Made by a program: the position numbers and the translations under genes. Positions 1 through 64,000 of a DNA stretch of 64,000 nucleotides are shown piece by piece. This DNA is from Asticcacaulis benevestitus DSM 16100 = ATCC BAA-896 (GTDB lineage: Bacteria; Pseudomonadota; Alphaproteobacteria; Caulobacterales; Caulobacteraceae): assembly GCF_000376105.1 (NCBI RefSeq), contig NZ_AQWM01000004.1, positions 109,630 to 173,629 of the forward strand, read 5' to 3'. The notes under the pieces are model-generated. The model saw only the letters and a list, made by a program, of their open reading frames with translations, did no database searches and was not told the DNA's origin. Position 1 is the stretch's first letter. Each line of letters opens with the position of its first letter.

Positions 1-294
1 AAACAGGTGGTGCTGATCACCGAGTGCTCGATGTCGGACAACGTAACGAGCGATGCGCCGGGCGTTGAGTTCCTGCGGCCGTGCAATCTGTGTCCGCACA
101 TGAAGCGCATCACGCTGCAAGGCATCTATGACAGTTTACGCTTCCATCAGTACGAGGTCGAGGTTGACCCGGCGCTGATCCCGCGCGCGGCGCTTGCCGT
201 GCAGCGCATGATCGATATGCCGCCGCTGAAAACCCCCGCCCGCTACGACATAGTCAAGGCCCGCCATCACGTCGATGTCGAGATGATCAGCTAA
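1..294 (+). CDS. nadA: Quinolinate synthase A, 3' end (partial)
   Basis: The reading frame is open from base 1, so the gene begins upstream of the window; the last 97 codons are present. NadA condenses iminoaspartate with dihydroxyacetone phosphate to quinolinate, using a [4Fe-4S] cluster. The fragment carries the C-terminal cysteine motif (FLRPCNLCPHMKRITL), which supplies a cluster ligand, followed by the typical short alpha-helical tail. It is followed on the same strand by nadB and nadC, the enzymes before and after it in the pathway, so the identification is firm. A pair of palindromic repeats separates it from nadB. Confidence 0.93.
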   Translation, partial: KQVVLITECSMSDNVTSDAPGVEFLRPCNLCPHMKRITLQGIYDSLRFHQYEVEVDPALIPRAALAVQRMIDMPPLKTPARYDIVKARHHVDVEMIS

Positions 295-302
295 ACCCTT
301 CG

Positions 303-414
303 CCCCGTTTACGGGGAGAAGGTGGCCAAAGGCCGGATGAGGGGCAACTCACGGCTTATACGTCCTACTCTACCCGCCCCTCACCCCAACCCTCTCCCCG
401 CCTGCGGGGAGAGG
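303..414. repeat. Facing pair of palindromic REP-like elements
   Basis: Unit A starts with stem CCCCG-TTTA-CGGGG (303-316), then GGCC-AAA-GGCC (324-334), and ends in a TGAGGGGC tail (338-345). Unit B is in the opposite orientation: its tail complement is CCCCTCA near 377-383 and its stem is CCTCTCCCCG-CCTG-CGGGGAGAGG (391-414, ten perfect pairs). The shared tail pointing inward from both sides makes this a BIME-like pair. Related units occur at 4603-4649 and inside the gene at 18496. The stems could also act in termination or mRNA stability between nadA and nadB; that is inference. Confidence 0.75.
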
Positions 415-434
415 GGGTTAGGAAGGAGGCCATC

Positions 435-2003
435 ATGGCCATAGACGTTCATATCCATAACGGCCCGCTGGTGATCGGCGCGGGACTGGCGGGCTTAAGC
501 GTCGCGCTCAATACCTCGCCCCACAAGACGCTGGTTTTGGCGCCCGTGGCGCTCGGCGTTGCCTGTTCGTCGGCCTGGGCGCAAGGCGGGATCGCGGCAG
601 CCCTTTCCCCCGAAGATTCGCCCAAAGACCACGCCGAGGACACCATCCACGCCGGCGCCGGCATCGTCGATGAACTGGCGGCGAAAACCCTCACCGATAT
701 GGGCCCGGAAACGGTGCGCAAGCTCAACGCCATGGGCGCCCCCTTCGACCACAAGCCGGATGGTTCCTTCGTGCTCAACCGCGAGGCCGCGCACGGTCTG
801 GCGCGCGTGGCGCGCGTCGGGGGCGATCTCGCCGGCAAGGCCATCCTGGAGGCCGTCGTCCACCAGACGCTGAATTCGCCGCATATCGACGTCTGGGAAC
901 GCGCCACGGCGCTCGGCCTGATCAAATCCGCCGACGATACGGTCATTGGCGCTCTGGTCGATCACGCCGGCAAGCTGATCGAGGTCTATGCGCCGGTCGT
1001 CATCATGGCCAGCGGCGGTTCGGGCGGCCTGTTCGCCGTCACCACCAATCCGGCCAATCTGCGCGGCGAAGGCATGGCCATGGCCGCACTGGCGGGCGCG
1101 GTGATCGCCGATCCGGAATTCGTCCAGTTCCACCCGACCGCGCTGAAATTCGGCCTCGACCCGGCCCCCCTGGCCACCGAGGCCCTGCGCGGCGAAGGCG
1201 CCACCCTGATCGATCAGAACGGCCATCGCTTCGTTTTCGATGACCACCCCGAAGGCGAACTGGCGCCACGTGATATCGTCGCTCGCGCCGTCCACAAGGC
1301 TGACTTGAATGGCGGCGCCTTCCTCGATGCCCGCGCCGCGATAGGCGACCACTTCCCGGCCGAATTCCCCACCGTCTTCGCCTCCTGCATGGCGCAAGGC
1401 GTCGATCCGCGCACCCAACCCATGCCGGTCGCACCCGCCGCGCACTATCACATGGGCGGCATCGGCAGCGACATCTTCGGCCACACCTCGCTGAAAGGCC
1501 TCTATGCCGTGGGCGAATGCGCCTCAACGGGTGTGCATGGCGCCAACCGTCTGGCCTCCAACAGCCTGCTCGAAGCGGCCGCCTTCGGTGAGCGCATCGG
1601 CCTTGACGCCATTCAAGGCCTGACGGCGGACGGTTTCGCACCGGATATCGCAAAGGCCGTGCGCCCAGCCATGCCACCGCACCTCAGCGAAGCCGATCTG
1701 AAGACCTTACGCGACGCCATGACGCGCTATGCGGGGGTGGTGCGCGATGAGGCCGGTTTGCGCACCCTGCTCAGCCTGATTGATAGCCTAGATCAGGGCT
1801 ATCCCGGTGCGCTGGCCTTGGTCAATGCGCGCCTGATCGCAACTTGCGCCTTGCATCGGCGCGAGAGTCGCGGTTCTCATTATCGCAGCGATTACCCGCT
1901 GACCGAGGCCACGGGCGCACGCACCTATATAACATGGGCGCAAGCCCTCACCACAGCCGGGGAAATGACCGCATGTACATCACAGGACTGCCTGACCTCC
2001 TGA
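435..2003 (+). CDS. nadB: L-aspartate oxidase
   Basis: NadB is a cytoplasmic FAD enzyme oxidising L-aspartate to iminoaspartate, the first step of de novo NAD synthesis. The 522 residues match the family length. Visible landmarks: the dinucleotide-binding GAGLAG (about 15-20), the SSAWAQGGIAAAL segment, the substrate-region motif TEALRGEGA, and the C-terminal flavin motif AVGECASTGVHGANRL with ASNSLLE. The ATG at 435 follows a good Shine-Dalgarno (AAGGAGG, about 7 bases upstream). The 3' end overlaps nadC by 31 bases, indicating translational coupling. Confidence 0.96.
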   Translation: MAIDVHIHNGPLVIGAGLAGLSVALNTSPHKTLVLAPVALGVACSSAWAQGGIAAALSPEDSPKDHAEDTIHAGAGIVDELAAKTLTDMGPETVRKLNAMGAPFDHKPDGSFVLNREAAHGLARVARVGGDLAGKAILEAVVHQTLNSPHIDVWERATALGLIKSADDTVIGALVDHAGKLIEVYAPVVIMASGGSGGLFAVTTNPANLRGEGMAMAALAGAVIADPEFVQFHPTALKFGLDPAPLATEALRGEGATLIDQNGHRFVFDDHPEGELAPRDIVARAVHKADLNGGAFLDARAAIGDHFPAEFPTVFASCMAQGVDPRTQPMPVAPAAHYHMGGIGSDIFGHTSLKGLYAVGECASTGVHGANRLASNSLLEAAAFGERIGLDAIQGLTADGFAPDIAKAVRPAMPPHLSEADLKTLRDAMTRYAGVVRDEAGLRTLLSLIDSLDQGYPGALALVNARLIATCALHRRESRGSHYRSDYPLTEATGARTYITWAQALTTAGEMTACTSQDCLTS

Positions 2004-2839
2004 TCGAGCCTATCGTCCGCGACGCCCTGCTGGAAGATCTCGGCCGCGCCGGCGATGTCACCGCCTCGGCCGTGATTCAGCCCAAGGCGCGCTTCAAGGC
2101 GGAGTTCCGCGCGCGCAAGACCGGCATTTCCGCCGGTATCGATTGCGCCCGTCTGGCCATGACCATCATGGATCCGCAGATCCGTTTCGAGACCCTGTTG
2201 CCCGATGGCAGCGAAATCAAGCCGGGCGACGTGATTGCCCGCGTCGAAGGCAAGGCGCGCGCCATATTGGCCGCGGAGCGCGTGGCGCTGAACCTGCTGT
2301 GTCACCTCTCCGGTGTCGCCACCCTGACCTCGGATTACGTCAAGGTGGTCGAAGGGCTGAAAACCAAGATCGCCTGCACGCGCAAGACCCTGCCCCTGCT
2401 GCGCGGCCTGCAAAAGCACGCTGTGAAATGCGGCGGTGGCCATAACCACCGTTACGGCCTCGATGACGCCATCCTGATCAAGGACAACCATATCGCCATC
2501 TGCGGCGGCGTGGGCGAAGCCATGGAACGCGCCAAGGCCGGCGTCGGTCACACCATGAAGATCGAGATCGAGGTCGATTCGCTCGCGCAACTCAAGCAGG
2601 CCCTGCCCTATGGTCCGGACGTGCTGCTGCTCGATAACTTCACGCTCGATATGTACGCCGAGGCCGTAAAGCTGGCGGCCAATTCTGCCGAGACCTATGG
2701 CAAAACGATCCTTGAGGCTTCAGGTGGTGTCAATTTGGAGACCGTGCGCGCCATCGCCGAGGCCGGCGTCGATGTGATTTCGGTCGGCGCGCTGACGCAC
2801 TCGGCGCCGAACTTCGATATTGGACTTGATGCGGTCTGA
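1973..2839 (+). CDS. nadC: Nicotinate-nucleotide pyrophosphorylase (carboxylating)
   Basis: Quinolinate phosphoribosyltransferase turns quinolinate and PRPP into nicotinate mononucleotide, the third step after NadB and NadA. The 288-residue product from ATG 1973 (MYITGLPDLL) has the family length and motifs: LEDLGRAGDVTA near the start, TRKTLPLLRGLQKHAV and GGGHNHRYGLDDAILIKDNH in the middle, IEIEVDSLAQL, and the phosphate-binding SGGVNLETVR and ISVGALTHS at the end. The frame stays open back to 1844, but that extension translates into sequence unlike the family, so 1973 is preferred. Confidence 0.95.
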   Translation: MYITGLPDLLIEPIVRDALLEDLGRAGDVTASAVIQPKARFKAEFRARKTGISAGIDCARLAMTIMDPQIRFETLLPDGSEIKPGDVIARVEGKARAILAAERVALNLLCHLSGVATLTSDYVKVVEGLKTKIACTRKTLPLLRGLQKHAVKCGGGHNHRYGLDDAILIKDNHIAICGGVGEAMERAKAGVGHTMKIEIEVDSLAQLKQALPYGPDVLLLDNFTLDMYAEAVKLAANSAETYGKTILEASGGVNLETVRAIAEAGVDVISVGALTHSAPNFDIGLDAV

Positions 2840-2863
2840 CGACCGTTGGGGACTGGGCGCGGT

Positions 2864-2904
2864 TTGACATTTCCGCACGCTCATTGTACCATAATGCGTA
2901 CAAT
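2864..2904 (+). promoter_or_regulatory. yefM-yoeB promoter with palindromic operator
   Basis: A consensus -35 TTGACA (2864-2869) is followed after 17 bases by a -10-like TACCAT (2887-2892). A perfect inverted repeat, ATTGTAC (2883-2889) / GTACAAT (2898-2904) with an 8-base spacer, lies across the -10 and ends 11 bases before the antitoxin ATG. E. coli yefM-yoeB operators are built on a TGTACA core, and these arms carry TGTAC and GTACA. Binding by the YefM-YoeB complex is inferred. Confidence 0.75.
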
Positions 2905-2915
2905 TGAGGTTCGCC

Positions 2916-3170
2916 ATGCAACATGTCACCTACTCCGCCTTCCGTGCCGACCTTGCCAGGATGCTGGACAAGGTAAACGATGATCATGCCCCTCTGCTGA
3001 TCACGCGGCAGAATGGTGCGCCCGCCGTGGTCATGTCGCTGGAGGATTTCTCGGCATGGCAGGAAACGGCTTACCTGCGCTCCAGCCCTAAAAACGCGGC
3101 ACGTCTGGATGCCTCCATCGCAGAACTCAACGCGGGTCGGGGCCTTCAGCGCGATCTGATTGAAGAATGA
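2916..3170 (+). CDS. yefM: Antitoxin of the YefM/Phd family
   Basis: An 84-residue YefM-type antitoxin that should bind its operator through the N-terminal fold and neutralise YoeB with its C-terminal tail. The N-terminus MQHVTYSAFRADLARMLDKV and the middle ITRQNGAPAVVMSLEDFSAWQET are characteristic of the family. The ATG at 2916 has GAGG just upstream (2906-2909); a TTG at 2904 is in frame but lies inside the operator palindrome, so it is less likely. The stop codon overlaps the toxin start (ATGA at 3167-3170), the standard coupling in this family. Confidence 0.93.
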   Translation: MQHVTYSAFRADLARMLDKVNDDHAPLLITRQNGAPAVVMSLEDFSAWQETAYLRSSPKNAARLDASIAELNAGRGLQRDLIEE

Positions 3171-3421
3171 AGAAGACGTTTTCCACCCAGGCCTGGGAGG
3201 ACTATCTTTATTGGCAAGCGACGGATAAGGCCGTCCTTAAGCGGATCAACGCACTTGTTAAGGATATCGACAGGCATCCTTTTGAAGGCATAGGCCAGCC
3301 AGAACCCCTGAAGCACAATTGGGCCGGCTATTGGTCACGCCGGATAGATCAGGAACACCGCCTGGTCTATGCAATATCCGACGACGCGATGCTTATCGCC
3401 CAATGCCGTTTCCACTATTAG
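3167..3421 (+). CDS. yoeB: Toxin YoeB, ribosome-dependent mRNA interferase
   Basis: An 84-residue RelE-superfamily endoribonuclease that cleaves mRNA at the ribosomal A site when freed from YefM. Length and catalytic positions equal those of E. coli YoeB: E46 (GQPEPLK), R65 (EHRLVY), H83 and the C-terminal Y84 (CRFHY). No key residue is missing, so the toxin looks intact. It overlaps the antitoxin gene by 4 bases, and its last four bases overlap the 3' end of the convergent acyltransferase gene. Confidence 0.95.
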   Translation: MKKTFSTQAWEDYLYWQATDKAVLKRINALVKDIDRHPFEGIGQPEPLKHNWAGYWSRRIDQEHRLVYAISDDAMLIAQCRFHY

Positions 3422-4596
3422 ATCCCCCCCTTGATAAAGGGCAGCTTCGAGACCCACTGGCTGAGCGGTTTATCGACAAGGGCGTCGAACAGGAAGGCCG
3501 TCACCAGGGCCGCGACAACGCCTGAGCCCCACAGCCCCCACTGTGCAGGTGTGCCCAGCGCGAAATGGTCGATCAGCTTCGGACACAGGCCAAACCAGAT
3601 GGCGCCGACCAGAGAATGAGTCAGGAACAGCGCGAACGAGGCACGGCCCATGCGGTGCGTGACGATGGTTTCGTGGAAGGTGACGCCGCCCGAAACCGCC
3701 AGCACTGTGCCGAGCAAAAGCACTATAGCGTTATCGCTGTAAGGGTTGCGCGGCAACAGGCACAACAGGCTGATGCCGGTAAAGGCGCCGGCGAGGCTGA
3801 GCCAGAAAGCGGTTTTGGACAGGCGTAGGTCTGCCGTCATGCGTTCGATCAGATTACCCAGCATGAACAGAGGTATAGCGCGCAGCAAACCCCAGGCAAA
3901 CGGCAGATCGACCAGCGGATGATACGCCAGCGTCAGAGCCAGAAGGTGCGCGACCAGCAGAACCCCGGCCGACATGGCCAGCATCACCTGCAGCGAGCGC
4001 TTATAGACCAGCGGCACATAAAAACTGAACAGGGCGTAGCAGACCAGCAGGGCCGACAAGGTCCAGGTCGGGGTGTTCCACGCTTCGGCGTGCATCATGC
4101 CCCAGCCATGCACCATGAAGGCCTGCGCGATAAAATCCACCAGGCCATATTTTTCCGCATGGTTGGGCGCGAAACCGGCTGCGGAAGACGCCAGCACAAA
4201 GACACCGAAGGTCAGGAGGACAAGAATATGCGACGGCCATAGCCGCGCGAACCGGCGCAGCAGGAAGTGCGAGCGGCGCATATGCGAGGTCACCAGACGC
4301 GAACCATAGGCACGCGACAGGATGTAGCCGGAAAGTAGAAGGAAGAAATCGGTGGCCAGCCAGCCCTGACTGAGCACGGGGAATAGCGTGCTCAGCGCGA
4401 TCGGCGCGGTGCTGCCATAGTGAAACAGCAGGATGAAGCTGGCCGCCATGAAACGCAGCACATCAAGGCTGGCCCCGCCCGCTCTTGGCTGGGCCGTGGC
4501 CGCATGATGGATCGATCCAAAAGCAAAAGAGAAGGGCTTCACACGACCACGGTAACGTAGTTGCGTTAAAATTTGGGATATAAGGAAGTAAGACAC
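3418..4596 (-). CDS. Acyltransferase 3 family membrane protein (first of four)
   Basis: Members of this integral-membrane family O-acylate cell-surface or exported sugars. The protein has the motif LDVLRFMAASFILLFHYG (about 44-61, with the conserved catalytic-type histidine), an FFLLSGYILSRAYG segment, a basic RRFARLWPSH loop, and roughly ten hydrophobic segments. The GTG at 4596 gives an unusual 40-residue leader rich in mixed residues; a later GTG near codon 19 is an alternative, so the start is uncertain. It is a lone gene between a toxin and an exporter operon; its substrate cannot be inferred. Confidence 0.85.
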   Translation of the reverse strand: MSYFLISQILTQLRYRGRVKPFSFAFGSIHHAATAQPRAGGASLDVLRFMAASFILLFHYGSTAPIALSTLFPVLSQGWLATDFFLLLSGYILSRAYGSRLVTSHMRRSHFLLRRFARLWPSHILVLLTFGVFVLASSAAGFAPNHAEKYGLVDFIAQAFMVHGWGMMHAEAWNTPTWTLSALLVCYALFSFYVPLVYKRSLQVMLAMSAGVLLVAHLLALTLAYHPLVDLPFAWGLLRAIPLFMLGNLIERMTADLRLSKTAFWLSLAGAFTGISLLCLLPRNPYSDNAIVLLLGTVLAVSGGVTFHETIVTHRMGRASFALFLTHSLVGAIWFGLCPKLIDHFALGTPAQWGLWGSGVVAALVTAFLFDALVDKPLSQWVSKLPFIKGGI

Positions 4597-4602
4597 CCAC
4601 CA

Positions 4603-4649
4603 CCGACGCGCTAAGGCGCGTCGGTCCCCCTCCCCGGCAAGCGGGGAGG
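4603..4649. repeat. Two-stem palindromic repeat element
   Basis: Two adjacent hairpins: CCGACGCG-CTAAGG-CGCGTCGG (4603-4624) and CCTCCCCG-GCAAG-CGGGGAGG (4629-4649), both with eight perfect pairs. Read on the minus strand the order is G/C-rich stem, GGGGA linker, second stem and GGTGG tail, the same plan as the repeat inside the methyltransferase gene at about 18846-18917. Placed just after the adaptor gene's stop (minus strand), it may also work as that operon's transcription end. Confidence 0.75.
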
Positions 4650-4661
4650 TATAGGTTGGCC

Positions 4662-5651
4662 CTACTTCTTCTCAGGCGTGGCCGGCTTCGGCGCTTCGCG
4701 CTTGGCGCCCGCCACCTGCCCCGGCTTCATGAACTTCACCAGCACACGCTGGCCGATCAGGAAGGGGGTGTTGTCGGCCGAGACCACGACTTCGACGACG
4801 CGCTCATCACTGGCCTCGTTGCCGCCATCGGATTTCAGCTTGCGCGCGCCAAAGGTGGCAGCGATACGGATGACCTTGCCGGTGTAGAGTTTGCTCGGAT
4901 CGGCCTCGGGGACGATTTCGACGTCTTGTCCGACCTTGACATCAGGAATCGAGCTTTCGACGATTTCCGAGCGGATGATGTGCGGGATCGCCGGTTCGAG
5001 ATCGAACATGTTCGAAACGTTGAGGGTGGAAGCGCCGGCGCCCGGATTGGCATAACGGCGGATGATTTTGCCATCCATCGGCGCACGAATGATCGTCAGA
5101 TCCTGTTGATATTCGGCCTGAGCCAGTTGCGAACGGGCCACGGCCACCGCCGCCTGCTGGGCCTCCAGCGTTGCCTTACCGCTTTCGATGGCGTCACGCG
5201 CCTGGTCGAGCTTTTGCTGCGCCACGAAATTGGTCGGGGCCAGCTTGGCCAGGCGGTCATATTCGCGCTGGGCGGTGCGGATATTGACGTTGGTCAGGGC
5301 CAGTTGGCTTTGCGCCTGCGCCACCGAGGCGCGGGAATTGTTAACGGCCAAAAGCGTGTCTTCATCTTCCTGGCGGGCCAGGATCTGTCCCTTGGTGACG
5401 ACGTCACCTTCCTGCACGAAGACCTGCTCGACGATACCACCGCGGCGCGCCGCCACTTCGATGACACCGCCTTCGACATCGACCTTGCCGGCAGCGATGG
5501 CGGCATAGGGGCTGGGCGGAGCGACCACAGCGGGTTTGTCTCCGGGTTTGCCGCCCGGCGCGCCCGGCTTTTGACAGGCGGCGAGCGACAGACCCGTCAG
5601 GGCCAGAAGGCCGAAGGTCAGAGCGGTCGATGTAGCGAATTTACGAGACAT
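4662..5651 (-). CDS. Periplasmic adaptor lipoprotein of an ABC exporter (HlyD/DevB type)
   Basis: A 329-residue membrane-fusion protein linking the ABC permease to the outer envelope. From ATG 5651 it starts with a short basic stretch and a hydrophobic signal ending in a lipobox (LSLAAC), so it is probably a lipoprotein. Next come the biotinyl-lipoyl half motif (IEVAARRGGIVEQVFVQEGDVVTKGQ), a long alpha hairpin (ARQEDEDTLLAVNNS to LAQAEYQQDL), the second lipoyl half (TIIRAPMDGKIIR) and beta-barrel segments. The frame opens at 5690, but only 5651 has an AGAGAA ribosome site. It is the last gene of the three-gene operon. Confidence 0.88.
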   Translation of the reverse strand: MSRKFATSTALTFGLLALTGLSLAACQKPGAPGGKPGDKPAVVAPPSPYAAIAAGKVDVEGGVIEVAARRGGIVEQVFVQEGDVVTKGQILARQEDEDTLLAVNNSRASVAQAQSQLALTNVNIRTAQREYDRLAKLAPTNFVAQQKLDQARDAIESGKATLEAQQAAVAVARSQLAQAEYQQDLTIIRAPMDGKIIRRYANPGAGASTLNVSNMFDLEPAIPHIIRSEIVESSIPDVKVGQDVEIVPEADPSKLYTGKVIRIAATFGARKLKSDGGNEASDERVVEVVVSADNTPFLIGQRVLVKFMKPGQVAGAKREAPKPATPEKK

Positions 5652-5696
5652 GTGTTTTCTCTGTTTCCGTATTTTTTTAAGCAGGGCCATAATTTT

Positions 5697-6422
5697 TTAA
5701 GCAAGAACTGGCGGTTCCGAGACCATGTTGTCGCTCAGAATTTTACCGTCTTCCATGTGAATAACGCGGTCGGCATAGGCTTCGAGGCGCGGATCGTGGG
5801 TCACCACGACGACCGCCGCTCCGCGTTCCTTGGCCGCCTGATGCAGGAGCTTGATGACCACCTGACCGCTGACCGAGTCGAGCGCCGAGGTCGGTTCGTC
5901 GGCGAAGATCAGCGACGGCATCTTGGACAGGGCGCGGGCGATGGCGACGCGCTGTTTCTCGCCGCCGGAAAGCTCGGATGGCTTTTGCTTAAGGCGGTGA
6001 CCAAGACTGACCGCTTCCAGAACCTCGACCGCGCGGCGATGGGCTTCGCTATGCGACACCTTCTGATATTTCAGAACCTGCTCGACCTGCTGCGTGGCGT
6101 TGAGCGCCGGGAACAGGTTGAAGCCCTGGAAAATAAAGCCGCAGTGATCGAGACGAAACTTGTCGATTTTGCCGCGCTTCTTCTTCCACAGGTTTTCGCC
6201 AAGCGCTATGACCTCGCCCTCATCCGGTTTCATCAGGCCGGACAGCGCCGCGATCAGGGTCGATTTGCCGGAACCCGAAGGCCCCATGACCATGGTGACC
6301 TGACCATGATAGGCGCTGAAATCGACGCCCTTGAGCACGGCCTGCTTGACCTTGCCAATCTTGTAGCTCTTGCCGAGTCCGGTGGCGCTGAGCGCCATTT
6401 TTCCATTATGTGTCTGGCTCAT
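5697..6422 (-). CDS. ABC transporter ATP-binding protein (LolD/MacB/DevA-like)
   Basis: A 241-residue ATPase powering the adjacent permease. It shows Walker A (GPSGSGKST), Q-loop ([13 protein letters not shown]), signature ([16 protein letters not shown]), Walker B with glutamate ([13 protein letters not shown]) and the H-loop (VVVTHDPR). These are the features of type VII exporter ATPases such as LolD, MacB and FtsE. The ATG at 6422 overlaps the permease stop (ATGA, 6419-6422). The frame runs upstream to 6734, but that part lies within the permease gene and is an overlap artefact. Confidence 0.92.
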
Positions 6423-7558
6423 CGCAGCAGGTCCGCAGGTTGGCTCTTTTTCAGGACGCCGAGCGAGAACAGGCCCGACAGGATGGCGATCAGCATCAGG
6501 CCTATGGTCACCGGGATCACGATGAACAGAGGGAAATCCATCGGCACGGCGGCCGAGTGAGCGGCAAAGGCGACCAGACTGGTCAGGAAAACGGTCATTG
6601 TCAAACCGGCGACACCGACCCAGAAACTCAGTTCCATAATAATCAGCCGCAAGGCCCCCATCGAGACACCGAGCGCGCGCAGGCTGGCGAACTCCTTGAT
6701 ATTCGCCATGATGGCGCCTTGCAGGGTTTGCCAAGTGATGACGATACCGATGAAGATACCCACCAGAACGGCGAAACCGATCATCATCGAGATGCCACCT
6801 TCCTTAAGCATCGATTTCTGGCTGGACTTGGAAAGCTGGTCACGCGTCCAGGCCTTATATTGGCCATGGGACATGGCGTTGAGTTCGTCAGCGACCTGTT
6901 TGGCCTTGCTCGGGTCCTTGATCTTGACCACCAGCGGGCCGACGCGCTGACCTTCATCGACCACATAGATCAGCTTGCCCGTTTGATACGAGACGAAGAC
7001 CTGAGAGTTGAACATGGAGGGATAGCCATCGACGACAGCACCAACCGTGACCGTGCGGCCGTTCATCTTGGCTTTATCACCGACCTTGACGCCGAGCTTG
7101 TTCAGGCTGGAGCGGTCGACCACAACGGTAAAGGGCTGCTGGAGCGCGGCAATGACCTCATCGCTGAAGTCCGTCGGCAGGGTAACGGCGCCCTTGACGG
7201 GATCGACCACGACCACCTGCACGCCGTCGCCCTTCGCGGGCTGGCCGTCCTTTGGGAAGTTGGACCAGAACGCCCAGCTACCGTTCAGCGGCTGCACTTC
7301 GAGCACATCCGGATGCTGGTAGATCGTGGGGATCAGGCGGCGCGGCTGGCCGGAATTGTTGCCGAACAGACCTTCGGCCTGCGGCGGCAGGATCATGACA
7401 TGCGCCGGTGACTTATCCACCGTGGCGGTAAAGGACTTGGCCATCCCCATAAACATGCCGGACATGGCCAGAACGAGCAGGCCTGCCACGGCAAGGGCGA
7501 TGACGGCTGCCATATACCGGCGCCATTCGTATAAAAGGGTCGATAGAGCTAGGGACAT
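6419..7558 (-). CDS. ABC transporter permease (FtsX/MacB/DevC type)
   Basis: A 379-residue membrane protein with one N-terminal transmembrane helix (MAAVIALAVAGLLVLAMSG), a large periplasmic MacB-like domain of about 220 residues, and three C-terminal helices with the FtsX-type motif FASLRALGVSMGAL. With the ATPase and lipoyl adaptor it forms a DevBCA- or MacAB-like exporter; the cargo is unknown. The ATG at 7558 (MSLALSTLLYEWRRY) is preferred to the frame's earlier start at 7585. It is the first gene of the operon. No outer-membrane channel gene lies nearby. Confidence 0.88.
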   Translation of the reverse strand: MSLALSTLLYEWRRYMAAVIALAVAGLLVLAMSGMFMGMAKSFTATVDKSPAHVMILPPQAEGLFGNNSGQPRRLIPTIYQHPDVLEVQPLNGSWAFWSNFPKDGQPAKGDGVQVVVVDPVKGAVTLPTDFSDEVIAALQQPFTVVVDRSSLNKLGVKVGDKAKMNGRTVTVGAVVDGYPSMFNSQVFVSYQTGKLIYVVDEGQRVGPLVVKIKDPSKAKQVADELNAMSHGQYKAWTRDQLSKSSQKSMLKEGGISMMIGFAVLVGIFIGIVITWQTLQGAIMANIKEFASLRALGVSMGALRLIIMELSFWVGVAGLTMTVFLTSLVAFAAHSAAVPMDFPLFIVIPVTIGLMLIAILSGLFSLGVLKKSQPADLLR

Positions 7559-7843
7559 GTTACCACTTTTGAGTGCGCAATGCACGATGTTGGCAACATC
7601 TATAAGTTTTCGATAAAGGTCTAATTAAATCGGCGTAACCTAGATTACTGTGACCACATGTTGTGTTAGTGCCACCGTTTTTAGTGTTCGTTTCCGGACA
7701 GGCCGCGCGCCACTTTCCCTGAAATTTGAGGCTCAGGCGGTTAAAGTGTCAGCCTTGAGTTGAGGAGCAGCCGGCTAGCTGCCGCAGGTACATTTGCGTA
7801 CCTGCAAGCGACGACGGCGCACGCATCGGCCAAGGAGGGCGCT
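7559..7843. other. Intergenic region upstream of the ABC exporter
   Basis: These 285 bases lie between the exporter's first gene and pgsA, both on the minus strand. The part near 7590-7690 is less GC-rich and is the likely place for the exporter promoter. I saw no convincing coding frame, hairpin terminator or known riboswitch. Confidence 0.5.
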
Positions 7844-8470
7844 TTAAATGTCTTTTTTGGCGGCGATGAAATAAGCAATGCCGGTCCACAGGGTGACGAT
7901 GGCGGCGACACAGATCAGGATATAGGCGATGCTCTGCACCGGGCTGTACCAGACCGGGGGCAGATTGAAGGCAGCCCAGCTACCGGCCAGCAGCAGCGCT
8001 CCCAGAGCGATAAGCTGAATCGTGGTCTTGGCCTTGGCGAGGAAGCTGACCGGCACCTTGAAACCCTTGCCGGCGGCGGCTTCGCGCAAGGCGCTGACGG
8101 CAAATTCCCGGAACAGAATCAGGGCGCACGGCAGGCCAATCACCGGATCAGCGATATTGAAGGCGAACAGGCCAAGGATGGTGCCGCAGACGAGGATCTT
8201 GTCGGCGATCGGATCGAGGATAGCGCCCCAGGCGCTTTCGGCATTGAGCTTGCGCGCCAGCATGCCATCGAAGAAGTCGGTGACCGAGGCGATCACAAAG
8301 GCGTAGAAGGCCCAGCGCTGCATAGCGAACATATCGTCCGGCGCCAGATAGGTGCTGAAGAAGGGGATGCCGCCGGCCGATCCCGCCAGCAACAGGAACA
8401 TCAGCACACCGAAAACCAGACGCAGCATGGTGAGGATGTTGGGGATCGGATTGACTTTTTCGCCGGTCAT
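7844..8470 (-). CDS. pgsA: CDP-diacylglycerol--glycerol-3-phosphate 3-phosphatidyltransferase
   Basis: PgsA makes phosphatidylglycerol phosphate in the inner membrane, the committed step to phosphatidylglycerol. The 208-residue protein begins with NPIPNILTMLRLVFGVLMF and carries the CDP-alcohol phosphotransferase motif in the form SVTDFFDGMLARKLNAESAWGAILDPIADKI (D-G-x2-A-R-x8-G-x3-D-x3-D), with several membrane helices. It lies 75 bases downstream of uvrC on the same strand, a pairing seen across alpha- and gammaproteobacteria. Confidence 0.94.
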   Translation of the reverse strand: MTGEKVNPIPNILTMLRLVFGVLMFLLLAGSAGGIPFFSTYLAPDDMFAMQRWAFYAFVIASVTDFFDGMLARKLNAESAWGAILDPIADKILVCGTILGLFAFNIADPVIGLPCALILFREFAVSALREAAAGKGFKVPVSFLAKAKTTIQLIALGALLLAGSWAAFNLPPVWYSPVQSIAYILICVAAIVTLWTGIAYFIAAKKDI

Positions 8471-8545
8471 GAACGCATCGTTTCTTCAGTTAATCGTGTT
8501 GCGCGGCATACTAGACAAGAAAGGCGAGGCGCCAAAGTGTTTTAT

Positions 8546-10540
8546 CTAACCGGCGTGGAAGAAATCATGGATCTTCTGCGCCAGAGTGGCGCTGATGCCC
8601 TCGATCTTCATCAGTTCGTCGACCGTGGCGCGGCCGACCTCGCGGCCTGAACCGAAGGCCGCCAGAAGGGCGCGCTTCTTGCGCGGGCCGATGCCCTCGA
8701 TCTCATCGAGCGGACTCTTGGTGATAGCGGCGTCACGCTTCTGGCGGTTGGCGCCGATCGCGTAACGGTGGGCCTCGTCGCGCAGGCGCTGGAGGTAATA
8801 GAGCACGGGCGATTTCGGCTCCATCATGAAAGGCAGACGGCCCGGCATGAAGAAGCGCTCCATGCCTGCGTCGCGGTCAGGCCCCTTGGCGACGCCGACA
8901 ATCGGAATATCCTCCAGCCCCAGATCCTTCATGACCGCCAGAACGGCATCGAGCTGCCCCTGCCCGCCATCGACCAGCACCAGATCGGGACGGCCGAAGT
9001 TCTTTTCACCTTCGGGTAAGTCCTTCTCCTTGATCAGCCGGGTGAAGCGGCGACGGAACACCTCGGACATCATGGCGTAGTCATCGCCGGGCATGGTGTC
9101 GAGATCGCGGATGGTGAACTTGCGGTACTGGCCTTTCAGAAAGCCCTCAGGCCCCGCCACCACCATGCCGCCGACCGCATGGGTGCCGCCCAGGTGCGAA
9201 TTGTCGTAGACCTCAATACGCACCGGCGGCGCTTCCAGCCCGAAGGCCTCACATACACCCTGTAGCAGCTTCGACTGCGCGCTGCTTTCGGCCAGACGAC
9301 GGCCCAGCGCCGCGCGGGCGTTGTTGAGCGCGTGCTGCACCACCTCGCACTTGTCGCCGCGCTGCGGCCGCAGCACCTGCACCTTACGATTAGCCTTGAG
9401 CGACAAGGCCTCCATCATCAGATCGGCCTCGTGCAGATCGTGCGACACCAGGATAAGTCGCGGCACCTGCCGGTCCTGATAGAACTGCCCCAGAAAGGCA
9501 TCGAGGATGCTGCCGGCATCATCCTCCTGATCGACGCGCGGAAAATAGGCACGATCGCCCCAGTTCTGGCCGGCGCGATAGAAGACCACCTGCACACAGG
9601 CCGATCCCCCCTCGTTAAAGACGGCGAAGACGTCGGCCTCTTCCTCACGCAGATCGACCGAGGTCGACATCGAGACATGGCTGAGCGCACGGACGCGATC
9701 ACGCAGACGCGCGGCGGTTTCAAACTCCATGTCATCGGAAGCCTGCATCATCTCCTTAGACAGGCGCTCGATCACGCTGCGGCTCTTGCCTTTGAGGAAG
9801 TCATGGGCCTGCCGGGCGAGGTCGTTATAATCCGCCAGAGCGATCACGCCGGTGCAGGGCGCCGAACAGCGCTTGATCTGGTGCAGCATGCACGGCCGCG
9901 TGCGACTGGCATAGACGCTGTCGGTGCAGGTGCGCAGCAGGAAAGCTTTTTGCAGGGTATCGAGCGTGTGGTTGACCGCCACGGTCGAGGCGAACGGGCC
10001 GTAATAATCGCCGGGGATCGTGTGGGCGCCGCGGTGCTTGGTGATCTGCGGCGCTTCATGATCCTTGCGCACCAGGATTTCGGCGAACATCTTGTCATCG
10101 CGCAGCAGCACATTGTAGCGCGGCTTGAGCGCCTTGATGAGGCGGGCTTCGAGCAGAAGCGCCTCGCCCTCGGTATCGGTGCGCAGCAGGACCATTTCGC
10201 GGGTGAGCGCCACCATGCGGGCGATACGCTGGGTATGGAAACGGCCTTGCGCATATTGCAGCACGCGCTTCTTCAGGCTTTTCGCCTTGCCGACATAGAG
10301 CACTTCGCCATCAGCGCCCAGCATGCGATAAACGCCCGGCTTATCGGGCGCCAGGGCGGCCTCGCGCCGGATCAGTTCCGCGCCGATCAGGGGGGCATCC
10401 AGGATAATCTCCTGCGCCGCACCGGCATCCGGGTTCATGTTGGAATCGCTGTTCACGCCGTACTCTATAATCAATGCCGCCTCGTCACAAATGGGATCGC
10501 CACGGGTGCGGTCAAGTCTTGTTGAAATTACATCGGTCAT
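8546..10540 (-). CDS. uvrC: Excinuclease ABC subunit C
   Basis: UvrC makes both incisions in nucleotide excision repair. The 664-residue protein shows, in order, a GIY-YIG nuclease domain (GVYRMLGADGEVLYVGKAKSLKKRV, near residues 70-95), the UVR motif region (RLSKEMMQASDDMEFETAARLRDRV), the RNase H-like endonuclease domain (RIEVYDNSHLGGTHAVGGMVV; LVLVDGGQGQLDAVL) and a C-terminal helix-hairpin-helix pair (IEGIGPRKKRALLAAFGS). The ATG at 10540 is chosen; the frame extends to 10579, overlapping the divergent gene. A start at 10438 (MNPDAG) would still keep every domain. About 40 bases separate the divergent starts, so promoters must overlap. Confidence 0.95.
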   Translation of the reverse strand: MTDVISTRLDRTRGDPICDEAALIIEYGVNSDSNMNPDAGAAQEIILDAPLIGAELIRREAALAPDKPGVYRMLGADGEVLYVGKAKSLKKRVLQYAQGRFHTQRIARMVALTREMVLLRTDTEGEALLLEARLIKALKPRYNVLLRDDKMFAEILVRKDHEAPQITKHRGAHTIPGDYYGPFASTVAVNHTLDTLQKAFLLRTCTDSVYASRTRPCMLHQIKRCSAPCTGVIALADYNDLARQAHDFLKGKSRSVIERLSKEMMQASDDMEFETAARLRDRVRALSHVSMSTSVDLREEEADVFAVFNEGGSACVQVVFYRAGQNWGDRAYFPRVDQEDDAGSILDAFLGQFYQDRQVPRLILVSHDLHEADLMMEALSLKANRKVQVLRPQRGDKCEVVQHALNNARAALGRRLAESSAQSKLLQGVCEAFGLEAPPVRIEVYDNSHLGGTHAVGGMVVAGPEGFLKGQYRKFTIRDLDTMPGDDYAMMSEVFRRRFTRLIKEKDLPEGEKNFGRPDLVLVDGGQGQLDAVLAVMKDLGLEDIPIVGVAKGPDRDAGMERFFMPGRLPFMMEPKSPVLYYLQRLRDEAHRYAIGANRQKRDAAITKSPLDEIEGIGPRKKRALLAAFGSGREVGRATVDELMKIEGISATLAQKIHDFFHAG

Positions 10541-10577
10541 GGCCGATAAGGACCGTTCGTCCCCCAAGGAGTCCTCC

Positions 10578-11777
10578 ATGTTTCGCGCCTGCCTGTCCGC
10601 CTTCTTCCTGTGCTGCCTTTTGCCCGCCGCCGCCCTGGCGCAAAACGAAAAGGTCGAATTCCCTATCTGGTCACGGACCTATGCCGGCACCCTCGGCAAG
10701 AAAACGGTGGAGGTGCAGTTAGAGCGCATAGCCGACACCATAAGTGGCAGCTACTGTTATGCCCCCTGCAAGGACGAGACACGCTACACCCTGCAACTGA
10801 AGGGCACGGTGACGGGACAGGTGGCGCAACTCAGTGAAACCATCGGCGTGGCCGCAAAAAGCGGCGCCTGGACGCTTTTTCTCACCGACGGCAGCGCCAA
10901 AGGCGCCTGGAAATCGCCCGACGCCAAGCGCGTTCTGCCGATGGTGTTGAACGAAACCAGCACGCCCCCTCCCTATGATATCCGACTGGTGGCCGACACC
11001 TTGCCCGACACGGACAACTCTTGCCCCACCCCGCCCGTGGTCCACGAAATCCGGCTCTACCGTAAGGGCAAGCTGGTTCAGGCCTTGCCGACCGAATCGC
11101 AAGGCACCTGCTCGATCTTCACGCCGCGCTTCGTCGATATGAATTTCGACGGCCACCTTGATCTGATGATCGCCCAGACTCTGCCGGCCGGCCCGAACAT
11201 CCCTTACGATATGTGGCTGTTCGATCCGGCGACGCAGACCTTTGTCGCCGCCCCTGCCTCGCTGCTTGATGTCACCTCGCCGGAGTTTGATGCCGAGCAT
11301 CACAAGGTATGGAACTTCTGGCGCGGCAGTTGCTGCGATCATGGCATCGATGTCTTCACATGGAAGAATGGCAATCTGGAGCCGGACGGCAGCGGTGAGA
11401 GCTATGTCATGCCGGTGCGCGTGGGCACCACCGACTATTATTGCTATGTCACGCCAGCCTATGTCGATGGTCGCGTCGGATATCCTGACGCCGCCATCAA
11501 GGATGCCAGCGGCAAGGTGGTCGTGCCCGGTGATCTGAAAGGCTGCGATGTCGGCCCTTACATGCTGGAGCGCACCCGCGTCGATGTCTGGCAAAAGAAG
11601 GCTGACGGCACGCTGGTTCTGACCGATACGCAAGGGGTAACCTGGCAGAAGACGCAGGTGAACGGCGCCACCCGTTACTGCCCGGTCGTGCCCTTTGTGA
11701 ACAATGGCCAGATCGTCCCTGCCGCCCTGACCAGCGATCCCGACCTGTGCTCGGAAGACGATCCGAACCCAACCTAA
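10578..11777 (+). CDS. Secreted protein with EF-hand-like loop (XAC2610-like)
   Basis: A 399-residue exported protein: the start MFRACLSAFFLCCLLPAAALAQ is a clear signal peptide, which fixes the ATG at 10578. The middle contains VDMNFDGHLDLMIAQT, a D-x-N-x-D-G-x2-D calcium-loop pattern followed by a beta strand, as found in XAC2610-type proteins (some of them periplasmic lysozyme inhibitors). Several cysteine pairs (SYCYAPCKD; GSCCDHG; YYCYV) suggest disulfides in the periplasm. The inhibitor role is only a possibility. The gene stands alone, divergent from uvrC. Confidence 0.7.
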   Translation: MFRACLSAFFLCCLLPAAALAQNEKVEFPIWSRTYAGTLGKKTVEVQLERIADTISGSYCYAPCKDETRYTLQLKGTVTGQVAQLSETIGVAAKSGAWTLFLTDGSAKGAWKSPDAKRVLPMVLNETSTPPPYDIRLVADTLPDTDNSCPTPPVVHEIRLYRKGKLVQALPTESQGTCSIFTPRFVDMNFDGHLDLMIAQTLPAGPNIPYDMWLFDPATQTFVAAPASLLDVTSPEFDAEHHKVWNFWRGSCCDHGIDVFTWKNGNLEPDGSGESYVMPVRVGTTDYYCYVTPAYVDGRVGYPDAAIKDASGKVVVPGDLKGCDVGPYMLERTRVDVWQKKADGTLVLTDTQGVTWQKTQVNGATRYCPVVPFVNNGQIVPAALTSDPDLCSEDDPNPT

Positions 11778-11870
11778 AGCTATGTTACATCACGCATCCG
11801 TGATTGTGATTTGGTTCAGGCGTCACAATGCCTTATACGGGGGCGTTCCACGAACCGTTTCCGAGTTTCA

Positions 11871-13055
11871 ATGACGCCCGCCGCCCTACCGTCGCCTGCG
11901 CCAAAAAAAGCTGAAATCCGCGCCCTGACCGGGCTTCGTGGGATAGCCGCCCTGTACGTGGTGTTCTTCCACGCCAATGGGCTGGTGGCGTTTCCGCCGC
12001 TGGTGAAACCCTTTATCCGTCACGGCTATATGTCGGTGGACCTGTTCTTTATCCTGAGCGGCTTTGTGATGGCGATCACCTATGCCGACTGGTTCCGCGA
12101 CGGCTTTTCCTTCGCCAGCTTCAAAAAATTCCTGCTGGCGCGCGTGGCACGGATCTATCCGCTCTACATCCTGATGACCGTCATCACCGCGATTGCCATC
12201 ACCACCGTCCTCAGCAGCACCTATCGCTTCGATGACAATGTGCTGCGCGCCCTGCCTTTCAACATCACCATGACCCACGTCTGGGGGCTGGCCTATGCCA
12301 TTGTGCCGCCGTCCTGGTCGATCAGCACCGAATGGGCGGCCTACCTGCTCTTCCCCCTCAGCATCTGGCTGGCCATGTGGATGCCGCGTCGCTATGCCCT
12401 GCTGGGCGTGGTCGCGGCCTTTGGTGTGCTGGCCGCGGTCGCCTTCGGGCCGCAATGGATGACGCACCACGCGCAGGTCAGCGGTCGCCTCGATGTCGTC
12501 CATTCCTATGCGCCCGGCACCACCCTGCGCTGCCTGGCGTCGTTTTATATCGGCCTCGTCGCCTTCCGCTTCAAGGACCTGATCCCGTCACGCGCCAGCG
12601 GCGTGCTGGCGGTTCTGGCGCTGGTGCTGCTGTGGTACAAACCGACCGACCTGTGGCTAATTGCGGTTTTCGCCGGCCTGATCATGAGCCTGAGCCACGA
12701 TGAGGGCTTCGTCGCCCGCCTGCTGCAAAGCCGCGTCGCCTACTGGCTAGGACTGGTGTCCTTCGCGCTCTATCTGGTTCACGACCTGATCCAGAAGATC
12801 ATCCTGAAATCCCTGCCCGCCTGGGGGCTGGCGGGTGATCTGTCGCGCCTCAACTGGGCGCTGGTCTCCATCGCCTTGTCGATCGGGGTGGCGGCGCTGG
12901 CGCACTATTTCTATGAGAAACCGTCCCGCGTCTGGGCGCGCAACCTGATCAAGCAGATGGAAAGCCGTCCGCCGGTTTTCAGCCGCGCCAACTACGCCAA
13001 GGTCGTCAACTATGTGCGTTCGGTCGCCATCCGCCCGACCACGCCGGCGGAGTAA
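11871..13055 (+). CDS. Acyltransferase 3 family membrane protein (second of four)
   Basis: A 394-residue integral-membrane O-acyltransferase. It has the family start RALTGLRGIAALYVVFFHANG (conserved R-G-I-A and histidine), the segment SVDLFFILSGFVM, a basic LARVARIYPLYI loop, and about ten membrane helices ending in HYFYEKPSRVW. The ATG at 11871 is used; the frame opens at 11811, but the extra 20 residues look non-family. Acceptor unknown; related proteins modify polysaccharides or glycans. Confidence 0.87.
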   Translation: MTPAALPSPAPKKAEIRALTGLRGIAALYVVFFHANGLVAFPPLVKPFIRHGYMSVDLFFILSGFVMAITYADWFRDGFSFASFKKFLLARVARIYPLYILMTVITAIAITTVLSSTYRFDDNVLRALPFNITMTHVWGLAYAIVPPSWSISTEWAAYLLFPLSIWLAMWMPRRYALLGVVAAFGVLAAVAFGPQWMTHHAQVSGRLDVVHSYAPGTTLRCLASFYIGLVAFRFKDLIPSRASGVLAVLALVLLWYKPTDLWLIAVFAGLIMSLSHDEGFVARLLQSRVAYWLGLVSFALYLVHDLIQKIILKSLPAWGLAGDLSRLNWALVSIALSIGVAALAHYFYEKPSRVWARNLIKQMESRPPVFSRANYAKVVNYVRSVAIRPTTPAE

Positions 13056-13088
13056 GTCTTACGTCACGACGCCGAACGGTAGACGAGT

Positions 13089-13562
13089 CTACCAGTTGGG
13101 ATCGGCCGGAAAGCCAAGCAGCGCTTCCTGAATCCGGCGCAGGCTGCCGTCGTTGATATTCTCTGGCAGGGCATCGAGCGCGAAGAAGCCGACATTCTTG
13201 ATCTCGCCATGCGAGGTCATCGGCACCTCTTCATACTGATCGACGCGAAACAGCAGCACATGGTCGCCGGGGAAAAAGCGCTCATTGCTATGAACGGACA
13301 ACAGTTTCGGCACCTCGGTCGGGTTGACGCCCGCTTCCTCGCGCAGTTCACGCGCCACGGCGGCATGGGAGGTCTCGCCGCCATCGACACCGCCGCCGGG
13401 CAGCCACCAGCCTTCAAGATAGGTGTGCTCGATCAGGAGAACCTCGCCCTTCGGATTGACGACCAGCCCGCGCACGCCCAGCGTCTTGCCGCGCGTCGCC
13501 CGCGAATAGGCGAAGAACAGCGGCCGCGAATAGGGTTCTACGATGCGTTTCCAGTCTTCCAA
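13089..13562 (-). CDS. NUDIX hydrolase
   Basis: A 157-residue cytosolic NUDIX protein that should cleave a nucleoside diphosphate linked to another group. The Nudix box is complete: GGGVDGGETSHAAVARELREEAGV fits G-x5-E-x7-R-E-U-x-E-E-x-G-U. The N-terminal part (RGLVVNPKGEVLLIEHTY) and the tail are typical of alphaproteobacterial members. The start is a TTG at 13562. The substrate cannot be read from the sequence. Confidence 0.9.
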   Translation of the reverse strand: MEDWKRIVEPYSRPLFFAYSRATRGKTLGVRGLVVNPKGEVLLIEHTYLEGWWLPGGGVDGGETSHAAVARELREEAGVNPTEVPKLLSVHSNERFFPGDHVLLFRVDQYEEVPMTSHGEIKNVGFFALDALPENINDGSLRRIQEALLGFPADPNW

Positions 13563-13650
13563 GCGCGTTTTCCGATATCATGAAGAAGGGGCGCACTGTG
13601 GCGTCAATCGGCGATGGGCGCAAGATATGACCGTATTAAATCCCTCCCCC

Positions 13651-13679
13651 TTGTCTCGCCCGCGCAAGCCGTCTAACTA
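13651..13679 (+). promoter_or_regulatory. Possible promoter of the micropeptide-SDR unit
   Basis: TTGTCT (13651-13656) and TAACTA (13674-13679) are spaced by 17 bases, a fair sigma-70 match 30 bases upstream of the 26-codon frame. This is inference from spacing only. Confidence 0.35.
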
Positions 13680-13708
13680 TGGGTAAAATCCTTTCAGGGA
13701 GTTCTCAC

Positions 13709-13789
13709 ATGTTAGCCATCGCTATCCTCGGCTCGTTCCTTATCTTCATGGCCGTCATGAACGTCATCGATTTCGGCCGCATTGACTAA
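13709..13789 (+). CDS. 26-residue single-helix membrane peptide
   Basis: A short frame (ATG 13709, TAA 13787-13789) with a good ribosome site (AGGGAG, 13696-13701). The product is almost wholly one hydrophobic helix (LAIAILGSFLIFMAVMNVI) with a polar tail (DFGRID), i.e. a single-pass membrane peptide. The stop overlaps the TTG start of the following SDR gene by 8 bases, which suggests translational coupling. Its helix resembles the three tiny peptides at 60221-60543 in size and in a central F-M pair. It could be a true peptide or a leader that sets SDR translation; I cannot decide. Confidence 0.6.
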   Translation: MLAIAILGSFLIFMAVMNVIDFGRID

Positions 13790-14531
13790 AACAGCCTTAG
13801 TTACCGGCGCCGCCAAACGTATCGGACGCGCCATCGCCATTGCGCTGGCCAGGGCCGGCTATGATATCGGCGTCCACTATGGCCGGTCGCGCGAGGATGC
13901 GCTTTCGCTTGTCAGCGAGCTTGAGGCGCTTGGCGTCCGCGCCCATGCCCTTGCGTGTGATCTCAATGATGTGGCCGGCGTCTCCGGCCTGATAGATGAG
14001 GCGCGCGCTGTGCTCGGGCCGCTCCATGTACTAGTCAACAACGCCTCTGTCTTTGCCGATGACCGTGCCCGCACGCTGTCCATCGAGAGCTGGCAGATGC
14101 ACATGGACACCAATCTACTGGCGCCCGTGCTGCTATCTCAGGCCTTTGCCGCGCAAGCCGATATCCGCAGCGGCGCCTCGATCATCAACATGATCGACCA
14201 GCGGGTGCTCAAGCCCTCCCCGCCCTTTTTCAGCTACAGCATGTCGAAGGCCGGCCTGTGGCACGCTACGCGCACCCTGGCGCAGGCGCTGGCACCAACC
14301 ATCCGCGTCAATGCGGTGGGCCCAGGGCCTACGCTGAAATCGATCCACCAGAGCGAGGCCGATTTCGCCCGTGAGGCGCGCTCAACCCTGCTGCAAAAGC
14401 CGACCTCGCCCGAGGAAGTGGCGGCGGCGGTGATCTATCTGCTCAATGCGCCGAGCGTCACCGGCCAGATGATCTGCGTCGATAGTGGCCAGCATCTCGG
14501 CTGGCGCACCGTCGATATGCTGGATCTCTAG
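13782..14531 (+). CDS. SDR family oxidoreductase, pteridine reductase (FolM)-like
   Basis: A 249-residue short-chain dehydrogenase. Cofactor motif [12 protein letters not shown] with a following VHYGRS (NADPH-type), the NNASVF motif, and the catalytic Y-x3-K as YSMSKAGL. The loop [18 protein letters not shown] and the ending [14 protein letters not shown] are typical of pteridine reductase/FolM-like SDRs, which reduce dihydropterins. The TTG at 13782 gives the canonical start [15 protein letters not shown] and overlaps the micropeptide stop. The last four bases overlap the convergent HerA-like gene. Confidence 0.85.
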
Positions 14532-16084
14532 CGCCGCCGCTTGGCGTTACCCATCATACCGCGCATCAACTGCCCGACGATAGCGATGCCAATGGAGCGG
14601 ATGATCGGCACCGCCACCGAGGTAACCGTCTTCATGGTCTGGGCGGCAGCCTTGTCCTTGGCCTTTTGTTCGGCGAGCTGAGCCTTCTCATCGGCCACAC
14701 GCTGGCGCTCCTCAAGCTTTGCAGCTTGAGCGGCCACTTTCGCCGCTTCTTTTTCAGCTATGGAAGGCGGTGGCGGTGGCGCATCGGCTTGGGCCTTAGC
14801 CATACGTGCGCTCAGGATTTCATAGGCCGACTCACGGTCCTTCAGCGCGTCATACACCCCGCCGACCGGTGATTTCGCCATGATGTCGGCGCGCTCCTGA
14901 TCGGTGGCCGGCCCCATGCGCGAGGCCGGCGGACGGATCATCGTGCGATCGCAGATATTGGGGATGCCCTTAGGGTCGAGCAGCGACACCAGCGCCTCGC
15001 CGGTGCCCAGTTGTTGCAGCACATCGATCGTCTTGAACGTCGGGTTCTCGCGGAACGAATCCGCCGCCGCCTTCAGCCCTTTCTGCTCCGAAGGCGTATA
15101 GGCGCGCAGGGCATGCTGCACGCGGTTGCCAAGCTGGCCCAGCACCGTATCGGGGATATCGGCCGGATTTTGCGTGATGAAATAGATGCCGACGCCCTTG
15201 GAACGGATCAGGCGCACCACCTGTTCGATCTTTTGCAGCAGGGCCGGCGACGACTCATTGAACAGAAGATGCGCTTCATCGAAGAAGAAGACGAGGCGCG
15301 GCTTTTCCGGATCGCCGACTTCGGGCAGTTCCTCGAAAAGCTCCGACATCAGCCACAACAGGAAGGTCGAATAGAGCTTAGGATTCTGCATCAGGCGATC
15401 GGACGCCAGAATATTGATATAGCCCTTGCCGGCGATATTGGTGCGCATCAGATCTTCGAGACGCAGGGCCGGCTCACCGAAGAAGTGGGCGGCGCCCTGA
15501 TTTTCCAGGGTCAGCAGGTTGCGCAGGATGGTGGCGACCGTGGTCGGCGACACCTGACCATAGACCTGGCTCAAATCCTTGGCGTTTTCCGAAATATGGT
15601 TGAGCATGGCGCGCAGATCGTTGAGATCGAGCAGTAGCAGGCCTTCCTTGTCGGCTACGGCGAAGGCGATATTGAGCACGCCTTCCTGTACATCGTTCAG
15701 TTCGAGCAGGCGCGCCAGCAGCAGCGGCCCCATCTCGGAAATGGTGGCGCGGATCGGATGGCCCTTCTGGCCGTAAAGGTCCCAGAAGATGACGGGTGCT
15801 GCGGCCGGCGTCAGGTCGAGGTCCATCGACTTTGCGCGTTCGATCAGCTTGTCATTCGGTGCGCCCGGCTGGCTGACGCCCGACAGATCGCCCTTGATGT
15901 CGGCGGCAAAGACCGGCACGCCGGCGTCGGAAAAGGCCTGGGCCAGAATCTGCAGGGTGATCGTCTTGCCTGTCCCGGTGGCGCCGGCCACGAGCCCATG
16001 TCGGTTGGCGCGACTGTAGAGCAGGATTTCCGGTTGCGTGGCTTTGCCGACAAACGCGCCAGCCTGGGTGTTGGTGTCCGCCAT
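14528..16084 (-). CDS. HerA-like ATPase of the DUF853/YjgR family
   Basis: A 518-residue P-loop ATPase. Walker A is GATGTGKT (34-41), followed by [28 protein letters not shown]; Walker B is [12 protein letters not shown], and later [17 protein letters not shown] forms the sensor region. This is the HerA/FtsK-type helicase domain annotated as DUF853 (E. coli YjgR); its cellular role is not established. The C-terminus is a charged alanine/lysine/glutamate helix (probable coiled coil) followed by a hydrophobic stretch and a basic tail (GNAKRRR), which could attach it to the membrane. Confidence 0.9.
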
Positions 16085-16114
16085 GATCTTGCTCCCTTTG
16101 AATCTCGTTTTGTT

Positions 16115-17311
16115 TTATCGCACGCCCGAAGATGGCGCCAGTGCGGGCCGCATGCGTTTTTGTAAGTAACGCCGCATCGGCATCTCGAAATAATGAAAGC
16201 TCAGCCAGCCCAGTCCGGCGGCGGCCGCCATAAAAGCCAAAAGCGCCAGCGGCGAGCTGAAAATCTGCGCCCGCTCGGCAAACGGCAGGCGCGCCATCGC
16301 CAGCATGATCGCCAGTTGCAGCGGGAAATGGATCAGGTAGATCGAATAGCTGATATCGCCGATCCACGAAATCTTGTGCAGACGGTCACGGCTGAGCCCT
16401 GCGGTACGCCAGTGATCCTGCATCAGGCCCAGCGCCAGCAGGGTGAGCGGCATGACGACATAGAGAAAGCCGACGACGCTGAAAATGGCGGCGAACAGGC
16501 CGGGTTCGAGCAGCACATTGATCGGGTGGAAGGCGCGCGCATAGCTGACGCCCCACAGAACCGGCAGCAAGACCGACAGGGCCAGCACAAGACGTTTGCG
16601 CCACGGCGCGTGCGCCGGCTTGCGCAGCGCCTGCACGGCGTAGAAGACCAACCCGCCCTCGTAAAAGCTCGGCACGCCGCGCACGAAATCGACCGTCGGA
16701 TCGCTCAGAATACGGATGACCACACCCGCCCCGAACAGGATTGCCAGCACCCAGATGCGGTTGAGGCGCCAGGCGCAAAGCGCGAAGAACAGGGCATAGA
16801 GGAACACCTCGACAGAGATCGACCACGCCGGGCCGTTGTACGACTGCTCGGCAAAGGGCAGCCATTGCTGGATCATCAGCACGTTCAGAACGAAGTTGAG
16901 TGGCGTATCCTCATTATAGATGAAATCCTCGCCATAAAGGCTGCGATACGCCACTTGCAGCCCGACCACCGCAAGCAGGGTGACGATATAAAGCGGATAA
17001 AGCCGGGCAAAGCGGGCGACGAAAAAGCCCCACGGACCGGTGCGGCCTTCCTCGATCGCGCGGGCATAGAGCCAGAAGAAGACATAGCCCGAAATGGCGA
17101 AGAACAGTTCCACAAAGAACTGGCCGTACAGATAAAACGGCATCAGCACGGCGCTGAACGGCATATGGGCGTAGTCGAAACCGGCCGCGTCGCTGATCAG
17201 CAGGAAGTGTTTGTAATGAAAGAAAACGACCACGATCGCCGCCAGACCGCGCAGGATATCCAGTTCGTAAAAGCGGGCTTTCCTTGGGTGTAAAGGCGGG
17301 GCGACGGACAA
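16115..17311 (-). CDS. Acyltransferase 3 family membrane protein (third of four)
   Basis: A 398-residue membrane O-acyltransferase with FYELDILRGLAAIVVVFFHYKH, VELFFAISGYVFFW, a basic VARFARLYPLYIV loop and about ten helices. The only early start is a TTG at 17311, 6 bases after the stop of the polyprenyl synthase gene on the same strand, so the two are probably co-transcribed and coupled. That neighbour makes lipid carriers used in envelope sugar assembly, which fits an envelope-glycan role but does not prove it. Confidence 0.85.
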   Translation of the reverse strand: MSVAPPLHPRKARFYELDILRGLAAIVVVFFHYKHFLLISDAAGFDYAHMPFSAVLMPFYLYGQFFVELFFAISGYVFFWLYARAIEEGRTGPWGFFVARFARLYPLYIVTLLAVVGLQVAYRSLYGEDFIYNEDTPLNFVLNVLMIQQWLPFAEQSYNGPAWSISVEVFLYALFFALCAWRLNRIWVLAILFGAGVVIRILSDPTVDFVRGVPSFYEGGLVFYAVQALRKPAHAPWRKRLVLALSVLLPVLWGVSYARAFHPINVLLEPGLFAAIFSVVGFLYVVMPLTLLALGLMQDHWRTAGLSRDRLHKISWIGDISYSIYLIHFPLQLAIMLAMARLPFAERAQIFSSPLALLAFMAAAAGLGWLSFHYFEMPMRRYLQKRMRPALAPSSGVR

Positions 17312-17317
17312 GAGATT

Positions 17318-18373
17318 TTAGGTCTGGCGTTCGACGCTGTAGACTGCGAGGCTTTCCAACGCCTGACGCCACGCCCCCTGATCGAACAGGCTCAAGGCCG
17401 CACGCGCCATATCGGCATAACCGCGCGCCACGGAACGGGCGGCATCCAGCGCGCCGCTGGAGATCATCAGGCCTTGGGCGTGCTGGAAATCGCCCGGCTT
17501 TTGCTCACGTTTGCCAACCGTGCGTTCCCAGAAAGCCGAGTCGCTGCCGCTGGTGGCCGCCATAGCGAGGATCAGCGGCAGGGTCGATTTGCCCTCCGCG
17601 AAATCGTCACCGGCGTTCTTGCCGAGATCAGCGGCATCGCCCTGATAATCGAGGATATCGTCCTGAATCTGGAAGGCGAGACCAAGGTTCATACCGTAGC
17701 TGTAGAGCGCCCTGATCTTCTCTTCCGAAGCGCCAGAGGCCACAGCACCGCTTTCGGAAGCCGCCGAAAACAGGGCCGCCGTCTTCGATGAGATGATTTC
17801 GATGTAATCGGCCTGGGTCAGGGTCAGGTCGAAGGCCTTCATCAACTGGAGCACCTCGCCCTGGGTGATGATGGCCGAGGCCTTGGAGAGGATATCGAGC
17901 GAGCGCAGGCTACCGGTTTCGACCATCAGCTCAAAGGCGCGGGCGAACAGGAAATCACCAACCAGAACGGAAGACGGCGCGCCCCATATCAGGTGCGCGG
18001 CCACCTTGCCACGGCGCAGTTGCGAGGAATCGACCACGTCGTCATGCAAAAGGGTGGCGGTATGGATGAACTCGACCGCGGCCGAGAAATTGTGGTGGTG
18101 GGTATTGGTGGTGCCGCACAGGCGGGCCGCCGCCACGCACAGAAGCGGGCGCAGGCGCTTGCCACCGGCGGCGATCAGGTGCGCCGCCAGGGCCGGGATG
18201 ACGGCCACTTCGGACCGCATGCGCGCGGTGATCAGGGCATTGATATCGACCATGTCGGGTTCGCACAGGCTGACCAGCGCCTTGACGTCCGCCTTGACGA
18301 GTTCTGGCGTGGCATCTGGCGCGGGACGTACAGTATCGATATTGGCCGAATCCAAGGCGGTTACTCCTGACAT
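17318..18373 (-). CDS. ispB: Polyprenyl (octaprenyl-type) diphosphate synthase
   Basis: A 351-residue trans-prenyltransferase that adds isopentenyl units to make the long ubiquinone side chain. Both aspartate-rich motifs are present: LLHDDVVDSSQLRRG (first) and QIQDDILDYQGD (second), with GGKRLRP and KTAALFSAASESGA between or around them. Product length cannot be fixed from the sequence; decaprenyl is usual in alphaproteobacteria. It is divergent from the methyltransferase gene, an arrangement I know from Caulobacter relatives, and overlaps nothing. Confidence 0.9.
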   Translation of the reverse strand: MSGVTALDSANIDTVRPAPDATPELVKADVKALVSLCEPDMVDINALITARMRSEVAVIPALAAHLIAAGGKRLRPLLCVAAARLCGTTNTHHHNFSAAVEFIHTATLLHDDVVDSSQLRRGKVAAHLIWGAPSSVLVGDFLFARAFELMVETGSLRSLDILSKASAIITQGEVLQLMKAFDLTLTQADYIEIISSKTAALFSAASESGAVASGASEEKIRALYSYGMNLGLAFQIQDDILDYQGDAADLGKNAGDDFAEGKSTLPLILAMAATSGSDSAFWERTVGKREQKPGDFQHAQGLMISSGALDAARSVARGYADMARAALSLFDQGAWRQALESLAVYSVERQT

Positions 18374-18495
18374 TAACTTTTAGGCCATAAACCGCCTTGA
18401 CGGTACAGGCAATGCCCCGCGATACTATTTAGGCACTTAACTTGTGACAGTTCACGGCCTTGGCGCCGGAAAAATATCAGAAAACGATCCGGCGT

Positions 18496-19338
18496 ATGAC
18501 TGAGGACATCCCTCATTTTCTCACAGATGTGACCGAGACGCACCTCCTTGGGGGCCGCGTCAAAGTGATGCAGCCGCAAAAGGGCTATCGCATCGGCATG
18601 GACGGCGCGCTTCTAGCGGCCGCCTGCGCGTCGATTCCCAAGGTTAAGACCGGGCTGGAACTGGGCTGCGGCGTCGGCGGCGCCCTGCTGTCGCTGAAAG
18701 CCCGCTGTCCGGCGCTCCGGCTCAGCGGCATCGAGCGCGAAGCCGGCTATGTGGCGCTGGCGCAGGACAATGTGCGGCTAAACGCTGCCTCACACACCAA
18801 CATTATCGAGGGTAACATCGGCCAGGGGTACAAGTCTCTTATTCCTCCCCTGCTTGCGGGAACCTTCGTTCCGAGGGAGGTGGCGGGCGAAGTCCCGCCG
18901 GAGGGGGCATCTTCCACTCTCCCCCCCTCCCGTTTCGATCTCGTTTTCTCCAACCCGCCCTATTTCGACGATCCCGACCTGTTGCGTGCGCCGCACGACA
19001 CAAAACGCCCCGCCTGGATCGCCGATGACGGCCTGGACGCCTGGCTCGATTTCGCGCAAAGCGCCGTGGTCGATGGCGGCCATATCGTCTTTATCCATCG
19101 CGCCGACCGGCTGGCCGATATCCTCGGTGGCTTGTCGAAGAAGTGCGGCTCTTTCGTCATCCGTCCGGTTCTGCCCTTCGCCGACCGGTGCGCCAAGCGC
19201 GTGCTGGTCAAGGCGCAAAGGCTTGGCAAGACGCCGTTGCGACTGCTGCCGCCGCTGATCCTGCATGACGATGGCGAGCGCAAGCATACACCCGAGGTCG
19301 AGGCTATTCTGCGCGGAGACGAGGCGTTGAAATGGTAA
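18496..19338 (+). CDS. TrmN6-like tRNA1(Val) adenine-N6 methyltransferase with in-frame repeat insertion
   Basis: A 280-residue SAM-dependent methyltransferase. It has the TrmN6/YfiC-type start QPQKGYRIGMDGALLAA, SAM motif LELGCGVGGALLSL, and the adenine-methylase motif FSNPPYFDDP. Between the second strand and NPPY, about 25 residues (roughly 117-141, rich in P, G, E and V) are encoded by a palindromic intergenic-type repeat that reads through in frame. The core motifs flank it intact, so the enzyme may still fold. The ATG at 18496 is preferred over a TTG at 18460. The 3' end overlaps the convergent acyltransferase by 35 bases. Confidence 0.82.
   Translation: MTEDIPHFLTDVTETHLLGGRVKVMQPQKGYRIGMDGALLAAACASIPKVKTGLELGCGVGGALLSLKARCPALRLSGIEREAGYVALAQDNVRLNAASHTNIIEGNIGQGYKSLIPPLLAGTFVPREVAGEVPPEGASSTLPPSRFDLVFSNPPYFDDPDLLRAPHDTKRPAWIADDGLDAWLDFAQSAVVDGGHIVFIHRADRLADILGGLSKKCGSFVIRPVLPFADRCAKRVLVKAQRLGKTPLRLLPPLILHDDGERKHTPEVEAILRGDEALKW
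18846..18917 (+). repeat. Palindromic repeat inserted inside a coding gene
   Basis: CCTCCCC (from about 18847) pairs imperfectly with GAGGGAGG (18872-18879); inside it GGAAC-CTTC-GTTCC forms a short perfect stem. Then GGTGGCGGG-CGAAGT-CCCGCC forms the second stem, followed by the GGAGGGGGC tail. The order stem, GGTGG, stem, G-rich tail is that of the intergenic elements at 303-414 and 4603-4649. It stays open in the gene's frame. Confidence 0.75.
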
Positions 19339-21184
19339 GCCGATCCGCCAAAAGCCCTGCGCCCTTAAGGCTCAGATGCTGGCCGTTGAAATAGAGCACA
19401 CCGGTTTTTGGTTCATAAACCCGACAACGCTCCGCATCGCACAGCACCTCCGAGGGCCGCAGAACCTCCAGACCGTGCGCGGCCGAGAAAGCATCCAGTT
19501 CGCTGATGGTGCGACCATTCACCGTCTCGAACTCCGTCCGGCTCATCCCGACGCCGGCCGGATCGCGCCCCAGTCGCATGGCCAGCCCGACCTGAGACGG
19601 CGGATCAAAGTCGTAGACCGGCAGCGGATAGACCAGCACCACCCGCTTGCCGGAAACCTGCAAATCGAGCGCGCTCAGTTGCAGGCCGGTCAGCATGGCA
19701 GCAGCCTTATCCGCATCATAGCGCCGATAGTTCAGCACCAGCACCACGGTTTTGATGTTGGGATCGGCTTTCAGATGCAGCAGCATGTCGGCATTGTGCG
19801 CCCGGCAGGCGCGGTTATAGGCGATGACGTACCCGACGCTCGGCGGACAGGCCGAGGCCGTGATCTGGCGCACGCTGGCGCCGGTGAGGCGGTCACCCAG
19901 GGCCCGCGCCAGTTCGGCGCCTTCGCTGTCGCCCCAGATGGCGACGGCGGGCGCGGCTTTCGCATCGCCGTAGATACAGGTGTCGCGATACGCGATGCGG
20001 GCATCCTTGCCGAGGTGACAATGGCGGCGGTCGTGATTGTAATCGTCCGTGGCGGCGAAAGCGGCCTGTTCGGCGGCATTGAAGCGCTGCGGCAGGCCCT
20101 TGGCGTCGAAAATCAACAAGGTGACGATAATCGACAGCGCCATGGCGCCCAGCGCCATCGGCCAGACAAACCGCAGGCGCTTTTCGAGAAACGGCTGTTC
20201 GATATAGCGCCGTGACAGGGCCGCCATGACAAAGCCGAGCCCCACCACCGGCAAGGCGATCCACACCGAACCGCCGAACATCAGCCGCGCATAGACCAGC
20301 AGCGGCCAGTGCCAGAGATAGAGCGAATAGGAGATATCGCCGGTAAAGGTCAGGGGTGGCGCGGCGATCAGTTTATTGCCCCAGCCGTCATGCGTGAGCA
20401 ACAGCAGGGCCGCGCCGAGGCAGGGCGGCAAGGCCCACAGGCCGGGAAACGGCAGGCGGTCGTTCAGCAGGATCGGGCTGGCGATCATCAAGGCCAGCCC
20501 CAGCATCGACAACCATCGCCTGAGCGCGTCGCTTAAGCGCAACCGCGCCTGCGCCCAGACGCACAACGCACCGATCAAAAGCTCAAAAGCCCGTGTGGTC
20601 GGCAGATAGAAAGCGGCTTCGGGTTTGGTGGTGATCTGAGCCAGCATCAGCGACAGCAGCGCCAGCGCGCCCAGCACCGGCCACAGGAAGCGCCGCACAA
20701 ACCTTTGCAAGGCCAAAAGGGCCAAGGGGAAGATCAGGTAAAACTGTTCCTCGACGCCGAGCGACCAGGTGTGCAGCAAGGGCTTGAGGCTGGAGGCGCT
20801 GTCGAAATAATCGGCCAGATGGGCAAAGGCAAAGTTCGACAGGAACAGGGTGGTGAAAAACTGGCTGTAAACCAGTTCGCTGAGCAGCTTCGGCGGCAGG
20901 ATCAGCAGGCCTGAGATCAGCGTAAACGCCATCACGGCATAGAGCGCCGGAAACAGCCGCCGGATGCGGCGTTGATAGAAGTCGCGCAGGCGAAAGCCGC
21001 CGGCCTCCATGTCCCGCAGCAAGATCTGCGTGATCAGGTAGCCCGATATAACAAAGAAGATATCAACGCCGGCAAATCCTCCCGGCAGCGCCGCAGGGCT
21101 GACGTGAAACAGCACCACCGCCAGCACAGCGATGCCGCGAAGCCCCTGAATATCAGCGCGTTTATGCAAAGGCGTATCCGTCAT
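19304..21184 (-). CDS. Acyltransferase 3-SGNH fusion (OafA-like O-acetyltransferase; fourth of four)
   Basis: A 626-residue two-domain protein. The N-terminal half (about 1-350) is an acyltransferase 3 membrane domain: IQGLRGIAVLAVVLFHVSP, VDIFFVISGYLITQI, RRIRRLFPALY, SLGVEEQFYLIFPL. After the last helix comes an extracytoplasmic SGNH-type domain with the nucleophile motif IWGDSEGAELARAL and a C-terminal block with YFNGQHLSLKGAGLLADR (the D/H box appears as NGQHLS). Such fusions O-acetylate LPS O-antigen or peptidoglycan-linked sugars. The lack of the usual aspartate before the histidine is worth checking. Confidence 0.88.
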   Translation of the reverse strand: MTDTPLHKRADIQGLRGIAVLAVVLFHVSPAALPGGFAGVDIFFVISGYLITQILLRDMEAGGFRLRDFYQRRIRRLFPALYAVMAFTLISGLLILPPKLLSELVYSQFFTTLFLSNFAFAHLADYFDSASSLKPLLHTWSLGVEEQFYLIFPLALLALQRFVRRFLWPVLGALALLSLMLAQITTKPEAAFYLPTTRAFELLIGALCVWAQARLRLSDALRRWLSMLGLALMIASPILLNDRLPFPGLWALPPCLGAALLLLTHDGWGNKLIAAPPLTFTGDISYSLYLWHWPLLVYARLMFGGSVWIALPVVGLGFVMAALSRRYIEQPFLEKRLRFVWPMALGAMALSIIVTLLIFDAKGLPQRFNAAEQAAFAATDDYNHDRRHCHLGKDARIAYRDTCIYGDAKAAPAVAIWGDSEGAELARALGDRLTGASVRQITASACPPSVGYVIAYNRACRAHNADMLLHLKADPNIKTVVLVLNYRRYDADKAAAMLTGLQLSALDLQVSGKRVVLVYPLPVYDFDPPSQVGLAMRLGRDPAGVGMSRTEFETVNGRTISELDAFSAAHGLEVLRPSEVLCDAERCRVYEPKTGVLYFNGQHLSLKGAGLLADRLTISTPRLRAE

Positions 21185-21228
21185 GCTCCACGCTTAGCAC
21201 GTGAACCCTGGCGGTAAAATATGTAAGC

Positions 21229-21256
21229 GCCCTCGCCCCGGCTTCGGAGCGAGGGC
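21229..21256. terminator. Hairpin after the OYE gene
   Basis: GCCCTCGC and GCGAGGGC (eight pairs) enclose CCG-GCTT-CGG, a strong stem-loop just downstream of the old yellow enzyme gene (minus strand). It is followed toward 21275 by four near-copies of the hexamer GGGCCA. There is no clear U tract, so termination is only likely. Confidence 0.45.
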
Positions 21257-21276
21257 CAGGGCCAGGGCCAGGGCCG

Positions 21277-22371
21277 TTAGACCAGGGAGCCAAGCATGGC
21301 GCGTTCGAAGCCTTTGGTGTCCTCGCCGCGACCGGCGCGGATCTTTTCTACCCACTCCGGATCGGACAGCAGCGCACGGCCGACCGCCACCAGGTCAAAT
21401 TCGCCGTCATCGAGGCGCTTGAGCAGGCCGTCGATCGAGGCCGGATGCGACACCTCGCCGCCGAAGCCGGCGATGAATTCACCCGACAAGCCGACCGATC
21501 CGACCGTGATGGTCGGTACGTTGGTGATCTTCCTGGCCCAGCCAGCGAAGTTCAGCTCGGAGCCCGCAAATTCCGGCTCCCAGAAACGGCGCTGCGAGCA
21601 GTGCAGGATATCGACGCCGGCATCGACCAGGGGCTGCAGCCATTGCTCCATCTCGGCCGGGGTGGCGGCGATCTTGTAATCGAACGCGCCCGGCTTCCAT
21701 TGCGACAGGCGCAGGATGATCGGGAAGTCCGGACAGACCGCCGCGCGCGCCGCTTTCACGACCTCGGTGGCGAACAGGTTGCGCTCGGCGATGGTGGCGC
21801 CGCCCCACTTGTCGGTGCGCTTATTGGTGGCGTCCCAAAAGAATTCATCGATCAGGTAGCCGTGGGCGCCGTGCAGTTCGATGGCATCGAAGCCGATCCG
21901 CTTGGCATCACCCGCGGAGCGGCCGAAGGCGGCGATGGCGTCGGCGATATCGCTTTCCGACATCGCCGCGCCAACGCTGGCGCCATCAAGCCCAAGGCCC
22001 GACGGCGAATCCATCGGCGTCGGGCGGTAATCGGGCGTGTTGCCGAAGGCCGCACCCGTGTGCCAGATCTGCGGGGCGATCTTGCCGCCCTTGCCATGCA
22101 CGGCCTTGACGACCTTCGCCCAGCCTTCGAGCGCTTCGCCGTAGATATTGGGGATGTTGGCTTCGTTCTTCGAAGCCGGACGCTCGATCACGGTGCCCTC
22201 GGTCAGGATCAGCCCGACCTTGCCCTCAGCGCGGCGCTCGTAATAATCGGCCACCGCCTGATTGGGGATACCACCCGGCGAGAAGTTGCGCGTCATCGGC
22301 GCCATGACCACGCGGTTCGGCAGGGTCAGGGACTTCAGCGAAAAGGGCGAAAACAGGGTGTCGAGGGACAT
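21277..22371 (-). CDS. NADH:flavin oxidoreductase, old yellow enzyme family
   Basis: A 364-residue FMN enzyme that reduces activated alkenes such as alpha,beta-unsaturated carbonyls. It begins LFSPFSLKSLTLPNRVVMAPMTRN, contains the substrate-binding HGAHGYLIDEFFWDATNKRTDKWGG (H-x2-H pattern with the usual R-x-D-x-W-G-G) and a C-terminal FMN-phosphate part (VGRALLSDPEW). The ATG at 22371 is chosen; the frame runs up to 22452 but would overlap the Mrp gene's end. It follows the Mrp gene on the same strand by 71 bases. Confidence 0.92.
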   Translation of the reverse strand: MSLDTLFSPFSLKSLTLPNRVVMAPMTRNFSPGGIPNQAVADYYERRAEGKVGLILTEGTVIERPASKNEANIPNIYGEALEGWAKVVKAVHGKGGKIAPQIWHTGAAFGNTPDYRPTPMDSPSGLGLDGASVGAAMSESDIADAIAAFGRSAGDAKRIGFDAIELHGAHGYLIDEFFWDATNKRTDKWGGATIAERNLFATEVVKAARAAVCPDFPIILRLSQWKPGAFDYKIAATPAEMEQWLQPLVDAGVDILHCSQRRFWEPEFAGSELNFAGWARKITNVPTITVGSVGLSGEFIAGFGGEVSHPASIDGLLKRLDDGEFDLVAVGRALLSDPEWVEKIRAGRGEDTKGFERAMLGSLV

Positions 22372-22442
22372 GCAGCAGCTCCAGTGAATTGCATCTGTCG
22401 CTGATATGGTTACGGCATGGTGCGCTGCAAGAGGAACCGCAC

Positions 22443-23549
22443 TTATTTCCACAAACCGTCGAGAACCTTCTGCGCCATCACCTTGAAACGCGACGCCATG
22501 GCGCCGTCGGGCTCCAGAGCCGTCAGCGGACGCGCTTCGTCGCAGCCCTTGCGCATCGCCGGATCAAGCGGCACTTCGCCAAGGAACGGGATTTTCAACG
22601 CCTCAGCCATTTTCTTCGCGCCGCCGCGGCCGAAGATCTCCAGTTCCGAACCATCGGGGCTTAAGAAATAGGCCATATTCTCGATCACACCCAACACCTC
22701 GATGCCGGTCTTGCCGAACAGGGTGACAGCGCGACGCGCATCCGAGAGCGCCATTTCCTGCGGGGTGGAGACCACCACCGCACCATCGATCAGCGTCTTT
22801 TGTGTCAGGGTAAGCTGCACATCGCCGGTGCCGGGCGGCAGGTCTATGACCAGCACGTCGAGCGGCTCTTCCGCCGTGCCCCAGCGGCTTTGCGTCAGGA
22901 GTTGAGTCAGGGCCTGCGAGGCCATGGGGCCGCGCCAGATCATCGCCTGATCGGGATCGACGAGAAAGCCGACCGAATTGACCTTGAGGCCAAAGGCTTC
23001 CGGCGGCACCATCAGCTTGTCAGCGCCAAATTCGGGCGGCTTGGAGATGCCGAGCATGACCGGCGCCGACGGCCCATAGATATCGGCGTCAAGGAAACCG
23101 ACGCTTAAGCCCAATTGCTGCAAGCCGATGGCCAACCCCAGCGATACGGTCGATTTACCGACGCCGCCCTTGCCCGAGCCGACCACGATCACGCGCTTCA
23201 CGTGGTTCGGCCGCACACCGGCGACCGGTGCTTTCGGACGGCTGTCCTCGACCGCCTTGTCGGAAAGCCTGGCCGAGGCGGCTTTCTGCGGCTGCGGATT
23301 GGGCGCCAGTTCGGCGGTCAGGACGACCTGCGCCTTCTTGACGCCATCGAGCCCCGCCAGCAGCTTTTCAGAGGCCAGACGGATCGGGCCGTACTGCGTG
23401 ACGCGGTCCTGCGGCACTTCCAGCATGAAGCCAACGCGCTCAGGCGAAACGATCAGGGCGCGCACCAGACCAGCGTCGGTCAGGCCCTGCCCGCTCATCG
23501 GATCGATGATGGTGTTCAGCGCCGTCAGCACCGTTTCCTTGTCAAGCAT
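22443..23549 (-). CDS. apbC: Iron-sulfur cluster carrier Mrp/ApbC (NBP35 family ATPase)
   Basis: A 368-residue P-loop ATPase that carries and delivers Fe-S clusters. The N-terminal third is a MIP18/DUF59 domain (TALNTIIDPMSGQGLTDAGLV). Then comes the deviant Walker A GSGKGGVGKST (around 125), the Mrp-specific ADIYGPSAPVMLG, the VIDLPPGTGDVQLTL motif, and VIENMAYFLSPDG. The usual cluster cysteine pair (C-x2-C after VIENM) is not evident here: the segment reads AYFLSPDGSELEIFG. That may weaken cluster binding at this site; the fold assignment is firm. Confidence 0.9.
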   Translation of the reverse strand: MLDKETVLTALNTIIDPMSGQGLTDAGLVRALIVSPERVGFMLEVPQDRVTQYGPIRLASEKLLAGLDGVKKAQVVLTAELAPNPQPQKAASARLSDKAVEDSRPKAPVAGVRPNHVKRVIVVGSGKGGVGKSTVSLGLAIGLQQLGLSVGFLDADIYGPSAPVMLGISKPPEFGADKLMVPPEAFGLKVNSVGFLVDPDQAMIWRGPMASQALTQLLTQSRWGTAEEPLDVLVIDLPPGTGDVQLTLTQKTLIDGAVVVSTPQEMALSDARRAVTLFGKTGIEVLGVIENMAYFLSPDGSELEIFGRGGAKKMAEALKIPFLGEVPLDPAMRKGCDEARPLTALEPDGAMASRFKVMAQKVLDGLWK

Positions 23550-23616
23550 CGAGGAACCTCTTAGGAGTTAAGTTGAGCTCCACATAGGCCCTTAGCCCCC
23601 TCGTTTAAAGTCCTAA

Positions 23617-24498
23617 ATGCCCGAAACTCACCGCCCGCTTTATCTGCTCGCCGGCCCGACCGCATCGGGCAAATCGGCCAGGGCGCTGGCCTGGGCGCAA
23701 AAGACCGGAGGTGCAATCCTCAATGCCGACTCCATGCAGCTCTATGCCGATGTGCCGTTGCTGACGGCCCGGCCGGATGCCGCCGACACCGCGCAGGCGC
23801 CCCATCTGCTCTATGGTCACCTCGACGGACAAACCCTATGGTCGACCGGCGACTGGCTGCGCGCGGCCCGTCCCCATATCGCCGAAGCGCTGAGCGGCGG
23901 TCGGCCTTTGTGCATCGTCGGCGGCACCGGCCTCTATTTCAACGCGCTGGTGCACGGTCTGGCCGAGATTCCCGAAATCGACGACGCCGTGCGCCTGAAA
24001 GCGCGCGCCGCCTATGACGACATGGGTGAAGACGCTTTGCGCAACATCTTGCGGCAGCACGATCCAGAATCGGCGGCGCGCATCATGCCGAATGACCAGC
24101 AGCGCCTGGCGCGCGCCTATGAGGTGTGGCTGCAAACCGGCCGTTCCCTGACCGACTGGCAAAACCAGACCGTGCCGGAATTGCCTGAGACCACCTATCA
24201 TCTCGACATCCTGCATCCGGACCGCGACTGGCTTTATGAACGCTGCGACCGCCGTTTGCAGATCATGCTCGATCACGGCGCCCTCGATGAGGTCCGCGAT
24301 CTGATGGGTAAAGGCCTGACGCCCGACTGGCCGATCATGCGCGTGCTCGGCCTGACAGCGTTCGTCGCCTGTCTGGCAGGGGCCATGACGCTGGAAGACG
24401 CCCTCTCCCTGGCGCGGCAAAAAACGCGCAACTACGCCAAGCGCCAATCGACCTGGTTCCGTAACCAGTTCAAAAAACAAGATTATAAACTAGAATAA
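23617..24498 (+). CDS. miaA: tRNA dimethylallyltransferase
   Basis: MiaA adds a dimethylallyl group to A37 of tRNAs reading UNN codons. The 293 residues carry the P-loop AGPTASGKSARAL, the ILNADSMQLYADVPLLTARP substrate segment (usually D-S-x-Q-x-Y), GGTGLYFNALVHGLAEIP, and the C-terminal NYAKRQSTWFRNQ motif. The ATG at 23617 is the first codon and is divergent from apbC by 67 bases. Full length with all motifs present. Confidence 0.95.
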   Translation: MPETHRPLYLLAGPTASGKSARALAWAQKTGGAILNADSMQLYADVPLLTARPDAADTAQAPHLLYGHLDGQTLWSTGDWLRAARPHIAEALSGGRPLCIVGGTGLYFNALVHGLAEIPEIDDAVRLKARAAYDDMGEDALRNILRQHDPESAARIMPNDQQRLARAYEVWLQTGRSLTDWQNQTVPELPETTYHLDILHPDRDWLYERCDRRLQIMLDHGALDEVRDLMGKGLTPDWPIMRVLGLTAFVACLAGAMTLEDALSLARQKTRNYAKRQSTWFRNQFKKQDYKLE

Positions 24499-24557
24499 TA
24501 GCAACCGCGCCTTGCACGCCGATCTGGAAAATTATACCTTCGGTCGACAAGACCTGT

Positions 24558-24566
24558 GGGGGGGGG
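24558..24566 (+). promoter_or_regulatory. Nine-G tract in the ribosome-binding region
   Basis: Nine consecutive G residues lie six bases before the ATG of the first S9 peptidase gene, where the Shine-Dalgarno should be. The paralogue downstream has the same context (TGTG-G-run-ATTTTTCATG) with only five Gs. Homopolymeric G tracts of this length are prone to slippage, so spacing to the start could vary between cells. Confidence 0.5.
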
Positions 24567-24572
24567 ATTTTC

Positions 24573-26552
24573 ATGATATCGATCAACCGTCGCGCACTTG
24601 TGCGTTTTTCCGGTTCGGCCGCCGCTCTGGCCAGCCTGCCGTTCACCGTCCGCGCCGAAGACGCGCCGGCGACCACGGACGTGCCCCTGCCGCCGATCGA
24701 CATTTTCGCCGAGTCGCCGCTGATCGATGAGATCGCCCTGTCGCCCGATGGCAAGCGCGTCGCCATGGTGACCCAATCCGGCGACGCCAAACTTCTGATG
24801 ACCTTCAATGTCGATGACATAAAGCCGAAAACCCTCAGTCTGGGGCCGATCAAGGTCCGCAACCTGTTCTGGGGCGATAATGACCGGGTCGTCGTCATCG
24901 ATTCCCAGACGACGTCACTGCCGCAATTCACCGGCAGAAAGCAGGAAATGTCGCTGGGCCGCGTCATCGATCTCAAGACCAACAAGCTGCGCACCTTGTT
25001 CGAGCGTAGGGAGGACTTCTATTCCATCGTCGTCGGTGGCGTGACCCGGGTCAAGGTCGACGGCGAATACCGGCTGATGGCGTCGAATTACCGCATGAGC
25101 GGCGAATATAATAGGTGCCTGTTCAGTTTCCCCCTCGATAAGGCCGGCGACAGGCTCATCTATGAAAGTTCAAAGGATACACAGAACTACGTCATAGCGC
25201 CCGATGGTTATGTCGTCGCCTATGCCGAATTTATCGACGACCGCAAAAAATGGACTCTCTATTATAACCGGGCGCCGCGCGGCAAGATGGGCATCTTCAA
25301 GCCGATCTATGAACTTAAAGAGGCGCTGGACTATCCGTCCCTGCAAGGCCTGGGACGTGATGGCGCGTCGGTCGTCGTCTATTTCAACAAGGGCGAGACC
25401 AAGGGCGAATACCACGAAATCAATGCCGAGGGCATTATGGGGCCGTCGCTCGATACCAGCGAAGACGTTGGCAGCACCGATGCCCTCTTCCATCCGGTCA
25501 CAAGCCGCTTTGTCGGCTTCGCTCGCACCGATGATTGGATCAAGTACGATTACGAAGACACGTTGCTGAGAAAGCTGGCCGGTGCCCTGACAGCTGTCCT
25601 CGGCGAAGATTACCGCGCTGCCATCATCGAATTCGCCGAAGATCCGCGCAAGATGATCATTTATGGCGAGAACGCCCAGGACGCCGGCACCTATTTTTTC
25701 GTCGACCTCTCGACCGGAAACACCAGGCTTCTGGCTATGAATTACGATAAGCTGCCGACCGAATGGATCACCGAAAAAAAGCCGATCACCTACAAGGCCG
25801 CCGACGGTCTGGAGATTCACGGCTACCTCACCCTGCCGCCGCGAAAGCCCGCCAAGGCCCTGCCGCTCGTCGTGCTGCCGCACGGCGGACCACAGGCGCG
25901 CGACCGCATTGGTTTTGACTGGCAAGTTCAGGCCCTGGCCGCCAACGGCTATGCCGTTCTGCAGCCCAATTTCCGCGGCTCCTCAGGCTACAGCAGCCGT
26001 TTCGTCAACGCCGGCCATGGCGAATTCGGCCGCAAGATGCAGACCGATCTGTCCGACGGCGTGCGCGATCTGGTCAAGCAGGGCATCGTCGATCCGAAGC
26101 GCGTCGCCATCATGGGCGCATCCTATGGCGGCTACGCGGCACTGGCCGGCGCCACGCTCGATCCCGGCGTCTATACGTGCGCCATTTCGATCGCCGGGAT
26201 TTCCGATCCCAAGAGCTTCAATGAGTTTATCGCCGAAAAAGCCGGCGGAAGCGACAGTTCCTCGGTTCTGTACTGGAAGCAATTCACGGGCGATCCGAAA
26301 AACTGGGACGCCATTTCGCCGGCACGTCAGGCCGCCAATGCTTCGTGCCCGATATTGCTGATTCACGGCACCGACGATACGGTTGTGCCGATCGAGCAAA
26401 GTCGCCGCATGGAAAGTGCGCTAAAAAAGGCCGTCAAGCCGGTCGAGTTCGTGACCTACAAGGGTCAGGATCACTGGGAAACTGTCGGCTCGGCGCGCGT
26501 CGAGATGATGAAGGCGGCCATGGCTTTCCTAGGTAAATATAATCCGGCTTAA
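24573..26552 (+). CDS. S9 family serine peptidase (acylaminoacyl/prolyl oligopeptidase type), copy 1
   Basis: A 659-residue exported peptidase. The N-terminus (SINRRALVRFSGSAAALASL) has twin arginines before a hydrophobic stretch, a likely Tat signal. Residues about 35-400 form a beta-propeller domain; the C-terminal part is an alpha/beta hydrolase with nucleophile S517 in MGASYGGYAAL, the aspartate in HGTDDTVVPIEQS and the histidine in GQDHWET. It probably trims peptides in the periplasm. A paralogue follows directly on the same strand. Confidence 0.9.
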   Translation: MISINRRALVRFSGSAAALASLPFTVRAEDAPATTDVPLPPIDIFAESPLIDEIALSPDGKRVAMVTQSGDAKLLMTFNVDDIKPKTLSLGPIKVRNLFWGDNDRVVVIDSQTTSLPQFTGRKQEMSLGRVIDLKTNKLRTLFERREDFYSIVVGGVTRVKVDGEYRLMASNYRMSGEYNRCLFSFPLDKAGDRLIYESSKDTQNYVIAPDGYVVAYAEFIDDRKKWTLYYNRAPRGKMGIFKPIYELKEALDYPSLQGLGRDGASVVVYFNKGETKGEYHEINAEGIMGPSLDTSEDVGSTDALFHPVTSRFVGFARTDDWIKYDYEDTLLRKLAGALTAVLGEDYRAAIIEFAEDPRKMIIYGENAQDAGTYFFVDLSTGNTRLLAMNYDKLPTEWITEKKPITYKAADGLEIHGYLTLPPRKPAKALPLVVLPHGGPQARDRIGFDWQVQALAANGYAVLQPNFRGSSGYSSRFVNAGHGEFGRKMQTDLSDGVRDLVKQGIVDPKRVAIMGASYGGYAALAGATLDPGVYTCAISIAGISDPKSFNEFIAEKAGGSDSSSVLYWKQFTGDPKNWDAISPARQAANASCPILLIHGTDDTVVPIEQSRRMESALKKAVKPVEFVTYKGQDHWETVGSARVEMMKAAMAFLGKYNPA

Positions 26553-26620
26553 GGTTTGCGGGAGGTTGCCATCTTCGGCCAAAAGGCGAAAACTAAGGCA
26601 ATATTTGTGGGGGATTTTTC

Positions 26621-28579
26621 ATGACGTCCAGTTTTAACCGTCGCCGTTTGTTGATTACTGCCAGCGCGGGCGCTTTTACAGCCATCCTTGGGCCGGAAGT
26701 TCTGGCGCAAACCCAGCAGGTTCCGCCTGTGCCGACACCCGAACAATGGGCGAAATCACCAGCGCTGGACCATGTCTGTCTCTCCGCCGATGGCAACCAT
26801 ATCGCCTATATTAAGGAAGACGGCGGCACCAAGTACCTGCACGAGTACAATATTGCCGACAACAAATTTCAAACCTTCAACCTCGGCAAGGCAAAGATTT
26901 CCGACCTTTTCTGGATCGACGACATTCACCTTGTTCTGTCGACACTGGCCACCGGAAAAGAAGACGCCTTCGCAGGCGGACGTAGTACGTTCCAGATTGT
27001 GAGCATCTACAATCTGCAAACCCAGACCATCAATGTGCCTTTCAGCCAGATCGAAGGTTTTAAAAGCTTCGTGATGGGCGGCGTGAATGTCGTTGCGCGC
27101 GATGGCAAACGCCAGCTTACGGCGGCCACCTATCCGATAAACTTTGATGAAGCCAAATATCTCTACAGCTTTGATCTGGATAAGTCGCTCAAATACGATT
27201 TGATGGATCGCGCGCCTTGGGAAACTCACAAGTGGGTTCTCACACCCGAAGGCGAGATGGTGGCCCGCAGTCTTTATTACCCCAAATCAAACACCTGGAT
27301 TTTGCAATACAGGATGAATGGCGCCTGGAAAGACATCTATACTACGAAATCCGAAATTGACTATCCCACTCTGATTGGCCTTGGTCGCGACGGCTCATCC
27401 GTTGTTGTTTACAAAGAAGGTGAACGCGGGTTGGAAGGGAATTATTACGAAGTGACGCCAGAAGGCGTATTTTCAGCTCCTCTTCCTATCGAGGGAGCGA
27501 ATTCAGGTCCTATTTTCGATCCCAAAACCTTCCGCCTATGTGGATATCGTGGCTATGACGGCTGGGTAAATTATCATTATGACAATCCCACCATGCAGGA
27601 CCTAGTCAAAAAGGCTCAGGTCGCTATGACTGGTTATCGCATGATGATCACCGATTATGCCGATGATCCACGCAAAATGATCGTCTATTCGGAAGGTGAC
27701 GATGATTCCGGCACCTATTATTATATTGATTTCGTCTCTGGAAAAAACATAACCATTGGAGAGGCTTACCCCGATATCCCGTTTGAGTGGATCGCCGTCA
27801 AAAAGGCAATCAAATACAAAGCAGCAGATGGGCTTGAAATCGAAGCCTATCTGACACTGCCCCCTAATCGTGAAGCCAAAAATCTGCCCTTGGTGGTCAT
27901 GCCACACGGAGGCCCTATCGCGCGGGATGGCCTCGAATATGATCGTGAGGCGCAAGCCTATGCTTCGCGCGGTTATGCGGTTCTGCAACCCAACTATCGC
28001 GGTTCGGAAGGCTACGGCAATGCATTTATAACGGCCAGCTACGGACAATGGGGCAAGAAAATGCAGACAGATTTATCGGATGGTGTTCGCTATCTGGCAG
28101 CGCAGGGACTGGTGGATGCAAAGCGGGTATGCATCATCGGCGCCTCCTATGGTGGTTATGCCGCGCTGGCCGGCGTCACCCTTGATGCAGGCGTCTATAA
28201 TTGCGCTGTCGATGTGGCCGGCCTTGCCAACCTGCGCACCTTCCTGGACTGGTCGCGCGATTATGATGCCGGGCAAAAGTCAACGACCTACAACTTCTGG
28301 AAAAGATGCTTTGGTGATGAAAGTAATCTTGATAGCGCCTCCCCTATCAAGAACGTTAAAAACGTCAATGTGCCGATATTGATCGTTCATGGCAAGGATG
28401 ACACGGTCGTGCCAATCGAGCAAAGTACGAGCATGGTTTCAGCCCTGAAAACCGCCGGCAAGGATGTCACCTTCGTTCAATATGATCACACGGATCATTG
28501 GGAAACCAACGAAGCCTCGCGGATCGATATGTATAAAACGATTGTCGCCTTTATCGAGAAACACAATCCTCCGACATAG
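26621..28579 (+). CDS. S9 family serine peptidase, copy 2
   Basis: A 652-residue paralogue of the preceding gene, 68 bases downstream, with the same plan: twin-arginine signal (NRRRLLITASAGAFTAIL), beta-propeller, and C-terminal hydrolase with S509 (IGASYGGYAAL), HGKDDTVVPIEQS and HTDHWET. Colinear blocks such as YKAADGLEI-x-YLTLPP and KMQTDLSDGVR are shared with copy 1. Its third codon positions look clearly more A/T-rich than those of copy 1, so it is either an old duplicate or a separately acquired homologue. Confidence 0.9.
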   Translation: MTSSFNRRRLLITASAGAFTAILGPEVLAQTQQVPPVPTPEQWAKSPALDHVCLSADGNHIAYIKEDGGTKYLHEYNIADNKFQTFNLGKAKISDLFWIDDIHLVLSTLATGKEDAFAGGRSTFQIVSIYNLQTQTINVPFSQIEGFKSFVMGGVNVVARDGKRQLTAATYPINFDEAKYLYSFDLDKSLKYDLMDRAPWETHKWVLTPEGEMVARSLYYPKSNTWILQYRMNGAWKDIYTTKSEIDYPTLIGLGRDGSSVVVYKEGERGLEGNYYEVTPEGVFSAPLPIEGANSGPIFDPKTFRLCGYRGYDGWVNYHYDNPTMQDLVKKAQVAMTGYRMMITDYADDPRKMIVYSEGDDDSGTYYYIDFVSGKNITIGEAYPDIPFEWIAVKKAIKYKAADGLEIEAYLTLPPNREAKNLPLVVMPHGGPIARDGLEYDREAQAYASRGYAVLQPNYRGSEGYGNAFITASYGQWGKKMQTDLSDGVRYLAAQGLVDAKRVCIIGASYGGYAALAGVTLDAGVYNCAVDVAGLANLRTFLDWSRDYDAGQKSTTYNFWKRCFGDESNLDSASPIKNVKNVNVPILIVHGKDDTVVPIEQSTSMVSALKTAGKDVTFVQYDHTDHWETNEASRIDMYKTIVAFIEKHNPPT

Positions 28580-28581
28580 CC

Positions 28582-29097
28582 TCAAGGCATAGTCGGGGCC
28601 GGTGTTTCATCGCTGTTGCCGGCGGCGATATAGGCTTTGAGCGAGAAGCCTTCGGGGAAATTGACGCTGGGCGGGTAGGACAGATCGGCCACCCGCCAGC
28701 CCGGCGGCGTCGCCGTGAAGGCATAGATCACCGTGGTCGGTTCGTCGAAATTCTTGAAACGGGCAGTCACGGTTGCGCTGTCGCCACTCATGGGCGTGGC
28801 GGTGACCGTAACGTCGCTGATCTGAAAATCCTGACCGTTAGCGAAGACATCCCAGTCGATCAGCGGCAGATCGCCGTCCGGCGCACTTGTGGCGGCGGTA
28901 TAGAGCGCCTCAAGGGAGTCGGTGAAGAAGGTCTTCTGGCCTTCGGTCGGTGATTCCGGCGCCTCGGTCGGTGGCGCCTGGTAGCCGGCGTAAAGTGTCT
29001 TGATGATGGTGACGGGATCGGGACCCGGTGTCGCCGCATGCGCGGTCTGAACGAGCAGGGTCGCCAGAGGCAGGACAAGCAAGGTGCGGCGCAGCAT
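28582..29097 (-). CDS. Secreted protein of DUF3828-like type
   Basis: A 171-residue protein starting at ATG 29097 with a clean signal peptide (MLRRTLLVLPLATLLVQTAHA). The mature part (DPVTIIKTLYAGYQAP, DSLEALY, LPLIDWDVFANGQDF-QISDV, VTARFKNFDEPTTVIYAF, GWRVADLSYP) follows the pattern of DUF3828 periplasmic proteins: an N-terminal helix, then an NTF2-like sheet. Function unknown. The frame extends upstream to 29238, but that part lacks a ribosome site and secretion signal. Its 3' end lies 2 bases from the convergent S9 gene. Confidence 0.65.
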   Translation of the reverse strand: MLRRTLLVLPLATLLVQTAHAATPGPDPVTIIKTLYAGYQAPPTEAPESPTEGQKTFFTDSLEALYTAATSAPDGDLPLIDWDVFANGQDFQISDVTVTATPMSGDSATVTARFKNFDEPTTVIYAFTATPPGWRVADLSYPPSVNFPEGFSLKAYIAAGNSDETPAPTMP

Positions 29098-29255
29098 GAC
29101 GGACTTCCCCCGAAAGCAGATTTCGGGAGCATAATCCAGACCACACCGCGCCGCCACGCACATTATGTAACCATTCCAGCAGCTCAAGCGCCGCATCGGC
29201 GGCGGCGGGCCTTGCCCTTGCCAAGATGCTTTCAGCACCTTGGAGGCAGACTATT

Positions 29256-30251
29256 TTAGAGCGCCTTGATGGCGACCTTTTCTTCGGCGCGGGTGATTAG
29301 CGGATTGCGCAGGCCATAGGCGTAGGGCGCGGCCGTGATCTCAAACACGTCGCCGTCCTTCGTCTGGATACCGTCGGCGAACGACGCCGTGGCCGTGCCG
29401 AAGCAATGGACATGCACATCGCCCGGCTGGCGGAACAGGTCGTATTTGAAGTGATGGTGCTCAAGGTTATCAAGCGAGTGGGACATGTTGTCCTCGCCCG
29501 AGATAAACGGCTTTTCCCAGATGACCTCATTGCCACGCCAGATGCGCGAGGTGCCGCGCACGTCCTTCGGCAGGTCGCCGGTCAGGATTTCGACGCCAAG
29601 CGACGCCGGACGCAGCTTGGAGTGGGCCAGCCACAGATAGTTCTGCTTCTCGGTGACGTGGTCGGAAAATTCGTTGGCGAGGGCATAGCCGATGCGGTAC
29701 GGCGCGCCGTCGTCACCGATGACATAGATGCCGGCCATTTCAGGCTCTTCGCCGCCGTCTTCAGCGAAGGCGGGCGATTTCAGCTCGGCGCCGGGGCCGA
29801 CGAGCGTGGTGCCATTGCCCTTGTAGAACCATTCCGGTTGTGCGCCGACGATGCCGGCTTCGGGCTTGCCGTTTTTCACGCCCATCAGGAACATGCGCAT
29901 GGAATCGGTCTGGGTTTCGGCAGCCGCCGCGGCCTTGTGCATCTTGTCGCGACCTTCGGCGGAACCGAGGTGGGTCAGGCCGGTGCCGGTGACGTGCAGG
30001 TGAGCCGCGTCGGGGTGATCGATCGGCGCCAGGACACGGCCTTCCGACAGGGCAACCGCCACGTCGATCTCGTCGCCCAGGCCTTGCGTCTCGACCTGCG
30101 CGGCCAGGGAAGCCTTGGCGGCAATGGCCTTGCGGGCCAGTTCGTAGGTTGAGCTGACGCCATTAATGCTGCGCGCCGATCCATCTGCCTGCGCGGCCAG
30201 AACGCGGCGCTCGCCTTCCGGCGTGACAATCTGTATAAGACGCAGGGTCAT
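29256..30251 (-). CDS. GguC/AraD1 family protein (FAH-fold sugar-acid dehydratase)
   Basis: A 331-residue fumarylacetoacetase-fold protein of the AraD1/GguC group, associated with the dehydration of 2-keto-3-deoxy-pentonates (or -galactonates) in non-phosphorylative sugar routes. Visible: HLHVTGTGLTHLGSAEGRDKMH, EWFYKGNGTTLVGPG, the metal-site acids GGEEPEMAGIYV, and the ending DVFEITAAPYAYGLRNPL. The ATG at 30251 has GGAAG upstream. It is divergent from the GntR-type regulator and close to the XylD-like dehydratase, whose product it would use. The exact substrate is inferred. Confidence 0.88.
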   Translation of the reverse strand: MTLRLIQIVTPEGERRVLAAQADGSARSINGVSSTYELARKAIAAKASLAAQVETQGLGDEIDVAVALSEGRVLAPIDHPDAAHLHVTGTGLTHLGSAEGRDKMHKAAAAAETQTDSMRMFLMGVKNGKPEAGIVGAQPEWFYKGNGTTLVGPGAELKSPAFAEDGGEEPEMAGIYVIGDDGAPYRIGYALANEFSDHVTEKQNYLWLAHSKLRPASLGVEILTGDLPKDVRGTSRIWRGNEVIWEKPFISGEDNMSHSLDNLEHHHFKYDLFRQPGDVHVHCFGTATASFADGIQTKDGDVFEITAAPYAYGLRNPLITRAEEKVAIKAL

Positions 30252-30303
30252 TTAAAACTTCCTCTCTGTTGCGCACATGATCGAGGCCATGCACGCCATT
30301 AAC

Positions 30304-30364
30304 TCAGACAAATGGCTATATTCTAAGCTCTTTAGCTTGTAAATTCACTTTGTCAAACAGACAA
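30304..30364. promoter_or_regulatory. Candidate GntR-regulator sites between gguC and its regulator
   Basis: TCAGACAA (30304-30311, i.e. TTGTCTGA toward gguC) and the inverted repeat TTGTC-AAACA-GACAA (30350-30364) lie in the 146-base divergent promoter region. The same TTGTCTGA core recurs at 31307 before the epimerase gene. GntR/FadR-group regulators favour TNGTNNNACNA; these are close to that pattern. Binding is inferred. Confidence 0.55.
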
Positions 30365-30397
30365 TTCAATGTCATGTGTTGGGCTAAGGAAACACAT

Positions 30398-31228
30398 ATG
30401 CGAAAACCCATCCCTGCCTCTGCGTCAACCTCTGCCACCGATCCGAAGTCGACCGGCAGCCGCCTGAAAATCAGTCCGGCCCGCGCCTTGCGCGGCGATG
30501 TCCAGCATAATGCCGCCACCCATGGCCATACCATGTATCAGGGCCGCCTGCACGGCGCTCTGGCGCATCGCCTCGGCGTCGACATCCTTCGCGGCACGTT
30601 CAAGTCCGGCGAGATCCTGCCCAACGAAATCGAATCGAGCTCGAAACTCGATATTTCGCGCTCGGCCTATCGTGAGGCGATTCGCATTCTGGCCGCCAAG
30701 GGCATGGTCGAAAGCCGCCCCAAAACCGGCACGCGCGTCACCGAGCGCGAGCGCTGGAACCTGCTCGATCCCGAAGTGCTCGGCTGGATGTTTGAAACCG
30801 AGCCCAGTCAGGACTTTATCAAGTCGCTGTTCGAGCTGCGCCTGATCACCGAGCCGGCCGCCGCCGAACTGGCCGCCACCCGTCGCACCGAGGCGCAGAT
30901 CGAGCAGATGCGCAGCGCGCTGGAGATCATGAAGCGCGAAACCTTGCAATCGGAGACAGGCCGCCGCGCCGATCTTGATTTCCACCACGCCCTGATCCAG
31001 GCCACCTGCAACGAGGCTCTCGCCTCGCTGTCGAGTTCGATCGAGGCCGCCGTCTCTTGGACCACGCGCTACAAGGCGCGCCACAACGCCCTGACGCGCG
31101 ATCCGGTGCCCGACCATGAGCGCGTGTTCGAGGCCATCGAACGCCGTGACGCCAGCGGCGCGCGCTGGTGCATGGAATCACTGATCCGCATGGCCCACGA
31201 AGACACCCAGCGCACCTTTTCCCAGTAG
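30398..31228 (+). CDS. GntR/FadR-family transcriptional regulator
   Basis: A 276-residue regulator. A 45-residue polar N-terminal extension precedes the winged helix (GALAHRLGVDILRGTFKSGEILPNEIESSSKLDISRSAYREAIRILAAKGMVESRPKTGTRV), followed by the all-helical FCD ligand domain (FIKSLFELRLITEPAAAELAATRRT; LDFHHALIQATCNEAL; DHERVFEAIERRD, with the metal/ligand-type histidines). ATG 30398 has AAGGAA upstream; an in-frame TTG at 30350 overlaps the putative operator. By position it should control the divergent gguC and the downstream pentose genes, responding to a sugar acid; that is inference. Confidence 0.9.
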   Translation: MRKPIPASASTSATDPKSTGSRLKISPARALRGDVQHNAATHGHTMYQGRLHGALAHRLGVDILRGTFKSGEILPNEIESSSKLDISRSAYREAIRILAAKGMVESRPKTGTRVTERERWNLLDPEVLGWMFETEPSQDFIKSLFELRLITEPAAAELAATRRTEAQIEQMRSALEIMKRETLQSETGRRADLDFHHALIQATCNEALASLSSSIEAAVSWTTRYKARHNALTRDPVPDHERVFEAIERRDASGARWCMESLIRMAHEDTQRTFSQ

Positions 31229-31306
31229 TCGTCCCCCACATTTACAGGCGCAACAGGACGCACCGTCAAATTGTTGCTTTATTTTGTACGATATATGCTT
31301 TTTTTA

Positions 31307-31317
31307 TTGTCTGACTA
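31307..31317 (+). promoter_or_regulatory. FadR/GntR-type box upstream of the epimerase gene
   Basis: TTGTCTGACTA fits the TNGTNNNACNA consensus of FadR-group GntR regulators exactly. It sits in the 224-base gap between the regulator and the epimerase, in a T-rich stretch that may hold the promoter. Confidence 0.55.
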
Positions 31318-31452
31318 ATGCCTGCGCGGTATGTAACGGTCAGAAAATCATAAACGCGCGCCCGGCCCTTCGTCATTTTTAGCCGGCGTGGCGATACAGG
31401 AATGGAAAGCCGGCGCCGCACCACGGCGTCATCAGTTCACAAGAAGGATGGT

Positions 31453-32646
31453 ATGATGTTGGTTACGAAAAGATTTGCTCTGGTCGCCGGACTGGGCACG
31501 CTGATGCTGCTCAGCGCCTGCTCGGACAAGGCCCCCAAGGGCGATACGGCGGTCACGGCGGCTTCCGCCGGCGTCACCGCGACGCGCGCATCGTTTGGCG
31601 CGCTGTCCGATGGCACGGCCGTCGAAAGCGTCGAACTGAAGAACTCCAAGGGCATTTCGGTCAAGCTCATCACCTATGGCGCCGCCATGCAGAGCCTGCT
31701 GGTGCCTGACAAGGATGGCAAGGCCGCCGACATCATCATCGGTTACGACACGATCGAAGGTTACGAGAAGACCCCGAACTTCACCAATGTCACGGTCGGC
31801 CGTTACGCCAACCGCATCGCCGGCGGCAAGTTCACGCTCGACGGCAAGACCTTCACCCTGCCGCTGAACGACAAGACCAACACCCTCCACGGCGGGCCGA
31901 AGGGCTGGGACAAGCTCAACTGGACGATCAAGGACGTGAAGTCCGGCGCCAATGAAGCCTCGGTCACCTTTACCCTGACCTCCAAGGATGGCGATCAGGG
32001 CTTCCCCGGCACGGTCGTCGCCGACGTGACCTACACCCTGACCGAAAACAACGATCTGTCCTTCACCTACAAGGCCACCACCGACAAGCCGACCGTGGTC
32101 AACCTGACCAATCACGGCCTCTATAACCTGGGCGGCATCCCTGCCACCCGTCTGGCCACCGACGCCGAACTGAAGATCGAATCCGACGCCATCCTGCCGG
32201 TCGACAAGGCGCTGATCCCGACGGGCAAGGAAATGCCGGTCAAGGGCACGCCGTTCGACTTCACATCGCCGGCTCTGGTCACCGATCGCGTCAAGTCGAC
32301 CGATCCGCAGATCGTTATCGGCAATGGCGGCATCGACCACAACTACGTCATCCGTGGCGGCCTGACCGCGGCGCCGAAGCTGGCTGTTACCCTCGAGGAC
32401 AAGACCTCCGGCCGCGGCATGACCATCTCGACCACCGAGCCCGGCGTGCAGATGTATACGGGCAACTTCCTTGACGGCAAGATCGTCGGCAAGGGCGGTC
32501 AGAGCCTGGTGAAATATCAGGCCATCGCCTTCGAAGCCCAGCGCTATCCGGACAGCCCCAACCACCCGGCCTTCCCGACCACGCGTCTCGATCCGGGCCA
32601 AACCTACACCCAGACCACTGTCCATCACTTCTACACTGTAAAGTAA
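31453..32646 (+). CDS. Aldose 1-epimerase, predicted lipoprotein
   Basis: A 397-residue GalM-type mutarotase interconverting alpha and beta anomers of aldoses. The start MMLVTKRFALVAGLGTLMLLSAC carries a signal and lipobox (LLSAC), so it acts outside the cytoplasm. Family motifs: ITYGAAMQSLLVPDKDG, VGRYANRIAGGKFTLDG, NTLHGGPKGWDK (catalytic-type histidine), VVNLTNHGLYNLGG (second histidine), IDHNYVIRG, and GVQMYTGNFLDG with the C-terminal EAQRYPDSPNHPAFP glutamate. ATG 31453 or 31456 follows AAGGA. It starts the pentose operon. Confidence 0.92.
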   Translation: MMLVTKRFALVAGLGTLMLLSACSDKAPKGDTAVTAASAGVTATRASFGALSDGTAVESVELKNSKGISVKLITYGAAMQSLLVPDKDGKAADIIIGYDTIEGYEKTPNFTNVTVGRYANRIAGGKFTLDGKTFTLPLNDKTNTLHGGPKGWDKLNWTIKDVKSGANEASVTFTLTSKDGDQGFPGTVVADVTYTLTENNDLSFTYKATTDKPTVVNLTNHGLYNLGGIPATRLATDAELKIESDAILPVDKALIPTGKEMPVKGTPFDFTSPALVTDRVKSTDPQIVIGNGGIDHNYVIRGGLTAAPKLAVTLEDKTSGRGMTISTTEPGVQMYTGNFLDGKIVGKGGQSLVKYQAIAFEAQRYPDSPNHPAFPTTRLDPGQTYTQTTVHHFYTVK

Positions 32647-32655
32647 ACCGACCCT

Positions 32656-34455
32656 ATGTCCGATTCCGTTACCCCCCAAAAGCTCCGTTCACGCGCCTGG
32701 TTCGACAATCCGTCCAACCCGGATATGACGGCGCTCTATCTCGAACGCTACATGAACTTCGGCCTGTCGCTGGAGGAATTGCAGTCGGGCAAGCCGATCA
32801 TTGGCATTGCCCAGACGGGGTCGGACCTTTCTCCCTGTAACCGCCACCATCTGGTGCTGGCCGATCGCATCCGCGAAGGCATCCGCGAAGCCGGCGGTAT
32901 CGCGCTCGAATTTCCGGTCCATCCGATTCAGGAAACCGGCAAGCGCCCCACCGCCGGTCTCGACCGCAACCTGGCCTATATCGGCCTCGTCGAAGTTCTG
33001 TACGGCTACCCGCTCGACGGCGTCGTGCTGACCATCGGCTGCGACAAGACCACCCCCGCCTGCCTGATGGCTGCGGCCACCGTCAATATCCCCGCCATCG
33101 CCCTCTCGGTCGGCCCCATGCTCAACGGCTGGTACAAGGGCGAGCGCACGGGTTCGGGCACCATCGTCTGGAAGGCTAGAGAACTGCTGGCTGCCGGCGA
33201 GATCGACTATCAGGGCTTCATCAAGCTCGTCGCGTCGTCCGCGCCTTCGACCGGCTATTGCAACACCATGGGCACGGCCACCACGATGAATTCGCTGGCC
33301 GAAGCCCTGGGTATGCAACTCCCCTATTCGGCCGCCATTCCGGCGCCGCACCGCGACCGTCAGGAAACCGCCTACCTCACCGGCAAGCGCATCGTTGACA
33401 TGGTGCACGAAGACCTGAAGCCTTCGGACATCCTGACCAAGGACGCCTTCGTCAACGCCATCCGCGTCAACTCGGCCATCGGCGGCAGCACAAATGCGCC
33501 GATTCACCTCAACGCTCTGGCCCGCCATATCGGCGTCGATCTCCAGGTCGAGGAATGGCAGGAATTCGGCGAAGAAGTGCCGCTGCTGGTCAATCTGATG
33601 CCGGCCGGTGAATATCTCGGCGAAGATTACCACCATGCCGGTGGCGTGCCCGCCGTCGTCAAGCAACTGATGAATCAGGGCCTGATCCATGAGAACGCCA
33701 TGACCGTCAACGGCAAGACCATTGGCGAAAACTGCGCCAAGGCCGTGATCGAAGACGAAAAGGTCATCAAGCCTTACGATCAGCCGCTAAAAGAGCGCGC
33801 CGGTTTCCGCGTCCTGTCGGGCAATCTGTTCGATTCGGCCGTCATGAAGGTGTCGGTCATCTCGCCCGAATTCCGCGAGCGTTACCTGAACAATCCGGCC
33901 GATCCGCAGGCCTTTGTCGGCCGTGCCATCGTGTTTGACGGCCCCGAAGATTACCACCACCGCATCGACGACGGGTCGCTCAATATCGACGAGCACTGCA
34001 TCCTTTTCATGCGCGGCGCAGGCCCCATCGGTTATCCGGGCGCCGCCGAAGTGGTCAACATGCGTTGCCCCACCTACCTGATCAAGCGCGGCATCCATTC
34101 GCTCGCCTGTATCGGTGATGGCCGTCAGTCCGGCACCTCGGGCTCGCCATCGATCCTCAACGCCTCTCCGGAAGCGGCGGCCGGCGGCAATCTCGCCCTG
34201 CTCGTCACCGGCGACAAGGTGCGCGTCGATCTCAACACCAACACGGTCAATGTCCTGATTTCCGATGAGGAACTGGCACAGCGCCGTGCGAAACTGGAAG
34301 CTGAAGGCGGCTACAAGTATCCCGCCAGCCAGACGCCGTGGCAGGAAATGCAGCGCCGCACCGTCGGTCAGATGGGCAGCGGCGCCTGTCTGGAAGACGC
34401 CATCCAGTTCCAGCAGATTGCCCAGACACGAGGCCTGCCACGCGATAACCACTAG
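32656..34455 (+). CDS. xylD: IlvD/Edd-family aldonate dehydratase, XylD-like (D-xylonate or L-arabonate)
   Basis: A 599-residue Fe-S dehydratase converting an aldonate to its 2-keto-3-deoxy acid. It shows the cluster cysteines in [21 protein letters not shown] and [13 protein letters not shown], the [18 protein letters not shown] motif, and the C-terminal [22 protein letters not shown]. Overall wording ([37 protein letters not shown]; ending LPRDNH) is very close to what I recall of Caulobacter crescentus XylD, more than to L-arabonate dehydratases. Substrate is therefore most likely D-xylonate, but arabonate is possible. It begins 9 bases after the epimerase stop. Confidence 0.85.
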
Positions 34456-34486
34456 GCCTTAGGTGGCCCCGAACAATGGAGGCCGC

Positions 34487-36142
34487 ATGTCCATATTAAA
34501 AACCGCCTTGTTGACGGCCGCGCTCTTGATGGGTGCGGCCGTTTCCGCGTCCGCCGACAGCTTCCCCGTGAAGATATCGGTCGATGCCGCGAAAACGACC
34601 GGGCCGGTCGAGCCGATCTGGCGCTTCTTCGGCGCCGATGAGCCCAACTACGCCACCATGAAGGATGGCCGCAGCCTCCTCACCTCGCTCGGCGCACTCT
34701 CCCCCGGCCATGTCTATTTCCGCGCCCACAACCTGCTGACCTCGGGTGACGGCACGCCGGCACTGAAATGGGGCTCCACCAATGCCTATACCGAGGACGC
34801 GCAAGGTCATCCGGTCTATGACTGGCGCATCATCGACCGTATCTTCGACACCTACCTGGCGCGCGGCGTGAAACCCTATGTCGAGATTGGCTTCATGCCC
34901 GAAGCCCTCTCCACGCAGCCGCAGCCCTATCAGCACACCTGGCGGCCAGGCAGCGGCAGCCTGCGCACCGGCTGGGCCTATCCGCCAAAAGACTACGGCA
35001 AGTGGGAAGAGCTGGTCTATCAATGGGTGAAGCACTGCGTCGAGCGCTACGGCCATGACGAGGTGGCGAGCTGGTACTGGCAAACCTGGAACGAAGCCAA
35101 CCTGCCGCAATATTACTGGGGCGGCACCCGCGGAGAGTTCTTCAAACTGCACGAGGTCAGCGTCAGGGCCGTGCGCCGCGCCCTGCCTGAGGCCCGCGTC
35201 GGCGGCCCGGATATGGCCGGCGCCAATGATGATTTCATGTCGGCCTTCATGGATCACATGGAAAAGACGGCGACACCGACAGATTTCCTGTCCTTCCATG
35301 CCAAGGGCGGGCCTGAATTCGTGGAGGGTCATGTCCGCATGGGGCTTGCCACCCAGCTCCGGGCGGCCGATCACGAATTTGCCGCCATCGCCGCGCGTCC
35401 GGCCTTCAAAGACAAGCCGATCATTATCGGCGAGTTCGATCCGGAGGGCTGCGCCGCCTGCCAGGGCCCGGCCAATGCCTATCGCAACGGCACCATGTAT
35501 TCGAGCTATACGGCTGCCAGCTTCACGCGTGTCGCCGAATTGGCGCAGCGGCGCGGTGTGAAACTCGAAGGCGCTTTAAGCTGGGCGTTTGAATTCGAGG
35601 ACCAGCGCTATTTCGCCGGCTTCCGCCAACTGGCCAGCAACGGAATCGACATGCCGGTGCTCAATGTCTTTCGCCTGTTCTCGCGGATGAAGGGACAGCA
35701 TGTCGCCGCCCTGTCCGATCATCAGACGCCGCTTGATGCCGTCATGACCAGCGGTGTGCGCGATGATGCTGACGTCGGCGTTACAGCGGCACGCGACGGC
35801 GATCGCCTCAGCATCCTTGTCTGGCACTATCATGACGATGATGTCGCCGGGCCGGACGCGGCGGTGTCTCTGGCGCTTGACCACTTGCCGGCCGCCTTCA
35901 AAAAGGGCGCGGTCATGACGCGCTACCGTATCGACGCGACCCACGCCAACAGCTTTGCCGCTTATCAGGCCATGGGATCGCCCCTGGCGCCCGACAATGC
36001 GCAGTACGACGCCCTGAAAGCGGCGGCCTTACTGGCGCCCGATCAACCGGCTGCGCTAAACATAAACGCCGGCGAGACAAGTCTGAATTTCGAGCTGCCG
36101 CGTCAGGGCGTCACCTTGCTCGTAATCACACCCGTGAATTAG
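34487..36142 (+). CDS. Glycoside hydrolase of the GH39 type (beta-xylosidase-like), secreted
   Basis: A 551-residue exported glycosidase. Signal peptide MSILKTALLTAALLMGAAVSASA; ATG 34487 follows GGAGG. The TIM-barrel core shows the acid/base glutamate in YWQTWNEANLPQYYWGG and the nucleophile candidate in IIIGEFDPEGCAACQG, both in the positions usual for clan GH-A family 39 (xylosidases, iduronidases). A beta-rich C-terminal domain follows (VGVTAARDGDRLSILVWHYHDDD). It is 31 bases after xylD, so xylose or arabinose released from oligosaccharides would feed this pathway. Confidence 0.85.
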   Translation: MSILKTALLTAALLMGAAVSASADSFPVKISVDAAKTTGPVEPIWRFFGADEPNYATMKDGRSLLTSLGALSPGHVYFRAHNLLTSGDGTPALKWGSTNAYTEDAQGHPVYDWRIIDRIFDTYLARGVKPYVEIGFMPEALSTQPQPYQHTWRPGSGSLRTGWAYPPKDYGKWEELVYQWVKHCVERYGHDEVASWYWQTWNEANLPQYYWGGTRGEFFKLHEVSVRAVRRALPEARVGGPDMAGANDDFMSAFMDHMEKTATPTDFLSFHAKGGPEFVEGHVRMGLATQLRAADHEFAAIAARPAFKDKPIIIGEFDPEGCAACQGPANAYRNGTMYSSYTAASFTRVAELAQRRGVKLEGALSWAFEFEDQRYFAGFRQLASNGIDMPVLNVFRLFSRMKGQHVAALSDHQTPLDAVMTSGVRDDADVGVTAARDGDRLSILVWHYHDDDVAGPDAAVSLALDHLPAAFKKGAVMTRYRIDATHANSFAAYQAMGSPLAPDNAQYDALKAAALLAPDQPAALNINAGETSLNFELPRQGVTLLVITPVN

Positions 36143-36230
36143 GCCGTGCCCGAAGGCGCCTGTGAGCCGCGGAAAGACAGGTGGCGTGACCTGCATCAGG
36201 TATATTCTTGCGCATTTTTACGCCCGCACC

Positions 36231-36259
36231 TTGACACCGGTGTCACGATCTTGCCTAAT
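36231..36259 (+). promoter_or_regulatory. Promoter with a 14-bp perfect palindrome upstream of the MFS gene
   Basis: TGACACCGGTGTCA (36232-36245) is a perfect palindrome with a CG centre, the form typical of LacI-family operators in proteobacteria. It overlaps a -35 TTGACA (36231-36236); CCTAAT (36254-36259) is at the right distance for a -10. No LacI-family gene is present in the window. Confidence 0.6.
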
Positions 36260-36321
36260 CATGTCTGACGCCAAGCCTTGAGGTGACGGCTTTATAAAAC
36301 AAAATTACGTGCAGGAAGTCG

Positions 36322-37617
36322 ATGTCACAGGTTCAGGAAGCCGCCGCCAGTCCGTCCACACCCAGTCAGAAACCGACCAATATCCGCTGGGTTATCTGCG
36401 GTCTGTTGCTGGTCGCCATGGTCATCAACTACACCCACCGCCAGACCTTCGCGCTGTTGAAAAGCACGGTCGGGGCCGAACAGGGCTGGACCGAAGAGAC
36501 CTATGCCGACATCGTTTTCTGGTTCCAGTGCGCCTATGCCTTCGGCTATATCAGCTTCGGCGGTTTTATCGACAAGATCGGCACACGCGCCGGCTACACC
36601 ATCGCCTTTGGTATGTGGACCCTCGCCCACACCTTGACCGGCTTCGTCACCAATTCGACGCAGTTCATGCTGGCGCGCTTTGGCCTGGGCCTTGGTGAAT
36701 CCGGCGCCTTTCCGGCCAGCCTAAAAGGCATTGCCGAGTGGTTCCCGCAGAAAGAACGCGCTTTGGCTGTTGGTGTGTTCAACAGCGGCGCCGCCATCGG
36801 TGCCATTGTCGCCCCCCTGCTGATACCGCTCATCACCGCCGCCTGGGGCTGGCGCGCCGCCTTCTTCTCCACCGGCATCGTCAGCATGCTGTGGCTGATC
36901 GCCTGGCTCAGCATGTATCGCAAACCGCGCGACCATAAGGGCGTCAATGCCGCCGAACTGGCCCTGATCGAAAACGATCCGGCCGATCAGGTGGCCAAGG
37001 TCAAGTGGTTCAAGCTGTTATTCATCAAGGAAACCTGGATCTACGCCATCGCCAAGTTTCTCATCGATCCGGTATGGTGGCTCTATCTGTTCTGGCTGCC
37101 CGATTTCCTTGAGAAGAACTACAACCTCGATCTTAAGAGCTTCGGCCCGCCGCTCGTCGTCATTTACCTGCTGTCGGATGCCGGCAGCATCGCCGGCGGC
37201 TGGATGTCGTCGCAAATGCTCAAGATGGGCTTCTCGGCCAATGTCGCGCGCAAATCGACCCTGTTCCTGTTCGCCCTGTTCGTGCTGCCTATGCTGTTCG
37301 TCAGCGGCGTGAAGGACCTGTGGTTGGCCGTGCTGATCATCGGCCTGGCGGCGGCGGCTCACCAGGCGTTTTCCGCCAATGTCTATACCCTGCCGTCCGA
37401 CCTTCTGCCGCGTTCGGCCGTGGCCTCGGTCATCGGGATTGGCGGCATGGCCGGCGCCATCGGCGGCATGTTCATGTCGAAATTCGTCGGCTTCCTGCTG
37501 GAAACCACCCACTCCTACGCGGTGATTTTCGCCATCGCCGCTTTCACCTATCTGGTCGCCTTCGCCTATATCCACCTTATGTCGCCGAAGCTGAAACGCA
37601 ACGAAACCCTGACCTAG
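36322..37617 (+). CDS. MFS transporter (anion:cation symporter type, sugar-acid like)
   Basis: A 431-residue, 12-helix major facilitator. Motifs of the ACS/hexuronate transporter group: NYTHRQTFALL in helix 1, GGFIDKIGTRAGYTIAFGMW (the A-motif), ARFGLGLGESGAFPASLKGIAEWFPQKERALAVGVFNSGAAIGA, and a second-half motif near SDAGSIAGGWMSSQ. ATG 36322 has GCAGGAAG upstream. It probably imports the sugar or sugar acid used by the preceding enzymes, but has its own promoter and palindrome 179 bases after the GH39 gene. Confidence 0.88.
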   Translation: MSQVQEAAASPSTPSQKPTNIRWVICGLLLVAMVINYTHRQTFALLKSTVGAEQGWTEETYADIVFWFQCAYAFGYISFGGFIDKIGTRAGYTIAFGMWTLAHTLTGFVTNSTQFMLARFGLGLGESGAFPASLKGIAEWFPQKERALAVGVFNSGAAIGAIVAPLLIPLITAAWGWRAAFFSTGIVSMLWLIAWLSMYRKPRDHKGVNAAELALIENDPADQVAKVKWFKLLFIKETWIYAIAKFLIDPVWWLYLFWLPDFLEKNYNLDLKSFGPPLVVIYLLSDAGSIAGGWMSSQMLKMGFSANVARKSTLFLFALFVLPMLFVSGVKDLWLAVLIIGLAAAAHQAFSANVYTLPSDLLPRSAVASVIGIGGMAGAIGGMFMSKFVGFLLETTHSYAVIFAIAAFTYLVAFAYIHLMSPKLKRNETLT

Positions 37618-37753
37618 TGGCCGGGTTACATCACGGAAATATTATCGCCTTCGCCCCCACACATTACCGCAAGATACCCGCAAATTGATGTATTCCTTAA
37701 GGAATAGGGTGCAAACTCGCGCCTCAGGGCCATAGGCCCGTCGACAGGGGAGT

Positions 37754-38605
37754 ATGGCGGTGTCGATACGCACGCGTGTTCTGATTCTGGTGGGCTGCTT
37801 TGCCCTGATGGCCTTTGTGGTAACGGGGCTCGGCCTCCTAACCATCGGCGACTACAACCGCATGATGAAGCAGTATGATCACGCCTATGATCATGCGTGG
37901 CGCGGCGAGCGTTTCAATCATCTGATCAGCAATTCGGTTATGGAGACCCGCGGCATCTATATTGCCCGCAATCCACAGGAACTCACGGGTTTCGTCACCA
38001 GCCTGAACCGCAATCTCGACGAAATGCAGACTCTTCTGGCCCAGTGGAAAGCCGATGCGACACCCGCGGAAAAGCCACGCCTTGAGGCGATCTCTGGCCA
38101 GATGGCCGGCTTCATCTCCCTGCGCCGTCAAGTGGCCCACCTGGCCACCAAGGGGGATGTCGAAGGTGCACGCGGCCTGAGCGACGGCAACCGCGCCGAC
38201 CGCATCGCGTTTCAGGCGCAAGTCGATACCCTCGTTCAGGGTACACAGAAGGACCTCATCGTTGCGCAGAAAGAGGCGGACACATACAGCAAAAAGCGCG
38301 CGGGCGATTTCCTGCTGACAGCCCTGCTCGGTATCGCCGCCATCATGGCCCTGTCGCTGTGGATCGTGGCGCATTTCATCACCGATCCGCTCAAAAAGCT
38401 GGCGGCCGCCATTATCAAGACCTCGAAGGGCGAATATGACGATATGCCGGTGGCGGAGAGCGAGGGTGAAGACGAGGTGTCCTCGGTTTGGCGTGCCCTG
38501 GCCGTGCTGAAGGAACGCGCTATCGAGGCCGAGCAGTTAGCCGCCGCCAAGGCGCAGGCCGAGCACGAGAAAGAACTCAAGCTGCGCGAAATTCTGCTCG
38601 ATTAG
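37754..38605 (+). CDS. Chemoreceptor-like sensor with HAMP but no signalling domain
   Basis: A 283-residue membrane protein: N-terminal helix (VLILVGCFALMAFVVTGLGLL), a four-helix-bundle-like periplasmic segment of about 165 residues (GIYIARNPQELTGFVTSLNRNLDEMQ), a second helix (FLLTALLGIAAIMALSLWIVAHFI), a HAMP domain (TDPLKKLAAAIIKTSKGEYDDMPV), and a coiled-coil tail ending KELKLREILLD. The methyl-accepting output domain expected after HAMP is missing; the stop is followed by non-coding sequence. It could be a truncated receptor or a partner acting through its coiled coil. Confidence 0.75.
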   Translation: MAVSIRTRVLILVGCFALMAFVVTGLGLLTIGDYNRMMKQYDHAYDHAWRGERFNHLISNSVMETRGIYIARNPQELTGFVTSLNRNLDEMQTLLAQWKADATPAEKPRLEAISGQMAGFISLRRQVAHLATKGDVEGARGLSDGNRADRIAFQAQVDTLVQGTQKDLIVAQKEADTYSKKRAGDFLLTALLGIAAIMALSLWIVAHFITDPLKKLAAAIIKTSKGEYDDMPVAESEGEDEVSSVWRALAVLKERAIEAEQLAAAKAQAEHEKELKLREILLD

Positions 38606-38641
38606 GACACTTATCCAAAGCGTCCGCGCTTTGGCTTCAAT

Positions 38642-39040
38642 TTAGGGCTTGTCGACCACCATCTTGCCAACCGGCGCCAGAGCCAGTTGCGCCAGCTGGA
38701 TGTCCTTGAAGGCGAACGGGATGCCGATGATGGTCACCGCCTCGGCGATGGCGACCATGATATGCGCCAGAGCGATGTACCAGCCGGCGAAGACAAACCA
38801 GATGATATTGAGGACAACGCCCAGGCAGCCGCCGCCTATGGCCGCCTCGCCCGTATAGGCCTCACGATCGACAATCTGCTTGCCGAAGGGCCAGAAGACG
38901 AAGCCGGCGATGCGCCAGGCCGAAAAGGCCCAGGGCAGGCCGACCACAGTGCAGGCCAGAACCAGTCCGCCGAACAGCCACAGGCACCCGGCGATGAAGC
39001 CGCCGAAGATAAACCAAAGAATATTGAGCAGAAGCGTCAT
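38642..39040 (-). CDS. YccF domain-containing membrane protein
   Basis: A 132-residue inner-membrane protein with two copies of the YccF module: LLNILWFIFGGFIAGCLWL...VVGLPWAFSAWRIAGFVFWPFG and VLNIIWFVFAGWYIALAHIMVAIAEAVTIIGIPFAFKDIQLAQLALAPVG. Four hydrophobic segments; function of the family unknown. The ATG at 39040 is followed in sequence by the typical TLLLNILWF. It is convergent with the receptor gene. Confidence 0.88.
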   Translation of the reverse strand: MTLLLNILWFIFGGFIAGCLWLFGGLVLACTVVGLPWAFSAWRIAGFVFWPFGKQIVDREAYTGEAAIGGGCLGVVLNIIWFVFAGWYIALAHIMVAIAEAVTIIGIPFAFKDIQLAQLALAPVGKMVVDKP

Positions 39041-39429
39041 GGGAGGGCCTTATAAAGGGATGGCGGCCTAAAGTATGCGCGCTTTGCGTCGCGCGTCATG
39101 TTAAATTTCCGTCATGAGGAAGCGCGGCTTAGCCGCGCCGGTCCGCGCATCCTATTACCGAGAAGGCCTTAGCGGCACACCTGGATTTACCTATAGTGAT
39201 ATGGACATGGACATCACGAGAGAATATACTAACATCTTACATGAATTCGTTTACTATATACATATCAATGCTTGGAAATACATCTGGCATGGCCTTCGAG
39301 ATTGTAAAATAGTATACATATTTACTTGATATTGCGAATGATTAACTGCTAAAAATTGAACGGTGCGGTACAAATAATGTCTGTACGCAGACAATTGTAA
39401 TAGGCATTTCGACGTAAAGGAAGCGCGCA
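39041..39429. other. AT-rich intergenic strip
   Basis: This 389-base gap changes from GC-rich to markedly AT-rich after about 39180, unlike the surrounding chromosome. A frame of 71 codons (39114-39329) runs through it, but its start region is a poor match to real coding sequence and I do not call it. A perfect inverted repeat TGTCTG-TACG-CAGACA (39378-39393) lies 37 bases before the DUF4169 gene and may be an operator or part of its promoter. Confidence 0.5.
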
Positions 39430-39627
39430 ATGGCGGAGATGATCAATCTCAACAAGGCTAGAAAAGCCATGATAAAACAACGTGAAGCCAGCAAGGCTGC
39501 GGAAAATCGCATAATTTATGGAATTTCAACCAAGGTTAGAAATTTGGAAAAAACCAGGCAAAAAACTAAGGCTGATAAACTGGCTCAAAAGCGCCTGAAA
39601 CCTGACGACGATAATAAAATAAGTTGA
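39430..39627 (+). CDS. DUF4169 family protein
   Basis: A 65-residue basic protein starting MAEMINLNKARKAMIKQREA, the hallmark of DUF4169, followed by AAENRIIYGISTK and a charged helical tail. These proteins are widespread in alphaproteobacteria next to fumC and sspB; no function is established. Here it stands apart from both (48.3 kb and 62 kb in this window) in an AT-rich strip with atypical codons. ATG 39430 follows AAAGGAAG. The next coding gene may belong to the same transcript. Confidence 0.85.
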   Translation: MAEMINLNKARKAMIKQREASKAAENRIIYGISTKVRNLEKTRQKTKADKLAQKRLKPDDDNKIS

Positions 39628-39697
39628 CGATGAACAATAAAGATCACAAATTTGACTAACCACAAGATAACAAGGTTATATAGTACCAGAGGTCAAC

Positions 39698-39799
39698 ATG
39701 AACAACCCTACCTTCGCGGTGGATAGGGGCACACCTTACCCAAAGCACTTCGTGGCGGCGGGCCTTCATGACAGAGGAGGAAAACAATGCCTGGCTTAA
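39698..39799 (+). CDS. Possible 33-residue leader peptide before the RHH gene
   Basis: A short frame (ATG 39698, stop TAA 39797-39799) with AGAGG 8 bases upstream. It runs into the next gene, overlapping its start by 13 bases, so its translation would deliver ribosomes to that start. The peptide (MNNPTFAVDRGTPYPKHF...) has no recognised motif. Supported only by position and ribosome site. Confidence 0.3.
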   Translation: MNNPTFAVDRGTPYPKHFVAAGLHDRGGKQCLA

Positions 39800-40020
39800 A
39801 AAAACGCTCCGTCAACCTGGCGGGCCACGCCACATCCGTAGCGCTGGAACCGGAATTCTGGGTGGTTCTCGAAACCATGTCCAAGGATCGCCGAATCAGT
39901 CTGGCGGCACTGATCGCCGAACTCGATTCCAAGCGGGGGGAAAGCCTTCTGGCGTCTTTCTGCCGCTTATCAGCCCTCGCCTACGTGCAAAGCGCCGGCG
40001 CCAAACGCAAAAAAAACTGA
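39787..40020 (+). CDS. Ribbon-helix-helix domain protein
   Basis: A 77-residue small protein of the RHH_4 type found with DUF4169 genes in alphaproteobacteria: KKRSVNLAGHATSVALEPEFWVVLETMSKDRRISLAALIAELDSKRG. The strand SVNLAGHATSVAL and the two helices after it form the predicted DNA-binding fold. The ATG at 39787 is preceded by GAGGAGG. Likely a transcription regulator, target unknown. Confidence 0.82.
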   Translation: MPGLKKRSVNLAGHATSVALEPEFWVVLETMSKDRRISLAALIAELDSKRGESLLASFCRLSALAYVQSAGAKRKKN

Positions 40021-40157
40021 GCTTCCGTCCACTGTCTCCCCTTCGACACTGCGCATAGATAACGCGCCAGAGTTGAAACAGTGGTTTTTTTAAACCCTAA
40101 AACATAACGCTGTTACGCGGGTTTGGCATTGTGGTCCGAAGTCGCGCAACAAAAAAC

Positions 40158-40172
40158 GTTCACTTTTTGTGC
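40158..40172 (+). promoter_or_regulatory. Near-match to the alphaproteobacterial LexA box
   Basis: GTTC-N7-GTGC at 40158-40172 differs by one base from the GTTC-N7-GTTC site bound by alphaproteobacterial LexA. It lies 65 bases before the helicase gene, where SOS control would make sense. One mismatch in an eight-base pattern is weak support. Confidence 0.25.
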
Positions 40173-40236
40173 CGATTTCTGTGATCGGGGCTATTTGTCA
40201 CTTGGCGCGGCGGCCAACTGCGATTAACTGAGGGCC

Positions 40237-42540
40237 ATGACCACGTCCCCCTCCATAAGCCAGATGGCTGCCGTCAAGCCCGACCTCTTCACCGGGCTCA
40301 ACACCGAACAGGAAGCCGCCGTCCGCACGGTGCAGGGCCCCGTGCTCGTGCTGGCGGGCGCCGGCACCGGCAAGACCCGCGTGCTGACCACGCGCATCGC
40401 CCATATCCTCGGACAGGGGCTGGCGCGACCGTGGGAAATCCTGTGCGTCACCTTCACCAACAAGGCTGCCCGCGAAATGCGCGAGCGCACACAAAAGCTC
40501 GTCGGCGCCTCGGCGGAAGGCCTGCAAAACCTCGGCACCTTTCACTCGATCGCCGCGCAGATCCTACGCCGCCATGCCGATCTGGTAGGCCTGAAATCGA
40601 ACTTCACCATTCTGGACGACGACGATCAGGTGCGTCTGCTCAAGGGCATCTTCGAGCAGGAAGGTATCGACCAGAAGCGCTATACGCCTAAATCCTTTGC
40701 CTGGCAGATCGACCAGTGGAAGAACAAGGGCCTGACACCGGATAAGATTAAAGGTGGCGAGGGGGCTGAATTTGGCGGCAATAAAGGCATCAAGCTCTAT
40801 CAGGCCTATCAGGATCGTCTGCGCATTCTCAATGCCTGCGATTTCGGCGACCTGCTGCTGCACAATCTCGACATCCTGACCAAGCACCCGGACATCCTCG
40901 AAACCTATCACCGCAAGTTCAAATACATTCTGGTCGATGAGTACCAGGACACCAACGTCTCGCAGTATCTGTGGCTGCGCCTGCTGACCAATACAGATCG
41001 CAACCTGTGCTGCGTCGGTGACGACGACCAGTCGATCTATGGCTGGCGCGGCGCCGAGGTCGATAATATCCTCAAGTTCGAGCGCGACTATCCCGGCGCC
41101 AAAATCATTCGGCTGGAGCGCAATTACCGCTCGACCGAGCATATTCTGGGCGCCGCGGCCGGCCTGATCAAGGCCAATACCGCCCGCCTCGGCAAGACCC
41201 TCTTCACCGACGAAAAGGGCGGCGACAAGGTGCAGGTACAGGGGCTGTGGGATGGCGCCGCCGAAGCGCAGTTCGTGGCCGAAGACATGGAGCGGCTGCA
41301 TAAGGGCACGCGCGATAACGATCCGCGCAAGTGGTCCGACATGGCCATTCTGGTGCGCGCCTCCTTCCAGATGCGGGCGTTTGAAGAACGTTTCGTCATG
41401 CTGCAGATCCCCTACACGGTTGTCGGCGGCCCGCGCTTCTTCGAACGCGCCGAAATCCGCGACGCCATCGCCTACCTGCGCCTGATCCAGTCGCCCGATG
41501 ACGATCTGGCGTTTGAGCGCATCATCAATGTGCCCAAGCGCGGCATCGGTGACGCCACCGTGCAAAAACTGCTGCAACAGGCCCGCCTCGCTGGCGTCTC
41601 GGTCATGACCGCCGTGCGCGACCTGATCCAGACCGATGAACTGCCGGCGCGCGCCAAGACGCCGCTGGTCGGCTTCATGCGTGATTTCTCGCGCTGGCTC
41701 GATCTCAGCAAGGACGCGCAGGCCAGCGTCCTGCTCGATACCGTCCTGACGGATAGCGGCTATTTCGACATGCAGCGCGCCGACAAGACCTCCGGCCAGA
41801 CGCGGCTCGACAACCTCAAGGAACTGGGCAACTCTATGGCCGCCTTCGATGATCTGGCCGCCTTTCTCGAGCACGTTTCGCTGGTCATGGATCTGGAGCG
41901 CGACAATGGCGGCGACAGCGTACGCCTGATGACCCTGCACGCCGCCAAGGGGCTGGAATTCCCCGTCGTTTATCTGCCGGGCTGGGAGGAAGGTATCTTC
42001 CCGTCGCAGCGCTCGATGGACGAAGGCGGGCTGAAATCGCTGGAGGAGGAGCGCCGTCTCGCCTATGTCGGCATCACGCGCGCCCGTCAGGAAGCCAAGA
42101 TCAGCTTCGTGGCCAACCGTCAGGTCTATGGCCGTTGGACCAACCAGATTCCGTCGCGCTTCGTGGATGAACTGCCGATCGAGAACGTCGAGGCCACCTC
42201 GCAGACCGGCTATCAGTCGGCGGGCTGGCAATCGCAGCAGAGCCGCTGGGACCGCGCCGGCTATGAACCGAACTATACCAAAAAAGCCGAGGCGCCAGCC
42301 TATGGCGGCGATCTGGCCGGTGTCGATATGCGCCGGCTGGAGCCCAAGGCGCGCCCAACTCCGCACCGCCAACCGGCGCCCGCCAAGCCTTCGGCCAAGA
42401 ATTTCAAGCTCGGCGAGCGCGTCTTCCATATGAAGTTCGGCTATGGCCTGATCGTCGAGATCGAAGGTAACAAGCTGATCGTTAATTTTGAGACCAGCGG
42501 CGACAAGAAGGTTATCGACAGTTTCGTGGATCGGGCTTAA
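40237..42540 (+). CDS. uvrD: UvrD/PcrA-type ATP-dependent DNA helicase
   Basis: A 767-residue superfamily 1A helicase moving 3' to 5', used in repair and in clearing proteins from DNA. Motifs in order: Q motif LNTEQEAAV, Walker A GAGTGKT (41-47), Ia CVTFTNKAAREMRER, II VDEYQDTN, III GDDDQSIYGWRGA, IV LERNYRST, V VRLMTLHAAKGLEFPVVYLPGWEEGIFPS, VI EEERRLAYVGITRAR. The C-terminal end (GERVFHMKFGYGLIVEIEGNKLIVNFE) is the Tudor-like tail of PcrA/UvrD. PcrA-like by tail; I use uvrD as the general symbol. Confidence 0.93.
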   Translation: MTTSPSISQMAAVKPDLFTGLNTEQEAAVRTVQGPVLVLAGAGTGKTRVLTTRIAHILGQGLARPWEILCVTFTNKAAREMRERTQKLVGASAEGLQNLGTFHSIAAQILRRHADLVGLKSNFTILDDDDQVRLLKGIFEQEGIDQKRYTPKSFAWQIDQWKNKGLTPDKIKGGEGAEFGGNKGIKLYQAYQDRLRILNACDFGDLLLHNLDILTKHPDILETYHRKFKYILVDEYQDTNVSQYLWLRLLTNTDRNLCCVGDDDQSIYGWRGAEVDNILKFERDYPGAKIIRLERNYRSTEHILGAAAGLIKANTARLGKTLFTDEKGGDKVQVQGLWDGAAEAQFVAEDMERLHKGTRDNDPRKWSDMAILVRASFQMRAFEERFVMLQIPYTVVGGPRFFERAEIRDAIAYLRLIQSPDDDLAFERIINVPKRGIGDATVQKLLQQARLAGVSVMTAVRDLIQTDELPARAKTPLVGFMRDFSRWLDLSKDAQASVLLDTVLTDSGYFDMQRADKTSGQTRLDNLKELGNSMAAFDDLAAFLEHVSLVMDLERDNGGDSVRLMTLHAAKGLEFPVVYLPGWEEGIFPSQRSMDEGGLKSLEEERRLAYVGITRARQEAKISFVANRQVYGRWTNQIPSRFVDELPIENVEATSQTGYQSAGWQSQQSRWDRAGYEPNYTKKAEAPAYGGDLAGVDMRRLEPKARPTPHRQPAPAKPSAKNFKLGERVFHMKFGYGLIVEIEGNKLIVNFETSGDKKVIDSFVDRA

Positions 42541-42596
42541 GCATTAGGTTCGCACCTGCGAACAGCGGCTGGGGGGTCGCTTAGGAGAGCGCCTTC

Positions 42597-43850
42597 ATGC
42601 CCGATGCGTCTACCAGTCCGATGCCGCCACGGTTTATGCTTTTTGAATATTCCGAGCTTAACCCCGCCTTCCGCGACAACCCGCATACCCTGTTAGATCC
42701 GCAACGTTCCGCACGTCCGGTCGAGCACGACGGCATGTTGCCGGCGGTGCTGATCACATCCTATGCCGCCGGCCGCGAAATCCTGCGTGACGCCCATCTG
42801 TCGCGCAATTTCAACAATGCCGCTCCTAACAACCCCGTCATCGCCAATGTCCGCCGCCTCAATGAGGCGGTCGAGGCCGAATTCGGCCGCCACGATTCCA
42901 TCGTCACGCTCGATGGCGCCGACCATACCCGTGTGCGCACGATTATCGCCGAGGCCTTCCTGAAACGCGCCGCCGCCCTGCAGGCCACGGTGGCGCGCAT
43001 CATCGCAGAACGGCTTGACGCCCTGACGGGGCGCGACAGCTTCGATGTGGTAGCCGATTATGCGGCGCAAATCCCCATGCGGGTGCTGGGCGCGCTGATG
43101 GGCTGCCCCGATGCGACGCTGGACGATCTGAAACGCTGGACCGAGGCCGGGCAACTGGCCTTCGATCCGACCAAGTCCGCCGAGCAGGAGCACCTGGCGC
43201 TGGAAGGCCGGCGCGGCATCTTCGGTCATTTCCGCCAGCTTATGGCCGAGCGTCGCACAGAGCCGCGTGATGATTTCGTCAGCGACCTGCTGGCGGCGCA
43301 GGCGCGCGGCGCGCCGATCGACGACAACGAAATCCTGCACAACCTCTTCGCCGTGCTGGTGGCCGGGCACCTGACCACGGCCGACCTGATCGGCAATGGC
43401 GTCGCCTTGCTGCTCGATCACAAAGAGGCGCGCGACGCCATCCTGGCCGATCCGGGGCTTATCCAGCCGGCGGTCGAGGAAATCCTGCGTCATGAGCCGC
43501 CGATCTCCTTCACGGCGCGCTTTCCGAAGAGCGAGGGGGCGATCGCCAGATGCCCGTACCACGCCGGCGACGCCCTGGTGGTCAGCCTGATCGCCACCAA
43601 CCGCGACCCGGAAAAATTCGACGATCCGCACCGCTTCGACATCACGCGCCGTCCCAATCCGCACATGGCCTTTGGCGCCGGCGCCCATATCTGCCTCGGT
43701 GCGCCACTAGCCCGCATGGAAGGCCAGATGGCGCTGCTGAAACTATTCGAGCGCTTCCCGAACCTGCGGCGCGTCGAGGCTTCCGCGCCGGAATGGCGCG
43801 CCGTGCCGGGCGTGCGGGGGCTTGCGCGCCTGAACGTGGCGACAGGGTGA
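42597..43850 (+). CDS. Cytochrome P450
   Basis: A 417-residue soluble bacterial P450. The heme-binding loop is FGAGAHICLGAPLARME with C366 as axial ligand; the K-helix E-x-x-R reads EEILRHEPPISF; the meander is DPHRFDITRRPNPH. The I-helix is VLVAGHLTTADLIGNGV, where the usual acidic residue before T-T is replaced by leucine; this can affect oxygen activation. Starts at ATG 42597 with TTAGGAGAG. No ferredoxin or reductase gene is adjacent, so redox partners and substrate are unknown. Confidence 0.92.
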   Translation: MPDASTSPMPPRFMLFEYSELNPAFRDNPHTLLDPQRSARPVEHDGMLPAVLITSYAAGREILRDAHLSRNFNNAAPNNPVIANVRRLNEAVEAEFGRHDSIVTLDGADHTRVRTIIAEAFLKRAAALQATVARIIAERLDALTGRDSFDVVADYAAQIPMRVLGALMGCPDATLDDLKRWTEAGQLAFDPTKSAEQEHLALEGRRGIFGHFRQLMAERRTEPRDDFVSDLLAAQARGAPIDDNEILHNLFAVLVAGHLTTADLIGNGVALLLDHKEARDAILADPGLIQPAVEEILRHEPPISFTARFPKSEGAIARCPYHAGDALVVSLIATNRDPEKFDDPHRFDITRRPNPHMAFGAGAHICLGAPLARMEGQMALLKLFERFPNLRRVEASAPEWRAVPGVRGLARLNVATG

Positions 43851-43901
43851 TATTTTGGCGGCGCGCTTGATTTTTTACCGGTTCAGGCGGATATTGAGCC
43901 T

Positions 43902-44090
43902 ATGAATATGCCTCTGATCCAGAAATCGGCCGCCGCCAAGCGCCGTTCTACAAGCGGAACGCGCCGGCCTGAGGTGCTGGGCGTCACCAAGGACGGTGTA
44001 AAAATTCTGAAGCCTGTTCGCGCACCGACCAATTTCACGGTTGAAGAAGTGCGTGAGGCCGTGGCCAAAGCTTTGGGAAAAAGCGCCTGA
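43902..44090 (+). CDS. Small basic protein preceding the TIR-like gene
   Basis: A 62-residue protein of unknown family. The first half is basic and polar (IQKSAAAKRRSTSGTRRPEV), the middle has LGVTKDGVKILKPVRAPTNF, and the end is a predicted helix (TVEEVREAVAKALGKSA). It ends 3 bases before the next start, so the two genes are surely translated together. Size, charge and position resemble an antitoxin or cofactor of the next gene product, but nothing in the sequence proves that. The ATG at 43902 has a second ATG two codons later. Confidence 0.7.
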   Translation: MNMPLIQKSAAAKRRSTSGTRRPEVLGVTKDGVKILKPVRAPTNFTVEEVREAVAKALGKSA

Positions 44091-44093
44091 TCC

Positions 44094-44699
44094 ATGAATT
44101 CTGAGGACGTTTTTATAAACTGTCCGTTTTCGGATGATTATGATTCTTTCTTCAAGGCGATCCTGTTCACCGTTATTCGCAGCGGCTTTAATCCGCGGTG
44201 CGCGCGCGAGGAAGATGACGGCGGCGATGTCCGGTTCGACAAGATTTGCCGCATTATCGAAGATTGCAAATACGGTATCCACGACATATCCAAGACGGAC
44301 TCCGATGGTGATCCGCCGCTGCCGCGCTTCAACATGCCTCTGGAGCTGGGCCTGTTTCTCGGGGCGAGAAAATATGGCGATGCGGAGCAATCGCTTAAAA
44401 AGGCGATCATTTTTGACCGCGAAGCCTATCGCTATCAGAAATACATATCGGATATCTCCGGTCAGGATATCCACGCCCACAATAATGATGTCGATCCGTT
44501 GATTATTGAGGTGGCGGCATGGCTTCGGCGCGCCTCCAAACGCAAGACCGTTCCCGGCGGCACGGCCATTGCCGATGAGTATGCGGTCTTCATGAAAAAC
44601 CTGCCCGTCATGCTGGCGGCCCGACAGATGCAGCCCCAGGACCTGACCTATGATGACGACGTTACGTTTATAGCCGAATGGCTGGTGAGAAACGCATGA
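44094..44699 (+). CDS. TIR/nucleoside-deoxyribosyltransferase-like protein of unknown function
   Basis: A 201-residue cytosolic protein. The start (DVFINCPFSDDYDSFFKAILFTVIRSGF, residues 5-32) has the strand-P-F-x-x-helix-G-F layout of TIR and deoxyribosyltransferase folds; residues 51-66 (ICRIIEDCKYGIHDIS) and 77-90 (LPRFNMPLELGLFLG) complete it, with E84 as candidate catalytic acid. RYQKYISDISGQDIHAHNND (113-132) is a family signature I recognise from many unannotated proteins. NAD or nucleotide cleavage is possible but inferred. It overlaps the next gene by four bases (ATGA). Confidence 0.7.
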   Translation: MNSEDVFINCPFSDDYDSFFKAILFTVIRSGFNPRCAREEDDGGDVRFDKICRIIEDCKYGIHDISKTDSDGDPPLPRFNMPLELGLFLGARKYGDAEQSLKKAIIFDREAYRYQKYISDISGQDIHAHNNDVDPLIIEVAAWLRRASKRKTVPGGTAIADEYAVFMKNLPVMLAARQMQPQDLTYDDDVTFIAEWLVRNA

Positions 44700-45514
44700 C
44701 ACTTCTGAAAATGGCCATCCTCATGGCGCTTGTTCTCCCTGCCCTGCCCGCCCAGGCTTCAGACCCCGACTGGCTGACCGTCAATCCGGACAACACCCTG
44801 GTCATTGATACCGATAAAGGCCGGCTGATCATCGAGTTGCACCCGGAAGTCGCCCCCAAGGCGGTCGAGCGCATCAAGCTGCTGGCGCGGCGCGGCACCT
44901 ATGACGGCTTGCTGTTCCACCGCGTCATTCCGGGCTTCGTGGCCCAGACCGGCGATCCCGGCAATGTCGATGGCGGAAAGACCGAACTGCCCAACCTCAA
45001 GCCCGAATTTCGCTTCCGCCTCAAGGCCGATGTGCCGCATACGGTCGTGGCGCGTCCCGGTGGTCTGGATGTCGGTTTCATGGGCGCTCTGCCCTATGTG
45101 TCGGTCGATGAGAAGCGCATGGGCGCCAATCCCGATCAGGCCGTCCACGCCTGGGGCAGCTATTGCAACAACACCATGGGCATGGGCCGTGACGATACCC
45201 CGCTCGATTCCGCCAATGCCGAAATCTTCTTCATGCTGGCCCCGACGCAGCGCCTTGACCGCGACTACACACCGGTTGGCCAGGTGATCATCGGTGGCGA
45301 CGTGCTGCAGAAACTGGCGCCGGGCGAACCGCCGGCAAAGCCGGATTCGATGCTAAACCTGCAGATCATGGCCGATATGAAAACGCCGCCGCAAGTACTG
45401 GTGATGAACACCAAAAGCGCCGCCTTCAAGGCGCTGACCGACCGCGTGCGCGCGGAAAAAGGTGCCGATTTCTCGATATGCGACGTCACCGTGCCGGCGC
45501 GGGTGATGCCGTGA
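44696..45514 (+). CDS. Exported cyclophilin-type peptidyl-prolyl isomerase
   Basis: A 272-residue cyclophilin with signal peptide MTLLKMAILMALVLPALPAQA. The fold is shown by VIDTDKGRLIIELHPEVAPKAVERIKLLARRGTYDGLLFHRVIPGFVAQTGDP (catalytic arginine in FHRV; G-F-x-x-Q), and ANAEIFFMLAPTQRLDRDYTPVGQVIIGGDVLQKL. Between these, about 80 residues replace the usual F-x-N-E loop, as in longer proteobacterial forms. It probably helps folding in the periplasm. The start codon overlaps the preceding stop, and its stop overlaps the next start (GTGA). Confidence 0.9.
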   Translation: MTLLKMAILMALVLPALPAQASDPDWLTVNPDNTLVIDTDKGRLIIELHPEVAPKAVERIKLLARRGTYDGLLFHRVIPGFVAQTGDPGNVDGGKTELPNLKPEFRFRLKADVPHTVVARPGGLDVGFMGALPYVSVDEKRMGANPDQAVHAWGSYCNNTMGMGRDDTPLDSANAEIFFMLAPTQRLDRDYTPVGQVIIGGDVLQKLAPGEPPAKPDSMLNLQIMADMKTPPQVLVMNTKSAAFKALTDRVRAEKGADFSICDVTVPARVMP

Positions 45515-45879
45515 CGGAGTGGATCCTTTCCGGCAAGGTCCGGGCGCGCGAGACGGCGGATGGCATCGAGATCGTGATCGATGGCCTGACCACACAGGCG
45601 AAATATTACAAGCCGCTGGTCTATGAGTTTTTCAGAAAAGAGTGGCCCAAAAATCCTGATGCCAGCCGTGCGGCCTGGGGCGATTATGCGGTAGAAATCC
45701 GCATGGAGCATATCGGCGATCCGCCCTGGATGGACCTCGACAACCTCGCCAAGGCCCTGCTCGACGCCATCAAGGGCTTTGTCTTCCACGACGATTCACA
45801 GGTGGCGCGTCTTCTGGTCGAACGCCATCCCGGCGAGCGTGAGCAGATCCATATCCGCGTCTATGCGATCCGGCGCTGA
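45511..45879 (+). CDS. RusA family Holliday junction resolvase-like protein
   Basis: A 122-residue protein starting at GTG 45511, which overlaps the cyclophilin stop. The C-terminal half has the RusA active-site pattern WMDLDNLAKALLDAIKGFVFHDDSQVARLLVER: two aspartates in D-L-D-N, the lysine, the next aspartate, and the D-D-x-Q. RusA-type enzymes resolve four-way DNA junctions and are mostly prophage-borne; stand-alone chromosomal copies occur in alphaproteobacteria. No phage genes are nearby. It is convergent with the serine hydrolase, touching at 45879/45880. Confidence 0.82.
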   Translation: MTEWILSGKVRARETADGIEIVIDGLTTQAKYYKPLVYEFFRKEWPKNPDASRAAWGDYAVEIRMEHIGDPPWMDLDNLAKALLDAIKGFVFHDDSQVARLLVERHPGEREQIHIRVYAIRR

Positions 45880-48246
45880 TTACCAGCTCCACGGCTCCAG
45901 AGCGCCCCAGGCCGTCAGCACGATGATGTAGAAGCCCCAGAACAGCAGCAGAGCGCCATGCGCCGCCTTCTGCCACATCGGCCAGCCATCACCATGGCGG
46001 CCGCGTTCGTTATAGACGAAGTAGTAGGTGGCGAACTGATAGAGCGTGCCGAGCGCGGCGATAAAGGCCAGGGTCGAGGCCAGGCGCACCTGCCCGCTCG
46101 GCCACTTGGTGAACAAGGCGCCGGGATCATCGGCCAGTTGCGAGCGCCAGTGATGGAAGACGAAGATCGACGCCAGCCACAGTATCGACAAGCCGGCCGA
46201 AATCAGCGTGGCGCGGCCCTGCTCCTCGCTCGGATGCTCATGGCGCGCCGGCCCCTTGGCGAGCGATAACCACACAAAGATGCACGACACCATCATGAAG
46301 GCGGTCAGCACGGTCACCATGCCGGGATTGTGAATCCAGCTCACCCGCTCGTAACGCGCCTCATTGGTGGCCGTTTCGAAGGCGCTGACATGGGTGCCGT
46401 CGGCGTTGAACAGGAAGTGCAGTCCGCCGGTCTGCTGCGCCGGCCCGCCATCCTCGCTATCCTGCTGCGTAAAGAAGCCGGGTGCCGAGGCCGGCACGAA
46501 GGCCGACAGGCCGTTCTGCGTGTTGAGGATCAGGCGGCCATCGGCATCGACCGTAACCGACACCGTGTTGAGCAGGCGCGTGATCGCCCCTTCGAGACCG
46601 CCATAGGCACGGCGGCTGGAGACATAGTGTCCCTTGATGGCGTCGTAATAGGCCTTGTTCCGCTCATAGGCCATGCTCGGTTGCGGCATCAGCGGCGGCC
46701 GCACCAGATCGCCCGACAGGTGATCGAGCAACAGGTTGGGGAAGCTGGCAGCCAGCGCGCTGCCGGTCTGGGTGTTGGTGCTGATAAAGATGCCGAGGTT
46801 CATTTCCGGCACCAGGATCATGTTGGAATTGAACCACAGGGTCGCGCCGCCGTGGCCATAGGTGGTGAAACCGGCGGGGCTTTCGCGCACCATCAGACCC
46901 GACGCCCAGCCGTTATAGCCTTCGGGCATTTTCATAAGCGGCTGGCGGAAAGCGTCGGCGGAAGCGGCGTTGAAAAGCTGGATGCCGTCGTTCTGGCCAT
47001 TGCCGAGCATCATGGCCATCATGCGCGCCATGTCCTGCGCGGTCGAGGAAGCGCCAAGCGCGCCAGACAGGGAGATGGCGTGATCGAAGGGTTGGGGCTC
47101 ATAGGTGGCACCGTCCCAGATAAAACCGTCCGACAGATCGCGCGTCAATTGCGGTGACAAAGGCGCCGGCAGGGATTCCAGATTGGTCGCGCCGACGTCG
47201 TAAGGCTCGCGCAGGGTGCTGTGCTCCATGCCGAGCGGCTGGAAGATGCGCGTTTCCATCAGGGTCGGCACATCGCGAGCGTGCGCCGTCTGTTGCAGGG
47301 CGCGCGCGGCCAGGCCGGCGCCATAGTTGGAATAGGAAGAAAACTGGCCGGGTTCGCGGACGCGACGCGGCTTGTGCAGGTGGAAATAGCTGTCCGGCCC
47401 GATCAGGCGCGAACCGTTAAGCTGGAACAGATGCCCAAGGCTGGTGTCTTCATAGCCGCTGGTATGATCCATCAAGGCGCGCAGGGTGATGTCCTTGTAA
47501 CGCGGATCGCGGACGTAGATATCATTGGGCAGGTAGTCACCAAACGGCGCGTCCAGCTTGATGCGACCGGCCTCGATTTCCTGACGCGCCACGATCCAGG
47601 TGAACGTCTTGGTCACCGAGCCGATGCGGAACAGGCTGGTATTGGGATCGACATGGCGCATGGGCGACAGGCGGTCATAGCCGTAGCCCTTGATCAGCAG
47701 CGGCGTATTGCCCTGAACGATGGCCACCGTGGCGCCCAGCACATGATCGCGCTGCATCAGGGTGCGCACCACCGAGTCGGTGAAGGTCTCGATATCGTCG
47801 GGGCTGATCGGGGTGCTGGCCGGGACGGCGCCAGAGACTTGACCAGCGCGTGGCGACAGGCTGGGGGTCACCATCGGCGCTGGCCTGGCGGTCACGCCCC
47901 CCGGTATCGTGGTGACATAACCGATCGGTGCATCCGGATTGGCCGGCATTGTGCGCACAGGCCCTGCGGGATTGGGCGGGATAACGGTTGTGCGCGGCTT
48001 CAGTCGGGGACGCGGTTTCGGCGCTTCCGAACTGGCCTCCGCCGATGCGCTCGACGGCATATAGGGTTTGAGTTCGGCGGGCTTAAGTTCGGCGGGCTTA
48101 GTTTCCGGTATGGGAGTGGCAGCATCAATGGTTTGCGGCACCGCCGGTGCGGCAAACCCCAGAGCGAGAAAGAGCGACAGCGCGAGGCTCGTGCCGCGCG
48201 TCAACGTGCTGAAATTTTGTCCGATAGTGAGAGCCCGCCTGGCCAT
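45880..48246 (-). CDS. Serine hydrolase (beta-lactamase/penicillin-binding-protein fold) with C-terminal membrane helices
   Basis: A 788-residue exported protein. Signal (RGTSLALSLFLALGFAAPAVPQ), a proline-rich low-complexity linker to about residue 140, then a class C-type serine hydrolase domain: S-x-x-K in RIGSVTKTFTWIV, Y-x-N in SSYSNYGAGLAAR, and H-G-G in YGHGGATLWF. The last 170 residues hold four transmembrane helices (VLTAFMMVSCIFVWLSL; LISAGLSILWLASIFVF; LASTLAFIAALGTLYQF; ALLLFWGFYIIVLTAW). The enzyme probably acts on peptides or esters in the periplasm while anchored to the inner membrane. Confidence 0.88.
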   Translation of the reverse strand: MARRALTIGQNFSTLTRGTSLALSLFLALGFAAPAVPQTIDAATPIPETKPAELKPAELKPYMPSSASAEASSEAPKPRPRLKPRTTVIPPNPAGPVRTMPANPDAPIGYVTTIPGGVTARPAPMVTPSLSPRAGQVSGAVPASTPISPDDIETFTDSVVRTLMQRDHVLGATVAIVQGNTPLLIKGYGYDRLSPMRHVDPNTSLFRIGSVTKTFTWIVARQEIEAGRIKLDAPFGDYLPNDIYVRDPRYKDITLRALMDHTSGYEDTSLGHLFQLNGSRLIGPDSYFHLHKPRRVREPGQFSSYSNYGAGLAARALQQTAHARDVPTLMETRIFQPLGMEHSTLREPYDVGATNLESLPAPLSPQLTRDLSDGFIWDGATYEPQPFDHAISLSGALGASSTAQDMARMMAMMLGNGQNDGIQLFNAASADAFRQPLMKMPEGYNGWASGLMVRESPAGFTTYGHGGATLWFNSNMILVPEMNLGIFISTNTQTGSALAASFPNLLLDHLSGDLVRPPLMPQPSMAYERNKAYYDAIKGHYVSSRRAYGGLEGAITRLLNTVSVTVDADGRLILNTQNGLSAFVPASAPGFFTQQDSEDGGPAQQTGGLHFLFNADGTHVSAFETATNEARYERVSWIHNPGMVTVLTAFMMVSCIFVWLSLAKGPARHEHPSEEQGRATLISAGLSILWLASIFVFHHWRSQLADDPGALFTKWPSGQVRLASTLAFIAALGTLYQFATYYFVYNERGRHGDGWPMWQKAAHGALLLFWGFYIIVLTAWGALEPWSW

Positions 48247-48336
48247 CCGTGCTTAAATCCCGATACGCATGCACCCCAGAGGCGAAAATAGGCGATTCTG
48301 GCAGTTTACGTACGGTCTTTTTTGCCGCCTGACGCT

Positions 48337-48879
48337 TTATTTTTTGCGGAACTGGTCGAGCGAGACGATCTTGGGCGCATCGCCCTCTTCCGTCTCGGTT
48401 TTCGCAACGGCAGGCTTGTTGTCCGAAGCCGGCGGCGGGGTGAATTCCGCGACGATATCGCCGATTTCTTCGCCGTCTTCCAGGTCCTGCGTCAGGGCCG
48501 CCGGATCATCGACCTCGAACTCCAGCATAAACTGGGCGTGCGGATCGTGGAAGCGGGTGATCGCCGTATAGGGCACGGTCAGGATCTTCGGTGCGCCGCC
48601 AAAGGTCAGGGTGACGCGGAAGAAATCATCGGTGACGCGCAGGTCGCGGAACTGATGCTGCAACACGATGGTGATATCGTAAGGATAACGCGCCAGCAGA
48701 TCGGGCGGCACGGAAACGCCCGACGCACGGGTCAGGAAGGTGACGTAGAAATGATGCTCGCCCGGCAGGCCATCGGGCGACGCCGCGCGCAGCAGGCCTT
48801 GCCGGATAACGCCGCGCAAGGCGTTCTGGGTCAGGTTGGCGTAATCCATCTGGTCGACGATCATCTGATCTTCGGACAT
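48337..48879 (-). CDS. sspB: ClpXP adaptor SspB (alphaproteobacterial type)
   Basis: A 180-residue SspB-alpha protein that binds ssrA-tagged substrates and delivers them to ClpXP. The family start DYANLTQNALRGVIRQGLL, HHFYVTFLTRASGVSVPPDLLARYPYDITIVLQHQF and the FGGAPKILTVPYTAITRFHDPHAQFMLEF block are characteristic. The acidic linker and the C-terminal ClpX-docking motif (PKIVSLDQFRKK) are present. In this window the tmRNA gene, whose tag it would recognise, lies about 3.6 kb away. Confidence 0.92.
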   Translation of the reverse strand: MSEDQMIVDQMDYANLTQNALRGVIRQGLLRAASPDGLPGEHHFYVTFLTRASGVSVPPDLLARYPYDITIVLQHQFRDLRVTDDFFRVTLTFGGAPKILTVPYTAITRFHDPHAQFMLEFEVDDPAALTQDLEDGEEIGDIVAEFTPPPASDNKPAVAKTETEEGDAPKIVSLDQFRKK

Positions 48880-49084
48880 CTATCCATGTTTCCGTTTGAG
48901 TGTGCAGGTGCGTTGAGACTTAGCACTTCTGCGCCGAAACAAAACAGCAAATTGCCGTGAAGGGCTAAAAAAGCCGTACGCATCTGTCTAATTTGCAGAG
49001 TTAGCCCCTTGATAGACTTTCGTTAACCAGACTCAACTAGAAGGGGAGATAACACAGTTTTTTTTGAGTAGCGGAGCCTGCCCT

Positions 49085-50422
49085 ATGACCGATAATCATT
49101 CGGACCACCAGCACAGGCTTGCCTTCGCCCGCATCGCCCCAGACGACATTACCCAGTTGCGGCAGGTGTGGCCGCTTATCGAACCGTCACTGCCGCGTAT
49201 CCTCAAGGCCTTCTATGCCCACGTCGGGCAGGAACCGAATCTGGCCAAGATGATCGGCGATAATGAAAACCGCCTGCAAGGCGCGCAGATACGTCACTGG
49301 AAGAGCCTGTTCAACGACGGCTTCAATACCGGCTATTTCGATAACGCCCTGCGCATCGGCCAGACGCACCATCGCATCGGTCTGGAGCCCAAGTGGTACA
49401 TCGCCGCCTACCAGTTCGTGCTCGATGAACTGGCCGTCACGCTCACCAAGGCCAATGCGTTTAGGCCCAAGGCACTCAGCCGTGCGCTGATCGCGGTCAA
49501 CAAGGCGGTGTTCATGGATCTCGATGTGGCGATCTCGACCTATCAGGCCGCCAGCGAAAACGCCATTATGGAACGCGCGCGCCAAACCGACCGCGCCATC
49601 GATCAGTTCCGTCATGAATTCGAGACCATCGTCGCCTCCTTCACGGATAGTTCTACCGCCCTGCAGACCACATCTCGCGATCTGGGCCAGGTGGCCAACA
49701 GCGCGCAATCGACCTCCGGCACCGTGACCGACGTCGCCAACCGCGCCTCGATGGATTCACAATCGGTGGCCGCCGCTTCAGAAGAACTGACCAAGTCGAT
49801 CCAGGAAATCAGCAGCCAGATCAACGGCGCCTCGACCGGCATCCGGTCGGTGGTCCATATGGCCGAGGCCTCCACCGCCGAGGTCAGCCAGCTTTCCGGC
49901 GCCGTGACCAAGATCGGCGATATCTTAAGCCTGATCCAGGGCATCGCCTCGCAAACCAATCTGCTGGCGCTCAACGCCACCATCGAAGCGGCTCGCGCGG
50001 GGGATGCCGGCAAGGGCTTCGCGGTCGTCGCCACCGAGGTCAAGGCGCTGGCCGACCAGACTGCGCGCGCCACCACCGAGATTGCCCTTCATATCAAGGA
50101 AGTGCGTGGCTCGACCGACCGCGCCGTGGCTTCGATCGGTGATATCGTCAATGCGGTCGCCGAAGTGGAAAGCTCGAACACCTCGATCGCCGCCGCTGTG
50201 GAGGAGCAGAGCACCGCCACCAACGAGATCGCCGTCAGCATCCAGCACGTGTCCGACGCCTCATCGAGCCTGTCCGAACATATGGTCAGTCTGGATACGG
50301 CCGTGCGCCAGACCCAGACCGCGACCGCGTCGGTCGACGCCTCGGCGCAATCCCTGGCCACGCAATCGGGCGAACTGCGCCGTCATGCCGAGCAGTTCTT
50401 TACCAATCTGCGCGCGTCGTAA
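49085..50422 (+). CDS. Globin-coupled methyl-accepting chemotaxis protein (cytoplasmic oxygen sensor)
   Basis: A 445-residue soluble receptor. The first 165 residues are a protoglobin domain: [42 protein letters not shown], where H95 in G-x-x-H-x-x-I-G-L is the expected heme ligand. The rest is a chemoreceptor signalling domain with hairpin tip [40 protein letters not shown], and a C-terminal [21 protein letters not shown] repeat. No transmembrane segment. Likely mediates aerotaxis through CheA/CheW located elsewhere. ATG 49085; a TTG at 49064 is less likely. Confidence 0.92.
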
Positions 50423-50669
50423 CCCGCTCGCGACGCAAGACGCTTCCACGATGGCGTCGCACGCCAAGCCCTGCTTGTGATAATACCCTGCACCTCATTC
50501 AGGTCCGCTAGTCGATACGGCGCCAACTTGCGCCATCAACTGACCCGTGAGATGCTTTGGGCGTTTCCCGGAGATCGCACTTACGTTCGCGCAGGCTGAA
50601 CCATTTCCTTCATTTGCAGCTGCACTCGTTTTGTGATTGTATTTGGATTGGTTGTATGGGGTGACAGTA

Positions 50670-52058
50670 ATGGCCAGGCGTGGACTGCTGATCATTTTGA
50701 TGTTTGTGCTGTCGGCCATAGTGCCCGCCTATGCGAAAACAGGAGTTCAGGTACTGGATCGAAAGGCCATGATGGCTTTGGTTGATCTGCCATCTGAAGA
50801 TTTTGCTGCAGCCAGGAACGTGCGTCGGGCTTCGGCCGAGGCTGAGCTTGCACCCCCGTCGACCGGATCTGAGCGCCGGATGGTCTTGTGGCAGTGGGCG
50901 ACGGGGATGGTCGATTATCCCTATTTTCACTGGCGCGAAACGGGCAAGAGCGTGCCCGACGACTGGGCGCCTAAAAAGGCGGCGATTGCCAGCGTGCGGT
51001 TCGATGATCCCTCAGCGCTGGATGTTCCGGTCTATCGCGACTTTATCGACGCATGGCTGCACGATGGAGCCGGTGTTTTGCTTAGGTCCGATCCGAAACG
51101 GCGGCAAGGCGATAATGTCTGGCTGCGTGCGCGCTTTGACATGTTGGCCTTGGTCCCCGACAGACAGATCGGCATCACCAGCATGAGCCGCGTGCTTACG
51201 GCACATATTGACGATAATGGTGCCCGCGATATTGGAACGCAGATTGAAGCCTTGGCCGTTAGGGGCGCACCGCCTGAGGCCATAGCCACGTTTCGCAAAG
51301 CAGAGGCCGATGAAATGGCTTCCCTGCGGGATTATATCGCCGTGGTCTATAAGCGGGTGAACGGGGTCGATCTCTTCCTTCATATATCCCGCCCGGAAGG
51401 GGGAGCAGGCCTGCACCCTGTTGCCTTGTGGCTTCATGGTGGATCATGGGAAACGGGTCACTGGAGCTATTGTCCGGTCTTTTGCACCCGACTGAAAGAG
51501 CTGGGTTTCAGCGTCGTTCAGGTCGAATACCGAACGGCGCAGCGCTTTGATACGACGCCGCTTGATAGACTCAAAGACGGCAGTGACAGTTTGAACTGGC
51601 TAAAACACCATGGTCGTGAAATGGGGCTGGATACAGACCATTTGCTGGTCGCCGGGTTTTCCAGTGGCGCCTCGTTAGCCGTACAACTGGCGCAAAGGCC
51701 GGCATATGGGGTGAAAGGCGCGCTCCTGCTTTCGGGTTGCTATGATCTGACGGAGGAGAGCTGGTACGTTCGTACGGTCTCGCCTTTGGCGGATGTGAAG
51801 GCCCTGTCACCGGTCTATGCGGTGACCAAGGCCACGCCCCCCTTGCTTTTGTTTCACGCGCGCGACGATAAGCTCTGTTCCTATTCGGCGGCAAATGCTC
51901 TGGCGGAAAAATCCAGCGCCTATCACGACATGACACGGCTGATCGATTTCGAAGAGGGCGGGCACTTCTTCGTCTTCACGTCCCCGCTCATCCGTAAAAG
52001 GCTAAAAGAGGAAACCGGCATTTTTGTGCGGGGACTTAGGCTTAACACAAACCCTTGA
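50670..52058 (+). CDS. Exported alpha/beta hydrolase (HSL/carboxylesterase type)
   Basis: A 462-residue exported hydrolase. Signal MARRGLLIILMFVLSAIVPAYA. An uncharacterised 240-residue N-terminal part with repeated W and charged motifs precedes a hydrolase domain with the oxyanion motif LWLHGGSW, nucleophile motif VAGFSSGASLA, aspartate near FHARDDKL and histidine in EEGGHFF. Such domains cleave esters or carry esterase-like functions. Codon use is less GC-rich than in the neighbours upstream, possibly marking a gained gene. ATG 50670; a few frame codons lie upstream. Confidence 0.82.
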   Translation: MARRGLLIILMFVLSAIVPAYAKTGVQVLDRKAMMALVDLPSEDFAAARNVRRASAEAELAPPSTGSERRMVLWQWATGMVDYPYFHWRETGKSVPDDWAPKKAAIASVRFDDPSALDVPVYRDFIDAWLHDGAGVLLRSDPKRRQGDNVWLRARFDMLALVPDRQIGITSMSRVLTAHIDDNGARDIGTQIEALAVRGAPPEAIATFRKAEADEMASLRDYIAVVYKRVNGVDLFLHISRPEGGAGLHPVALWLHGGSWETGHWSYCPVFCTRLKELGFSVVQVEYRTAQRFDTTPLDRLKDGSDSLNWLKHHGREMGLDTDHLLVAGFSSGASLAVQLAQRPAYGVKGALLLSGCYDLTEESWYVRTVSPLADVKALSPVYAVTKATPPLLLFHARDDKLCSYSAANALAEKSSAYHDMTRLIDFEEGGHFFVFTSPLIRKRLKEETGIFVRGLRLNTNP

Positions 52059-52514
52059 AGTCTATACTTACGGCTACAGGCACAAATTTCGCTTCAACTC
52101 TTTAAGGCAGACTCAACACTCAGTTTTTCCGGAGGCTTCTTATAAAACATCGCATTATTTTGAGGGTGTCAACCGTCGTCGAATAGGGGGACGGTCGAGA
52201 AATGTTCTCTCTTCCAACACCAAATCGGCGGTCAGGTGCATACCCGCAAAGGTCCGTTACGAAGCTTTACAAAAAGAATGAATCTTTGGCCGCTTTGGCG
52301 CAAAGCGGAACACAAATCTAACTTGTACGAATGAAAAATTTGCCGAAGGCAAAAGCCGGAGCCTTCCCAGGCCGCAATACCGCGTCCCTTCTTGCCAGCC
52401 CGCCCCTGTTAAAAGCCGACCGAAAAATCTCCTAAATGCGATTACGAATTGCCTTTAGGCAAGGGCGACTGCCCGCCGCGCGCGTTCGCGCGTATCTTCA
52501 CTGCTATAAAATGA
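52059..52514. other. Non-coding stretch with hairpins before the tmRNA gene
   Basis: No convincing gene was found. The stretch is AT-richer at 52059-52280. Near 52290-52353 there are perfect hairpins: CCGCTTTG-GCG-CAAAGCGG (52290-52308) and TTTGCC-GAA-GGCAAA (52339-52353), then TTGCC-TTTA-GGCAA near 52448-52461 and a palindromic CGCGCG-TT-CGCGCG near 52484-52497. They may terminate or process the tmRNA precursor (minus strand) or form an unrecognised RNA. An 85-codon frame at 52024-52281 has no family resemblance. Confidence 0.5.
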
Positions 52515-52840
52515 AAAGGTGCTGGCCTTCTGTTGCAAGGCGGCCAGCGGGCCCCGCCTGAGAGGCTTATTTCCCAGGAGTTGTAGGCTGGATTAACCAG
52601 GCCGCATTACGCAGCGATGGCTTGATCCGAAGCGAAGTTATCGTTCGCAGTTAAAAAATGAGGCGATCACAGAGCCTCACACTGAGGGAAAGCTTCACCT
52701 TTACACGCCTGTCGATGCTGATCGGCCCCATAACCTTCCCGCGAAACCGGGAGAATAATGGTGGAGCCGCCGGGAATCGCACCCGGGTCCAGTTCGCTTA
52801 TTACGTGGGCGTTTATCCCCATAGTCAAACCGAAGCCTGA
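52515..52840 (-). ncRNA. ssrA: tmRNA (circularly permuted two-piece form)
   Basis: Read on the minus strand, the acceptor piece comes first and ends with a T-arm (CCGGG-TGCGATT-CCCGG) and GGCTCCACCA at 52759. A 29-base intervening segment follows. The coding piece begins GGGGCCG at 52729; these bases pair with CGGCUCC of the acceptor piece to form a seven-pair acceptor stem. The encoded tag (52648-52607) is ANDNFASDQAIAA then TAA, matching the Caulobacter ANDNF start and alpha-type hydrophobic end. CTGGCC/GGCCAG (52522-52547) and a T-rich stretch may end the transcript. Outer ends are approximate. Confidence 0.9.
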
Positions 52841-52993
52841 CCCACTCAATATAGGCGCTCTGCCCGGTGATGGGAAGAGATACCTCCGCTCTTTACCGAT
52901 TTTTTGCCATGAGGCGCGCGACCCACGGGGTAAATTTATGCCGCGGCGGGTAAGCCTTGCGACACCTTACAGCCTCCAGCACAGGAAACATCC

Positions 52994-53596
52994 ATGCCCA
53001 CCTACAAGCAACATCGCGCCGCCGCCATCGCCTCCGGTCTCATTCTCGCTGTTTCGCTGACCGGCATGGTGGCGTGCAGCAAGTCGACCACCGACAAGGT
53101 GGAAGACGCCACGGCCAATGTCGCCGCCGACGCCTCCTCGGCCGTCAGCAGCATCGGCGCCGATATGGATGCCAACAAGACGCAGGACTTCGTCACCAAG
53201 GCCGCCGTCGCCAACATGTTCGAGATCAAGACCAGCGAACTGGCCGTCAAAACCTCAAAGAATGCCGACGTCCTGACCTTCGCCAAGATGATGGTCAAGG
53301 ATCACACCGCCGCCGGCAAGGCGTATGAAACCGCCGTAGCCGCCACTTCCGGCCTGACCCCGCCGGTCGCGCTCGACGAAGATCACCAGAAGAAGCTCGA
53401 CGATTTGGCCACCAAGACCGGCACCGATTTCGATAAGGCCTATATCGATATCCAGCAGAGCGCCCACTCGGAAGCGGTCAACCTTTTCGAGGATTATTCG
53501 AAAAACGGCAAGGACACCGCCCTGCAGGCCTTCGCCGCCAAGACCCTGCCGACGCTGCAGGCGCACAAGGACAAGATCGACGCCTTCAAGGAATAG
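52994..53596 (+). CDS. DUF4142 family lipoprotein
   Basis: A 200-residue protein beginning with a signal and lipobox (GLILAVSLTGMVAC), then a low-complexity alanine/serine/aspartate spacer and a DUF4142 four-helix domain: TQDFVTKAAVANMFEIKTSELAVKTSKNADVLTFAKMMVKDHTAAGKAY and FDKAYIDIQQSAHSEAVNLFEDYSKNG, with the conserved M-x-x-D-H-T and H-x-E pattern. Ferritin-like helical bundles of this group occur in envelope stress settings; function not known. A hairpin terminator follows. Confidence 0.88.
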   Translation: MPTYKQHRAAAIASGLILAVSLTGMVACSKSTTDKVEDATANVAADASSAVSSIGADMDANKTQDFVTKAAVANMFEIKTSELAVKTSKNADVLTFAKMMVKDHTAAGKAYETAVAATSGLTPPVALDEDHQKKLDDLATKTGTDFDKAYIDIQQSAHSEAVNLFEDYSKNGKDTALQAFAAKTLPTLQAHKDKIDAFKE

Positions 53597-53623
53597 ATCT
53601 TTCCTCATTTACGCAAAAAAGAT

Positions 53624-53647
53624 GCCCGTTCCTGCAAAGGAGCGGGC
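53624..53647. terminator. Bidirectional hairpin terminator
   Basis: GCCCG-T-TCCT-GCAA-AGGA-G-CGGGC with T tracts on both sides (TTTT at the right on the plus strand; TCTTTTTT on the minus strand). It lies between the convergent DUF4142 and DUF4287 genes and can serve both. Confidence 0.8.
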
Positions 53648-53666
53648 GTTTTACGTTGAGGCTGGT

Positions 53667-53879
53667 CTAAACCTTATCCTCGGCCAAGGCGTGCGCAACA
53701 ATAGCGTTGGCGTGGCCATGGCCCAGGCCGTGCTCGGACTTGAGGATCGCCACGAGTTCCATGTGCTTTGCCGGGTAGTGCGCGCGCACGATACCCTGCC
53801 AGTCTGCGATGGGACGGCCATACTTTTTCTCTATCGAGGGAAAATAGGAAGCCGGGCCTTTGATCGGTGCGTCTGTCAT
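53667..53879 (-). CDS. DUF4287 family protein
   Basis: A 70-residue protein starting MTDAPIKGPASYFPSIEKKYGRPIADWQGIV, with KHMELVAILKSEHGLGHGHANAIVAHAL, the complete DUF4287 domain. The open frame continues upstream to 54071, but that extension is unlike the family and ATG 53879 gives the standard start. Function unknown; proteins of this kind are small, cytosolic and often near other stress genes. Confidence 0.85.
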   Translation of the reverse strand: MTDAPIKGPASYFPSIEKKYGRPIADWQGIVRAHYPAKHMELVAILKSEHGLGHGHANAIVAHALAEDKV

Positions 53880-54110
53880 GCCGTGATCAAACCGATTTTC
53901 GGCATAGTTGCCAATTCGGTCGCAGGGGGGGGCAAACAAGGGCGGCCGTTTCGTTCCAGGCCTGACTGTCGCGCTCACAACCGAGCGCCTGGTGCCGCCG
54001 AGCCTAAATGCCGACACGGATATGAGGCTCCCAAGCGAATACGTGGCCGCAGCTTTGACTTTCAAATTCACCGGAGAGTCAGATAAACGCGCTTGTCCCT
54101 CAACCTGGTG

Positions 54111-54488
54111 TCATTGTCCGTCAGGCGCATCAAATTGTGCGAAAAACAGTAAAATGCCCGCAGGATCCAGGACGTGAGTGGCCCACGCGCCATAGGCTTC
54201 GCGCCGTGGTGCGTGAACGGTAACCTCGTTGAAGCCTCCTTCCATCTTGACGCGGCTCGCGGTCTCGAACCACTCTTGCGCGCTATCGACAACCAGATGG
54301 AGCATGGTGTTGTGCGCCCAGGCCTCGACAAACGCATTTTGAAGAAAAAAGTGGGAGGCTCCCAGTTCCATAAGCGCGAGATCGGCATCCTGGTAGGATG
54401 ATGTCCATCCCAGACGTGTGTAGAAATCAATCGAGCGACGAAAGTTCTTGGTCGCAATAAAGGGGCGTTGATCCTTGATGGTGGGCAT
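54111..54488 (-). CDS. VOC superfamily protein (glyoxalase/bleomycin-resistance type)
   Basis: A 125-residue protein with beta-alpha-beta-beta-beta modules: QRPFIATKNFRRSIDFYTRLGWTSSYQDADLALMELGASHFFLQNAF and MLHLVVDSAQEW...THVLDPAGILLFFAQ. It fits the vicinal-oxygen-chelate fold; the metal ligands usual in glyoxalase are not clear, so it may be a binding protein. It is divergent from the TetR gene by 127 bases, a layout in which the regulator often controls its neighbour. Confidence 0.85.
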   Translation of the reverse strand: MPTIKDQRPFIATKNFRRSIDFYTRLGWTSSYQDADLALMELGASHFFLQNAFVEAWAHNTMLHLVVDSAQEWFETASRVKMEGGFNEVTVHAPRREAYGAWATHVLDPAGILLFFAQFDAPDGQ

Positions 54489-54615
54489 ATACGAACCGTT
54501 TCTCTAGAAGGGTTAATGAGCCAGGACAGGTGATTTCAGGGATAATATCAAAAGAGGTGCATCCCAAGGCCAACTATGGCAAAGACAATGTTCAATACCG
54601 GACAAAGGCTACAAA

Positions 54616-55179
54616 ATGTCTGCCCTTTACGTTCTTGATCGCCGTCAGGACAGGACGCGCAAGGCCATAAGAAATGCCTTCATCGAACTGATATTCGAAA
54701 AGGATTTCCAATCCGTCTCGATGGCGGCGGTAGCCGACCGTGCCAACATCGGTCGGTCAACCCTCTATGAGCATTTCCGCACAAAGAATGACCTGCTGCG
54801 CGACAATCTGACGACGCCCATGTCGGCGCTGGCATCGATTGTCGGCTCCCGTGATGTCCCCGCGCACCTGTGTGGATGGTTGCGGCACTTTCGTGAAAAA
54901 CAAGCCCTTGGACGTGTTCTGTTCTTTCTGCCCACGCGTGATACCGTTCTGAGCGTGCTGACGGGACTGATTGAGCGCAGGCTGGCCGAGGTCGCCGCAC
55001 AGCCCTCCTGCCTACCGCTCAACCTAGTCGCTGCGCAGATCGCTGCGGCGCAATTCGCGATGCTCACGCCCTGGATATTGGGACAGGTTGCTCTGCCTGT
55101 GACAGCCCTTGCCACAGCCCTGCACCGTTCGACTAAGGCTCTGACCGACACCATAACGGGCCATCCAGGCAACAGCTGA
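54616..55179 (+). CDS. TetR/AcrR family transcriptional regulator
   Basis: A 187-residue repressor-type protein. The N-terminal helix-turn-helix is KAIRNAFIELIFEKDFQSVSMAAVADRANIGRSTLYEHFRTKNDLLRDNL. The C-terminal ligand domain is poorly conserved, with a PAHLCGWLRHF helix. By position it probably controls the divergent VOC gene. ATG 54616 is the first codon, with no strong ribosome site (ACAAAGGCT upstream). Confidence 0.88.
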   Translation: MSALYVLDRRQDRTRKAIRNAFIELIFEKDFQSVSMAAVADRANIGRSTLYEHFRTKNDLLRDNLTTPMSALASIVGSRDVPAHLCGWLRHFREKQALGRVLFFLPTRDTVLSVLTGLIERRLAEVAAQPSCLPLNLVAAQIAAAQFAMLTPWILGQVALPVTALATALHRSTKALTDTITGHPGNS

Positions 55180-55211
55180 GTCACGGAAATCGTTCTATTT
55201 TCAAGCCGAAA

Positions 55212-55237
55212 CGCCCGCTTCCATAAAAAAGCGGGCG
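55212..55237. terminator. Hairpin between convergent TetR and aldehyde dehydrogenase genes
   Basis: CGCCCGCTT (55212-55220) pairs perfectly with AAGCGGGCG (55229-55237). The position between convergent genes suggests a shared terminator; the T tract is short. Confidence 0.65.
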
Positions 55238-55262
55238 CAATGGGCAGGAAAGATACGAAAGC

Positions 55263-56780
55263 CTAGAAGAAGCCGACCTTCGCGGGGGCGTAGGACACCA
55301 GCAGGTTCTTGGTCTGCTGATAGTGGTCCAGCATCATCTTGTGGTTTTCACGCCCGATGCCGGATTGCTTGTACCCCCCAAAGGCGGCGTGCGCCGGATA
55401 CTGGTGGTAGCAGTTGGTCCACACCCGGCCGGCCTGGATGCCGCGGCCGGCGCGATAGGCGGTGTTCATATCGCGTGACCACACCCCAGCGCCCAGACCA
55501 TAGATCGTGTCGTTGGCGATCTCGATGGCCTCTTCCACGGTCTTGAAGGTGGTCACCGAAACGACCGGCCCGAAGATTTCCTCCTGGAAGACGCGCATCT
55601 TGTTGTGGCCTTCGAAGATGGTCGGCTTGATGTAGAAGCCGTCCTTCAGGTCGCCGCTCAGGATGTTGGCGTCGCCGCCGGTCAAGACCTTGGCGCCTTC
55701 GCTCCTGCCGATATCGAGATATTTCAGGATCTTATCATACTGCTCTTTCGACGCCTGCGCGCCGATCATGGTGCCTGTATTGAGCGGATCGCCCTGGGTG
55801 ATGGCCTCGACGCGCTTGATGGCGCGTTCCATGAAGCGATCGTAAATCGACTCCTGCACCAGGGCGCGCGACGGGCAGGTGCAGACCTCGCCCTGATTGA
55901 GCGCGAAGAAGGCGAAGCCCTCCATCGCCTTGTCGAGGAACGCGTCGTCCTCGGCCATGACGTCGGCGAAGAAGACGTTGGGTGACTTGCCGCCCAGTTC
56001 GAGCGTGATGTTGGTGAGGTTGTTCGAGGCATAGCCCATGATGGCCTTGCCGACCGCGGTCGAGCCTGTAAAGGCGATCTTGGCGATGCGCGGGTTCTGT
56101 GCCAGCGGCTTGCCGGCCTCAAGACCCGTGCCGCTGACGATATTGAGCACGCCCGGCGGCAGCAGGTCCTGAATGAACTCCATCAGCACGAGGATCGAGG
56201 CCGGGGTCTGCTCGGCAGGCTTCAGCACGATGCAGTTACCGGCGGCCAGGGCCGGGGCGATTTTCCACGCCGCCATCAGGATGGGGAAGTTCCACGGAAT
56301 GATCTGCCCGACCACACCCAGCGGTTCATGGAAGTGATAGGCGACCGTGTCGTGATCGAGCTCCGAAACGCCGCCTTCCTGCGCGCGGATACAGCCGGCG
56401 AAGTAGCGGAAGTGATCGACCGCCAGCGGGATATCGGCGTTGGTGGTTTCACGCAGGGGCTTGCCGTTATCCCAGGTTTCAGCCTCGGCGATGACGGCGA
56501 GATTGTCCTGAATGCGCTGGGCGACAGCGAGCAGCAGGTTGGAGCGCTCGGTCACCGAGGTGCGGCCCCACTTGTCCTTGGCGGCGTGGGCGGCGTCGAG
56601 CGCCAGTTCAATATCCTCGGCCGAGGAGCGCGGCACTTCGCACAGCTTCTGGCCATTCACCGGCGAGGTGTTGTCCATATATTTGCCATGCACCGGCTCG
56701 ATCCACTGACCGCCGATGAAATTGCCATAGCGCGTCTTGAAGGGCACGCCGGCTTCAATATTGCGTTCAAACTTGGTCAT
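55263..56780 (-). CDS. exaC: Aldehyde dehydrogenase (acetaldehyde/ExaC type)
   Basis: A 505-residue NAD(P)-dependent aldehyde dehydrogenase. The catalytic cysteine is C300 in [17 protein letters not shown]; the glutamate is in [13 protein letters not shown], and [22 protein letters not shown] and [15 protein letters not shown] form the cofactor site. The double-cysteine VCTCPSR and the C-terminal [28 protein letters not shown] tail resemble acetaldehyde dehydrogenases of ethanol metabolism (ExaC/AldB). The gene is divergent from an AcoR-like regulator, the usual context for this type. Substrate is inferred. Confidence 0.9.
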
Positions 56781-57073
56781 GGAGACTCCTGTTGTTTCCT
56801 ATAGGGCGCGATAGGGCCTCGCGTCTTGGGCCTGACGCTGCGCCTGTGTGCGGCGCAACAACAACTGTCATCCGGTTTCCTGAGCGGTGTGTGAGGCGGA
56901 TTTCACCCCGTATAACGGCGTTTGTCGCGCCACACGACAGAGTTTGGAACGGTGTCGCAGTTTGCAACACAGGCGGCGCATTTTGGATCAAAACTATCGT
57001 GAGCGCTCAGATTGCGCTTGCGCGCCGCCCGCAAAAGGCTTTCCCTCACCCTATAAAAAAACAGGGATGCGAC
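56781..57073. promoter_or_regulatory. Divergent promoter region of aldehyde dehydrogenase and its regulator
   Basis: Two inverted repeats lie in this 293-base gap: TGTCG-N7-CGACA (56923-56939) and GTGTCGCA-GTT-TGCAACAC (56952-56970, seven of eight pairs). Both carry the GTGTCG core and are plausible sites for the Fis-type HTH regulator. I did not find a clear sigma-54 -24/-12 element. Confidence 0.5.
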
Positions 57074-58120
57074 TTGACGACGCCTGATCCACAAAAAATC
57101 CAGAAAGCCCGTGAAGTCTTCTTCGCGCACAAAGGCTTGCCCGTTGATCAGATCGGCCATTCCATCCTGCGCTCGTGGATACGCTGCGCCGATATGGGGC
57201 TGGATGAGCGCAGCCTGCCGCGCGTCGATGCCCCTACCGCTTCGGAAATCCGCCTGCTGCACGAGAAGCACGAAGCCCTGCGCCGCATCTCGCGTCCGGA
57301 ACTCGACGCGCTCTATACCGAAGCCCGCGAAATCTCCGGCATCGTTATCCTGACCAACGCCAAGGGCGAGATCCTGGACGCCGTCGGTGACGCCGGTTTC
57401 GCCGACAAGGCCGCCCAGGTGGCCTTGCGCCCCGGCATATTGTGGAGCGAGGACGGCACGGGCACCAACGCCATCGGCACCGCCATCGCCGAGCGCCGCG
57501 CTGTGGTGGTCAATGGCGGCGAACACTATTTCCAGAGCCATCAGGTGCTGACCTGCGCCGCCACGCCGATCATCGATCCGCGCGGCGCCGTCATCGGCGT
57601 GCTCGATATTTCCGCGCCGGCCACGCAGCAGAACGGCCAGGTCATCGGTCTGGTCCGCATGGCGGTCGAGCAGATCGAACACCGCCTGTTCCGCGGCGGC
57701 TTTGACGGCTGCCAGACCCTGCGCTTCCAGACCGACCCCAACCTGCTCGGTGTCGCCCGCGAAGGCATATTGGTGGTGAAGGACGGCGTGATCGTGGCCG
57801 CCAACCGGCGCGGCCTGTCGCTGATCGGCCGCACCTGGGACGGGCTTGACCATATGCACGTCGAGGAGATCTTCGACACCTCCGCCGCGCACCTGGCTTC
57901 GGGCCGGCTGAAAGCGCAGGACGGCCGCGAGTTCTTCGCCCAGTTCGATGGCGAGGCTACGGGGACATCCCAGCCAGTCGTGCCGCAGCAAAGCCTCGAA
58001 GACATCGAACTGTCGAGCATCCGGCAGGCTCTGGCGGCGCACGGCGGCAATGTCAGCGCCGCCGCCCGCCATCTGGGCATCCACCGCAGCACGATCTATC
58101 GTCGCATCCAGGACATGTAG
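57074..58120 (+). CDS. AcoR-like GAF/Fis-type HTH regulator lacking the AAA+ domain
   Basis: A 348-residue regulator. An N-terminal region (VFFAHKGLPVDQIGHSILRSWIRCADMGLD) and GAF-like domain (SGIVILTNAKGEILDAVGDAGFA...GTNAIGTAIAERRAVVVNGGEHYFQSHQVLTCAATPIID) are those of AcoR-type activators. After a PAS-like block (AREGILVVKDGVIVAANRRGLSLIG) it goes straight to the Fis-type HTH (IRQALAAHGGNVSAAARHLGIHRSTIYRRIQ); the sigma-54-interacting ATPase domain is absent. It is divergent from exaC, its likely target. The TTG at 57074 (MTTPDPQ) is the likeliest start; the frame is open to 56792. Confidence 0.8.
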   Translation: MTTPDPQKIQKAREVFFAHKGLPVDQIGHSILRSWIRCADMGLDERSLPRVDAPTASEIRLLHEKHEALRRISRPELDALYTEAREISGIVILTNAKGEILDAVGDAGFADKAAQVALRPGILWSEDGTGTNAIGTAIAERRAVVVNGGEHYFQSHQVLTCAATPIIDPRGAVIGVLDISAPATQQNGQVIGLVRMAVEQIEHRLFRGGFDGCQTLRFQTDPNLLGVAREGILVVKDGVIVAANRRGLSLIGRTWDGLDHMHVEEIFDTSAAHLASGRLKAQDGREFFAQFDGEATGTSQPVVPQQSLEDIELSSIRQALAAHGGNVSAAARHLGIHRSTIYRRIQDM

Positions 58121-58353
58121 GCCCTGCCGCGCACGGCTTGAGCGCATAAAATGTCGCCTTTACGGTTACATCTCGTTCATGAACCCCTTTTAATTTGATT
58201 TAAAAGCAACCTTCCTTCACTTTAGCGTCAAGTTCGGTCGCTATAGACCGATGTTTTCCGGCTTTTGGCTCACCCTAAAGCTCTGCTCTGGCGCACTTTT
58301 CCTTAAACGCGACATTGAGTGAGGCCCGCGCCGAAAGTCCTTTGGAGGCCAGT

Positions 58354-59424
58354 ATGCGTAACGATGTTCTCAAATTCTCCCTGGGCGCGGTCGGCGTCCT
58401 CGCCCTGTTGACAGCCGGCACCGCCTCGGCGCAGGGAGCCGCCAACAACGACGGCCCTCAGATCGAACTGCGCGACATGGTGGCCCGCGTCGTTATCACG
58501 CCCGAAGACCGCAGCGACGTCGATATCCGCGTGCGCTACGGCAAGGTCAAGGTGCCGACCCTGATGGTGTCGCAACGTGGCAATGTCACCGTGCTCAACG
58601 GCCACCTCAGCAATCCGGCGCGCGGCACCGGCTTCAATTTCCGCATCAATATCCACGACGACGACGATGTGTCGGTCAACGGCGGCAAGGTGCATATTTC
58701 CGGCATCGGCATGGTGGATGTATCGGATCTGCCACTGGTCTTCGTTCGCGTCCCCAACAAGGCCGTGGTCAAGGATTCGGCCTATAGCTTCGGCCGCATC
58801 GGCCCCAGCAAGTCGCTGGACTTCATCATGAACGGCAGCGGCGAATGGGCCATTGATCCCGTCGGCGGCCAGCTCAGCATCATCAACAGCGGCTCGGGCA
58901 CCATCAATGTCTCCACCGCCGGCGACAGCATCGTCGACAATATGGGCTCCGGCGACATCAACCTCGGCACCGTGCGCAATCTCAAGGCCGTGCTGACCGG
59001 CTCCGGCAATTTCAACGTCAGCCAGAGCGCCAATACCCTGCTGCAGAACCAGGGCTCAGGCGACGTCACGCTCAGCCGCACCGGCGCCATCAAGGCTCAG
59101 CTCAATGCGTCCGGCGATTTGTCGCTTGGCAATGTCATGGGCGGGCTGACCGTGATCAATAACGGCTCCAGCGATATCAATGTCGGCCGCGTGGCAGGCC
59201 CGGTCACGCTCGATCTGGCCGGTTCGGGCGATGTCTCGATCTCGGAAGGCCAGGTCTCTGACTTCATGCTCAAGGGCTCCGGCTCGGGCGATGTCTCCTA
59301 CGGCGGCATCACCAACACGGTCAATGTCGATTCCAACGGCTCGGGTGATGTCAGCATCGCCAAGGCCACCGGCGCCGTCGTCACCAAGGTGGTCGGCTCC
59401 GGCGAAATGCACATCGGGCATTAG
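58354..59424 (+). CDS. Secreted GSGD-repeat protein (GIN/DUF2807-like beta-helix)
   Basis: A 356-residue exported protein with signal (SLGAVGVLALLTAGTASAQ) and ATG 58354 after TTGGAGG. From about residue 160 to the end it consists of short repeats with the pattern G-S-G-D/T-(V/I)-x-(V/L/I) (NSGSGTINVSTAG, NMGSGDINLGTV, TGSGNFNVSQS, NQGSGDVTLSRT, AGSGDVSISEG, GSGSGDVSYGGI, NGSGDVSIAKA), one turn of a beta-helix each of 20-22 residues. This matches the GIN/adhesin-head architecture (DUF2807) of putative surface or envelope-sensing proteins. Function unknown. Confidence 0.85.
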   Translation: MRNDVLKFSLGAVGVLALLTAGTASAQGAANNDGPQIELRDMVARVVITPEDRSDVDIRVRYGKVKVPTLMVSQRGNVTVLNGHLSNPARGTGFNFRINIHDDDDVSVNGGKVHISGIGMVDVSDLPLVFVRVPNKAVVKDSAYSFGRIGPSKSLDFIMNGSGEWAIDPVGGQLSIINSGSGTINVSTAGDSIVDNMGSGDINLGTVRNLKAVLTGSGNFNVSQSANTLLQNQGSGDVTLSRTGAIKAQLNASGDLSLGNVMGGLTVINNGSSDINVGRVAGPVTLDLAGSGDVSISEGQVSDFMLKGSGSGDVSYGGITNTVNVDSNGSGDVSIAKATGAVVTKVVGSGEMHIGH

Positions 59425-59529
59425 CCGCCTTAAATCTATCCTCTACGCCCAGCGCCGCGCTTCCATGGCGCTACGGCCTATCCGCGGCCTTTTATCCCCC
59501 GCTGTTCAGGCGAGGCGTAAGGTGTGGGC

Positions 59530-59952
59530 ATGACCCAGCCCCTCACCCCGTCCCACATCCCGCTCCCCGACCGACAGCGCCTGCGCCAACGCCAGCGCGC
59601 CGCGCAGCTTATCGCCGCCTTTGAGGCGACGTCACAGCAAACCGTCACCGAGATCAACTGCGCCGCCCGCGCCCTGATCGTGCTCGACCGCATGCTGACC
59701 CAGCTATGGACGGAACCGGGCGACACACCCGTTCGTCGCGCGAAGAACATAGCTGGCAGCGCGCCCGCCAAAGACGACCAGACACCCGACGAAAAGACAT
59801 CGGACGAAGATACCCGGAGCCAAGATACCGGTAGCGAAGAGACAGGCAGCGCACCGCCGCCTCTTAACCGCCGGCAGCACCGCGCCTTAGCCGCACGCAC
59901 ACGCATCACGCCCCAGGCAACGCCGTCAAGCCTTCGCTGTGAGAGCGGATAA
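59530..59952 (+). CDS. Hypothetical protein
   Basis: A 140-residue frame from ATG 59530 (a GTG two codons upstream is also possible). First part is a helical segment (RQRLRQRQRAAQLIAAFEATSQQTVTEINCAARALIVLDRMLTQLW), the second is acidic and disordered (KDDQTPDEKTSDEDTRSQDTGSEE), the end is basic. No family recognised. Composition and lack of frame-shadow alternatives make coding likely but unproven. It might bind nucleic acid or a partner through the helical part. Confidence 0.55.
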   Translation: MTQPLTPSHIPLPDRQRLRQRQRAAQLIAAFEATSQQTVTEINCAARALIVLDRMLTQLWTEPGDTPVRRAKNIAGSAPAKDDQTPDEKTSDEDTRSQDTGSEETGSAPPPLNRRQHRALAARTRITPQATPSSLRCESG

Positions 59953-60220
59953 TGGGGCGCTTTACCCCCTGCGACAGCCTGCCGCACACATTTCATCCGA
60001 AACGACCGCCGGATTTCAGGAAAATTTCCGAACTTTCACCACCACACGCTTAAGTCTTGTTGCGCCGCACAATAATCCGGCAACGTTAACGTTTTGTAAT
60101 TTTAAGTATTTGATTTTAAACACTTATTACAAATGATTCATGACATCCAATTCATTTGAACTCCGCACGTTGAAGGCGCATATGGGGGTCATCGCAACAC
60201 ACACCAAGGAGATATCCACC
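59953..60220. promoter_or_regulatory. AT-rich leader of the micropeptide array
   Basis: This 268-base gap contains an AT-rich block (60060-60145) with an imperfect inverted repeat GTAAT...AAGTATTT-GATTTT-AAACACTT...TTAC (60096-60130), 90 bases before the first peptide. It is the probable promoter and operator region for the array. Confidence 0.5.
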
Positions 60221-60304
60221 ATGACCACCCAAGTTTACACCGCCACCGCCCTCGCCGCCGGCACGCTCTTCATGATCGTCGCGCTCATCACCCTCGGCCT
60301 CTAA
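60221..60304 (+). CDS. Micropeptide 1 of three (27 residues, single helix)
   Basis: ATG 60221 to TAA 60302-60304, with a strong ribosome site AAGGAG (60206-60211). The product starts MTTQVYTATALAAG and continues TLFMIVALITLGL, one hydrophobic helix with no charged residue. It aligns with the next two peptides around LAA-x-T-x-FM. Third positions are almost all C or G, as in real genes of this organism. Single-pass membrane peptide; function unknown. Confidence 0.75.
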   Translation: MTTQVYTATALAAGTLFMIVALITLGL

Positions 60305-60329
60305 CTCAACCTCAAAAAGGAACATCACC

Positions 60330-60422
60330 ATGACCCATTCCATCGCCCCTATCGCCACCGTAACCGCCCTCGCCGCCCTGACCCTGTTCATGCTGGCCTC
60401 GCTGTTCACCGTCGGCATGTAA
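60330..60422 (+). CDS. Micropeptide 2 of three (30 residues, single helix)
   Basis: ATG 60330 to TAA 60420-60422, ribosome site AAGGAA (60317-60322). Sequence starts MTHSIAPIATVTALAAL and goes on TLFMLASLFTVGM. It shares the A-L-A-A-x-T-L-F-M core with peptide 1, and lies 25 bases after it. Hydrophobic, one predicted membrane helix, short polar head. Confidence 0.78.
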   Translation: MTHSIAPIATVTALAALTLFMLASLFTVGM

Positions 60423-60456
60423 GCCGCAACACCCTCATTCCATAAGGTACACGACC

Positions 60457-60543
60457 ATGACTCTCTCGATCCCCACCGTTTCGGCCCTGGCCGCTTTCAC
60501 CGCCTTTATGACCTTCGCCCTGCTGAGCCTCGGCCACCGCTAG
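60457..60543 (+). CDS. Micropeptide 3 of three (28 residues, single helix)
   Basis: ATG 60457 to TAG 60541-60543, ribosome site AAGG (60444-60447). Starts MTLSIPTVSALAAFTAFM and ends TFALLSLGHR. It has the same S-A-L-A-A-x-T-x-F-M core as its two neighbours but a basic tail. A hairpin terminator follows 29 bases later, closing a single transcription unit of three tiny genes. Confidence 0.78.
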   Translation: MTLSIPTVSALAAFTAFMTFALLSLGHR

Positions 60544-60571
60544 GCACCTTTTTGTATCTACGCATAAAATA

Positions 60572-60606
60572 AGGCGCGGAGAGCTCACCTCCCGCGCCTA
60601 TTTCTT
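60572..60606 (+). terminator. Terminator of the micropeptide array
   Basis: AGGCGCGG (60572-60579) pairs with CCGCGCCT (60592-60599), then ATTTCTTT follows: a rho-independent terminator just after micropeptide 3. Confidence 0.75.
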
Positions 60607-60672
60607 TGCCTTAACGCAACCTTGAGTTTTTTCGGCTAGGTTTTCAAAATAGATCCGCCGGAGTATGCGTTC

Positions 60673-61455
60673 ATGAACCCCAAACTGTCCTGTCAAGGAT
60701 GCCGTGATGGCGCCGACCTGCCCTTCGCCTTCACCATGGCTTTCCAGCCGATCCTTGACGCTAGCGAAGGCCGCATCTGGGGTTATGAAGCGCTGGTGCG
60801 CGGGCCGGAGGGGCAAGGCGCCGGCACGGTGCTTGATGAGGTCACGCCGCAAATGATGTACAGGTTCGATCAGGCGTGCCGTGTGCGCGCGATCGAACTG
60901 TTCGGTCAACTATCGCCGCATGACGACACGCGCCTGTCGATCAATTTCATGCCTAATGCCGTCTATGAGCCGTCGACCTGCCTCCGCGCCTCCCTGGACG
61001 CCGCGGCCCGCATTGGGCTCAATCCCAAACGCCTGGTGTTCGAATTTACCGAACATGAGCGTTTCACCGACACGGCCCATATTTCGAACATCGTCGCGGA
61101 ATATAAGCGCCTAGGTTTTATGACGGCGCTTGATGATTTTGGCTCCGGCTATGCCGGCCTGAACCTGCTGGCCAATCTCCAGACCGACCTGATCAAGATC
61201 GATATGGAACTGATCCGCGATATCAATGCCGACAGCGTGCGTCAGGCGATCGTAGCCGGTATCAAGTCGATCGCGCGGGCGCTCGATATCCAGGTCATCG
61301 CCGAAGGGATCGAATCCGAGGCCGAACTGACGACCTTGCGCGCCGCCGGTATATCGCTGTTTCAGGGCTATTATTTCGCCAGACCGCAGATCGAGGCCTT
61401 GCCCATGGTCGAGGGCTTTACGATCCGCTCCGCCGCACAAGCCCTAAGCGCTTAA
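60673..61455 (+). CDS. EAL domain protein (cyclic di-GMP phosphodiesterase)
   Basis: A 260-residue stand-alone EAL protein. After a short N-terminus with a C-x2-C pair (LSCQGCRDG), the domain begins TMAFQPILD and contains YEALVRG (the E-A-L glutamate), SINFMPN, LVFEFTEHE, ALDDFGSGYAGLNLL (D-D-F-G-x-G-Y), DLIKIDMELI, VIAEGIE and FQGYYFARP. All metal and catalytic residues expected for an active enzyme are present. It should hydrolyse c-di-GMP and so favour motility. The C-x2-C could bind metal or redox-sense; unproven. Confidence 0.93.
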   Translation: MNPKLSCQGCRDGADLPFAFTMAFQPILDASEGRIWGYEALVRGPEGQGAGTVLDEVTPQMMYRFDQACRVRAIELFGQLSPHDDTRLSINFMPNAVYEPSTCLRASLDAAARIGLNPKRLVFEFTEHERFTDTAHISNIVAEYKRLGFMTALDDFGSGYAGLNLLANLQTDLIKIDMELIRDINADSVRQAIVAGIKSIARALDIQVIAEGIESEAELTTLRAAGISLFQGYYFARPQIEALPMVEGFTIRSAAQALSA

Positions 61456-61459
61456 CGGA

Positions 61460-61990
61460 TTACTCCATATCTATCCTGTAGCTGCACCCCGCCAGGGTCT
61501 TGCCGGGATGGGAATCGACGTTGGAAACGTTCAGGCTGACCTTGGTCTTCCACTTGAAATCGCCCTCGCTTTCTTCCGTCTCCGAAATAATGCGCTCGCC
61601 CATGAACTTGGTCTCGGTCGCATAGGCGGGCTCGACCTCCAGCGCCTTGGCCACCGCCGCCGCATCGGGCGTATCCAGCACCGCCATAGGCCCTGAATTG
61701 GTGAAGACGACGGTCTGCGTCTTGTACCCAAACACCTCGATCGGCGCGCCCAGTTTATACTGGCTCAGGAACGGATTGCCGGACTCGACCTTGGTCATGC
61801 CTAGCGGATGCTCCGGCGCCTCGTCGGAGTTCATCCAGAAGGCCACGCCGTTATAGGTGGGCACATCGGCCTTGCATTCGATCAGGTCGGCGATACGGAC
61901 CGTCGACGGGTCGAAATCGTCTTCTTCCTGCGCAAAGGCGGGGCTGGCCAAAGCGGTAACAGCCGACAGTAGTATCAGTCGTTTCATCAT
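61460..61990 (-). CDS. Periplasmic protein of unknown function
   Basis: A 176-residue exported protein with signal MMKRLILLSAVTALASPAFAQ. The mature part has two cysteines (IECKADVP near 39 and LAGCSYRIDME near 170) that could form a disulfide, and strands such as PIEVFGYKTQTVVFTNSGPMAVLD. No family recognised. The gene ends 5 bases from the convergent EAL gene. Confidence 0.65.
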   Translation of the reverse strand: MMKRLILLSAVTALASPAFAQEEDDFDPSTVRIADLIECKADVPTYNGVAFWMNSDEAPEHPLGMTKVESGNPFLSQYKLGAPIEVFGYKTQTVVFTNSGPMAVLDTPDAAAVAKALEVEPAYATETKFMGERIISETEESEGDFKWKTKVSLNVSNVDSHPGKTLAGCSYRIDME

Positions 61991-62027
61991 TATCTCTCAT
62001 TTGCCCGGCCCTCGCCCATAAGGCACG

Positions 62028-62062
62028 AAAAAGGCGCAGGTGACCAGCCCCCCCCCTGCGCC
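62028..62062 (-). terminator. Terminator of fumC
   Basis: On the minus strand GGCGCAGG and CCTGCGCC (eight pairs, 62033-62062) enclose a G/C-rich loop with nine Gs and are followed by TTTTT (62028-62032). Lies about 30 bases after the fumC stop. Confidence 0.8.
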
Positions 62063-62089
62063 TCTATCATTCGGTATAAATAAGCCAGA

Positions 62090-63619
62090 TTAACCCGGCG
62101 AGACCATGTTTTCCGGACGGACGAACTGGTCGAACTCTTCATTCGTCAGGTAACCGCCACCCACGGCTTCTTCGCGCAGGGTGGTGCCGTTCTTGTGGGC
62201 GGTCTTGGCGATCTTGGCGCAGGCGTCATAGCCCAGGCGGCCATTGAGCGCCGTCACCAGCATCAGCGAATTTTCCAGACCGCGCTTGATGTTGTCGAGG
62301 CGCGGCTCGATGCCGACCACGCAGTTGTCGGTGAAGGACACCGCCGCATCGGCCATCAGGCGCACGCTTTGCAGGAAGTTGTAGGCCATGACCGGGTTGA
62401 AGACGTTCAGCTCGAAATGGCCTTGCGAACCGGCGAAGGTCAGCGCGGCATTGTTGCCGAAGATCTGCACGCAGACCTGCGTCATCGCCTCGCACTGGGT
62501 GGGGTTGACCTTGCCCGGCATGATCGACGAGCCCGGCTCGTTTTCCGGCAGGGCCAGTTCGCCCAGACCCGAGCGCGGGCCGGAACCTAAGAAGCGGATA
62601 TCGTTGGCAATCTTGAACAACGAGGCGGCCACCGTATTGATGGCGCCGTGGCTGAAGACCATGGCGTCATGCGCTGCCAGAGCCTCGAACTTGTTCGGCG
62701 CTGTGGTGAAGCCCATGCCGGTGATGGCGGCGATCTTCTCGGCCACGCCCTCGGCGAAACCGATCGGGGCATTGAGCCCGGTGCCGACGGCCGTGCCGCC
62801 CTGCGCCAGTTGCATCAGCTTCGGCAGGGTCTGCTGGATTCGGTCGATGCCGTTGGTCAGTTGCTGGGTGTAGCCGCCAAATTCCTGACCGAGCGTCAGG
62901 GGGGTGGCGTCCTGCGTGTGGGTGCGGCCGATCTTGATGATGTCCTTCCACGCTTCGGCCTTGTCGTTCAAAGCATTACGAAGCGTTTGCAGAGCCGGCA
63001 GCAGGCGGTGAACGATCTCCTCGGCGCAGGCGACGTGCATGGCGGTCGGATAGGTGTCGTTCGACGATTGCGACATGTTGACGTGGTCATTGGGGTGGAC
63101 GGGCTTTTTCGAGCCCATCTCGCCACCCAGCATCTCGATGGCGCGGTTCGAGATCACCTCGTTGGCGTTCATGTTCGATTGCGTGCCGGAACCGGTCTGC
63201 CAGACGACCAGCGGGAAGTGCTCGTCGAGCTTGCCTTCCATGACCTCGTTGGCGGCGGTGATGATGGCCTTGCCGATGGCGGGATCAAGCTTGCCGAGCG
63301 CCATGTTGGTTTCGGCGGCGGCGCGCTTGACGATGCCGAGCGCACGCACGATCGGCAGGGGCTGCTTTTCCCAGCCGATCTTGAAGTTGCCTAAGCTCCG
63401 CTGGGCCTGCGCGCCCCAGTACTTTGAGTTATCGACCTCGATGGGGCCAAAGGTATCGGTTTCCGTGCGGAAGGTGGGCTTCTGGGTCATTTTCGGTGTC
63501 TCCGTTGGAGGTGTCGGATCGGCAGGGCCGGCTAAAGGCGCTTGGGGCTGCACGGTGAAATCCGTCGCCGTGATGCGACGTTTCTTCTTCGATCCGGACA
63601 GCCAGTCTAACAGGCCCAT
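62090..63619 (-). CDS. fumC: Class II fumarate hydratase with an N-terminal extension
   Basis: FumC converts fumarate to malate in the citric acid cycle. The conserved part starts at residue 44 ([32 protein letters not shown]) and has all class II motifs: [53 protein letters not shown], and the signature [16 protein letters not shown]. Ahead of it lie 43 residues ([20 protein letters not shown], then proline-rich) not found in usual FumC proteins (about 460 residues). ATG 63619 has the better ribosome site (AAGGAGG); ATG 63490 has GGAG, so both starts may be used. Confidence 0.9.
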
Positions 63620-63754
63620 AACGCCCTCCTTACTGTAAAAACTTGCGCCTATCCGTTATGTCCACAGGACTTAAAGCGCAATGAATTTATGCGTAACGGG
63701 GGTATGTTTTGTGCTTATACCTCCCCACCTCTGGTGAGGAGGTACAAGAGAAAG

Positions 63755-64000
63755 TTACCTTTCATCCAGAGGTTTATATACCCAAATATATTTGAACTTC
63801 TTCCACCACCCCCCAGCAGGTTGAGCCCTCATTTCTTCAGGTGTTACCTTGGCACGCTTGAGAAACAGCATCGCAGTAGCCTTGCCGAACTCCATGTCAG
63901 GCGGCGTCTCTTCAAGGACGGCACAGCGGCTAAGTGTGCCACCCGCCTGAACCTGACAATCTATCACTGCCGAGCCATCGGCATGAGCCATTGAAGCCTT
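63755..64000 (-). CDS. TonB-type C-terminal domain protein (partial)
   Basis: The frame is open to the window edge, so the gene is cut at its 5' side. The visible 80 or so residues fit the TonB C-terminal fold: DGSAVIDCQVQAGGTLSRCAVLEETPPDMEFGKATAMLFLKRAKVTPEEM, with the paired cysteines of the energy-transducer TonB family, then a W-W-rich tail (GGWWKKFKYIWVYKPLDER). An ATG at 63991 is possible, but the family has more sequence before this domain. Likely an energy-transducer-like protein. Confidence 0.7.
   Translation of the reverse strand, partial: KASMAHADGSAVIDCQVQAGGTLSRCAVLEETPPDMEFGKATAMLFLKRAKVTPEEMRAQPAGGWWKKFKYIWVYKPLDER

What the first reader, a model, noticed from the sequence alone, without database searches (positions are those of the whole stretch)
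60221..60543. Tandem array of three paralogous 27-30 residue membrane micropeptides
Three consecutive frames, each with its own ribosome site and the same A-L-A-A-x-T-x-F-M core in a single hydrophobic helix, are followed by a rho-independent terminator and preceded by an AT-rich leader. Their size puts them below normal gene-calling limits, so such families are easily missed. Repetition of the same core in three frames makes chance unlikely.
Basis: partly seen in the sequence, partly recalled or inferred. Interest (0 to 1): 0.8.

Follow-up and report, generated by a model that had tools for sequence, protein, structure and literature searches.

The report
Micropeptide operon sharing a Toastrack-gene operator
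A stretch of DNA that gene finders would probably skip encodes three tiny membrane peptides, kept in place across almost a whole bacterial genus, and its promoter carries the same control sequence as genes for envelope proteins called Toastrack (DUF2807), which suggests that the peptides belong to a cell-envelope response.

Summary
Three SD-led ORFs (27, 30, 28 aa) with a shared ALAAxTxFM core lie at 60221-60543, followed by a terminator-like hairpin. The genus is Asticcacaulis. In the region downstream of fumC, 24 of 25 Asticcacaulis genomes carry one to three such peptides, in three flavours (27-30 aa, 24-25 aa, one 45-46 aa form). They evolve as coding sequence (pooled pN/pS 0.36) and were not found in other Caulobacteraceae genera. 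The unexpected part is the promoter: 23 of the 24 arrays carry a near-identical element, TTAMA-N5-TTCATGAC-N6-TTAANTTG, running into a -35-like box. The same element stands before 45 of 46 non-canonical DUF2807 (Toastrack, head GIN) genes or their operons in the genus and before none of the 25 canonical ones. In five species the peptide gene is the first cistron of a Toastrack operon. Outside the genus, where the element is more palindromic, a Toastrack-like gene follows it in 7 of 7 loci read. Best reading: an overlooked micropeptide operon in a Toastrack regulon, making inner-membrane helices that act with exported Toastrack proteins in a Psp/Lia-like envelope response. Translation, regulator and function are untested. 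The window peptides match nothing in Pfam, NCBIfam, PHROGs, PADLOC or (as a profile) PDB sequences.

The parts
60127..60158 (+). Operator-like element of the array promoter, TTAMA-N5-TTCATGAC-N6-TTAANTTG (1 mismatch)
   Evidence: Core shared by 23 of 24 array leaders; 38.6 bits, one of only two sites of 12 bits or more in the 64-kb window; found with 1 mismatch
60156..60161 (+). Inferred -35 box TTGAAC
   Evidence: TTGAA column conserved, fixed 17-nt distance to CAT; consensus inference only
60179..60184 (+). Inferred -10 box CATATG
   Evidence: CAT at the fixed distance in 23 of 24 leaders; consensus inference only
60206..60211 (+). Shine-Dalgarno AAGGAG of ORF1
   Evidence: Sequence
60221..60304 (+). 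Micropeptide ORF1, 27 aa, single hydrophobic stretch
60317..60321 (+). Shine-Dalgarno AAGGA of ORF2
   Evidence: Sequence
60330..60422 (+). Micropeptide ORF2, 30 aa
60444..60447 (+). Shine-Dalgarno AAGG of ORF3
   Evidence: Sequence
60457..60543 (+). Micropeptide ORF3, 28 aa
60572..60607 (+). Terminator-like hairpin and T-rich tail
   Evidence: dG -18.8; stem AGGCGCG/CGCGCCT found in 9 of 11 flavour A genomes; z -4.3 for 60544-60620; not listed by the strict scan
58166..58197 (+). Same element in front of the neighbouring Toastrack gene (1 mismatch)
   Evidence: 23.4 bits
58354..59424 (+). Non-canonical DUF2807 (Toastrack, head GIN) gene, 356 aa, signal-peptide-like N-terminus (by eye)
   Evidence: Pfam PF10988 E 3.2e-12
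62090..63619 (-). fumC, convergent; used as synteny anchor only
   Evidence: One match in each of 25 genus genomes; named fumarase from its sequence, recalled

Best explanation
The three ORFs form a real, separately transcribed micropeptide operon whose products are single-helix, nearly uncharged inner-membrane peptides. The operon is controlled by an unidentified DNA-binding regulator through an element (TTAMA-N5-TTCATGAC-N6-TTAANTTG, running into the -35 box) that it shares with genes for exported Toastrack/DUF2807 proteins. I propose that an envelope disturbance acts through this regulator on both, and that the peptides insert in the inner membrane, associate through their small-residue faces and work with, or tune, the Toastrack proteins in a Psp/Lia-like envelope response. 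Shown by computation: conserved ORFs, coding selection, the shared element, the Toastrack linkage. Inferred: promoter activity, translation, membrane insertion. Conjectured: the stress signal and the physical partnership.
For: Arrays in 24 of 25 genus genomes; pN/pS 0.36 pooled; near-identical element in 23 of 24 array leaders; the element before 45 of 46 non-canonical DUF2807 genes or their operons (score 13.8 or more) and none of 25 canonical ones; 0 hits of 12 bits or more in 599,526 outgroup positions; peptide gene 4-31 nt upstream of a Toastrack gene in 5 species; same element before Toastrack-like genes in 7 of 7 other-genus loci read; G024, the one genome without an array, also lacks the element and the non-canonical DUF2807 genes; DUF2807 is part of the Toastrack domain tied to Psp/Lia systems (PMC11237479, passages).
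Against: No expression, translation or localisation data. G019 keeps one peptide without a recognisable element and without non-canonical DUF2807 genes. G006 has a disrupted first frame. The 24-25 aa flavour is only weakly similar to the window's by profile (probability 28, E 6e-4), and its middle ORF lacks an SD by my pattern in G014, G006, G003 and G005. G000-G022 gives dN/dS 1.10 on 11 differences and the 45-46 aa flavour about 0.65. One Toastrack site (G011, L279) scores only 8.3, within the shuffle range. In flavour B the Toastrack genes carrying the element are not linked to the array. PMC11237479 predicts Toastrack to be intracellular, whereas these proteins look exported.
Confidence: 0.5

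Rival explanations
1. Type I toxin-like family: small hydrophobic, potentially toxic peptides in tandem (recalled for Ldr and Ibs), held down by antisense RNA.
For: Size, hydrophobicity and tandem paralogues.
Against: One promoter element and one terminator-like hairpin for three ORFs in the window; no minus-strand promoter-like site in 59900-60700, though that scan is weak; no Rfam family reached its threshold; element shared with Toastrack genes and, in five species, operon with one.
Confidence: 0.15
2. The peptides are small accessory subunits or regulators of some other membrane complex (as CydX is for cytochrome bd, recalled), and the regulon shared with Toastrack is incidental.
For: Single-helix uncharged peptides with conserved order; known small membrane proteins often act so (recalled).
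Against: No conserved neighbour besides fumC and, in part of the genus, DUF2807; genus-restricted while Toastrack linkage recurs in linked, operonic and unlinked form.
Confidence: 0.2
3. Leader or arrest peptides: translation of the short ORFs regulates a downstream gene.
For: In flavour C the 45-46 aa ORF directly precedes a Toastrack gene by 4-31 nt.
Against: In the window and in G023 a terminator-like hairpin follows the third ORF and no gene is in operon; three separate SD-ORFs are not needed for a leader; unlinked in flavour B.
Confidence: 0.07
4. The RNA, not the peptides, is the functional product; the ORFs are by-products.
For: The promoter element is the most conserved part, and hairpins are visible by eye in the 5' leaders of flavours B and C.
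Against: Synonymous excess (pS 0.212, pN 0.077); frames and most SDs kept; profiles match at the peptide level; no Rfam match at threshold.
Confidence: 0.05

Closest known systems
Psp/Lia envelope-stress systems with Toastrack (DUF2807/DUF4097/DUF2154) proteins (PMC11237479, passages seen)
   Same: Toastrack genes co-controlled with small or short-TM membrane proteins; the canonical DUF2807 gene of G000 lies behind a HAAS frame, an arrangement that paper describes
   Different: No PspA, PspC or LiaI-LiaF-TM seen beside these loci in what I read; the peptides have no domain match; Toastrack here looks exported; micropeptides under a shared element are not described in the passages read
Type I toxins such as Ldr, Ibs, TisB (recalled)
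   Same: Short hydrophobic peptides, sometimes in tandem
   Different: One promoter for all three ORFs, no antisense promoter-like site found, element shared with Toastrack genes
Small single-helix membrane regulators such as CydX, AcrZ, MgtS (recalled)
   Same: About 30-50 aa, one transmembrane helix
   Different: No sequence match, no partner complex nearby, tandem paralogues

Membership tests
Psp/Lia-Toastrack envelope-stress module | Toastrack/DUF2807 protein in the unit or regulon | tested here: met
   Pfam PF10988 on the neighbour; element before 45 of 46 non-canonical DUF2807 genes or their operons; operon in 5 species
Psp/Lia-Toastrack envelope-stress module | PspA, PspC or LiaI-LiaF-TM partner | not tested
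   No search of the genomes for these families was made
Psp/Lia-Toastrack envelope-stress module | Induction by envelope stress | not testable with these tools
   Needs expression data
Type I toxin-antitoxin | Antisense RNA gene opposite or beside the toxin | tested here: inconclusive
   No minus-strand promoter-like site in 59900-60700, weak scan; two sub-threshold Rfam matches only
Type I toxin-antitoxin | Toxicity when overexpressed | not testable with these tools
   Needs a growth assay
Any described protein family | Profile match of the peptides | tested here: not met
   0 hits for the three window peptides in Pfam, NCBIfam, PADLOC and PHROGs and 0 for the 21-row profile against PDB sequences; members of the other flavours: 0 of 5 in Pfam, 0 of 2 in PADLOC and PHROGs

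The most novel reading that the evidence does not exclude
A new type of envelope-response module: an element present in many Caulobacteraceae, and not found in the papers searched here, drives exported Toastrack proteins, and in Asticcacaulis it was extended with a dedicated operon of one to three uncharged membrane micropeptides that serve as membrane partners of those proteins.
Probability: 0.3. Interest if true: 0.75.

Novelty: new variant of a known kind. Interest (0 to 1): 0.63.

Why it matters
It turns an orphan run of tiny ORFs into a testable regulon: a precise DNA element with which to fish out the regulator, a defined set of co-controlled genes (two Toastrack genes per genome in 23 genomes, plus the micropeptides), and natural variants (triplet, pair, single, long-tailed, operonic, unlinked, absent). 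Toastrack/DUF2807 proteins are widespread and little understood; a co-controlled membrane micropeptide offers a way in. It also shows that a conserved operator can reveal micropeptide operons that profiles miss: the 24-25 aa flavour was not found by the profile of the window's flavour.

Tried and rejected
Phage or defence origin: no phage record by tblastn with ORF2, no relative in viral contigs, no PHROGs or PADLOC match. Plasmid and E. coli records were not searched.

EAL gene as partner: beside the array only in G000, G022 and G016 of 25 genomes; taken as an insertion. fumC as partner: an anchor only, convergent with the array. Control: 60 fumC-downstream stretches from 19 other genera show no array. 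Limits of that control: 60 of the 123 other-genus genomes with a fumC hit, picked by hand for genus spread; about 5 kb each, five of them shorter, while one genus array lies 5.3 kb away; hydropathy cut 1.0, against 0.5 and 0.7 in the genus; four single ORFs passed (G258, G275, G277, G303), none tandem.

The first element pattern had its spacer one base short and hit no array; corrected. RpoH, CtrA, FNR/FixK and PhoB-like readings of the leader were weighed by eye against recalled consensus sequences and left open or dropped; none was tested. PMC10688885 (XRE factors; passages) prints no motif letters that could be compared. Rfam: two matches below threshold, taken as chance. No structure prediction was run, since one short helix would say little.

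Statements that something is not in print rest on paper searches only (open-licence PMC; searches returned nothing). Papers: PMC11237479, PMC10949514 and PMC10688885 were seen as passages; all others as search listings.

Full report
1. Observation. The three frames are as described: 60221-60304, 60330-60422 and 60457-60543 on the + strand, 27, 30 and 28 aa, each with an SD ending 8-9 nt before its ATG. They share 12 invariant columns including the ALAAxTxFM core, and the DNA is a 67-nt direct-repeat family spaced 118 and 118 nt. A terminator-like hairpin follows (not listed by the strict scan). The peptides are hydrophobic and nearly uncharged. The window peptides have no Pfam, NCBIfam, PADLOC or PHROGs match, and their 21-row profile has none among PDB sequences.

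2. Where it is. 

3. Conservation. A profile search of 390 Caulobacteraceae genomes finds the window's flavour in 11, all in this genus. With fumC, found once in each of 25 genus genomes, as anchor I read up to about 8 kb beside it in all 25. 24 of 25 have hydrophobic micro-ORFs there; G024 has none. Flavour A, 11 genomes: triplets in G000, G022, G023, G016, G010; a pair in G021; singles in G019 and G008; a 46-aa plus a 28-aa form in G002, G009, G011. Flavour B, 24-25 aa, 8 genomes: triplets in G012, G014, G005, G003, G018, G015; a pair in G001; and G006, whose first frame is disrupted. Flavour C, 5 genomes: one 45-46 aa form with a polar tail in G020, G013, G017, G004, G007. All but one kind have an SD by my pattern; the exception is the middle ORF in G014, G006, G003 and G005. 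The order of paralogues is kept within flavours. Profiles for C and B give strong matches (E 1.6e-20 or better; E 8.5e-5 or better) only in this genus. Other-genus hits start at E 0.0015 (B) and 0.0026 (C), mostly in long frames, and are taken as noise. Profile comparison links A to C (probability 95, E 2.9e-8; that alignment also holds the 46-aa forms of G002, G009, G011) but A to B only weakly (probability 28, E 6e-4). For B the case rests on place, architecture and promoter.

4. Coding selection. Nei-Gojobori counts over 18 overlapping genome pairs give dN/dS 0 to 0.66, except G000-G022 at 1.10 on 11 differences. Six of the 18 pairs, chosen afterwards so that no genome is used twice (tree paths not checked), pool to pS 0.212 and pN 0.077, Fisher p 1.7e-10. 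The 45-46 aa flavour is the least constrained (about 0.65).

5. Promoter element. Of 24 array leaders, 23 match TTCATGAC-N-T-N4-TTAATTTGAA with 0 or 1 mismatch, followed at a fixed 17 nt by CAT; G019 is degenerate. I read TTGAA(A/C) and CATAT-like as -35 and -10. A TTAMA block begins ten bases upstream of TTCAT, giving TTAMA-N5-TTCATGAC-N6-TTAANTTG.

6. The Toastrack link. The core search in 25 genomes (the mis-spaced pattern hit no array) also returned sites before DUF2807 genes, besides some that I did not place. All DUF2807 genes of the genus were then listed: a strongest ('canonical') one in each of 25 genomes, and two others in each of 23 genomes (none in G019, G024), 46 by my grouping. 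A matrix trained on the 7 distinct array sites was run on them. Of 34 non-canonical genes away from the array, 31 have a site of 17.2 bits or more, two 13.8 and one (G011, L279) 8.3; in 34 of 34 the DUF2807-like frame begins 14-171 nt after the site, the 8.3 one included. The 7 genes beside the array score 23.4 (four), 24.3 (two) and 13.9 (one). The other 5 are flavour C: the peptide ORF stands behind the element and the Toastrack gene follows after 31 nt in G020, G013 and G004, 25 nt in G017 and 4 nt in G007. The 25 canonical genes show nothing above 11.8 bits on either strand in about 2.2-3.5 kb. Mononucleotide shuffles of the 34 loci reach at most 9.4 (n 102). In 599,526 outgroup positions nothing reaches 12 bits, and in the 64-kb window only 58176 and 60137 do. 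Five of the 34 loci came in through the pattern search itself, and several others were also known to it; all 34 are DUF2807 genes listed by the family search.

7. Beyond the genus. The extended element with up to 2 mismatches occurs in 156 of 390 family genomes (23 of 25 in the genus, 133 of 365 outside, 9 of 22 genera), against 1 genome for the pattern read backwards. By my count of that table 97 of the 133 are in genus g5, mostly one site each. In 7 of 7 fetched loci (all g5) a gene for a Toastrack-like protein with a signal-peptide-like start follows; Pfam was run on two of the seven and confirmed both. The sites in the other 36 genomes were not read. The g5 sites are more palindromic: 12 and 13 of 14 half-site positions pair in two examples, against 5-11 in five Asticcacaulis examples. 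So the element seems to belong to a Toastrack gene over a wide range, and the micropeptide operon looks like an Asticcacaulis addition.

8. Mechanism. PMC11237479 (passages) unites DUF2807, DUF4097 and DUF2154 as Toastrack, a recurrent partner of Psp/Lia envelope-stress systems, and describes PadR-HAAS systems with Toastrack. The canonical G000 gene is of that kind: a HAAS frame by Pfam precedes it, and a PadR-like frame was read by eye before that. PMC10949514 (passages) reports a DUF2807 protein as an adhesin in Porphyromonas. I therefore propose an envelope-response regulon with exported Toastrack proteins and inner-membrane micropeptides. Shown: conservation, coding selection, shared element. 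Inferred or conjectured: the signal, the regulator, membrane insertion, physical contact. The element's right end runs into the -35, so activation and repression are both possible.

9. Against. G019 has a peptide without recognisable element or non-canonical Toastrack; G006 tolerates a disrupted first frame; flavour B is weakly similar to A and has no T-tailed hairpin within 110 nt in 7 of 8 genomes; flavour C was not examined for terminators. PMC11237479 predicts Toastrack to be intracellular, these look exported. There is no experiment.

10. Verdict. The peptide families match nothing in the libraries searched, and the regulon link was not found in the papers searched. A new variant of a known kind: small membrane proteins tied to a Toastrack module.

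Noticed in passing
58166-58197 and 58354-59424: The neighbouring DUF2807 (Toastrack) gene carries the array's promoter element; it became part of the finding.
   Followed up: yes
60673-61455: An EAL-domain gene (NCBIfam's best match RimA-like, below its cut-off) lies between array and fumC in G000, G022 and G016 only; a likely insertion.
   Followed up: partly
L069, about 1082-972 nt before the fumC 3' end (G006): The first 24-aa frame of the G006 array is disrupted and runs on to 36 aa.
   Followed up: no
L226 354-2070 (G000:C3): The canonical DUF2807 gene sits behind a HAAS frame and a PadR-like frame (read by eye), without the element.
   Followed up: partly
Leaders of flavours B and C: Small hairpins, GGCGG..CCGCC in flavour B and GAAGC..GCTTC in flavour C, are visible by eye near the inferred 5' end.
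   Followed up: no
59524-59952: A 142-aa ORF between Toastrack gene and array has no Pfam or NCBIfam match and is split or diverged in relatives.
   Followed up: no
G019 and G024: The two genomes without a hit for the element also lack the non-canonical DUF2807 genes; G024 lacks the array, G019 keeps one peptide.
   Followed up: partly
Genera g6, g9, g13, g15, g17, g20, g21: 36 further genomes outside Asticcacaulis and g5 carry the element; the genes behind it were not read.
   Followed up: no
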